Below are positions 1 to 32,742 of a DNA stretch of 32,742 nt, piece after piece; position 1 is the first letter of the stretch; each line of letters opens with the position of its first letter. The notes under the pieces are model-generated. The model was given only the letters and a program-made list of their open reading frames with translations. It was not told the DNA's origin and made no database searches. The stretch comes from a virus. The position numbers and the translations under genes were made by a program. The DNA lies in the IMG/VR virus record IMGVR_UViG_3300022696_000210, positions 1 through 32,742 of that record; one strand, given 5' to 3'.

Positions 1-2
1 TT

Positions 3-106
3 TAATCCGTGTAATCCATACTTTCAAGATAATCCGTGAAAATCCGTGGTCCTTCTTTTAATCCGTGTAATCCATGCTTTCAAGATAATCCGTGAAAATC
101 CGTGGT
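3..106. repeat. Two direct copies of a 48-nt ATCCGTG-type repeat
   Basis: A 48-nt unit occupies 3-50 and again 59-106, with a period of 56. The copies differ at one base (A at 20, G at 76). Each unit holds three or more internal AATCCGTG-like words. I recall repeats of this ATCCGTG type from intergenic regions of several bacterial genomes, so this may be host chromosome just outside the phage, but that attribution is not provable here. Confidence 0.85.
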
Positions 107-348
107 TTCTTTTTGGTTTCAGGCAGATTTTAAGTGCACGGGCACGGAGAACGGATTTTGGTTGCCGGTGGCCGGTTGATGAACTTTTCTTGTCCTTACA
201 AAAAGAGCTTTTAAATATTGCTTTAAAAATAACTCTAAATCTCTACCTCGAAACCTGGAACATGACCAGGGGGGGGATAAATTTGGGGAATTTTTGAGAT
301 ATTCAGTTTCCTGAAAATTATTTCACTATTTGAAATAATCCCACACAT
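107..348. other. Gene-free left flank, possible host DNA or phage end
   Basis: No convincing gene lies here. The only open frame across it starts inside the upstream repeat and has no ribosome binding site. Part of it (about 135-185) is richer in G+C than the phage genes. If this is an integrated prophage, the left attachment site could lie between here and the terminator at 349-379. The other end is outside the window, so no att core can be identified. Confidence 0.4.
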
Positions 349-379
349 AAAAAAAAGGTAGGTACAGCTACCCACCTTT
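349..379 (-). terminator. Intrinsic terminator of the late operon
   Basis: Read on the minus strand, a 10-bp stem (379-370 with 363-354, including one G-U pair) encloses a 6-nt loop and runs directly into a tract of Us encoded by the A-run at 349-356. It lies just past the stop of the methyltransferase gene and would end the 22-kb minus-strand late transcript. The plus-strand reading also forms a hairpin followed by a T-rich stretch, so it may work in both directions. Confidence 0.8.
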
Positions 380-405
380 CTTATTTTTATATTTCTTATT
401 TAATA

Positions 406-1182
406 TTAATAATTTGAGATAAGAAGCTCTGTAACCCTCTTCCCTTTATTCCCCCGGTTTACACTATATACTATTGGGATTTTTTCTATATTGAAATTCC
501 CAAATAGCTCCCGGATAAACTGATCATCATTTAGGCTTAAAAGAAATTTTCCTTTTATATTTCTAAGGATATTTGATAAATCAATAAAATCCTTATCACT
601 AAATGTATTAATATAACTCTTTCCACCTTTACAATGATAGGGAGGGTCAAGATAAAAAAATGAGTAATCCCTATCATATCGCATCACCAATTCTCTAAAA
701 TCAAGGGATTCAATAATAGTCGTCCTCAACCTTTCAGAAGCTTTTATCATAATTTCTTTAATATCTTTTGCAATCAATGTGGGTTTTACACTTGTCATTA
801 TTTTAAAAGAGGCATTCCTTAATATACCTCCATAAGAAGATTTAAGTAGATAAAAAATTCTTAATGCCTTTTCCATTTTAGTTAATTCTATATCTGACTC
901 ATATAGTTCACCTTTATATCTCTCAAATTTTCTCCTTGAATATAACTCATATTGAAGCATAGAAACAAACTCAAGAGGTGCAGTCTTCATTACTTCATAT
1001 AAGCAAATAAGGTTATCATCCTTATCATTGATTATCTCAAATTTTGATGGTTTCTTAAAAAAAAAGATTAAACCTCCCCCCACAAAAGGTTCAATATAAC
1101 ATTCGTGTGGTGGAAACTTTTCAATAATTTGTTTTCTTATCCTTGTTTTACCGCCAAAATAACACAAAACACTTTTTTTCAT
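406..1182 (-). CDS. Dam-type adenine-N6 DNA methyltransferase (D12 class)
   Basis: This 258-aa protein has the D12 class layout of DNA adenine methyltransferases. An N-terminal FGGK motif (residues 9-12) precedes the AdoMet-binding EPFVGGG (32-38), with the catalytic DPPY near residue 179 and a C-terminal YSVNRGNKGKRVTELLISNY-like end. Length fits Dam (about 270 aa). The family methylates the adenine N6 of a short target, often GATC; the target here is unknown. The start has a GGAGGT site 8 nt upstream. It is the last gene of the late operon, after the fibre genes, where phages often carry cargo. The likely role is to protect phage DNA from host restriction or to mark it. No partner endonuclease is visible, so it appears to be an orphan methylase. 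Confidence 0.9.
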   Translation of the reverse strand: MKKSVLCYFGGKTRIRKQIIEKFPPHECYIEPFVGGGLIFFFKKPSKFEIINDKDDNLICLYEVMKTAPLEFVSMLQYELYSRRKFERYKGELYESDIELTKMEKALRIFYLLKSSYGGILRNASFKIMTSVKPTLIAKDIKEIMIKASERLRTTIIESLDFRELVMRYDRDYSFFYLDPPYHCKGGKSYINTFSDKDFIDLSNILRNIKGKFLLSLNDDQFIRELFGNFNIEKIPIVYSVNRGNKGKRVTELLISNY

Positions 1183-1206
1183 TTATATTACCTCCAATTA
1201 ATCTTT

Positions 1207-1235
1207 TTTACATTTTCCAAAGCCTATGTTAAAAT
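1207..1235 (+). promoter_or_regulatory. Candidate plus-strand sigma70-like promoter
   Basis: TTTACA at 1207-1212, a 17-bp spacer and TAAAAT at 1230-1235 match the -35 and -10 consensus at five of six positions each. It would start transcription near 1242, just ahead of a compact GC-rich structure and opposite to the late operon. In AT-rich DNA such matches arise by chance; the exact spacing and the downstream structure are what make it worth listing. Confidence 0.4.
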
Positions 1236-1247
1236 ATTTTCTACATT

Positions 1248-1313
1248 GGAGGGGCTTCGGCCTGGCGCTGGGAGGTTCAGCGTCGCAGAGGTAGTACCAG
1301 TACCTCTGCCTCC
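1248..1313 (+). ncRNA. Candidate multi-branched structured RNA
   Basis: A GC-rich stretch in AT-rich DNA folds by eye on the plus strand into an outer stem (GGAGG 1248-1252 with CCTCC 1309-1313) around three hairpins. These are GGC-TTCG-GCC (1253-1262, the stable C(UUCG)G tetraloop), CGCTG/CAGCG (1266-1270 with 1278-1282), and a perfect 9-bp stem (1285-1293 with 1301-1309). It begins a few nt after a candidate promoter's start point. It fills the gap between the 82-aa tail gene and the methylase. The UUCG loop exists only in the plus-strand reading. No clean U-tract follows. Alternatives are a REP-like DNA repeat or an attenuator of the methylase gene on the other strand. Confidence 0.4.
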
Positions 1314-1562
1314 TTAAGATGTTTTAATATTAATCCATATTCTTTTAATTGCCTTTGTTAAAGCCCAAACTGCCTCTACCAATTGTCCCAGACCTTCTTT
1401 TTGACTTGTACTTAATTCCCCAAATTTTGAGCTAAACCAAGTGGTAAGTTGGTCTCTATCCATATCCGCAATTTTAGAAATAGTCTGATCATAATCATCT
1501 AAAGCCTCGGTATCTGCAACAATTTCCTCTTTTGTTTTCCCTACTGTTATTAAAGTAGCCAT
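1314..1562 (-). CDS. Hypothetical protein at the end of the tail module
   Basis: An 82-aa protein I do not recognise. It has an acidic N-terminal half rich in Asp, Glu and Ile, and an amphipathic to hydrophobic helix near the C-terminus (about 57-76, VEAVWALTKAIKRIW) that could be a weak membrane or packing helix. The start has an AAGGAGGT site about 8 nt upstream. It abuts the 122-aa gene (1 nt apart) and is the last structural-operon gene before the structured gap and the methylase. Small proteins after phage fibres are often fibre chaperones or accessory tail proteins, but nothing in the sequence settles this. Confidence 0.75.
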   Translation of the reverse strand: MATLITVGKTKEEIVADTEALDDYDQTISKIADMDRDQLTTWFSSKFGELSTSQKEGLGQLVEAVWALTKAIKRIWINIKTS

Positions 1563-1931
1563 TCAGCATACCTCCTTATATTTTACTTCTATATCTAATT
1601 CAGTATCGGCAGGTATATATATAGAACAAACATAATCACCATCATTATTTAATTCTTCATTCATTGTATTTCCCGGATAAATAATACAAGCTTCTACTCC
1701 AGCATTTTGAGTAATCCTTAATTCAATAGTCCGGTCAATAGTATCCCTTATTATAGATATTTCGTCCGCCGGGACTACAAAGTACTTATATCCATCACCA
1801 TCATCCAAATTACCTTTGGGAGTATAAAATTTAAAAGAATCAAATTTTAAATAATATCCATCAATGCGGATATTATTAAATGAATAAAAAATCGTTTTGC
1901 CTTGAACTCCATTAATCTGTATTTTCTCCAT
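1563..1931 (-). CDS. Hypothetical beta-rich tail-tip protein
   Basis: A 122-aa protein with alternating hydrophobic and polar residues typical of a beta sandwich and many aromatic residues (YYLKFDSFKFYTPKG). It has no signal peptide or membrane segment. The start follows an AGGAG site. It sits between the H-lectin-like fibre gene (1 nt after that gene's stop codon) and the 82-aa gene. Position and composition suggest a small tail-tip, fibre or adhesin-like component. The family was not recognised. Confidence 0.75.
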   Translation of the reverse strand: MEKIQINGVQGKTIFYSFNNIRIDGYYLKFDSFKFYTPKGNLDDGDGYKYFVVPADEISIIRDTIDRTIELRITQNAGVEACIIYPGNTMNEELNNDGDYVCSIYIPADTELDIEVKYKEVC

Positions 1932-1932
1932 A

Positions 1933-2535
1933 TTATTCTCCTATAGCGAACCACCGAAAATAATTGACCGCGGTCGAATAAGCTTTAAAACCAGTAGTAC
2001 TCAAATTTCCATACCAAATGCTATAGTTGCCTTCAGGAGCAAATGCCAGGTCCGGTGTACTTGAAAAAGCTTCATCAAAAGTAATATTAGCCCCTACAGT
2101 GGTACCATAACTTCTCCCAGATTGTATATTTTTCCCCCTTAAGAGATCCGCATCTAAGCCGCTCCCAGTACCGTCAACGGTAATGAGTAGAGTCAACAAA
2201 TCCGAAGCTGATAACCTGGCTTGCGGTACAGTCCCAGAGGATAAGTTAGAAGCGTTATGATATGAGCTTCCATGCTCCCCGTCTAACATATCGGCATTCA
2301 GTCCCGATGACCCTCCGTCTACTGTTTTTATTAAAGTGAGTAATTCTGATGCGGACAATGGGTTGGTTGTTTTCCATTCAGAGCCGTTCCACACCTTCCA
2401 ATAAAACTCTCCACTTACTAAAAAAATTCGTGCTTCATTTAATCCCGGATCTGAAGTGTCACTGACTCTACATGTCATTACATGGTGGTTCCACCGTGCA
2501 GTAGTCACAGGATACTTTCCTTCTATTAAAGCCAT
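1933..2535 (-). CDS. Tail fibre protein with H-type lectin-like C-terminus
   Basis: A 200-aa protein. Its middle carries two copies of a fibre module: LSASELLTLIKTVDG followed by GLNADMLDG, then LSASDLLTLLITVDG followed by GLDADLLRG. The GLDADLLDG motif is common in trimeric phage tail fibres. The last 65 or so residues look like an H-type lectin domain, with a TFDEAFSSTPDLAFAP segment, an LSTTGF strand and a closing RWFAIGE. That domain binds sugars in other proteins. The gene has an AGGAGG site. It is probably the receptor-binding fibre of the tail tip. The short length suggests a stubby fibre or tip adhesin rather than a long side fibre. Confidence 0.75.
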   Translation of the reverse strand: MALIEGKYPVTTARWNHHVMTCRVSDTSDPGLNEARIFLVSGEFYWKVWNGSEWKTTNPLSASELLTLIKTVDGGSSGLNADMLDGEHGSSYHNASNLSSGTVPQARLSASDLLTLLITVDGTGSGLDADLLRGKNIQSGRSYGTTVGANITFDEAFSSTPDLAFAPEGNYSIWYGNLSTTGFKAYSTAVNYFRWFAIGE

Positions 2536-2543
2536 ATGCCCTC

Positions 2544-3977
2544 CTATAATAAAATTGGGGAATCTTCTTCCGAATCAGTGAGAATTGCTATTTCATTATC
2601 ACTTTCGCTTTCACATACTATAAATATTCCAGAATTATAATCAGTCATATCATAACTCTGAAACCTGACAAACCCAGTTCCCGGCGTTCTATTTTCTCTT
2701 ATAATTTGCACTTGTCTATATTCGTCAAAAATATTATTCCTACTTTTAACAAGTGCTGTATCTCCTAACTCAAAAATATTTGCTTCTATTCGAGGGATGG
2801 AAAATTCATTAATGATGATTTTTCGTGACCTAAAAAAGCCTTCCCGGCTAGCTACATCAAAAGCAGTAATGTCATTATTAGTAAATTTTAGGTTTAATTC
2901 TCCAACAGTGGAGAAGTTAATATTCCCCGAAATATCAGCCGGATTTCTGGTATATTCCTTGTCTACCGGAATATATTTATACCTACGGATAAATAAACCG
3001 CGGATATATTCCCGTGATAAAGAGTATGTGAAATTATAAATTAAGGATGGATGTATTTTTAATACTGGAGTTTCCATACCCCAGCGTATTAACTTTATCT
3101 TTATTTTAGCTTCTTTCGTTATTATTATTCTACAATTAAAGCTCTGTGAGAATAAAGAAAAAAAAGAAAGCCATGTGATATCATCATCGATATATATCAT
3201 ATCGCCCTGGTATTCGCGCTCTGTAAAAACTGTAGCTGCATCTTCGATATCTATAGTCTCGAAATTTGAAAAAGTAGACACTAAGTTTGAAAACATGTAG
3301 GCAGGATTATCTATCAAATCCCCTCCACTTTCCGGCCCTAAACAAGAAAATAATAGATAAGTTTCTGTAGAATCATAAACTATATATGTATACCCGTTCA
3401 CATCTACATCTAATGATATTTGAGAAGTAATATCCGTTCCATCGGGAGTGTGCACATAAGATAATACACTTAACTCGGTATAGCTGGCTAAGTATTTCCC
3501 CCCAGGGACTTTTATAGCTTTAAACATCTCGGCTTTTGTATTGGCAGTACCATATATTATATTAGCGTTAAATCCTTCGTTATCTGGGTCTACCCCTGGG
3601 AAATTATCTTGAGAAATGGGTATACTTATAGGAGAGTCTAATTTTGAGAAGAGATCCCCCTTTATTTTAAATATATTTTTTTTGCCAGTATCTGGGAAAT
3701 CATATACCCAGCCGGTAAAAGTAATTTCCCCATTATCGCGAACTTCTATTTTACTACCTAAACCAAGCTCTGATAAAACCCTATCTGAAAAGTGCTTGGT
3801 CGAATTGTCAAGGATAATCTCTACTGTTGGATTTTCAATAGAATAATCAAGAAGTACCGCTCTCGAAATATCAGAAATAGATATTAAATAGGGTAATGTT
3901 TGATAGGTTTCATATTGAATTGAGATATGACTATAAATTTCAGTCCCTGAATCCCACTGTATAGTTACTTCGATCAT
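2544..3977 (-). CDS. Tail baseplate / tail-associated protein
   Basis: A 477-aa beta-rich protein directly after the 252-aa tail protein (its ATG overlaps that gene's stop, TAATG). The N-terminus has a segment (SKIEVRDNGEITFTGWVYDF, about 75-94) typical of baseplate hub or tail-associated proteins that define a strand-rich ring domain. The rest is strand-rich with many aromatics and no membrane segment. In siphophages the genes after the tape measure usually encode distal tail and baseplate hub (tail-associated lysin) proteins, and this fits the hub position. No peptidase motif is visible. Confidence 0.6.
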   Translation of the reverse strand: MIEVTIQWDSGTEIYSHISIQYETYQTLPYLISISDISRAVLLDYSIENPTVEIILDNSTKHFSDRVLSELGLGSKIEVRDNGEITFTGWVYDFPDTGKKNIFKIKGDLFSKLDSPISIPISQDNFPGVDPDNEGFNANIIYGTANTKAEMFKAIKVPGGKYLASYTELSVLSYVHTPDGTDITSQISLDVDVNGYTYIVYDSTETYLLFSCLGPESGGDLIDNPAYMFSNLVSTFSNFETIDIEDAATVFTEREYQGDMIYIDDDITWLSFFSLFSQSFNCRIIITKEAKIKIKLIRWGMETPVLKIHPSLIYNFTYSLSREYIRGLFIRRYKYIPVDKEYTRNPADISGNINFSTVGELNLKFTNNDITAFDVASREGFFRSRKIIINEFSIPRIEANIFELGDTALVKSRNNIFDEYRQVQIIRENRTPGTGFVRFQSYDMTDYNSGIFIVCESESDNEIAILTDSEEDSPILL

Positions 3978-4735
3978 TAGACTTCCTGTTTTTCAGTAAT
4001 AGCATGCTCTCTAAATTCAAGGCTATAAGTATCCCCTGCTATGTCGATATCACCATCAAGAGATTTAGATGCTACAATCCCATAATACCCCTCTACTTTG
4101 GTAAAAGAGGGGATAAATACTTTATTGCCCGGAAATATGAGCTTTTTATAATTATTGTAATATTGACTATCTACATCATTAAACTTAACCGTGAACTCAT
4201 AATAACTGGTAGGCGTCTCCTCATCTTCAGTAGGGGTCTCAATATGTAACCCTTCATCACTTGTATCTACGTCTTTATTTATAATATAACGCTTTTTATA
4301 GGTATAACTGAACTGATGCGGAAATTGAAATGCGGTAAGGTAAGGAATGATGCAGCCTATCTGAATAGGAGCTGATGAAGATATATAAATTTGGAAATAA
4401 TTATAGCTGGAGGTAGTTGTATCTATAAGGTATGTATTCTTTTCCGCCCAGGGAATGTCTTTTTCAATGTAGTTAGAGTAGGTATCATCTGTGCAGTATC
4501 TAAGTTTTTTAGTAGCGGTTTCAGGTATATTATGATTAGCAAATACTAAGGCTTCGATCTTCCGGGCTTCTGTATATGAAAAATTAATTGTTACGCTACT
4601 GCTATTACTTTCAAAGACAATGGATGGATTAAAGGTAAATGCATTTTTTATTTCATAACCTGGTTTTGTATCCGCGCTATAAAAGTCCGGTTTTTGCCGA
4701 TAAAGCAAAAACCCACCATTGGTATTGCTGGTCAT
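3977..4735 (-). CDS. Distal tail-type protein with discoidin-like segment
   Basis: A 252-aa protein encoded right after the tape measure, whose stop overlaps its start (4732-4735). An AGGAGGG site sits 8 nt upstream. Residues around 45-75 (SVTINFSYTEARKIEALVFA followed by NHN) resemble the galactose-binding or discoidin-like fold that recurs in phage tail-tip proteins, in which a loop reads (A/G)HN. The C-terminal half includes YEFTVKFNDVDSQYY and LEFREHA, consistent with a beta-rich structural protein. Likely a distal tail or tail-tip adaptor; the exact family is not certain. Confidence 0.6.
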   Translation of the reverse strand: MTSNTNGGFLLYRQKPDFYSADTKPGYEIKNAFTFNPSIVFESNSSSVTINFSYTEARKIEALVFANHNIPETATKKLRYCTDDTYSNYIEKDIPWAEKNTYLIDTTTSSYNYFQIYISSSAPIQIGCIIPYLTAFQFPHQFSYTYKKRYIINKDVDTSDEGLHIETPTEDEETPTSYYEFTVKFNDVDSQYYNNYKKLIFPGNKVFIPSFTKVEGYYGIVASKSLDGDIDIAGDTYSLEFREHAITEKQEV

Positions 4736-7700
4736 CTAATTTCCCTCCTAATTTCTCTCAATAACTCTTGTGTTATTGATGCCCGCAACCCTTGCATATT
4801 GTCCGCCCAGGCATCCACAAACGCTTTTTTTAGGGTTTGTTTATCAATAGTAGTATTACTCGTATTAGGTGAAGAAGAGTCAATTTTTATTGTAATTGGG
4901 GACATTTCAAGCTTTAAATTTATATTTATGTTTACTTCTTCAGTTGTCTGGGTAGGCATATAATAAGATGATATACCATCATTAGCTTGTGTGCTGTATA
5001 AATTCTCTTCTGGTATTATTGCAAAAAGTTCTCTCCCGGACTCACCAGCAAGGATGTGTTGATTTCCCATCATAATGTGTGTAGGGTTATTTAACCAGAC
5101 TTGATATCCTGTTGCGGCTGTCACATCGGGGGCCCAGGTTTTTGTACCTTCGTCCCAGGTCTCGCCTTTTTCAAGGTGTGCATACCACTGTTTCATGCTT
5201 GCAAGGAATCGGTCGTATACATCTTGAGCTTCATCGATGACTACCAAACTTTCTAAATCGTTCAGAAAAAGGCGCATTGATTCTTCCGATGCCAAAATAG
5301 TAGCCCTGGAATTCTGCCATAGGGAAGCCATTTGGTACATTTGGGCCGTCATAACCTGCTTTTCTTCGTCAGTATAGACACCGTATCTTCCCCCAATTTC
5401 TGAACTTGTTTCTTGCCCGATCAATGCTAACATATTCAACAATGGTCGGATATTGCCCTCTGCATCGATGGCAAATCTTTCCGTTTCATCCGCCATATTA
5501 GACATTATGATAGTGTATTCGTAATCAAGTGTTGAAAATGTATCAAGTATGGTATACATAGAGGTATCAACTGAGGAAAGTACTGTAATCCATTCCTCTG
5601 TTAATGTAATTATAGAATGCCCCCTCATTTTATCGTAGTATTCGTCATCTAACCAGGCTACGGTATCACCCGTAGCCTTTAATTGGTTTTCAACGTCTTT
5701 TAATCCCCGCCTCCAACCGGATGTTTCATCTTGAATATTACCTAAAGCATCAAGTGCCTTTGGAGTTACTGTATCTAAGGCATAAGGAATATCACCCCCC
5801 AGGAGTCTAACCATTTCTTCCATTAACATTATTTGTTTATCCTGGGCGGATATCGATTCCTCATTTAAAGCCCCTTCGGTTTGGGCCCTTTCTATAAGTG
5901 CGGCGGTTTGATCGTCTATAGCAAATCCGTAGCTTTCGGCATATTTGATTAGTTGTGATAATTCCGGGCCTAATATCCGTAATGCATCTTTTTCCGAAGC
6001 TCCGGCCGCGATTAATGCATCAAATTGATTCAATGCCTCTTGGCCAAACCCAGTAAAAAGCTCCTGTGTCATATAAACTGAATCGCCGATACCGGTAATC
6101 ATTGTTTGTGTGGCCTCTATGTTTTGTATTAATGCCTCGTTTTGGGCTATAAAATCTGAGAGGTCAATCATTTCCTGGATAGCCCCGGAAATTTCAGTGC
6201 CTTCAGCTTCCGCTTTTTCCTTCAACTGAGTAAAGGAATCCCCCATAAATCCAACTATCTCAAGAAAACTATACCCCTCCTCCTCAAAAGCCCCAAAGGT
6301 AGCAAGTATATTACTCTCTAAAAATTGCAGGTTATCGGCAAGGGTTCCCTGCATTGTAGATATATAAGTATTAATACCAGTAACAGAATCATTCAATTTT
6401 CCTAATACATAATCGTTAATCTCTGCTACATCAAGCCCCATATCGCGGTTTTGCCTTATAATTTGGAGCATGTAATAGGTGCCTTCTTTCCCAAATTCTT
6501 TGGCTTTTTCAGCAAGAATTGTGAAAGATTCCCCCATGGCCTGGTTAGCAGCCTCCTGGGAAATCGTCCCTTGAATAACATCTGCTTGAATCTCCCGTAC
6601 CCTGTCCGCGTACTGTTCAAAGTTAGATATATTAAGGTCTTGAGAAAGTATATCTGAAAGATATATGCTGGTGGCGGCGTGTACGGTGCCTATTTCTTCA
6701 GCTAATTCATGAATTTGATCATTAAGTTCTGAAGTGACATTCATCCAGGCGTTTTCCCTGTCGATTGCCTCTTGCACGCCATCACCGGTAAATAGGCTTA
6801 TTATGCCCCCGATTACTGATGTAGCAATACTCCCTACACCTGAAAGTACAGAAAAGCCCCCCGATAATATGTCAAGAAAGCTTGCTCCCTTTGACGTAAT
6901 TGCATCAAATCCACTTTCAATTGAATTGATACCCGATACAGTCCCTAAAATAAAATTTTGTATTTTTCCCGCGGTAGAATCGGATATAATTCCGAACTGA
7001 TTCAAAACATCGATTCCTTCCACCATTACGCCAAAAACATCTATAAGAGATTCCCACCAATTCACGGTCATTTCATTAGCAACCTCTATAGATTCGGCTG
7101 CCAATTCGGTATTATTTTCGAGTATAGGTAATTTTTCGATTCCCAATTCAAGGGCATCTGAGAAATCTTTGAAGGTTTCGTCACTTTCCTTTGTTATTTC
7201 ATTAAGCACATCTTCTTCAGATGTGGCAAGTTTTATGGCCGTTTGAATTTGGTCCAAATCTTTTGGTATTTTTTCGCCTGCGAACTTAAAAAGGGCGGAA
7301 AGATCAGACACTTCTTTTCCTACTTTTTCGATAGCGTCCTTATTTTCCACCCAATTTTCCGAACTATTTTTTATCGCCTTAATCAAAAGATTTTTCCGTT
7401 TTTCAACCTCTATAAGGAAATTTCCATAGAGGCTCATTTTTTCTTGTAATTTTTCTACTTCTATACGTTCGGCGATAGCAGCTTTTTTGGCTTTTTCGGC
7501 GGCTAATTTCTGGGCTTCTTCAGCCGCTGCAAGTGCTTTTGCTTTTTTCTCTGCTTCCTCTTTGGCCTTTGTATTTTTATCTATTTCGATAGAAACATTT
7601 ACATATCCTAAAATTATTTTTTGCATTTCAGGAGACAGTTTATTAAAAGCTTCTTTATTGGCATAAATGGTCTTAGCAGCCTTTATCATGCTACCTGTTG

Positions 7701-9000
7701 AGTTTCCTAAGTCAGCGGAAAGTTGTCTTATTTTAGCCTGGTATTCCGCGTTAGCCCTATTAAGTTCGGTAAGCCCGGTTTTATGAATACTTTGGGCATA
7801 GGCAATTTTCATTTCCCACTCGTGTAAGGTAGCTGTAGCTTTTACCAGTTTTAAGGTGTCGTTGATGTAGGTTCCTACAGCCCACCCCACTCCAAATGAG
7901 GCGAAACCGGCCCCTACTTTTGAAACTATGCCCTGTAAACTTCCCAGTTTCCCGATTAATTGTTTTGTATTGCCTGCCAATGTTTGAATCCCGGCCCCAA
8001 AATCCATCACTTTTTTTACTACAAATACAGATACGATCAGTTTTCCCAGAGCAATAAACTGGTCTTTCCACTCATAGATAAACTCTCCTACTTCAATGAG
8101 TTTCTGTAAAAATGTACCGATTGCCTCCCCGGCTTGCCTGGCAAAGGTTTCTATACGTTCGCGATTTTCAGAAATCCAGGTTGCCAGGTCTTTCATGTAA
8201 GGGAGTAATGCATCAATTATTGCTCTACCGACTTTTTCTTTTACTTCGGACCATATACTTGAAAAAGACCTCATCCTATTAGCGTAGCTATCTGCCGTAC
8301 GGATAGCGTCCCCCCAAGCGTCACCGGTTCCTTGCATGATAATATTGAGTCTGGCTTGGGCCTTTTCGGCCTCTGATGCAGCCCGAACCCCTCCCCGGAT
8401 ACCTTCGGAGAGAAGCTCTTGGTTAAGTACATTCTGAGTTATGATTACACCGTACTTCCTCATTGTCTCATGGTTTCCGACTATAGCGGATTGAAGGTCA
8501 CGTAAAACATCCGGCTCCGCTATGTCGTTGAAGCTGCTGAGGTGTACGGTTAATTCGGTAAGTGTCTGGCTAAACTCCCTCGCCTTATCTCTCGTGAAAC
8601 CGAGCGGGACAAAAGTGTCCTGTAGAGTCGCCATCCAGCTCATGAGGTCTGTCTCCGATCTTCCCACGGCTATAGAAAATTCATCAATAAACTGTGTCGC
8701 CGCGGGAGCCTCATCTTTAAATACGGTATAGAATTTGGAGCTAATTTCTTCCGCGGCTGCTGCTGCATCAATGAAATCCATCACAGGGCCGGAGAGCATA
8801 TCCCAGGCCCTCTCAAGTAGCTCTAAAACCTGATTAAGCTGGAAGGCTGAGTTAAAGACACTATCTAATCCCGCTTTGGCTCGTTTTCCGCTTTTTTCTC
8901 CTTTTTCCCCTATTTCCTCGAATACATCTCCTACTTTTTTGATAGAGGCAGTACCGTCTTTAGTATTGACTCTAACTGTGAATTCGAGGATATTAGCCAT
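4732..9000 (-). CDS. Tail tape measure protein
   Basis: At 1422 aa this is by far the largest gene, and it sits between the tail chaperones and the tail-tip genes, as tape measures do. The N-terminus (EFTVRVNTKDGTASIKKVG) is the usual tape measure opening. A Lys/Glu/Ala-rich coiled coil spans roughly residues 480-525. A Gly/Ser/Ile hydrophobic stretch near 700-740 fits the segment that enters the host membrane during DNA ejection. By the known rule of about 0.15 nm per residue, the tail would be near 210 nm, longer than lambda's. I place the start at the ATG whose A overlaps the preceding TGA (TGATG), implying coupled translation. A GTG one codon earlier is possible. No muralytic domain was recognised. 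Confidence 0.93.
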   Translation of the reverse strand: MANILEFTVRVNTKDGTASIKKVGDVFEEIGEKGEKSGKRAKAGLDSVFNSAFQLNQVLELLERAWDMLSGPVMDFIDAAAAAEEISSKFYTVFKDEAPAATQFIDEFSIAVGRSETDLMSWMATLQDTFVPLGFTRDKAREFSQTLTELTVHLSSFNDIAEPDVLRDLQSAIVGNHETMRKYGVIITQNVLNQELLSEGIRGGVRAASEAEKAQARLNIIMQGTGDAWGDAIRTADSYANRMRSFSSIWSEVKEKVGRAIIDALLPYMKDLATWISENRERIETFARQAGEAIGTFLQKLIEVGEFIYEWKDQFIALGKLIVSVFVVKKVMDFGAGIQTLAGNTKQLIGKLGSLQGIVSKVGAGFASFGVGWAVGTYINDTLKLVKATATLHEWEMKIAYAQSIHKTGLTELNRANAEYQAKIRQLSADLGNSTGSMIKAAKTIYANKEAFNKLSPEMQKIILGYVNVSIEIDKNTKAKEEAEKKAKALAAAEEAQKLAAEKAKKAAIAERIEVEKLQEKMSLYGNFLIEVEKRKNLLIKAIKNSSENWVENKDAIEKVGKEVSDLSALFKFAGEKIPKDLDQIQTAIKLATSEEDVLNEITKESDETFKDFSDALELGIEKLPILENNTELAAESIEVANEMTVNWWESLIDVFGVMVEGIDVLNQFGIISDSTAGKIQNFILGTVSGINSIESGFDAITSKGASFLDILSGGFSVLSGVGSIATSVIGGIISLFTGDGVQEAIDRENAWMNVTSELNDQIHELAEEIGTVHAATSIYLSDILSQDLNISNFEQYADRVREIQADVIQGTISQEAANQAMGESFTILAEKAKEFGKEGTYYMLQIIRQNRDMGLDVAEINDYVLGKLNDSVTGINTYISTMQGTLADNLQFLESNILATFGAFEEEGYSFLEIVGFMGDSFTQLKEKAEAEGTEISGAIQEMIDLSDFIAQNEALIQNIEATQTMITGIGDSVYMTQELFTGFGQEALNQFDALIAAGASEKDALRILGPELSQLIKYAESYGFAIDDQTAALIERAQTEGALNEESISAQDKQIMLMEEMVRLLGGDIPYALDTVTPKALDALGNIQDETSGWRRGLKDVENQLKATGDTVAWLDDEYYDKMRGHSIITLTEEWITVLSSVDTSMYTILDTFSTLDYEYTIIMSNMADETERFAIDAEGNIRPLLNMLALIGQETSSEIGGRYGVYTDEEKQVMTAQMYQMASLWQNSRATILASEESMRLFLNDLESLVVIDEAQDVYDRFLASMKQWYAHLEKGETWDEGTKTWAPDVTAATGYQVWLNNPTHIMMGNQHILAGESGRELFAIIPEENLYSTQANDGISSYYMPTQTTEEVNININLKLEMSPITIKIDSSSPNTSNTTIDKQTLKKAFVDAWADNMQGLRASITQELLREIRREIR

Positions 9001-10027
9001 CACCCTTCCTTTTGATGCTTTTTTTGCCGTTCATTTCTTAATAAAATAATCTCTCTTTTAATTATTGGGAGAAATCGAGAATCAAATCCTGTCAGGGATG
9101 GAGAGAGTCCCATTTCAATTAATTCATATTTTTCTAATAGGTGTCCGGCATATTGGATATAAGGAACAATAGAGGTATAGGATATATACTCTTTTTCATA
9201 TTCGCATCCCTGGCAGGAACTTTCCGACATTTTTCTTTTATCGCATTCTGGACCAGGGCAGCCGGGTTCACTTTGTCTCAATAGGAACCTGACTGCCTGT
9301 GTCAGTTTCCCTTAGCCTCTATAATATTTGAGTTCATGTACTCAAACAGTGCCCGAATAGCATTGGTTTTGTGAAGTGCTGGGATATTATCTTTCCCAGT
9401 AATAGTATATCCTTTCGTATCTATTATTAGATTATCGTACAATTCACAGAATATTGTTGCACTGGGTTTTGATTTCAATATCACTTTATTCTTTTTTGGG
9501 ATAGGTATTGGAGTTGTAGTGTTTTCGTAAATTTCAAACTGGTTTTCATCCGGCTGCCGGAAAACATGTGACTGTAAAAGTGTAATCCCCACCTGGTTAG
9601 CAACCGTATAAATAACTATTTGGTCATCGGTACAGTCTACTATTTGGTCATTACCGAAAAAATCCGGGATTTCTGATTCACTTATAGACTTAACTTTTGT
9701 AATTTCAGTTGCCACTATAAGTTTATCCATTATTGGGGTTTTTTCTTTCCACTTTTTTTCATCTTGGAAGCTGTACCCAGATACCTTTTTAATTATCTTT
9801 TCCCAAAGGAATATTAGCCTTTTATTTTGGCTTTTTGGATTTTTTAATCTTTGCTCCCCATTTAGGTTAGATGAGGTTATTTCTTCAGGGAAATTAGTTT
9901 CAAGAGCTTTAATATTGTCAAGTGTAAGTTGAGATACGGTGTGAGTAAACGTTTTTTTTCCTCTCTCTATAGAAATTATATAATCTGCTTTTGGGTCAAA
10001 TCCTTCTTTTGTTTTTACTTCTGGCAT
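9000..10027 (-). CDS. Tail assembly chaperone, frameshifted long form (GT-like)
   Basis: A -1 slip at G GGA AAC (9311-9305) moves ribosomes from the 241-aa frame into an open frame that continues to 9000, giving a 342-aa fusion. This is the established architecture of lambda G/GT-type tail chaperones, which sit just upstream of the tape measure as here. The extra C-terminal part (about 100 aa) contains C-P-G-P-E-C and C-Q-G-C pairs, a possible zinc site, then a helical segment. The second frame has only a TTG (9281-9279) with no good ribosome site, so frameshifting is the best explanation for its expression. The end overlaps the tape measure ATG by one base. Confidence 0.8.
9302..10027 (-). 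CDS. Tail assembly chaperone, short form (G-like)
   Basis: The 241-aa product made when ribosomes do not shift; it terminates at the TGA at 9304-9302, immediately after the slippery heptamer. It has an N-terminal strand-rich part (YIISIERGKKTFTHTVSQLT) and a helical C-terminus (NAIRALFEYMNSN). It is longer than lambda G (140 aa). The family was not recognised from sequence. The assignment rests on its place between tail tube and tape measure and on the shift site. It has an AAGGAGAT-type ribosome site. These proteins coat the tape measure during tail assembly and are not in the virion. Confidence 0.78.
   Translation of the reverse strand: MPEVKTKEGFDPKADYIISIERGKKTFTHTVSQLTLDNIKALETNFPEEITSSNLNGEQRLKNPKSQNKRLIFLWEKIIKKVSGYSFQDEKKWKEKTPIMDKLIVATEITKVKSISESEIPDFFGNDQIVDCTDDQIVIYTVANQVGITLLQSHVFRQPDENQFEIYENTTTPIPIPKKNKVILKSKPSATIFCELYDNLIIDTKGYTITGKDNIPALHKTNAIRALFEYMNSNIIEAKGN
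9305..9311 (-). promoter_or_regulatory. Programmed -1 ribosomal frameshift site GGGAAAC
   Basis: On the minus strand the zero-frame codons AAG GGA AAC TGA present G GGA AAC, a canonical X XXY YYZ heptamer; lambda's is GGGAAAG. After the slip the frame reads CTG ACA CAG and stays open into the downstream frame. Two short stems are possible downstream: CTGAC with GTCAG right after the slip, and GGTTC (9289-9285) with GAACC (9269-9265). Either could stimulate shifting. Confidence 0.82.
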
Positions 10028-10037
10028 ATTTATCTCC

Positions 10038-11084
10038 TTATGCTGGTAAATCTAAATAAGATTGTGTTATATTGGTTATGATTGCCTCATATGGTGCACC
10101 GAGTGTGTCATCCCATTTCAATTCGGTACTACAATCATAACAGGTCATACCATCTTCCTCACTGGTTTTTACTTCTTTTATTACTACTTGTGGGAAAGAT
10201 AGGCTTAATCCATGTTTATAAGTATCTTCGATCAAATCTCCTTCAGCAGTAAATGTTACTGCTTTAACTTCATTTGTTAAGCTATCCGCTTCAATAGTGG
10301 AATCGGTTTTCATAGCCATTTTCCAGGAAAGTTCTACTGAGCGGGACGATACAAGACAGCGTCCTCTAATTTGAGGTGCATCTTTGTTAGAGTTTAAACG
10401 TCCACTCCCTGGGAAGTAACCATCCTTCTCGTTTAGTTCGTTTGTGTGTTTGAATGAGAAACTTTTCAATTCAGCAGAAATATTAGAGGCTCCCCACAAT
10501 AACTGTACATCAGCAAATATAAGGAAAGAAGCCGGACCAGGTGCAGGCATTGTTATGGTTGATGTTTCAAAAAAGCCTGAGCCTAACATCTCTACTGATA
10601 CTTTTAGTTGTTCTTTGGTTTTCCCAGTTATGGTGATTGATTTAATCACCATATCCCTAAATTTCGTTTGAACGCCGGTTGCTAATTGTTCGACATAGGA
10701 AAAAGATGGAAGTTGTTTTCCAATACTGGGGTCATTTATATCCATCATTTTAATTGTGTGCCGGTAGGCGGTTGTGCTATCGGGTTGTGAAGAAACGCAT
10801 GAACCATTTAAGAATGCCAATGCCCATCCAAGGATAAATGATGAGCTATCGAATGTCAGTGAGCCATTAGTGGAAATACCTTTATTTTTAACATACGTGG
10901 CAAACTCATGGCCTTTTCCGGCCATGCTTTTGTTATTCCATTTATCTAAGGGTTTCTCAATTTTGTTGCCTTCGTATGGGTGCGCTATAGTAATAGATGT
11001 ATCTGGTAACGCGGTCCCATAACTTGTTTGTTGGTTAGTTGAGAAAGCCCCACGTATAGCTTTTGGACTTACAAAATTACCCAT
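10038..11084 (-). CDS. Major tail tube protein
   Basis: A 348-aa protein in the tail tube position, followed by the chaperones and tape measure. It has a strand-rich layout of the tail tube type. A segment near residues 145-172 (VIKSITITGKTKEQLKVSVE, then MLGSG) matches the central beta-hairpin region of siphophage major tail proteins, and DSSSFILGWALAFLNG (about 79-94) matches the N-terminal helix found in tubes that contain a two-domain repeat. It is larger than lambda V (246 aa), so it probably carries an extra surface domain. Its start overlaps the preceding 76-aa gene by 8 nt. Many copies would stack into hexameric rings along the tail. Confidence 0.8.
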   Translation of the reverse strand: MGNFVSPKAIRGAFSTNQQTSYGTALPDTSITIAHPYEGNKIEKPLDKWNNKSMAGKGHEFATYVKNKGISTNGSLTFDSSSFILGWALAFLNGSCVSSQPDSTTAYRHTIKMMDINDPSIGKQLPSFSYVEQLATGVQTKFRDMVIKSITITGKTKEQLKVSVEMLGSGFFETSTITMPAPGPASFLIFADVQLLWGASNISAELKSFSFKHTNELNEKDGYFPGSGRLNSNKDAPQIRGRCLVSSRSVELSWKMAMKTDSTIEADSLTNEVKAVTFTAEGDLIEDTYKHGLSLSFPQVVIKEVKTSEEDGMTCYDCSTELKWDDTLGAPYEAIITNITQSYLDLPA

Positions 11085-11307
11085 TTCTACCTCCTTTTTT
11101 AGTTGCTGTGGGAGCGGTTTGGGTTTCAGATTCCGTTTCTTTTAAATCCTTACTTTCTGTCACATCAAACAAATCCTTTAAAAATGGGAAGTCACGGTCT
11201 AAACATGTATAGGGAGGATTTCCTATAAGGATAATTTGGTTGTTTGATATGGTAACCCTGTTAGGCTTTTTTTTACCTTTTTTTAGGTCTATTGTTATTT
11301 GTTTCAT
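11077..11307 (-). CDS. Small hypothetical protein upstream of the tail tube gene
   Basis: A 76-aa protein with a basic N-terminus (KKGKKKPNRVTI), a short strand-rich core and a Thr/Glu/Lys-rich, probably disordered tail. The TAAGGAGTAACAA site before its ATG is strong. It overlaps the tail tube start by 8 nt, implying coupled translation. I do not recognise it. Small proteins in this slot in other phages are neck or tube accessory proteins, but there is no direct evidence here. Confidence 0.7.
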   Translation of the reverse strand: MKQITIDLKKGKKKPNRVTISNNQIILIGNPPYTCLDRDFPFLKDLFDVTESKDLKETESETQTAPTATKKGGRNG

Positions 11308-11317
11308 TTGTTACTCC

Positions 11318-11779
11318 TTAAAATATTTTTGGTTTTAGTCGCACAGAATAGGGAAGAATATGTTCCCGGAAAAATCCCTCCCTATCCTTGTATTTTTTGT
11401 TTTTGTATTCGACCGGCTGGGTTTCGTCATATCGGATATCTAAATTAGTGGTGGCCTCTCCGAAATTGAATAAAGAAAGAGATACATCTTCAATCATTTT
11501 CATAATCCCCACCTGGCCGGATTCAGTTCCAATTATTGAAAGCCTTTGATTGAAATTTCTTACGATACAGACAATATCTACTCCGATGGTAAGTTGTTCT
11601 AGTCTATTTGCTATTAAATCTTTATCTCTATTTGTGGGAGAAATGCATATACAGTAATTTTCAAAGGTAGGGAGTGTATCAGATGGGTATAAATCAATAT
11701 ACACCGCTTCAATATAGGTAAGGGTGGTATCAGTTTTTAACCAGGTTTCAAGTGTTTCTAGGAGTTTATATGGGGTCAT
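11318..11779 (-). CDS. Putative tail terminator / tail completion protein
   Basis: A 153-aa protein. It starts with a helix (YKLLETLETWLKT), has a strand with IEAVYIDLYPSD, then repeated strands typical of the tail terminator fold (lambda U or SPP1 gp17-like: helix, beta sheet, helix). It is one of two consecutive genes with this general pattern, directly before the tail tube module. Terminators cap the tail tube and join it to the head. The family call rests on position and secondary-structure pattern, not on a signature motif. Confidence 0.5.
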   Translation of the reverse strand: MTPYKLLETLETWLKTDTTLTYIEAVYIDLYPSDTLPTFENYCICISPTNRDKDLIANRLEQLTIGVDIVCIVRNFNQRLSIIGTESGQVGIMKMIEDVSLSLFNFGEATTNLDIRYDETQPVEYKNKKYKDREGFFREHILPYSVRLKPKIF

Positions 11780-11781
11780 GA

Positions 11782-12192
11782 TTATCTCCAGTATTTTCCA
11801 GTGAATTTCAGTATGAATGAACGGGCTTTTTTTCCACCATGATTGAACCTATTCCCATCGGATTTCATGATTTTCCCGGATATTAATTGTCCGTTAAGTT
11901 TTAAATCTGAACGCAAAGTGATAAATAAGCGGAAGGCAATGTTTTCAACTTCGGTTTCAGTCTCGGCTTCTGTTTTATCCTCAAACAGCAAAATCACACC
12001 GATATCGCATGTCTGTGTTATCCCGGTATATGTACATCGTCCGGCTGATGTATGAGCGGCTTCCTCTTCATCCAAAACCACAAAGCAAGTATTATCTATC
12101 CCGCTATCATATTTAGTGTATATTTTTTTTATTTCGGGGTATTCGGTATTATTGTCATCTATATATCCTTTTAGGTAGTCTGCCAGTGTCAT
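11782..12192 (-). CDS. Putative tail completion / neck protein
   Basis: A 136-aa protein that begins with a helix (TLADYLKGYIDD), then a strand (KKIYTKYDSGIDNTCFVVLD) and a long strand-loop-helix segment around ETETEVENIAFRLFITL. The order resembles minor tail or terminator proteins of the lambda U/Z kind. It lies 2 nt from the next gene, between the gp10-like neck protein and the second terminator-like protein. One of the two may be the true terminator and the other a neck protein; the sequence alone does not say which. Confidence 0.5.
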   Translation of the reverse strand: MTLADYLKGYIDDNNTEYPEIKKIYTKYDSGIDNTCFVVLDEEEAAHTSAGRCTYTGITQTCDIGVILLFEDKTEAETETEVENIAFRLFITLRSDLKLNGQLISGKIMKSDGNRFNHGGKKARSFILKFTGKYWR

Positions 12193-12199
12193 TTTTATG

Positions 12200-12748
12200 T
12201 TACTCCGAATTTATTTTCTCAATTTCTCTCTTGAAAATTTGAGGTGCTTTTTCAAGACCAGCTTTCAATCCAGCCGGCATAAAGGGATTAGGTTTCATAC
12301 CTGCGCTTGAACGGGCATATACAACTTGCCCTTTCAAACGAGCTTCTTTCCATGCCTGGGGGGTCTTAGGACGTGGGGTATTTGGACTTTTCATCCATAC
12401 AAGGACTTTTTTTCGTTTTGGGAAAATTCTTTTTCTCCTTCCGGGGCCGTGAATGCCTGTCCCCACCACGACAAAACGGAAGTAATCCTCTCCGGTTTCC
12501 GGGTTCAACGCGGTTCCGGTAAGGACGCCCTCGATATAATCACCGGATTCCCTTACATCCCAATCGATTGCTCCGCGTCCACCAGAGGCCCCGGCTATTC
12601 TTCCCGATGAAACCGGGGCACGTTTCCGCGCCTCTTTCCGGCATTCTTCCATTGTCTGTCCAGTTGCGTTCAAACAGGCCTTTTTGAATTGTTCCGGGGC
12701 TTCTTTTATAGCTTTGAGGTCTTTACTGAATACAACGTCTGTGCTCAT
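12200..12748 (-). CDS. HK97 gp10-like head-tail joining protein
   Basis: A 182-aa protein with the gp10 pattern: an N-terminal helix with ARKRAPVSSGRI (about 40-51), a central strand region, a VVGTGIHGPGRR turn (about 94-105) and a C-terminal PNPFMPAGLKAGLEK (about 153-167), which matches the P-x-P-F-x-x-P-A motif typical of the family. These proteins sit at the neck, between the connector and the tail. It follows the connector gene with 4 nt between them. Length is slightly longer than HK97 gp10 (about 130-150 aa), with the extra sequence in a Pro/Lys/Arg-rich loop. Confidence 0.8.
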   Translation of the reverse strand: MSTDVVFSKDLKAIKEAPEQFKKACLNATGQTMEECRKEARKRAPVSSGRIAGASGGRGAIDWDVRESGDYIEGVLTGTALNPETGEDYFRFVVVGTGIHGPGRRKRIFPKRKKVLVWMKSPNTPRPKTPQAWKEARLKGQVVYARSSAGMKPNPFMPAGLKAGLEKAPQIFKREIEKINSE

Positions 12749-12752
12749 TTTC

Positions 12753-13187
12753 TTATGCTTGAACGGGTAGTACCGGTTTGGAGGGAACGTACTTAGATAC
12801 CCCTTTCCAGGCGTCTGCCCAAAACGTCTTTTTCATTGCCAGGATTTCGGCGGGCTTTGCCACTCTAATCGTTGACCCGCCAAATTCCCGGTCACCGTCG
12901 GTTCCTAAAAGGATTCCGAAATCGCTTACATGGATGTTAATCTCCGGCAGTAGAAAATACCAGGTAAGTTTCCCTTCAGCGCCCCGGAAAATTTTAGCTT
13001 TCAAGAGTAATAATGGATCCGGATATGTTGCTTCAAGTGTTTCTTTGGCTTCGTCATAGCTATCATTAGAAATCCAGCTCCTTAACTCGTTTTCCGCAAA
13101 AAGCAAAGCAGTTTCAATTTGTGAGTTAGTGGGCTTGGACGGAAGGGAATTATTATCCTTGAAGGATTCGACTGATGTTAATGGCAT
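12753..13187 (-). CDS. Head-tail connector (head completion) protein
   Basis: A 144-aa protein directly after the capsid gene, in the adaptor slot. The N-terminal half is helical with acidic residues (QIETALLFAENELRSWI, DEAKETLEATYPDPLLLLKA), like head-tail adaptor proteins (HK97 gp6, SPP1 gp15), which bind the portal from below. The C-terminal half is strand-rich and unusual for the family. The end reads SKPVLPVQA. No motif gives certainty; the call rests on position and helical pattern. Confidence 0.55.
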   Translation of the reverse strand: MPLTSVESFKDNNSLPSKPTNSQIETALLFAENELRSWISNDSYDEAKETLEATYPDPLLLLKAKIFRGAEGKLTWYFLLPEINIHVSDFGILLGTDGDREFGGSTIRVAKPAEILAMKKTFWADAWKGVSKYVPSKPVLPVQA

Positions 13188-13204
13188 TATTTCACCCTAT
13201 TAAG

Positions 13205-14317
13205 TTACTCAGTCGGTACCATGTAGCTTGCAAAGCCGTTGGAAGCGAAGGTAAGGTTGGAATCAATTACTACAGAAGACTGGCGCATAAGTTTTTGATA
13301 GCTTAATCTTTCGTTCCAGTTCATCACTATTATCCGCTTAGAATGAAACTGATCTATATTGAGAGTAAGGCCCTCTCGAAGGTATTCAGCTACACTCCCT
13401 CTTCTTGAAATCAAAGAAACTCTTCCGGCTCCGACATCGTCACAGATAAGCCCCTCGCTGGGAATCAGGTTCCTTCCCGAAATCTTAAATGAGTAAAGAG
13501 GTTTCCCTTCATAGGGTCGTTTCATTTCGTCGAATTCGCTAATATCGTCAATAATATCTTCGGGTCCGACAGCAACAGTAACAGGAAAACCTAATCTCGC
13601 CATCCGCAGACAGGGAGTCTTAATATCACGAAAAGTCAAACCCGCCTCTGTATCCCTTACACCGAGTATATTAGCACTATTAACCACTTTTTGTTTTGTC
13701 AATATGTCAGTTGCCCCATCTCCGTTTATTACTACATCGACCACCCGGCGTAATTTACCTCTATTGGTAGCTAATGCGTATATTGCAAGAAAATAATTCA
13801 AAACTGGGAGCCTTGTGTCCGCAATCGTATTGTAGGGGATTTCAATAGTGTCGCCATAGTCTTCGGGGGTTGTATACTTTCCCTTAATATTAATCTGGTG
13901 TGTACTGGGAGTTTCACCAGGTGCCAGCCTTTTTTCCTTCTTTCTTGTGTCTGTGAACGTTGACTCTACATAAGGTTGCAGTACCGTTGCACTGGTGTCA
14001 ATTTGTGAATAGGCAAGCAGTGTCCGATAATCGGCATCATCATATAGAGCCTCAAAAAGAGCTGGAAGTACAGTCTCCCGAAAAAGGAATCCATAGGCCG
14101 GCTCCCTAACAGCTGCATCAACAATTTGCGACACAGTTGTGTTGTAGTAGTCAAACCCCATTTCATAATAATATTTTTCAAGCTGTGTGTCCTGGCTGCC
14201 AAATTCCGGGAATTCTTCCGAAAGGAATTGCCGCAAAAAGATATTTTCACCATTCAATCTCCTTTCGTTCATCTGGGAGTGTAATCTCTCTATACTCATA
14301 TTATCAGTTAAAGGCAT
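13205..14317 (-). CDS. Major capsid protein, HK97 fold
   Basis: A 370-aa protein in the capsid position, after the protease-scaffold and decoration genes. The family pattern is visible: an extended N-arm, a spine-like helix (about 155-185, including IPYNTIADTRLPVLNYFLAI), an A-domain stretch with DVVINGDG (about 199-206), a GFPVTVAVGPEDI-type strand, and a C-terminal strand-rich end with WNERLSYQKLMRQ. It has no long N-terminal delta domain like HK97's, which fits a separate scaffold supplied by the nested gene upstream. It is expected to be the most abundant virion protein. Confidence 0.82.
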   Translation of the reverse strand: MPLTDNMSIERLHSQMNERRLNGENIFLRQFLSEEFPEFGSQDTQLEKYYYEMGFDYYNTTVSQIVDAAVREPAYGFLFRETVLPALFEALYDDADYRTLLAYSQIDTSATVLQPYVESTFTDTRKKEKRLAPGETPSTHQINIKGKYTTPEDYGDTIEIPYNTIADTRLPVLNYFLAIYALATNRGKLRRVVDVVINGDGATDILTKQKVVNSANILGVRDTEAGLTFRDIKTPCLRMARLGFPVTVAVGPEDIIDDISEFDEMKRPYEGKPLYSFKISGRNLIPSEGLICDDVGAGRVSLISRRGSVAEYLREGLTLNIDQFHSKRIIVMNWNERLSYQKLMRQSSVVIDSNLTFASNGFASYMVPTE

Positions 14318-14327
14318 ATGTTCCTCC

Positions 14328-14726
14328 TTATTTTAGAAGAATTTCAAAAGTGTCGCCGGCACTTGCTGCGCTGGTTAATGCGACACCTCGAACTAATCCG
14401 GGGTCATCCGTGCCGGGTACAAATGCGGCGTAACGTTGTGTAGTTCCATCGGGGGAACCTACCTTGACTCGGTCTCCGGCAGTTATTGCCCCGGATGCTA
14501 TACCGGTTCCCCGGTGGTTGTATTGGCCGTCTACGGATATCCCCGCACGGCCTGGGAAACCTTCGGTGGGTGCCGAAAAGAGCGTTCCAATAGCAAATTC
14601 ATCAGCCCCGGCAATAGTAGCGGACAGGTTATCATCTATTTTCATTTGGGAATTTAGGGGGTGCTCATCTTCCACATCCAGGCCGATAATCCAGCGGTAG
14701 GGATTCATTTTCTCTATTGTGGTCAT
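14328..14726 (-). CDS. Capsid decoration / head stabilisation protein
   Basis: A 132-aa protein between scaffold and major capsid genes, the slot of lambda D-like cement proteins. It contains ASGAITAGDRVKV and a final GVALTSAASAGDTFEILLK, the A-x-x-x-G-x-x-V and G-x-A-x-x-x-A-x-x-G-D patterns of the beta-rich DUF2190-type capsid decoration proteins. It has no Cys and few hydrophobic residues. It would bind the outside of the expanded capsid. It lies 2 nt from the protease-scaffold gene. Confidence 0.75.
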   Translation of the reverse strand: MTTIEKMNPYRWIIGLDVEDEHPLNSQMKIDDNLSATIAGADEFAIGTLFSAPTEGFPGRAGISVDGQYNHRGTGIASGAITAGDRVKVGSPDGTTQRYAAFVPGTDDPGLVRGVALTSAASAGDTFEILLK

Positions 14727-14728
14727 GT

Positions 14729-15205
14729 CTATTTCTCCTTAGAAAATCCGTACTTAATCGGTTTTAGTTTTTGCCTCTTCTCCGATTTTTTGGGTAGTGT
14801 GTCTTGTGAGCTTAACCGTGTTACATTGGTACTCCCGCAATCCTGGCATTTTAAAGGTACCAGGGAGTCAAGCTTTGACTCAAGAGAAGTAATCATTTCT
14901 CCCAGCTTCTCATATCCAGCGGTTTGGATTACTTCTTGCTGAAGGGTATCGACCTCTCCACCGCTGCTCAGTTTTTGCAGCCGGGTTACTTCGTTTCGCT
15001 TCTCTTCAATAGCCTTTTGGGATAACTCTTGTAAAGGTTTAAGCTCTTCAAGTTCGGCCTCTAAGGATTCCACCTGACTAATTAGACCATCCCTTTCTTT
15101 TTTTAGTTTTGTCAGGAAAACCTTCAACTGGTCTACCGTGGAAAATTCCTTTCCCAGGGCTTTTGTTGCCATTTCAAGAACGGCTTGGATATCTTCATCA
15201 TCCAT
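14729..15205 (-). CDS. Nested scaffold protein (internal start in the protease gene)
   Basis: In frame inside the protease gene, ATG at 15205 (codon 260) is preceded by AGGAGG (15216-15211) with 5 nt between them, the best spacing for initiation. The product would be 158 aa: MDDEDIQAVLEM, a Glu/Lys/Leu coiled coil and a basic tail with a CQDC pair. Lambda C and Nu3 use the same arrangement. Scaffold is needed in larger amounts than protease, which a second start would supply. No experimental evidence is visible from sequence. Confidence 0.72.
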   Translation of the reverse strand: MDDEDIQAVLEMATKALGKEFSTVDQLKVFLTKLKKERDGLISQVESLEAELEELKPLQELSQKAIEEKRNEVTRLQKLSSGGEVDTLQQEVIQTAGYEKLGEMITSLESKLDSLVPLKCQDCGSTNVTRLSSQDTLPKKSEKRQKLKPIKYGFSKEK

Positions 15206-15982
15206 TGTTACCTCCTGTGTTTTTTTGTTTATTTTTTGTTCAACGTAGACTGTTTTTGGCAATTTTGATTTGAATACATCTGCATAGTGTTCAAGTTTTT
15301 GTGTGACTGCGGAGGGGTCCGCCCCTGCCCATACAAGAGAAAGCTCATAGTATCTTTTTATTTCTTCTACTACGAGTCTAACAAGTTGGTTATCAACTGT
15401 TTTTCCCCAGTTCTCAAAGAATTCTTTATATTTCATGTTATGAGAGAATGAGCACTTGTATGTTAGGGTAATACTTAGGCGGTTTGCACTTCCTGCCGCA
15501 AAGTGTATTGCTATATCTTTACTATTGCTTGCAACTTTATTGACATTTATTTTTCCCCCGATTCCATCGGGTTTGGTCGAATAATCATAAAAAAAATTCT
15601 CGGCATGGCCTAAAAGGTAATTAACGCTGGGTATATGGTCGGCGTATAAAGACAATGTCTCAGGGAGTATTGATATACTGTCTTCGAGTACTTTACCTTT
15701 TGCATAATCGACCGGGGCGGTCATTTCTGTATCAAGGAATACAATATGTCTAGACAGCATCCTTGCCTCTTTTGATACAAACATATTAGTTATGTCGTTG
15801 GTATTAATTACAGCCAGTTCAGCCGGTTTTTCAGGCTCTAAAGCTGGACTCTGGATTATTTGAGGGGTTGCCGCCGGTTTATTATGGGAAATTGATGGAA
15901 TAGTGCAATCAAAGGAACAAACAAAGGTTTCTGGGTTGATTTCTATCAAGTTAGGGATTTGTACTAATTTTTCGGGTTTCAT
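14729..15982 (-). CDS. Prohead protease fused to scaffold
   Basis: A 417-aa fusion. Residues about 70-215 match the prohead protease family (S78): a conserved His in YLLGHAENF (His126), Ser residues in the ITLTYKCSFSHN region (about 161-172) and the closing ELSLVWAGADPSA (203-215), the family's E-V-S-x-V-x-x-x-A-D-P motif. Residues about 260-417 form a scaffold: an acidic start, a long Glu/Leu/Lys coiled coil (about 285-350) and a basic end with a CQDC pair. The protease cuts scaffold and itself as the head matures. The gene overlaps the portal by 4 nt (ATGA). A strong internal ribosome site allows separate scaffold production, as in lambda C/Nu3. Residue assignment of the catalytic Ser is uncertain. 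Confidence 0.83.
   Translation of the reverse strand: MKPEKLVQIPNLIEINPETFVCSFDCTIPSISHNKPAATPQIIQSPALEPEKPAELAVINTNDITNMFVSKEARMLSRHIVFLDTEMTAPVDYAKGKVLEDSISILPETLSLYADHIPSVNYLLGHAENFFYDYSTKPDGIGGKINVNKVASNSKDIAIHFAAGSANRLSITLTYKCSFSHNMKYKEFFENWGKTVDNQLVRLVVEEIKRYYELSLVWAGADPSAVTQKLEHYADVFKSKLPKTVYVEQKINKKTQEVTMDDEDIQAVLEMATKALGKEFSTVDQLKVFLTKLKKERDGLISQVESLEAELEELKPLQELSQKAIEEKRNEVTRLQKLSSGGEVDTLQQEVIQTAGYEKLGEMITSLESKLDSLVPLKCQDCGSTNVTRLSSQDTLPKKSEKRQKLKPIKYGFSKEK
15211..15216 (-). promoter_or_regulatory. Internal ribosome binding site AGGAGG for the nested scaffold
   Basis: On the minus strand AGGAGG (15216-15211), extended by T, lies 5 nt before an in-frame ATG. It is stronger than many of the operon's gene-start sites, which argues that it is not a chance match. 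Confidence 0.75.
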
Positions 15983-18351
15983 TCATTCTCTCCTTCTACA
16001 TAGCAGTAGCAATGGCAATGGAAAGGAGGTATTTTCTCCCCGTTTTCCACCATTTCTTTTATATTTTTATGCTTCAGTTCATCATTTGAAATTGATGAAT
16101 TTATGATTACTTCTAATGCCTCATCTATGGTATCTGCATCCTCAAAAGCTTTTACTGTCTCCATAGCTTTTGAAATAAGAACTCTTGTATTTTGCAATGG
16201 TTTACAGGTTTTGCAATAGGGGTCTAACATTCCATTTATGCGCCCGTATTTAAAACCGACTCTATCCAATTGGGTAAAGTGGGTTCTGTTCTTAATGCTT
16301 GACATGGTGGTGGTAATAATCCGTCTCACCTGCCATTCAAAATCGACATCTATTGCATTACCGAAAAGCCGTTGAAATTCTTTTTCAACGGCATTTGACC
16401 AATCACCGTGAATTGATTCCCCACGAGCCAGGAATTTATTAGTAAATTCTTTGATCTGCCCCCCGAACCCCTCATTATCAATAAAACTGCTAAAAAAGTG
16501 ACAATCGCACCGGGCGTACAGTTCCATAGCCCGCCGGTCTCCCTCTCCAAAGATAAACTTAAAATCCGGCTTTTTTCCAGGGAAAGCGGAAAGGTCTTTA
16601 ATGAAGTCCTTACCGGCTTTAATTGTCATCTCCTCTGAAACTTTTCTTAACCAGGAATCTTTGTCATTTATTTTTTGGTAGTCAGGGTCTTGGGCGATAT
16701 AGTCAATAATAGCCTTTCGGAAGATTTCGCTATCCTGGGAAATTGCTTCGACATTGGCTTTAAAAAATTTCAATGCGTAGTCAATCACATCGGCTTTAAG
16801 TTCAGAGAAGTAAGGGAGTACTTTTTCAAGGTAATTTTCGATATAGCCTTTTACTTTTTCATTTGTTAATTCTGCTCTTTTTTTGTCTTCATCCTCTTTT
16901 TTTTTACTGTATCGGTCCAAGTTCAGGGAGTCCCTTAATAGGTCATATCTTTGTAATGCATGATTCCAACCGAACCTCTTAACGGCCATTGATTGACTCT
17001 CCTGTCCTTTCCCAGCGGTTCGGCTTTTGTAGTACCACTCCTCATCGTAGAACTCTGAGTAACCTAATTCTTGGGCAGCTCTGTCAGGAGATATCACCCC
17101 CATGTTTAATTTATCTCGAACGTTGAGAGTTTTATATCTTTCGGCCAGGGCGTCTAACTGTGGCCGAATACTATTATTATCGTTGAATCTAATTCTTACC
17201 CGCTCATCTCCCACAAAAGCACCGGACAACAGTAAATGTAATGAATAAAAATACTCCAGCATACGTTTAACTATGCGGCTTATACTTCCGGTATAATGGA
17301 TAAGAATTTTATATATAATTGTCAAAAAAGTTTCTGTTTGGGTGGCATGGTCTGAGAGTAAACCGGGATCTGATTTGAGGCCGTTATAAAGCTTCCGATT
17401 CACCGCGTCTGTGACTTCTGATATCCCCCGGAGATTCTGAGCAACGGAAAAGTTGTCAAGTTCCAGGTCATTCGGCATACCGATAAAACCATCAGTTGAT
17501 GATTGGGCCAATGCGTTAACGTTTTGTTTGATGAATTCTTGATATCTGAGCCTAAAACTTTCCGGGGTTTCGTCTTGCTCCAACTCTGGCGGCGGCGGTA
17601 TCCTTGCCGCGATTTTTCCAAATAATGTTAAATTTTCTACCACACGGTGCATCTCCTTGAGAATTTCAGTACTCAGGAGATTAGTTCCCATTGCGGCAAG
17701 GAAAGGAGGAATTCCATAAGGGCTGTTATCTAATACCTGTAATGCATCATAGCGATAAGTAATTGAGTTTAGAGGTATCAAATTAAAAATATTTTGATTC
17801 CCAGTTATGGTGTGTTCTAAAGCCTGGTGTGGCTGCCATTCGCCTTTTTCCTTCAAAAATCTTATAGAGTAAGGAGGCACCAAAATAATCCGTTTTATTC
17901 CCGTCGCAGCTCCGTTTATTTCAGCTTCAGCGGACCCGGCACCATTTCGTGAAATTTGGTCTATGATATTATTGATCTGGCTATCAATATTAAGGTGTTC
18001 AGCCAGGTTGTTGACAAGCGACATTATAGCAGGTATTCGATTCTCCGGAGCTTCAACTAGAACCTTATGCCCCGTATTCGCTATCGCTTGAAAATTAAAG
18101 ATAGCTTTACTAAATTCCGGTTCAATAACCGTCATCTTGCTAAGTACTTTCAATATCGTATGAGGGACCCAGGGGTCAACCAGTGAAAAGGCTTTTTCAT
18201 ACCTTCCCAGCATTTCAGCCGGGGTGTCATCCCTGGAAGACCGCCCTCCTGGTCCTGGTAAGGCTGAGCGGTCAATACTCCACCTCTTTTTCCTTGTATC
18301 TTTAGGTTTTTGCTTCCTGAAAAGTTTAGAAATTTTAGTGAGTGGTTTCAA
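15979..18351 (-). CDS. Portal protein fused to a MuF-type head protein
   Basis: A 790-aa fusion. The first about 500 residues are portal: an IPLNSITYRYD strand, YGIPPFLAAMG, a long stem-like region and a helical clip region with SRIVKRMLEYFY. The last 150 or so match phage Mu F-type proteins: helical, with DPYCKTCKPLQNT and the closing PPFHCHCYCY, which contains the His and Cys residues of the family's P-P-x-H-x-x-C-x-C. Portal forms the 12-subunit ring through which DNA passes; MuF proteins bind portal inside the head. I choose TTG at 18351 because GGAGG (18361-18357) sits 5 nt upstream; it overlaps the terminase end by 17 nt. An upstream ATG (18378) lacks a ribosome site, and the earliest candidate (18459) lies well inside terminase. 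Confidence 0.85.
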   Translation of the reverse strand: MKPLTKISKLFRKQKPKDTRKKRWSIDRSALPGPGGRSSRDDTPAEMLGRYEKAFSLVDPWVPHTILKVLSKMTVIEPEFSKAIFNFQAIANTGHKVLVEAPENRIPAIMSLVNNLAEHLNIDSQINNIIDQISRNGAGSAEAEINGAATGIKRIILVPPYSIRFLKEKGEWQPHQALEHTITGNQNIFNLIPLNSITYRYDALQVLDNSPYGIPPFLAAMGTNLLSTEILKEMHRVVENLTLFGKIAARIPPPPELEQDETPESFRLRYQEFIKQNVNALAQSSTDGFIGMPNDLELDNFSVAQNLRGISEVTDAVNRKLYNGLKSDPGLLSDHATQTETFLTIIYKILIHYTGSISRIVKRMLEYFYSLHLLLSGAFVGDERVRIRFNDNNSIRPQLDALAERYKTLNVRDKLNMGVISPDRAAQELGYSEFYDEEWYYKSRTAGKGQESQSMAVKRFGWNHALQRYDLLRDSLNLDRYSKKKEDEDKKRAELTNEKVKGYIENYLEKVLPYFSELKADVIDYALKFFKANVEAISQDSEIFRKAIIDYIAQDPDYQKINDKDSWLRKVSEEMTIKAGKDFIKDLSAFPGKKPDFKFIFGEGDRRAMELYARCDCHFFSSFIDNEGFGGQIKEFTNKFLARGESIHGDWSNAVEKEFQRLFGNAIDVDFEWQVRRIITTTMSSIKNRTHFTQLDRVGFKYGRINGMLDPYCKTCKPLQNTRVLISKAMETVKAFEDADTIDEALEVIINSSISNDELKHKNIKEMVENGEKIPPFHCHCYCYVEGENE

Positions 18352-19960
18352 TTCTGCCTCCAACTGGAAAAACACCATAACTGCGGTTAATGTGTGGCTG
18401 AAAAAGTCTCCAGGCTTGATAACAGTTATTTGCCGCCATCCCGTAATGATTCTCCACACCCCGCAAATATCTAAATTTTTCCCTGCCTTCGCTATCTTTT
18501 ACCCTTTCTTTGATGAGCTTTTTAAAATGGTTCCTGACTTCTTTGATTATGGGGGCAGTATCCCCCGGTAAGATAAAAACGCTCCCTATGACAGCGTCAA
18601 TCAGTTCGTCAAGGCTTTCGGTTCTGGGTAGATTGATCATTTCAACCATTTGTCCGGCTTTCTCGGTTGTCTTTTGTTTCAGTTCCTCTCCGTGAAAGTT
18701 CTGGACTGCCACCCGTTTCTTGTGTTTTAGTGCGAACTTTTTAGCATCATGGACATTAGGTTTCATGTCGATAAGGCAATAGCGGACATTATGTTTCCTC
18801 ATAATCGGGTCTAATTCTTCGATATCATCTACCGCCCCAAAGTCATGAGCCAGTAATTTGTATCCCTCCGGATGTCCGGCCACCCAATGAAATTTATTAC
18901 CGTTATCCACTCCCATGTAGGACATACCGGGGAAACTTGGTCTAATAGGGTGAGACCCAGCTAATTTTTTTAATAATCCCTCTGTGAGGGGTTGTCCCAT
19001 ACCGGCATAGGGTAGCCCTATTTTAGCCCTCCAAAACTTCTCTTTTTGGGCTGGGGTAACGGCTTTTTTATACTCTTCATAGAGTTTATGCGCTATGTTA
19101 AGGAAGCGGGCCGGTGCCCAATTCCAGTACACCTGCGAGAGCTGATAACTCCTGATTGCACGTCCTGGATAAGCTGCAACCCATTCCCCTGTAGATGCAT
19201 CGACAGGTCTTCCGCATTTTTCGCAGGGAAAGTAATAATTATCAACTCCTTTCCGGGTGTGTTTACAGAGGAACCGTTCAGGGTCTTCCCATATATTCAG
19301 AATAACATTATTGTAAGTATTACATTTTCTACACTTGAATAAAAAGTAATGCTGATCACCCTCTTTAAAATCTTTATCAATCCCGAAATCAGCGAAACTG
19401 GGTTTACTTAATTCGCGGATAATTTGTTTTTGTGAGTGTTCAAGCCTTTCTTCTACTATTTCGGCGTATTTTTGATGTAAGAGGTCTTTTTCATCCTTAA
19501 TTAATATATCAGCAGAAATGCTGGCTGTATTTGTTTCTGTTTTAAGCCCCCGAAAGTATAGAGTACCGAATCCGATTTTTTTTAGAAAGGGAGTATTAAC
19601 CTCTCCAATTTTGCTCTTAATTTTTGGAGAATCCCGGATAATGGGATCTACTTTACCTGGTACGAAATCCTTAATCCAGTCATCCGTAGGCCCACAATAC
19701 AGGGCATTTAAGCGCCCTTCTATTGCCCCATATAAGATGAATGAGATTGCATAACAGGATGCCCCAATTTGGACTGATTTTCTTATTTTGATATTGGGGT
19801 GTGTGTCCTTATAGAGGGCCATTAATTCGGGGTGCATGTCAAAACTGAAAGATATCGAATCTAAAAATATATTTCTTTTAGTCCATTCTGGCAGGGAATA
19901 GCGTTGACCGGCTTTATTAAGTCTATCCTGGACGTGTCCTAAAATATCGGATTCTTTCAT
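18335..19960 (-). CDS. Terminase large subunit, lambda GpA family
   Basis: A 541-aa packaging motor and nuclease. The ATPase motif KSVQIGAS (61-68) matches lambda's deviant Walker A (K-S-A-R-V-G-Y-S). Walker B is ILIKDEKD, with D146-E147. A zinc-type insertion has Cys pairs CRKC (200-203) and CEKC (236-239), with C222 between. The C-terminal RNase H-like nuclease has MGVDNG (D342) and LIDMK (D388). The last acid is less clear: ENHYGMAANN stands where DH..DA-type sequence is usual. Length is shorter than lambda A (641 aa). It cuts concatemers and drives DNA into the head with the small subunit, whose gene overlaps by 4 nt. GpA terminases commonly make cohesive ends, so a cos site is expected but was not located. 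Confidence 0.92.
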   Translation of the reverse strand: MKESDILGHVQDRLNKAGQRYSLPEWTKRNIFLDSISFSFDMHPELMALYKDTHPNIKIRKSVQIGASCYAISFILYGAIEGRLNALYCGPTDDWIKDFVPGKVDPIIRDSPKIKSKIGEVNTPFLKKIGFGTLYFRGLKTETNTASISADILIKDEKDLLHQKYAEIVEERLEHSQKQIIRELSKPSFADFGIDKDFKEGDQHYFLFKCRKCNTYNNVILNIWEDPERFLCKHTRKGVDNYYFPCEKCGRPVDASTGEWVAAYPGRAIRSYQLSQVYWNWAPARFLNIAHKLYEEYKKAVTPAQKEKFWRAKIGLPYAGMGQPLTEGLLKKLAGSHPIRPSFPGMSYMGVDNGNKFHWVAGHPEGYKLLAHDFGAVDDIEELDPIMRKHNVRYCLIDMKPNVHDAKKFALKHKKRVAVQNFHGEELKQKTTEKAGQMVEMINLPRTESLDELIDAVIGSVFILPGDTAPIIKEVRNHFKKLIKERVKDSEGREKFRYLRGVENHYGMAANNCYQAWRLFQPHINRSYGVFPVGGRIETTH

Positions 19961-20469
19961 TTTGATTTTTTCAATCTCCGGTTGATCTCTTTTTGAATTT
20001 CATCCCGAAATTGGACTAATTGTGGTCCGATGACATGATGACTTAGAAGTACATCCATGACGATATTAACAACCTGTGAATTATCCTCTTTAGGTTGCAA
20101 AGAGGCATAGAGGTAATTAACCTCCTGTATGAGGGATTTTAAAGCAAAAATAGCCTGGGAATCGACTTTTTTACCTTTATCTTTTAGGCAATCTTTAACC
20201 CGTTTCGATAGTTTTTCCTTAAGGTCTACTAATTCGTCAAGCCTTTGACTTTGAAAGCTTTTAGCCGCGTTATCTCGCGACATTGAGTTATAGTTATTAG
20301 CTATAGCGTGCCATTCCTCTTTATTCTGTTTGTACCATCGGCATATTGTGTTATAGGTCTTTTTATAGCCCTCTTCTTTGAGTGTTTCCCAAACGCGGTG
20401 ACAGTTCTGATATCTGCCGTAAAGCTCACGCGCCCGCTCATAAGTAGTCCAGTCCATTACCTTTGGCAT
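19957..20469 (-). CDS. Terminase small subunit
   Basis: A 170-aa protein just upstream of the large subunit, overlapping it by 4 nt. The N-terminal 65 residues form a helix-turn-helix (WTTYERARELYGRYQNCHR, then YKKTYNTICRWYKQNKEEW) for recognition of the packaging site. A coiled-coil and oligomerisation region follows (ELVDLKEKLSKRVKDCLKD), then a basic C-terminal helix. I prefer ATG at 20469, which has AAGG 8 nt upstream, over GTG at 20478, which has no ribosome site. Confidence 0.82.
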   Translation of the reverse strand: MPKVMDWTTYERARELYGRYQNCHRVWETLKEEGYKKTYNTICRWYKQNKEEWHAIANNYNSMSRDNAAKSFQSQRLDELVDLKEKLSKRVKDCLKDKGKKVDSQAIFALKSLIQEVNYLYASLQPKEDNSQVVNIVMDVLLSHHVIGPQLVQFRDEIQKEINRRLKKSK

Positions 20470-20520
20470 CACAGACACCTTAAGTAAAGAGTGGCTTTCT
20501 CAAGTATTTTCATAGCCCAT

Positions 20521-20742
20521 TTAACTTTCTTTTTCCTTTCTCTCATGCCTTTGAAGAAATTTAGTAATCTCTTTAAGAAGCTCACCAGGGTCACCTCTCT
20601 TGAGTAGATTTTCCGCGAAATCTATAATCGTTGTATCTCTTTTGCGGATATCTTTGTATAAGCGGATAATTGCTGTTACAAGTGCGGTTATTACTGCCGC
20701 TAAGGCACCAATTGCAATTCTTAGTAATTCTACTTCTTTCAT
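20521..20742 (-). CDS. Small membrane protein, candidate holin or holin-associated
   Basis: A 73-aa protein with one N-terminal membrane segment (about 7-26, LRIAIGALAAVITALVTAII) and a charged, helical cytoplasmic or periplasmic C-terminus rich in Lys, Glu and Arg. It is between the terminase and the membrane-anchored YiiX-like gene, downstream of the lysis genes. Its ribosome site is weak, suggesting low or coupled translation. It may be a holin, an antiholin or an inner-membrane spanin-like protein. No family was recognised. Confidence 0.6.
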   Translation of the reverse strand: MKEVELLRIAIGALAAVITALVTAIIRLYKDIRKRDTTIIDFAENLLKRGDPGELLKEITKFLQRHERKEKES

Positions 20743-20751
20743 TCATCGGTA

Positions 20752-21483
20752 TTATTTTTTATCCGTATCATGGACTAATTCAGCCGCGTTAAGGAGTAGA
20801 TTAATAACTTCGTGGGGTGGGGTGTTGGTTGTTGCCCTATCGGGAAAAAATTTCAAAAGCTTAGTTTGCCTTGCCAATTCGCTTTCGGCCTCGGAACAGT
20901 GTACATTATCTTTCTCTCTGCGTCTCAACACCTGCATTCCAGGGATATATATGATAATCATCACTAATACCAAAATTAAGGCAGTTTTAAGCCCATGAGC
21001 AAACAGGAAAAAAGCCGGGATAAAAACTGTCATAGCCTGAAAAAAACGAATTAAATAATAGAAATAGTCATACTTTTTTTTAGTATATTTATTGGTAAGA
21101 TACTGTAGCCGGTGAATATGGACATGATTGATGTTTGGAAACCGGAAAACCATCATCCGGGTACATTTTGTAAGTTTTAGAAGAAAACTTACGAGTCTAT
21201 ATCCTTTTGGTTCCGCGCTTCCGAAGGTTCCGTTGACTCCATCAGTATGGACATGCATGATATGAGTTGAAGGGGTCTTAACTCCATGCCCCAGGGAAAT
21301 TAACCTACTTACCAAGTACCCTAAAAAACCACTTCCCCAGGTAGCAACAAAATCTCCCTTTTTAAGAACCGTCTGAAGTTTTGCGATTTTTTTCTTTGAC
21401 AGGGGAACTTGTTTCCTATTCCAGCGGACGAAGTCCCATAACACAAGAAGCACAAGAATCATTATAATATATAACTTTTCCAT
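20752..21483 (-). CDS. Membrane-anchored YiiX-like (permuted papain-fold) protein
   Basis: A 243-aa protein. Residues 4-18 are an N-terminal membrane anchor. The region 40-130 starts with KKGDFVATWGSG and contains THIMHVHTDG (His74, His77), the GD and SH-x-x parts of the permuted NlpC/P60 or YiiX family. After a KKYDYFYYL segment (the family's Y-D) come two membrane helices (about 141-183), then HCSEAE (Cys196), which corresponds to the family's catalytic C-S-E. These enzymes are predicted amidases, acyltransferases or lipid-directed cysteine hydrolases; the substrate here is unknown. The membrane hairpin inserted between Y-D and C-S-E is odd. A GGGAG ribosome site precedes it. It could act in lysis, in envelope modification or in host take-over. 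Confidence 0.65.
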   Translation of the reverse strand: MEKLYIIMILVLLVLWDFVRWNRKQVPLSKKKIAKLQTVLKKGDFVATWGSGFLGYLVSRLISLGHGVKTPSTHIMHVHTDGVNGTFGSAEPKGYRLVSFLLKLTKCTRMMVFRFPNINHVHIHRLQYLTNKYTKKKYDYFYYLIRFFQAMTVFIPAFFLFAHGLKTALILVLVMIIIYIPGMQVLRRREKDNVHCSEAESELARQTKLLKFFPDRATTNTPPHEVINLLLNAAELVHDTDKK

Positions 21484-21493
21484 CTCTTACTCC

Positions 21494-21880
21494 CTATTCC
21501 GGCGATTCCAATTCCTTTAGTTTTTTTTTGGCTCTTAACAAGCTAATTTCAGCAAGGAATTGCCCCCATTTTTCTTTACTCACTCGGACATAGTTGTCAC
21601 TATAAGGGATAGAGTCGGTACCCTCTGTATGTTCAATACCTAAGTCTATCCGTAATTCCTTTAGTCGTTCTTGCACGCTGTCCCAAAGTCTGGGGGTTAC
21701 GAGGTATGAATCCGGGTAGTCCGGTGTGGTAAGTATAAGCTCCCAGCTTTGTAATACGATTTCTTTTGATGAGCTACTACAGCTCATCATCAAGATTGAC
21801 AAGCTCATGAGTAATATTAGAAATACTCCCGTAACCCTGGATAGCATTTTCGATTTGTTGCAGTAATTTTTTGTGTTCAT
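21494..21880 (-). CDS. Small lipoprotein, candidate outer-membrane spanin
   Basis: A 128-aa protein with a basic N-terminus, a hydrophobic stretch (about 18-33) and a lipobox-like LMMSC (Cys34), followed by serines. The mature part is acidic and helical with a coiled-coil end (LLRAKKKLKELE). Lipoproteins in phage lysis cassettes of diderm hosts are often o-spanins (Rz1-like), though this one is longer and not Pro-rich. A GAGG site lies 7 nt before the ATG. Its first 35 codons overlap the 61-aa upstream gene in another frame (21777-21880), reminiscent of Rz/Rz1 overlap. Confidence 0.6.
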   Translation of the reverse strand: MNTKNYCNKSKMLSRVTGVFLILLMSLSILMMSCSSSSKEIVLQSWELILTTPDYPDSYLVTPRLWDSVQERLKELRIDLGIEHTEGTDSIPYSDNYVRVSKEKWGQFLAEISLLRAKKKLKELESPE

Positions 21881-21962
21881 TTTTTATCCTCGTTTTCTCC
21901 GATATCTGGTTAGTTAACCAGTTCAACACTAATTTAAGAAGCTGTGTTATTATTTCATCCAT
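21777..21962 (-). CDS. Small helical lysis-cassette protein overlapping the lipoprotein gene
   Basis: A 61-aa protein starting at ATG 21962 after an AGGGAG site (an earlier in-frame ATG at 22010 has no ribosome site). The N-terminal 18 residues form an amphipathic to hydrophobic helix (IITQLLKLVLNWLTNQI), followed by a charged coiled coil (KTRIKNEHKKLLQQIEN). The 3' part overlaps the lipoprotein gene by 104 nt in a different frame, as with embedded spanin pairs. It lacks a clear full membrane segment, so an inner-membrane spanin role is only a possibility. Confidence 0.55.
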   Translation of the reverse strand: MDEIITQLLKLVLNWLTNQISEKTRIKNEHKKLLQQIENAIQGYGSISNITHELVNLDDEL

Positions 21963-21972
21963 GGTGCACTCC

Positions 21973-22137
21973 CTAAAAAAGTGAATCGATAATCCCAAGA
22001 ACTTGGTCAATGTTAACCTTGAAAATAAACAAAAGCACAGCTATCAAAACCGCCAAAACGATTACTACCAGCAACCATTTTTTCTCACTGATAAGCTGTT
22101 TTAATAGCCGTATCAGCCTTAATTTTAACCGTTGCAT
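21973..22137 (-). CDS. 54-aa single-span membrane protein, candidate holin
   Basis: A short gene between the endolysin and the 61-aa gene. ATG at 22137 follows an AAAGGAGATGATT site. The 54-aa product has a basic N-terminus (QRLKLRLIRLLKQLISEKKW), one membrane segment at about 21-39 (WLLVVIVLAVLIAVLLFIF) and a short end (KVNIDQVLGIIDSLF). The lysis cassette must deliver the signal-less endolysin, and this is its nearest neighbour, 11 nt downstream, so a holin or pinholin role is plausible. The N-in arrangement with one span is class III-like. The family was not recognised. Confidence 0.6.
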   Translation of the reverse strand: MQRLKLRLIRLLKQLISEKKWLLVVIVLAVLIAVLLFIFKVNIDQVLGIIDSLF

Positions 22138-22148
22138 AATCATCTCCT

Positions 22149-22646
22149 TTAGCCGCCTAAACGCTGAAAAAAACGTTTAATGCGGGCAATATAGTTCAGT
22201 GTTTCATGAGCATGTTCCCCAGTTATTCGGGGTAGATACAGCCCACCGACTACCAGAAAAGAGTTATTTTCTTCCCTGTTTTCCACTGCTAATTGATAAG
22301 CTTTCTGCATATTTCCCGGCCCCGCATTGTACGAGGCTAACGAAAATTCCCAAAGGTCAAACGGAGTAATCCGTTTCTCCCAAAAGCTCCACATCCTATC
22401 CATGTATTGAACACCGGCTTTGATGTTTTTTTCAGGATTATAGAGGTCATCAACCGAATATCCCATCTCTGCGCCCGTTTCTGGCATTATTTGCATCAGG
22501 CCGATTGCTCCGGCTTTGCTTTCAACCTTTGAATTTAAAAGACTTTCGGCAAGGGCTTGCGCTTTGATATGGAGTACATTTAATGGGATAGTAAACTTTA
22601 ACAGTGAACCTAAAATCAAACCGTCATACTCATTAGTAATTTCCAT
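22149..22646 (-). CDS. SLT-type lytic transglycosylase endolysin
   Basis: A 165-aa protein with the soluble lytic transglycosylase fold. The catalytic Glu34 is in ALAES, followed by GLMQIMP (49-55), NPEKNIKAGVQYM, and YNAGPGNM (106-113), all family signatures. It cleaves the MurNAc-GlcNAc bond of peptidoglycan with anhydro product formation. There is no signal peptide, so a holin is needed for release. It is the first gene of the late operon, with a TAAGGAG site. Length is typical for a single catalytic domain with no separate wall-binding domain. Confidence 0.92.
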   Translation of the reverse strand: MEITNEYDGLILGSLLKFTIPLNVLHIKAQALAESLLNSKVESKAGAIGLMQIMPETGAEMGYSVDDLYNPEKNIKAGVQYMDRMWSFWEKRITPFDLWEFSLASYNAGPGNMQKAYQLAVENREENNSFLVVGGLYLPRITGEHAHETLNYIARIKRFFQRLGG

Positions 22647-22677
22647 ATGTTACTCCTTACTAATTCTGGATAGTATT

Positions 22678-22683
22678 AATATA
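22678..22683 (-). promoter_or_regulatory. Candidate -10 box of the late promoter
   Basis: TATATT on the minus strand would place the transcription start near 22670, about 24 nt before the endolysin ATG. No good -35 is at the right distance, which is usual for activator-dependent late promoters. The iterons at 22712-22738 sit where an activator could bind. This is inference from position, not a strong match. Confidence 0.3.
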
Positions 22684-22711
22684 CCCCGAAATAGGAAGGA
22701 AATGTGATCAT

Positions 22712-22738
22712 AATGCACACAATGCACATAATGCACAA
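22712..22738. repeat. Three tandem AATGCACA iterons
   Basis: AATGCACA occurs three times in exact 9-bp register (22712, 22721, 22730), followed by C, T and A. The array lies about 40-70 bp upstream of the presumed late start on the minus strand. A regulator binding side by side on one face of the helix is the natural reading. It could be a binding site for the late activator or for a repressor of the moron. Confidence 0.7.
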
Positions 22739-22910
22739 ATTTTTCACATAATTTTGCTTGCCTTTCTCCACCTATGACAGAAATTTGTTGATTTTAGTCA
22801 TTGACAAAACCGATAAACAATACTATATTAATAAATTAGCAACCCACAAGGCTAAAACAATGACATTATTAAAAAAAGTTATAAATTTTATCAAAGGGAA
22901 TATAAAAAAA

Positions 22911-23000
22911 AGTCGGAAAACGACTAAAATCACAGGACTAAAAACCTATAAATGTACTAATATCGTAAAACTGTTTTTTAAAAAAAGTCGTTTTCCGACT
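22911..23000. repeat. 90-bp palindrome-bounded element, copy 1
   Basis: The element starts with AGTCGGAAAACGACT (22911-22925) and ends with its exact reverse complement (22986-23000); each end is itself a small hairpin. A-runs and T-runs flank the ends, extending the inverted repeat to about 20 bp with one indel. By eye it differs from copy 2 at about 10 of 90 positions. If read as protein, most differences change the amino acid, so it is not under coding constraint. Confidence 0.85.
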
Positions 23001-23006
23001 TTTTTT
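22980..23006 (+). terminator. Bidirectional hairpin with A/T-rich arms
   Basis: AAAAAAAGTCG (22980-22990) and CGACTTTTTTT (22996-23006) form an 11-bp perfect stem around a 5-nt TTTTC loop. Read on either strand it is a stem with a 3' U-run, so it could terminate in both directions. It lies between the divergent late and moron transcripts, at the right end of element copy 1. Confidence 0.6.
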
Positions 23007-23054
23007 ATAAGTAATAAAAAAAAGACGGCCGCTGGGAAGCCGGGGATTGATTTT

Positions 23055-23144
23055 GGTCGAAAAACGACTAAAATTACAGGACTAAAAACCTGGAAATGTA
23101 CTAATATCTTAAAATCGTTTTTTGAAAAAAGTCGTTTTCTGACT
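23055..23144. repeat. 90-bp palindrome-bounded element, copy 2
   Basis: Same length and layout as the copy at 22911-23000, offset by 144 bp: GGTCGAAAAACGACT (23055-23069) at the left and AGTCGTTTTCTGACT (23130-23144) at the right. The ends are slightly degraded relative to copy 1. Both lie in the gap between the late operon and the moron. Confidence 0.85.
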
Positions 23145-23177
23145 ATTTTCGCAAAAAGTGATATTGTTTTTTTTGGG

Positions 23178-23206
23178 TTGACAAAATCCTTAAAAAATCA
23201 TATTAT
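23178..23206 (+). promoter_or_regulatory. Near-consensus sigma70 promoter of the moron
   Basis: A perfect TTGACA (23178-23183), a 17-bp spacer and TATTAT (23201-23206) precede the secreted-protein gene, whose ATG lies about 40 nt after the expected start point and follows GGAGG (23243-23247). A promoter this close to consensus should be active without phage regulators, so the moron could be expressed in the lysogen. Confidence 0.8.
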
Positions 23207-23251
23207 TTTACATAAACAATTTAAATGGGTATGTAATATTTTGGAGGCGAT

Positions 23252-23908
23252 ATGAAAAAAATAATCTTAGCGATAATTATTATTAGTTTTATTAGCCCGT
23301 CTATTTTTTGTTATCTAACTAATAACAAATCTTGTGAAGCTTTTGTACCGGATGCATGTGATGATGAGACGGATAGTGTTGCGGATTTTACCCCCAATTT
23401 AGGTAAATTATTAATTGATGGAGGTAATTTTTTTCGAATGGGATTTGGTGATTTTCAATATTTCTTAGGTTGTTTAGAAAATTCCGAGGTATATAATATA
23501 AATTATCAGGATATGAGCAATTATCTAAAAAGGACCGAGGATAATATTTATACGGCCATTGTAATATACACCAGAATTATAACTTATTCACGAAGTGCTT
23601 ACTCTTATAATGAATATATAATTAATAAACTAAGACAATTCGATTACGACTCCTATCAAAAACAACATCGTTTAGACTATTCTATTTTTAAAAAAGTGCA
23701 ATACTATCTTAAACACGGGAATGTAATTGGGGCCTATGAATATTTTTTGTCAGAAATTTCTAACATAAAGCGTATATTGCTTGAAATAAAAAGACGTGTC
23801 GATGAAAAGAAAACTCCTGAAATAAGAAAGTGCTGGGTGTTAAACCAACAGTTCTCTAATATTTCTCTATTTTCACAATATATTTCTGAGGTTTTCATGA
23901 ACTTATAA
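23252..23908 (+). CDS. Secreted hypothetical protein of the moron
   Basis: A 218-aa protein with a signal peptide (about 1-19, KKIILAIIIISFISPSIF) and a mature part that is helical and rich in Tyr, Ile, Asn and Lys, with five Cys (20, 28, 36, 74, 194). Cys20 follows the hydrophobic core, but the preceding Phe argues against a standard lipobox. The start follows GGAGG. It lies 9 nt upstream of the ABC-like membrane gene, so the two are probably one operon. I do not recognise the family. It probably acts in the periplasm or outside the cell, perhaps as partner or cargo of its neighbour. Codon use is more AT-rich than in the structural genes. Confidence 0.8.
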   Translation: MKKIILAIIIISFISPSIFCYLTNNKSCEAFVPDACDDETDSVADFTPNLGKLLIDGGNFFRMGFGDFQYFLGCLENSEVYNINYQDMSNYLKRTEDNIYTAIVIYTRIITYSRSAYSYNEYIINKLRQFDYDSYQKQHRLDYSIFKKVQYYLKHGNVIGAYEYFLSEISNIKRILLEIKRRVDEKKTPEIRKCWVLNQQFSNISLFSQYISEVFMNL

Positions 23909-23917
23909 GGATTAAAT

Positions 23918-25720
23918 ATGGCAAAAATTTTCATGTTAACACTTTCCAGGGAAGGGAAAAAATTTTTAAACTGGAAATTTTTTATTATTTTTATTTTAAT
24001 TATTATTATATATTTTATACTTTTTTTTGATGGCACCAATAAGTATAACGATACTTTGAGAGAAAAAGATATCTTTTTAAAAAAAGAAAAATTAAAAGTA
24101 ACAAATTTATCTATGATCAGACAATATGCCGCTATGGGAATAAAGCTAATGTTTGTTCCTTCAAAATATAGTATCCTTCAAAATTATCCCAATACACTCT
24201 TAGCAGACATTGATACTGCTGACCGCTTAAATATATACAAATCAAACAAAGGGAGAAACTACATCAGGGGAGAAAATTTCCTTCAAGGAAGCAACTATAT
24301 GACATACCTCGGATTCACTTTTTTATTATTGGTGTTGTTTTCGATGTTATATGGTTTAAATCTTACTAAAAACAAAAAAAGATTAATGTTTCTCTCAACG
24401 AGTAAAAATGGAAATAAATTTTTTATTACAATGATATTTTCTAGAATTATTATTCTCTCCTTACTGTTTTTTTTAGTAATTACTATCCCCGTAATAGTAT
24501 TAAATCTAAGATTAATGCCTTTATTATATTTGATTCTAAAAACTTTTGTATTAATCCTATCCTGTTTTGCTATAGGTTCTATAATCGGGATTCTAAATGA
24601 GAAATTGTCGCTTTTATTGCTTCCAACTATTTATTTTATTTTAATTGTACTAGTACCAATCTTTTGTGATAAGGTTACCCATACATATGCTACATATGTA
24701 GAATCCTTGTCAAATTTTGAATTACATAACATGAATATTATTTTGAAAGCAGAAAAAGAATTACTCGAGAACTTTGGGACTCTAAAACCAGGTGAAACCA
24801 GAAATGAAATTCAAAAAGCTGTAAAAGAAGCAATTGAGAACCAACACCTACAAATAGAAAACAGAGAAAAAAAATTTTTAGATTCAACGGTCAGACAAAT
24901 GAGGAAACGCTCTTTGATAAGTTCTCTTTTTCCTACGACATCGTATTTAGATTTTATAAATGAAATAACGGGGCAGGGAGTAATATCATATAAGAATTTT
25001 TGTTTATTTACATTGACGCGAAAAAAAGAATTTATCGATTATTATTTTCGAAATAGGTTTACAAAAGAAAAAATCAATAAATCCGAAATACAGAGAGTAT
25101 TACCATTTATTAATAAAGATAATGCTTTTTATTATTCTAAAAGTACTAATCCTTCATTTAATTTATTTTCAATTGCGATTTCCTTTATATATTTTTTAAT
25201 CCCGATGATTTTTGTTTTCAGTAAATTTCGAAATCTTGTAAATAAAAATAGAAATGTTGGAATTAATAAAGAAATACCCGAAGGGCAACTAATATATTAT
25301 CAATATAATTTAAGGGAAACTGACACATCATCGATCCTAAAATTTTTATTTGATAAAGAACTAATAAAAGAAAGGGCTATTTATCTGCCTAATCCTTCAG
25401 AAATAGACCTTTCAAAAAAATCAATTGCGGTATGCATGAATATTGATGAAAAAGTTTTAAATGAGTTCCCTGTCTGGAAGATATTAATAACAGGAGCTTT
25501 AGAGAAAAGTAAAGTAATAATCGGTGACGGTTTTCTTAATGATTTAGATGAAGGTGAAGAAAAAAGTATTATTTATGAACTTAAATCAACTTTACAAAAG
25601 AAAGAGGGCGTTTTTATTGAAATCGGCAGAAATAGATATATAGCAAGTTTTTTTGACAATAAGATATCCGATAAGGATGAGATAAAAGAATATAAAAAAT
25701 TATTTAGTAAAAAACTTTAA
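23918..25720 (+). CDS. ABC-2-like membrane protein with degenerate ABC ATPase-like C-terminus
   Basis: A 600-aa protein with six predicted membrane spans (about 17-36, 127-148, 166-190, 198-225, 229-250, 415-437) and large extracytoplasmic loops after spans 1 and 5, as in ABC-2 (GldF/DUF3526-like) exporters. Residues about 450-585 read like a shrunken ABC ATPase. NLRETDTSSILKFL (464-477) stands where N-G-A-G-K-T-T-L-L normally does. LNEFPVWKILITGAL (514-528) stands for LSGGQ plus the following helix. VIIGDG (533-538) stands for Walker B, NDLD (541-544) for the D-loop, and IEIGRN (567-572) for the H-loop. Walker A Lys, signature, catalytic Glu and H-loop His all appear lost. The similarity is judged by eye. 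No ATPase gene lies nearby. It could be a receptor, scaffold or exclusion protein rather than a pump. Confidence 0.7.
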   Translation: MAKIFMLTLSREGKKFLNWKFFIIFILIIIIYFILFFDGTNKYNDTLREKDIFLKKEKLKVTNLSMIRQYAAMGIKLMFVPSKYSILQNYPNTLLADIDTADRLNIYKSNKGRNYIRGENFLQGSNYMTYLGFTFLLLVLFSMLYGLNLTKNKKRLMFLSTSKNGNKFFITMIFSRIIILSLLFFLVITIPVIVLNLRLMPLLYLILKTFVLILSCFAIGSIIGILNEKLSLLLLPTIYFILIVLVPIFCDKVTHTYATYVESLSNFELHNMNIILKAEKELLENFGTLKPGETRNEIQKAVKEAIENQHLQIENREKKFLDSTVRQMRKRSLISSLFPTTSYLDFINEITGQGVISYKNFCLFTLTRKKEFIDYYFRNRFTKEKINKSEIQRVLPFINKDNAFYYSKSTNPSFNLFSIAISFIYFLIPMIFVFSKFRNLVNKNRNVGINKEIPEGQLIYYQYNLRETDTSSILKFLFDKELIKERAIYLPNPSEIDLSKKSIAVCMNIDEKVLNEFPVWKILITGALEKSKVIIGDGFLNDLDEGEEKSIIYELKSTLQKKEGVFIEIGRNRYIASFFDNKISDKDEIKEYKKLFSKKL

Positions 25721-26091
25721 GTTTCATCCGCAAGTGCCATTATTGGTTTTAACTCAGACAATACATACTTTTTAAAATCAGGATATTTAAGCATAAGTGT
25801 GGCTAAATAATCAATATCTGAATCACCAGTATAAATTTTTGACATATGTAGTGAAATAATATTATCCACTTTTTTCTCTTTTTTCTTATTTGCCTTCTTA
25901 AGATTATCAATCTGAGCCTTAAATCCAGAAATAATGTACTCCCAAGTATGTTTTATAACATTAAATATTCTTGGGTCTTTACTAAAAAACTCAAGGTCAT
26001 CTAAAATTTGCTCACATTGATGATCAGTTAAATCACCCCGATAACTTGATGGATGCGTTACTACATTTGAACGGTCTACGATAGAATTCAT
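25717..26091 (-). CDS. Hypothetical protein co-transcribed with the repressor
   Basis: A 124-aa protein 11 nt downstream of the repressor stop, with a GAGGTAAATA site before its ATG. The C-terminus overlaps the end of the convergent membrane protein gene by 4 nt. It is mostly helical with a Lys-rich stretch (NLKKANKKKEKKVDN, about 79-93). There is no signal peptide or membrane segment. I do not recognise the family. Genes in an operon with the repressor are expressed in the lysogen and often protect against superinfection or adjust lysogeny. That role is inferred from position only. Confidence 0.75.
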   Translation of the reverse strand: MNSIVDRSNVVTHPSSYRGDLTDHQCEQILDDLEFFSKDPRIFNVIKHTWEYIISGFKAQIDNLKKANKKKEKKVDNIISLHMSKIYTGDSDIDYLATLMLKYPDFKKYVLSELKPIMALADET

Positions 26092-26102
26092 TATTTACCT
26101 CA

Positions 26103-26564
26103 TTAGGCACCTCCCACTTTTACCGATTTATTTAGATGATTTTCCCCTTCTTTATCCGATTGAAAAAGATGTGGTAACTCTACTTTTGCAACTTCTAATG
26201 CAATTGCAAATTTGTGCCTCATTGCTTTGCTAAGTTTAGGATTTGCGAGTACCTCATATATTTCAAAAAACGTTTCATCCAGTTTTATATTAGGAAAGAG
26301 TTTTTTTATAAGACTGATTTTATCATTATTATTAAAATTGTTATTAAACATTTCTCCATTGCCAGTAATTAACCAATGAAAATTTAATTTATACCTGTTG
26401 TGCAAATATTCCAAAATCAAAAAATTCGGGAATATTTCTCCTCTCTCAATTCGCGCAATATTCGAATGACTAACATTTGCCTCTTTAGATAGTTGTATTA
26501 ATGTTTTATCAATCATTTTTCGAAACATATTAATACGAGTACCTATTTCTTTTTTATCAGCCAT
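26103..26564 (-). CDS. XRE-family (HTH_3) lysogeny repressor
   Basis: A 153-aa protein with an N-terminal HTH_3 domain (residues 5-60): IGTRINMFRKMIDKTLIQLS, then the recognition helix region in NVSHSNIARIERGEIFPN. The C-terminal half is helical and probably dimerises. There is no S24 peptidase domain, so it is not cleaved like lambda CI; induction would have to work by another route, such as an antirepressor. It diverges from the early operon, the usual place for the repressor, and palindromes lie between the two starts. GGAG sits 5 nt before the ATG. Confidence 0.85.
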   Translation of the reverse strand: MADKKEIGTRINMFRKMIDKTLIQLSKEANVSHSNIARIERGEIFPNFLILEYLHNRYKLNFHWLITGNGEMFNNNFNNNDKISLIKKLFPNIKLDETFFEIYEVLANPKLSKAMRHKFAIALEVAKVELPHLFQSDKEGENHLNKSVKVGGA

Positions 26565-26613
26565 TCAGTCTCCGTGCCAAAAAATCAAAATTAAATTGGA
26601 AAATATGCCATTC

Positions 26614-26627
26614 AATTGTTGACAATT
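26614..26627. promoter_or_regulatory. Palindromic operator AATTGTTGACAATT
   Basis: A 14-bp inverted repeat: AATTGT, 2 bp, ACAATT. It contains the whole TTGACA -35 box of the early promoter. A dimeric repressor bound here would block RNA polymerase. It lies between the divergent repressor and early genes. Confidence 0.7.
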
Positions 26628-26646
26628 TGGCAAATTTGCATATAAT
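26619..26646 (+). promoter_or_regulatory. Early promoter with consensus -35 and -10
   Basis: A perfect TTGACA (26619-26624), a 16-bp spacer and a perfect TATAAT (26641-26646). The start point would fall at about 26652-26654, which is the ATG of the first early gene (26653). The transcript is therefore expected to be leaderless, as for lambda cI from PRM. The -35 is overlapped by the operator at 26614-26627. Confidence 0.82.
26630..26639. promoter_or_regulatory. Second palindrome GCAAATTTGC in the early promoter spacer
   Basis: A perfect 10-bp palindrome inside the spacer between -35 and -10. It is different in sequence from AATTGTTGACAATT, so the two may bind different proteins, for example repressor and the small HTH protein. 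A short AT-rich palindrome could also be chance. Confidence 0.45.
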
Positions 26647-26652
26647 GTAAAT

Positions 26653-26880
26653 ATGAAACAAAACAAAGTTGAATATTTCGATAAAAAAAACCTGGCAAGC
26701 CGTAAACGGGTGAGATACACCAAAATGAAATACCATGGCTTGACCTGCCGTTCTCTGGCTAAACGATTCAATTGCCATTTTTCCACCGTTGCTCTGGCTA
26801 TCTCTGAGCGTTTCAATAATCCGAAGCATAGAGAAATCATAAAATTTATCGATCATCTTAAACTTAACCTGGGAGAGTAA
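26653..26880 (+). CDS. Small HTH protein, Cro-like position, leaderless
   Basis: A 75-aa basic protein, first gene of the early operon and opposite to the repressor, the classical position of Cro. Residues about 29-52 (GLTCRSLAKRFNCHFSTVAL) form a helix-turn-helix pattern. The ATG lies about 7 nt after the -10 box, so the mRNA is predicted leaderless. The next usable ATG (26725) would give a 51-aa protein without a good ribosome site. The likely role is to repress the repressor or the early promoter, inferred from position. Confidence 0.7.
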   Translation: MKQNKVEYFDKKNLASRKRVRYTKMKYHGLTCRSLAKRFNCHFSTVALAISERFNNPKHREIIKFIDHLKLNLGE

Positions 26881-26883
26881 ACC

Positions 26884-27303
26884 ATGAAATTTTCTCTTAT
26901 TACAAATTATTGCTATCAAGGCAGTCAAATAAATTTCTACGGGGACGAAAAAGGTAACCTCTGGTTTTCCTCTAGAGAAATCTCCGTCCCTTGTGGCTTC
27001 TATTCCCAATTCGCTCTTAATTTTGAAATCAGAATGGGTTCCCAAAAGGAACTCAAACCCTTTTCCTGTGAAATCCTTTTGAAAAACAAAAAGAAAAAGT
27101 CCCTCATGATTCAAGAAAAAGGGCTGTATTCCCTTATCGGGAAATACAACCATTCCGATTTTTTGGGATTTCTTGATTTCATCCGGGATAGAAAAGAAAA
27201 CTCCATCTCCATTAGAAACCATATTAAAAAAAATCAAATGAGCAGCCTTGATCATACAAATATAATAAATCAAAAGAGGGGATATGTCAATGACAAAATT
27301 TAG
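26884..27303 (+). CDS. BRO-N-like protein, candidate antirepressor
   Basis: A 139-aa protein with the layout of a BRO N-terminal domain: an early strand pair with INFYGDEKGNLWFSSREI (about 16-33) and, later, LMIQEKGLYSLIGKYNHSDF (about 73-92) matching the family's V-I-x-E-x-G-L-Y-x-L pattern. The last part is Asn/Lys/Ile-rich. BRO-N proteins in phages bind DNA or act as antirepressors. No C-terminal KilA-C or other domain follows. GGGAGAG precedes the ATG; it lies 3 nt after the HTH gene and overlaps the next gene by 20 nt. Confidence 0.6.
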   Translation: MKFSLITNYCYQGSQINFYGDEKGNLWFSSREISVPCGFYSQFALNFEIRMGSQKELKPFSCEILLKNKKKKSLMIQEKGLYSLIGKYNHSDFLGFLDFIRDRKENSISIRNHIKKNQMSSLDHTNIINQKRGYVNDKI

Positions 27304-27745
27304 CGAATTTCTGTCAAAGAAAACAAATTTTTCAACACGTGTTACCATTAAAAGAGCAATAAAAGAGGTGGTTAATAGTTCGGGACTCTCAGTTGACCAA
27401 ATAGCTATTGAAATCAACTACCTTATGGGTACAAATTATAAAGGTTCTTCCGTATACAACTGGACTTCTACAGCTCATGAACACATCCCAAACGCTGAAA
27501 CACTGGTAGCTCTATGTTATGTAGTAAGTTCTATTGAACCACTCCAAGCATTAATAACTCCATTAGACAAAATTATCCAAATTGTTGATATTACGCAAAT
27601 TAAACTTCTTGAAATCATCTCAAGTAAAGAGACCGAAATGGTCGAAAAGGAAAAGCAAGAGAGCTACTGGAAAGAAATTGAAAGAATAAAGAAAAGATAT
27701 CGAAGTATTGGAATTGAATCACCTATAAACGAGGTGAAACAATGA
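27284..27745 (+). CDS. CII-like DNA-binding regulator
   Basis: A 153-aa protein with an N-terminal helical DNA-binding region (about 18-75). The stretch RVTIKRAIKEVVNSSGLSVD, then QIAIEINYLMGTNYKGSSVY, matches helix-turn-helix regulators that sit in early phage operons. The C-terminus (about 95-145) is a long charged coiled coil (ISSKETEMVEKEKQESYWKE), likely for oligomerisation. The start overlaps the preceding gene by 20 nt; ATG at 27290 is an alternative with a better-spaced GAGGGG. It could activate the repressor or later genes. The CII label is by position and pattern. Confidence 0.55.
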   Translation: MSMTKFSEFLSKKTNFSTRVTIKRAIKEVVNSSGLSVDQIAIEINYLMGTNYKGSSVYNWTSTAHEHIPNAETLVALCYVVSSIEPLQALITPLDKIIQIVDITQIKLLEIISSKETEMVEKEKQESYWKEIERIKKRYRSIGIESPINEVKQ

Positions 27746-28131
27746 ATCTCATAGAACCAATAATAGCAAAACCATGGGCACTTTTTACAGACCGTTTTCA
27801 CAATATTGATATGGCATTTTTTGAGGGAGAGGAGCAGTTGTGGCTTACTACTGAAAACAAAATGGATATCCTTAATTCCGGTGATAGAAGTAGCATAATC
27901 AAAGGTGGTATTCTGTACTACGCCCCGCATCTCCGAAAATTTCATACAGCCAATCTAAACTCAGAATATTTTATTATCTCCCTAATCTTTGAAACCCACC
28001 CGAACCCAAAATACTGGTTTGAATGCTTAGTAGATATCTTTTCAAAATACAGAAAAGGTTATAAACCGACATCAATTGATATTGATAGATTCTGCCAGGC
28101 AAGCAGATTAAAAAAAGAACTAATTTTTTAG
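27742..28131 (+). CDS. Hypothetical early protein
   Basis: A 129-aa protein I do not recognise. Aromatic-rich start (PWALFTDRFHNIDMAFFEGE), a strand-rich middle and a helical, basic end. No Cys cluster, membrane segment or known catalytic motif. It overlaps the upstream gene by 4 nt (ATGA) after a GAGGTG site, so it is translationally coupled to it. Confidence 0.75.
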   Translation: MNLIEPIIAKPWALFTDRFHNIDMAFFEGEEQLWLTTENKMDILNSGDRSSIIKGGILYYAPHLRKFHTANLNSEYFIISLIFETHPNPKYWFECLVDIFSKYRKGYKPTSIDIDRFCQASRLKKELIF

Positions 28132-28140
28132 GAGGATAAA

Positions 28141-28476
28141 ATGATCTTAACCAATGGTCAAGAGAAAGCCCCTTACCCCGGCAAACTCTCAGCAATGCTT
28201 GACTACGTTGATGAAGAGGAATCCGATTGGAGGGAACCCGTAATTATTATCAAATTTACGGATAAAGACAATAATTACGAATTTACATTGTCAATACCGG
28301 AAATACAGCCTTATTGCTACATCGATAACACAAAACAAAAAGAAGATTCCGTCGAGGTGGACAAAATGTGTGGCTATTACTATGGCAAAATTGAACGCTT
28401 AGTAAAAGTGTTACTAAAATGGGATAAGGCTGTATATGAAATTATTGTTGCTATCGATGACTTTTTGATAGCTTAG
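28141..28476 (+). CDS. Acidic hypothetical early protein
   Basis: A 111-aa acidic protein with alternating strands (EPVIIIKFTDKDNNYEFTLS) and a helical end (YYGKIERLVKVLLKWDKAVY). It is preceded by AGGAGG with good spacing. Small acidic early phage proteins are often inhibitors of host enzymes or nucleases, but nothing here identifies a target. Not recognised. Confidence 0.75.
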   Translation: MILTNGQEKAPYPGKLSAMLDYVDEEESDWREPVIIIKFTDKDNNYEFTLSIPEIQPYCYIDNTKQKEDSVEVDKMCGYYYGKIERLVKVLLKWDKAVYEIIVAIDDFLIA

Positions 28477-28485
28477 AGGTAGAAT

Positions 28486-28746
28486 ATGGACGAAAAAAGA
28501 AAAGTATCAAATACCGGTATTATTTCATGGAAAGGAGTAAAGTATTATATCAAAGACAAGGATTTTCGGGGAAAAATCGTATCTATTGAAGAAAAAAAAG
28601 ACCATATTTTACTTACCTCTCAATACCTGAAAAAAAGTAAAGTGGCTCATCCCGTGCAAATTTCTACTTTTGGAGCGCATCGATTATGCCCGCCTAATCC
28701 TTATTATCCCTTATCCCCCCCAAGTATTGATGAGGATAAAGAATGA
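28486..28746 (+). CDS. Small basic hypothetical early protein
   Basis: An 86-aa basic, probably strand-rich protein (TGIISWKGVKYYIKDKDFRG) with a Pro-rich end (CPPNPYYPLSPPS). AGAGGT precedes the ATG. It overlaps the next gene by 4 nt. The central part resembles a transposase-linker-like beta fold seen in Mu-type proteins only vaguely; I make no family claim. Confidence 0.7.
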   Translation: MDEKRKVSNTGIISWKGVKYYIKDKDFRGKIVSIEEKKDHILLTSQYLKKSKVAHPVQISTFGAHRLCPPNPYYPLSPPSIDEDKE

Positions 28747-28925
28747 AAAGGCCAAACATATTTAAGAAAAAGCAGAAACCAGCTTTCTTTAATCCTTTCC
28801 TACCCCCTGCAATCATTTACCCCAGCGACTCAGAAATCTTTTCTAAAATGGCCCCCATCTCACAGGAAAGCGTTTACGCCGCAGTAAAACGCGCGGAATC
28901 TTGGAGGAAACATGAAAATATTTAA
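28743..28925 (+). CDS. 60-aa hypothetical protein
   Basis: A short basic, Pro- and Phe-rich protein (KKKQKPAFFNPFLPP at the start) followed by a helix (QESVYAAVKRAESWRKHEN). GAGG sits 7 nt before the ATG, and the gene overlaps both neighbours (4 and 14 nt), which supports it being real. Not recognised. Confidence 0.6.
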   Translation: MKRPNIFKKKQKPAFFNPFLPPAIIYPSDSEIFSKMAPISQESVYAAVKRAESWRKHENI

Positions 28926-29682
28926 ATGTGATTTCTTTACTAGGCAGACAGAGAAATCTAAAGTCCAAACAATAGGAACACCTCAAACACTACTGATCGA
29001 TAACGGTAAACAGAAGAAAAAAACGAGAGACGTTCTCTTTTTTGATTGGGGGCAACAGGATTATGACAGTTTTCATGATTATCGACTGTGCTGCGAAATA
29101 ATAGAAAAAGCAGAAAAAAACCCGGAAAATTTATATGTCATGTCTTCACCATTCACAAGCCGGGCAATGGTTTCTGCCCTGGAAGATGAGGGATATATCA
29201 GTATACCAAATATTTTTTTCGACATGGAAGACTTTTATAAATACTACAAAGACCACAAAGACCAGGAGGCAAAAGAATTCATCTCACTCACCGATCTCAC
29301 ATCGGAACAAATAGAAGTGATGGCGGCAGTCATGTTCCCAAAAGATTTTGAGTTACCGGGAATAAGTGATAGTAGACGCCGGGAGAATTCATATTCCGGT
29401 GTATTGCTACCCAAATACAAGAAAGCAGTTAAAGAGCTTATCGAAAAAGGATTACTTAATGTATCTACTGTCTATGAGGATAATAAGGTTTTTCTTGGGG
29501 GCTTATTATACAATGTACCCTTTAATATCAAATGGGAATCAGGGGTGTTGAATTGGTTTAAAAAGCGGCTTACCCACATGTATAAACCTAACTTCCTTAA
29601 TATACAACTTCTAAAACATGAGGATACTGGAACAATAGCAACTCCAAAATATGGAGCTTTTCCCACAAGAAAGAAGGGGTAG
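28912..29682 (+). CDS. Hypothetical early protein
   Basis: A 256-aa protein with a GGAGG site; its start overlaps the previous gene by 14 nt. It has a basic N-terminus, an aromatic/acidic stretch (RDVLFFDWGQQDYDSFHDYR, about 39-58), a helical middle (LTSEQIEVMAAVMFPKDFEL) and a basic C-terminus (KYGAFPTRKKG). No recognised domain, signal peptide or membrane segment. It sits directly before the DUF4031 gene. Function unknown. Confidence 0.78.
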   Translation: MKIFKCDFFTRQTEKSKVQTIGTPQTLLIDNGKQKKKTRDVLFFDWGQQDYDSFHDYRLCCEIIEKAEKNPENLYVMSSPFTSRAMVSALEDEGYISIPNIFFDMEDFYKYYKDHKDQEAKEFISLTDLTSEQIEVMAAVMFPKDFELPGISDSRRRENSYSGVLLPKYKKAVKELIEKGLLNVSTVYEDNKVFLGGLLYNVPFNIKWESGVLNWFKKRLTHMYKPNFLNIQLLKHEDTGTIATPKYGAFPTRKKG

Positions 29683-29684
29683 TA

Positions 29685-29975
29685 ATGATATATGTGGATG
29701 ATGTAGAAATACCCTTTCGAAATATGATTATGTCCCATTTGATGCCTGGACCCGGTACCTCCATTCACGAATTAATAACCTTTGGCAAAAAAATAGGATT
29801 AAGGAGGTACTGTGTTCAACTTAATTCTGATGTTCCACATTTTGACGTTTCAAAGTCGATGAAAGCAAGGGCAATAAAAAACGGAGCGATAGCAATCAGT
29901 ACAAGGGAACAGACTTGGAGTGATATCTTAGCTTATTGGCGCTCTAATAGAAATGGGGGATGCATTGATATCTAA
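29685..29975 (+). CDS. DUF4031 protein
   Basis: A 96-aa protein whose start IYVDDVEIPFRNMIMSHLMP matches the opening of the DUF4031 family (I-Y-V-D-D-x-x-I-P-x-R), followed by PHFDVSKSMKARAIKNGAIAI, the family's P-H-x-D-x-x-x-x-x-R-x-x-A-x-x-x-G-A segment. Family function is not known to me; it is frequent in phages and actinobacteria. Length matches a single domain. AGGGG precedes the ATG, 2 nt after the upstream stop. Confidence 0.82.
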   Translation: MIYVDDVEIPFRNMIMSHLMPGPGTSIHELITFGKKIGLRRYCVQLNSDVPHFDVSKSMKARAIKNGAIAISTREQTWSDILAYWRSNRNGGCIDI

Positions 29976-30080
29976 ATTAAATACATTACTATCCTCCACG
30001 CATCAAAGGGGGGGCGGTTTTGGGCATCCGTCCCCCCGCCGCTTTAATACCTCTACCCCCAATATTAGGTATCTCACCGG

Positions 30081-30121
30081 CCAGGCCAAACATTACTTTA
30101 TCTTCTTTCTGTTTGGCCTGG
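30081..30121 (+). other. 11-bp inverted repeat, strong hairpin
   Basis: CCAGGCCAAAC (30081-30091) and its exact reverse complement (30111-30121) enclose a 19-nt pyrimidine-rich loop. It is followed by TTTGTATTATTT, so it may be a weak plus-strand terminator. Confidence 0.75.
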
Positions 30122-30147
30122 TTTGTATTATTTCACCTTTGTTTTTT

Positions 30148-30211
30148 GGCCGGGGGAAGGCGGGTAGTAATCGTACGGATACTATCAACGATGGTAAGGA
30201 ATCCCCCGGCC
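30148..30211 (+). other. 10-bp GC-rich inverted repeat with an inner stem
   Basis: GGCCGGGGGA (30148-30157) pairs with TCCCCCGGCC (30202-30211). Inside, ATCGT (30170-30174) pairs with ACGAT (30188-30192), giving a long two-level hairpin just before the DUF3164 leader. Both stems are perfect. Confidence 0.7.
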
Positions 30212-30254
30212 TACGCACTACTAATATAGAGAATAAAAAATAAAGGAGGTTCTT

Positions 30255-30908
30255 ATGGCAAGAATAGATAATGAGGGCAATTGGATTGACCCCAAAGGGA
30301 ACGCTATTCCAAAGAAATATGTCAAGCCAATAGATAAAAAAAGAGACCGAGTTGTAGAAAATTTTGTAAAAAAATGGCAAAAACTTCAAGAAGACCTTGC
30401 CCAATTTAAAGCAGAGTTGATAGAGGGTTTTGAAGATTACACAGCTTTTGTTTTAGCCGAATCCGGCGCTAAAATTGGAGGCGTTAAAGGTAATGTGACT
30501 TTAACAAATTTCTCAGCAACCTGGAAAATAGAGCGGGCGAAGAGTGAATTTATTGAATTTGATGAAAGAATTAATATTGTTAAAACAATAATTGAAGCTT
30601 GTATAAAAAAATGGTCCAAAGATGTGGTTTCCCCTATTAAACCAATTGTTGAGAAAGTCTTTGAAGTCGATCACAAGGGGCGGATGAATATAAAAGGGCT
30701 AAAATCCCTTAAAGAACTAAACATTAAAGACCAGCAATGGCAAAGGGCTATGGAAATACTTGATGAAGCGGAAAAAGTTACAGGGACTAAGACTTATTTT
30801 AGGGTTTATGAGCGTAAAGGCCCGGAAGATAACTGGAAACACCATACCCTTGACTTTGCAAATATCCTTCCGAGAAAGAAAAAATCAAGTAAAAAGGTGA
30901 AGAAATGA
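30255..30908 (+). CDS. DUF3164 protein
   Basis: A 217-aa protein with a family-like start (DNEGNWIDPKGNAIPKKYV, i.e. W-x-D-x-x-G-x-x-x-P) followed by K-R-D-R-V-V and long helices (VKKWQKLQEDLAQFKAELIE). The conserved central strand KGNVTLTNFSATWKI and a DERI segment complete the DUF3164 pattern. This family is common in Mu-like transposable phages next to Gam; its function is not known to me. Basic end (PRKKKSSKKVKK). AAAGGAGG precedes the ATG. It is the first gene after the structured gap. Confidence 0.8.
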   Translation: MARIDNEGNWIDPKGNAIPKKYVKPIDKKRDRVVENFVKKWQKLQEDLAQFKAELIEGFEDYTAFVLAESGAKIGGVKGNVTLTNFSATWKIERAKSEFIEFDERINIVKTIIEACIKKWSKDVVSPIKPIVEKVFEVDHKGRMNIKGLKSLKELNIKDQQWQRAMEILDEAEKVTGTKTYFRVYERKGPEDNWKHHTLDFANILPRKKKSSKKVKK

Positions 30909-31174
30909 AGAAAAAGCGGAATTATCGGAGTACGGGCAGGAAATCGACAGCCCAAACGAAGTTATCTGAGTCTATGTCTATTGTCCCGGCTGGTTATGAA
31001 GTAGATTACCACGCATGCTGGGAACATTTGAAGGTATATATTAAATCTATGACTTCCCTTGCTATTTCTAATCCTTACATTACGGAAGTAGAGCGGGCAA
31101 AATTAGAAAAAGTCGGTGGATTTTTAGACACGATGGAAGCAATAGAACGGAAACACATAGTTAGAAGAGGTTAA
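30905..31174 (+). CDS. Small basic hypothetical protein
   Basis: An 89-aa protein with a basic start (KKKRNYRSTGRKSTAQTK) and a helical second half ending in ERKHIVRRG. The gene overlaps the DUF3164 gene by 4 nt (ATGA), after an AAAGGTG site. Not recognised. Confidence 0.7.
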   Translation: MKKKRNYRSTGRKSTAQTKLSESMSIVPAGYEVDYHACWEHLKVYIKSMTSLAISNPYITEVERAKLEKVGGFLDTMEAIERKHIVRRG

Positions 31175-31175
31175 A

Positions 31176-31391
31176 ATGCCACAGACCGTAGACGAATTCC
31201 TTAGTTTTTTACTCTATGTGAAAGCGAACCCCGGTTATAACCAGGTGGATTATAGTCACCTAACCGGGCTTGACAAAATTAAAGTAAACCGCTTTGTAAA
31301 AGCGGCACTAAAGCACAACGTTTTACAAAAATCAAACCGGGCCCTCTTTATTGGAGCAGCCCTTTTACCCAATTTAATAAGGAGTAAATAA
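31176..31391 (+). CDS. Small winged-helix-like protein
   Basis: A 71-aa basic protein: a helix (VDEFLSFLLYVKANPG), a turn with YSHLTGLDKIKVNRFVKAAL as a likely recognition helix, and LFIGAALLPN at the end. The overall pattern suggests a winged helix or phage regulatory HTH protein, but no family was recognised. AGAAGAGG lies ahead of the ATG. It lies 1 nt after the upstream stop codon. Confidence 0.65.
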   Translation: MPQTVDEFLSFLLYVKANPGYNQVDYSHLTGLDKIKVNRFVKAALKHNVLQKSNRALFIGAALLPNLIRSK

Positions 31392-31392
31392 A

Positions 31393-32436
31393 ATGAAAAC
31401 GGTAATACCTGTTGATAGTTTAGTCCATGAGTTTGATAAAGTAAATTTAGTTACAGGTAAGGATGGTTGTGATACCTGGAAGTGTAGAAAATGCGGTCTC
31501 ACCGGTAAAAGACGTGGCTTTACAGATATGCTTCAGGTAAACGGCAAAAAAAGCATCATTGAAAACTGTATCGGAGATACTCACAAATCGGAAGTAAATA
31601 AAAATGAGATAATGGATGAAGCTCTAAAAATTATGGAGCCTAAGGAGCAAAAAAATCCTGAAGTATTAGAAGCTGCCCTGGCACAAATAGAATCAATTGA
31701 GCCGGTAACCACCGATAGAGATAGCTTTTTTATGGACATCGGAGTTATTAAGGCTTTAAACTTTAGTGAGACCTTCTCCAAATATTTAAAAGCCCGTAAG
31801 CTAATGTTACTTCTCGAAAATAAAAAATATAAGGAATTAGGCCTCTCTAATCAAGAGGAAGTTTTTCAAAGATGTAAAATTAAACCCACCACCGGTAAAC
31901 AGCTTATTTCAGCTTTTAAGAAATTAACTGATGAAGGGTATAAAGCTTTAGCACAGATTAACATGAAACAAAGAGATATTAATCTACTGGCTAAAGCGTC
32001 TCCAAAAGTAAAAACAAATGATGGAAAAGTTGAAATGACAATAGCTGGGGAAACCGTCGAAATCTCCCAGGACAACCGGGACGAAATCGCTAATGTCGTA
32101 TCAAAACTTGAAAAAGAACTTACTGTATCCAAAGCACGTGAAAATAAAATGAAGGAGAAGAATACTAAACTTGAAGAAGAAAACAAGGAACTCTTAAAAA
32201 AAGTCGCAGAACAAACACTAAAACCGGATAAAGCTTATGATTTATGCCAGAATCAATGTCATGAATTACTAAAAATTCAAAATCAAATAGTCGCAAAACT
32301 TGAAAAAATAAATGAAAAGTACCCGGAACTGGTATTCCAAACAGTCTCTTTAATGGAAGCAAACTTCTTAAAATTAAGAGAAGAGAATGGAGATGAAGTA
32401 ACGCTTAATATTCCTGAAGATTCTATATTAGACTAA
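31393..32436 (+). CDS. Zinc-ribbon and coiled-coil protein
   Basis: A 347-aa protein. The N-terminus has a possible zinc-binding set: CDTWKCRKCG (C26, C30, C33) and, later, CIGDTH (about 59-64). The middle is helical with a segment resembling a HTH (about 150-190). The region 235-290 is a strong Glu/Lys coiled coil (ENKMKEKNTKLEEENKELLK), and the rest is helical with two Cys (DLCQNQC). The build suggests a DNA-interacting oligomer, perhaps in replication or partition. AAGGAG precedes the ATG. Not assigned to a family. Confidence 0.7.
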   Translation: MKTVIPVDSLVHEFDKVNLVTGKDGCDTWKCRKCGLTGKRRGFTDMLQVNGKKSIIENCIGDTHKSEVNKNEIMDEALKIMEPKEQKNPEVLEAALAQIESIEPVTTDRDSFFMDIGVIKALNFSETFSKYLKARKLMLLLENKKYKELGLSNQEEVFQRCKIKPTTGKQLISAFKKLTDEGYKALAQINMKQRDINLLAKASPKVKTNDGKVEMTIAGETVEISQDNRDEIANVVSKLEKELTVSKARENKMKEKNTKLEEENKELLKKVAEQTLKPDKAYDLCQNQCHELLKIQNQIVAKLEKINEKYPELVFQTVSLMEANFLKLREENGDEVTLNIPEDSILD

Positions 32437-32437
32437 T

Positions 32438-32656
32438 ATGCCAAAGATCAAACCCTCACAACAAATCAAAAAACAAATAGCTATTCAATGTCAAACTGCT
32501 TATAAAGCAGGCAAATCAATTACACCGATAGTAGAGGGCGCAGCCGAAAAGTTTGGGTATTCGACTAAAACAGTATACCGCTGGATAAAAAAATTTGGAT
32601 GTCAACTCAATAGGAAAGTACGTTCCGATGCAGGTAAAAGGTGGGTTCATGCGTGA
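32438..32656 (+). CDS. Small HTH protein, homeodomain-like
   Basis: A 72-aa basic protein with a helix-turn-helix at about 28-55 (ITPIVEGAAEKFGYSTKTVY, then RWIKKFG). The pattern matches resolvase/transposase-type homeodomain-like HTH modules and small phage regulators such as Mor-type. There is no good ribosome site before the ATG, which lies 1 nt after the upstream stop codon, so it probably depends on coupled translation. The last codons overlap the next start. Confidence 0.6.
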   Translation: MPKIKPSQQIKKQIAIQCQTAYKAGKSITPIVEGAAEKFGYSTKTVYRWIKKFGCQLNRKVRSDAGKRWVHA

Positions 32657-32742
32657 TCAGCAGGTCTGCGCCGCGCTCGACCACGTGAAGGCAGGACAGA
32701 CCGGATTCGTACTGGCAGACGGGTGCGCCTGCAACGCCGGCT
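32649..32742 (+). CDS. Start of a GC-rich gene, cut by the window edge
   Basis: ATG at 32649 overlaps the previous stop by 8 nt and has an AGGTGGG just upstream. The frame stays open to the edge (31 codons: MRDQQVCAALDHVKAGQTGF and on). By my count 62 of 94 bases are G or C, and third positions are mostly G or C, in sharp contrast to the preceding gene. It could be a horizontally acquired phage gene or an assembly join. A GATC lies at 32655-32658, right where the composition changes. No family was recognised. Confidence 0.5.
   Translation, partial: MRDQQVCAALDHVKAGQTGFVLADGCACNAG

Follow-up and report, generated by a model that had tools for sequence, protein, structure and literature searches.

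In ABC-2 exporters both the permeases and the ATPases act in dimeric form, and in ABC exporters the loop after the second membrane span faces the ATPase. The DUF3526 or NosY/GldF-type permeases (PF12040 and relatives) have six spans, with large loops between spans 1 and 2 and between spans 5 and 6, and prolines conserved behind span 5 and ahead of the last loop segment. Accessory genes next to a repressor are described from transposable phages: the Mu-like phages studied in Pseudomonas carry such accessory regions (PMC4378225), and in the Mu-like phage Fc02 an exclusion gene lies on the repressor transcript and an accessory gene sits beside the repressor (PMC9936078). Here we describe a gene for a 600-aa membrane protein (23918..25720, plus strand) with the layout of a DUF3526-type ABC-2 permease and a C-terminal tail resembling an ABC nucleotide-binding domain (NBD). 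It lies in a window of 32,742 nucleotides, the whole stretch of DNA analysed, which is a 32.7-kb IMG/VR virus record (IMGVR_UViG_3300022696_000210) classed as linear that may be a fragment. Judged from its sequence, what appears to be new is prophage cargo in the form of an ABC-2 permease whose tail is ATPase-like but degenerate; no described system like a permease with such a tail was found in the open-access literature searched.

The open reading frame at 23918-25720 is real. It runs for 600 codons from an ATG with a ribosome-binding site (TAAGGATTAAATATG), and it starts 9 bp past the end of a 218-aa gene, whereas the longest open run in composition-matched shuffled DNA was 123 codons (500 trials). 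As for the element that carries it, we conclude from sequence comparison that the record represents a Mu-like transposable phage, because it encodes a DUF3164 protein, a marker of such phages (30255..30908, plus strand; Pfam E 3.7e-58), because its cI/DicA-like repressor (26103..26564, minus strand) runs against an early operon that has a perfect sigma-70 promoter match at 26619, and because its TerL has matches in related prophages that carry transposase and AAA genes. The record also carries terminase, portal and tail-tube genes. The terminase shows about 24-31% identity to Vibrio and Staphylococcus phages, and has five near-full-length matches (26-29%) in 398 genomes of the phylum of Pectinatus (G015), and its best matches in Spirochaetota prophages, with TerL matches in 12 of 247 Spirochaetota genomes (29-35%, E to 9e-70), most with an adjoining portal match. 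The related Spirochaetota prophages have an integrase-core transposase, its AAA partner, DUF3164 and an HTH repressor, identified by Pfam in one of them (L166); the transposase A and B genes of these prophages were not seen in our record, which is linear and may be a fragment. The sequence evidence makes a host in Spirochaetota most likely. About 5% of the sampled Spirochaetota genomes, and less than 2% of those from the phylum of Pectinatus, contained Mu-like prophages with this terminase type (L144-L158, L171-L177). Elsewhere in the record, we observed a 243-aa protein in the lysis region (20752-21483) that weakly matches a permuted papain-like enzyme of the YaeF type, an adjoining lipoprotein (21494-21880) that may be a spanin, and, at the far end, an AT-rich (29% GC) gene for a D12-class adenine methyltransferase (406-1182).

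By its genomic context the 600-aa protein is prophage accessory cargo, since it lies in a slot beside the repressor, has its own promoter-like site and a low GC content, and is replaced by unrelated genes in sister prophages. The 218-aa and 600-aa genes sit between the repressor, which marks the slot, and the lysis and packaging genes, on the strand opposite to the repressor, with a 124-aa gene downstream of the repressor (25717..26091, minus strand) convergent with the permease gene and overlapping it by 4 bp. Their GC content is 29% and 27%, against 38% for the whole record. What lies between the repressor and the holin and terminase genes differs from one related prophage to the next: genes of 362 and 497 aa in L166 (5604-8190), an NA37 nucleoid-associated protein with a membrane protein in L161 (7489-9802), genes of 267 and 330 aa in L163 (13718-15473), a two-span protein in L159 (8115-8909), and in L167 (9964-11983) a DUF5131 protein with its partner, which PADLOC flags as the candidate defence pair PDC-M30 (E 1e-105 and 5e-22). 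This last pair is, like the 218-aa and 600-aa genes, a two-gene cargo in the same slot, but its proteins are unrelated to ours; as far as annotation goes, the slot cargo of Mu-like Spirochaetota prophages is mostly uncharacterised. The accessory (moron/RGP) genes of Pseudomonas Mu-like phages, including the exclusion genes olg1 and gene 10 of Fc02/Ps56 (PMC9936078, PMC4378225), also lie beside the repressor, and like them our locus is AT-rich (27-29% GC against 38%) and has its own promoter-like site. They encode small proteins of another kind.

The gene just upstream (23252..23908, plus strand) is the first of a two-gene operon and encodes the 218-aa protein, with a signal peptide and a possible lipidation site at Cys20; searches of profile libraries placed it in no family, and no homologue was found in the collections searched. 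It is preceded, 46 nt to its 5' side, by a sigma-70-like site TTGACA-17-TATTAT (23178..23206, plus strand; 11 of 12 positions), and in the region as a whole there are three promoter-like sites matching at least 11 of 12 positions, against 0.36 expected, a number that none of 200 shuffles gave. The strong promoter and the secreted partner proposed in the sequence-only reading were thus both found, the promoter as a predicted site. A second sigma-70-like site (22801..22829, plus strand; 11/12) reads into two 94-nt tandem repeats (22905..23149, no strand assigned; 89% alike, spacing 144), which lie between two strong promoter-like sites and contain four AGTCG-N5-CGACT dyads, two exact and two with one mismatch. 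The first repeat has a perfect 21-nt inverted repeat that encloses a 60-nt loop and ends in a T-run (fold z-score -4.9). The repeats might function as a small RNA, as an attenuator or as an array of operators. They belong to no Rfam family; the Rfam matches that did arise (plant miRNAs and similar) were rejected as far under the gathering scores. An open reading frame across the repeats (22758-23255) was also rejected as a gene: it has no ribosome-binding site, and the differences between the repeat copies show no bias towards the third codon position.

The permease part comprises residues 1-436 (23918..25225, plus strand), as delimited by hydropathy, family spacing and alignment. Its six hydrophobic segments start at residues 21, 131, 177, 205, 232 and 416, with intervening loops of 91, 27, 9, 8 and 165 residues, and in an example DUF3526-type permease the segments start at 14, 130, 179, 210, 237 and 421, with loops of 97, 30, 12, 8 and 165. 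The comparison permeases were DUF3526-type ABC-2 permeases of Bacteroidota found through PF12040, and among 103 membrane open reading frames only members of this family shared the six-span pattern with large loops at the family spacing; the conserved prolines are likewise common to both. A profile of nine family permeases gave the 600-aa protein 4.6 bits, against 2.5 for the best non-family membrane frame, and 3 of 500 block shuffles scored above it. At the level of sequence the two are much further apart: the alignment has 12-19% identity, Pfam model PF12040 was not matched even with E values up to 10 allowed, the E[KR]ExG motif that follows span 2 in all nine family permeases is absent (a loss that the sequence-only reading had not noted), and the loop between spans 2 and 3 is shortened. 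The six spans of ABC-2 type that had been read from the sequence are therefore present and can be narrowed to a predicted DUF3526-type (NosY/GldF-like) layout, for which the agreement in spacing is strong and that in sequence weak. The protein also differs from these permeases in being a single permease with no neighbouring ATPase, a search of the rest of the record having found no ABC ATPase-like protein, in line with what had been claimed, and in the tail it adds. Complete family permeases end 5-13 residues past the last span, whereas the 600-aa protein runs 166 residues further (one permease, L111, cut by its contig end, was left out of this comparison).

This tail, predicted to be cytosolic (residues 437-600; 25226..25717, plus strand; only low-confidence models), is weakly NBD-like and has no ATP motifs. 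The sequence-only reading had seen in it the motif order of an ABC ATPase with each motif altered, and all of the strings quoted are indeed present in that order: NLRETDTSSILKFL at residues 464-477, LNEFPVWKILITGAL at 514-528, VIIGDG at 533-538, NDLD at 541-544 and IEIGRN at 567-572. No string carries the consensus of the motif assigned to it, and Walker A, the signature, the Walker B glutamate and the H-loop histidine are missing from the proposed positions. Scored alone against an NBD profile built from 40 ABC ATPases, the tail reached 8.1 bits over a single stretch of 41 residues (527-567; 25496..25618, plus strand), which falls on Walker B, the D-loop and the helix and strand that follow; the Walker B and D-loop part of the proposed order is thus aligned, and the assignments of Walker A-, signature- and H-loop-like segments, left unaligned, are conjecture. 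Only 3 of 12,000 shuffles reached this score (2 of 2,000 in one run and 1 of 10,000 in another), and the protein has the top NBD-profile score of the 45 proteins in the window. Among real windows 55 of 2,377 scored as high, 49 of them in frames with a Walker A motif, and five of the remaining six look by eye like P-loop proteins (FliI-like, PrfC-like), leaving 1 of about 2,320 non-P-loop windows. These figures belong to a hypothesis that was suggested by reading the sequence, and a blind search of thousands of profiles would not flag the match. The proposed NBD similarity was thus seen in part, and weakly, with the home-built profile; no match to the protein came from Pfam, NCBIfam, PHROGs, PADLOC or the PDB sequences. 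When hhalign was used to align the tail globally with the NBD profile, nothing meaningful resulted, and AlphaFold2, run on the single sequence without relatives, returned a pLDDT of 37 (tail) and of 41.5 (whole protein), too poor to show a fold. As a side observation, an ABC ATPase (L102) aligned on the same stretch of the tail, a weak match at the level of chance that is suggestive only post hoc.

In comparison with the ABC ATPase domain (PF00005), then, the tail shares a weak profile match at Walker B and the D-loop, but it lacks Walker A, the signature, the catalytic glutamate and the H-loop histidine, and it is too short (about 140 residues against 215) and unmatched by Pfam. On this sequence evidence we lean, by a little, towards an ABC origin. 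The alternative, which we consider doubtful but which is compatible with other readings of the protein, is that the tail is an unrelated cytosolic alpha/beta domain whose motif likeness is coincidental. The missing library match fits such a domain, as do the confinement of the alignment to 41 residues and the unsupported signature and Walker A assignments, and an empirical probability near 3 in 10,000 is unremarkable when there are thousands of families to compare. Against this, the aligned residues match Walker B, the D-loop and the strand after them in the correct register, equally high scores come almost entirely from windows of P-loop proteins, and an ABC-2 permease would be expected to have an ABC ATPase as its partner; at one locus (L109) the ABC ATPase gene follows and overlaps the permease gene. 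The notion of a prophage permease with a dead-ATPase-like tail has survived testing, with the permease now more precisely named and the tail as its weaker half.

Neither the whole protein nor its parts found a relative above chance in IMG/VR, phage and plasmid records or GTDB contigs, nor in the 398 genomes of the phylum of Pectinatus, and the seven weak matches in 393 Spirochaetota genomes, the L102 ATPase among them, are about the number expected by chance. Within these collections the protein is without detectable sequence relatives, so the conservation of its losses has nothing to be compared with. An origin of the permease from the presumed host was also considered and rejected, as 247 Spirochaetota genomes held no DUF3526 match.

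We propose that the gene is accessory cargo, with its own promoter and an exported partner, placed between the repressor and the lysis and packaging genes, and that its product would be a DUF3526-type ABC-2 permease fused to a cytosolic domain that is probably a decayed ABC ATPase domain. Each half has lost elements connected with ATP-driven transport, the tail its ATP motifs and the permease E[KR]ExG, and because of these two losses the protein is most likely no ATP pump. Its position, its promoter and the cargo of sister prophages suggest a function in the lysogen, where it would be made together with the 218-aa exported protein. Located in the inner membrane, it would serve exclusion or defence, perhaps by keeping DNA from entering or through an effect on some component of the host envelope. 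The open reading frame, the permease layout, the promoter-like sites, the cargo slot and the absence of the motifs are shown by the sequence, whereas descent of the tail from an NBD, production in the lysogen, loss of transport and a role in exclusion are our inferences. A role in exclusion or defence is preferred since this is a common role of such cargo, and by this analogy a non-transporting permease used with a secreted partner for that purpose is the reading we favour tentatively, at less than even confidence. Its more specific form, in which permease and pseudo-ATPase make an ATP-independent membrane gate or sensor with the exported partner, and so a new class of prophage exclusion or defence factor, we hold to be unlikely as it stands. 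The exclusion factor first suggested from the sequence gains some support, as a candidate role, from the slot position and from the one related prophage with a candidate defence pair there. Counting against it, on present sequence evidence, neither protein of the pair has a homologue in the collections searched, the NBD match is one 41-residue stretch, the permease match is weak in sequence, the structure models are of no use, and the cargo of related prophages mostly has no assigned function.

The same reading had offered a decoy, sensor or dominant partner, which would pair with a host ABC-2 permease or ATPase and poison or redirect a host exporter, and we regard this too as rather unlikely. 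Given that ABC-2 exporters are dimeric, a permease with a dead ATPase could poison the complex, and related ABC-2 permeases are widespread in Spirochaetota, an ABC-2 profile having matched 160 of 393 genomes. A dominant partner should, however, resemble its target, and the family's E[KR]ExG is lost, no close host counterpart scored above chance in the 393 genomes and the 247 gave no DUF3526 match. A working exporter that exports or flips a substrate and borrows its ATPase from the host, with the tail serving only for docking or regulation and the 218-aa protein as substrate or partner (as in bacteriocin or lipoprotein export), seems improbable: the operon does have the gene for an exported protein directly before that of the permease, and the protein retains both of the large loops that are typical of the family, but the record has no ATPase gene, E[KR]ExG is missing, and there is one permease only where family examples (L105, L107, L108) have two in tandem. 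Finally, a transporter gene that the phage acquired and that is now in decay and functionless would account for the missing ATP motifs, the shortened loop between spans 2 and 3 and the want of relatives, but is equally hard to credit in view of the intact 600-codon frame, the strong promoter-like site, the ribosome-binding site and the close spacing to the upstream gene, and phage genomes usually shed stretches of this size that serve no purpose.

If the tail is a pseudo-ATPase, the protein would be a phage-borne ABC half-exporter that has taken on a role other than pumping, and a candidate for a new mechanism of exclusion. The work also points to the repressor-side slot of Mu-like prophages in Spirochaetota as a place whose contents can be tested for defence.
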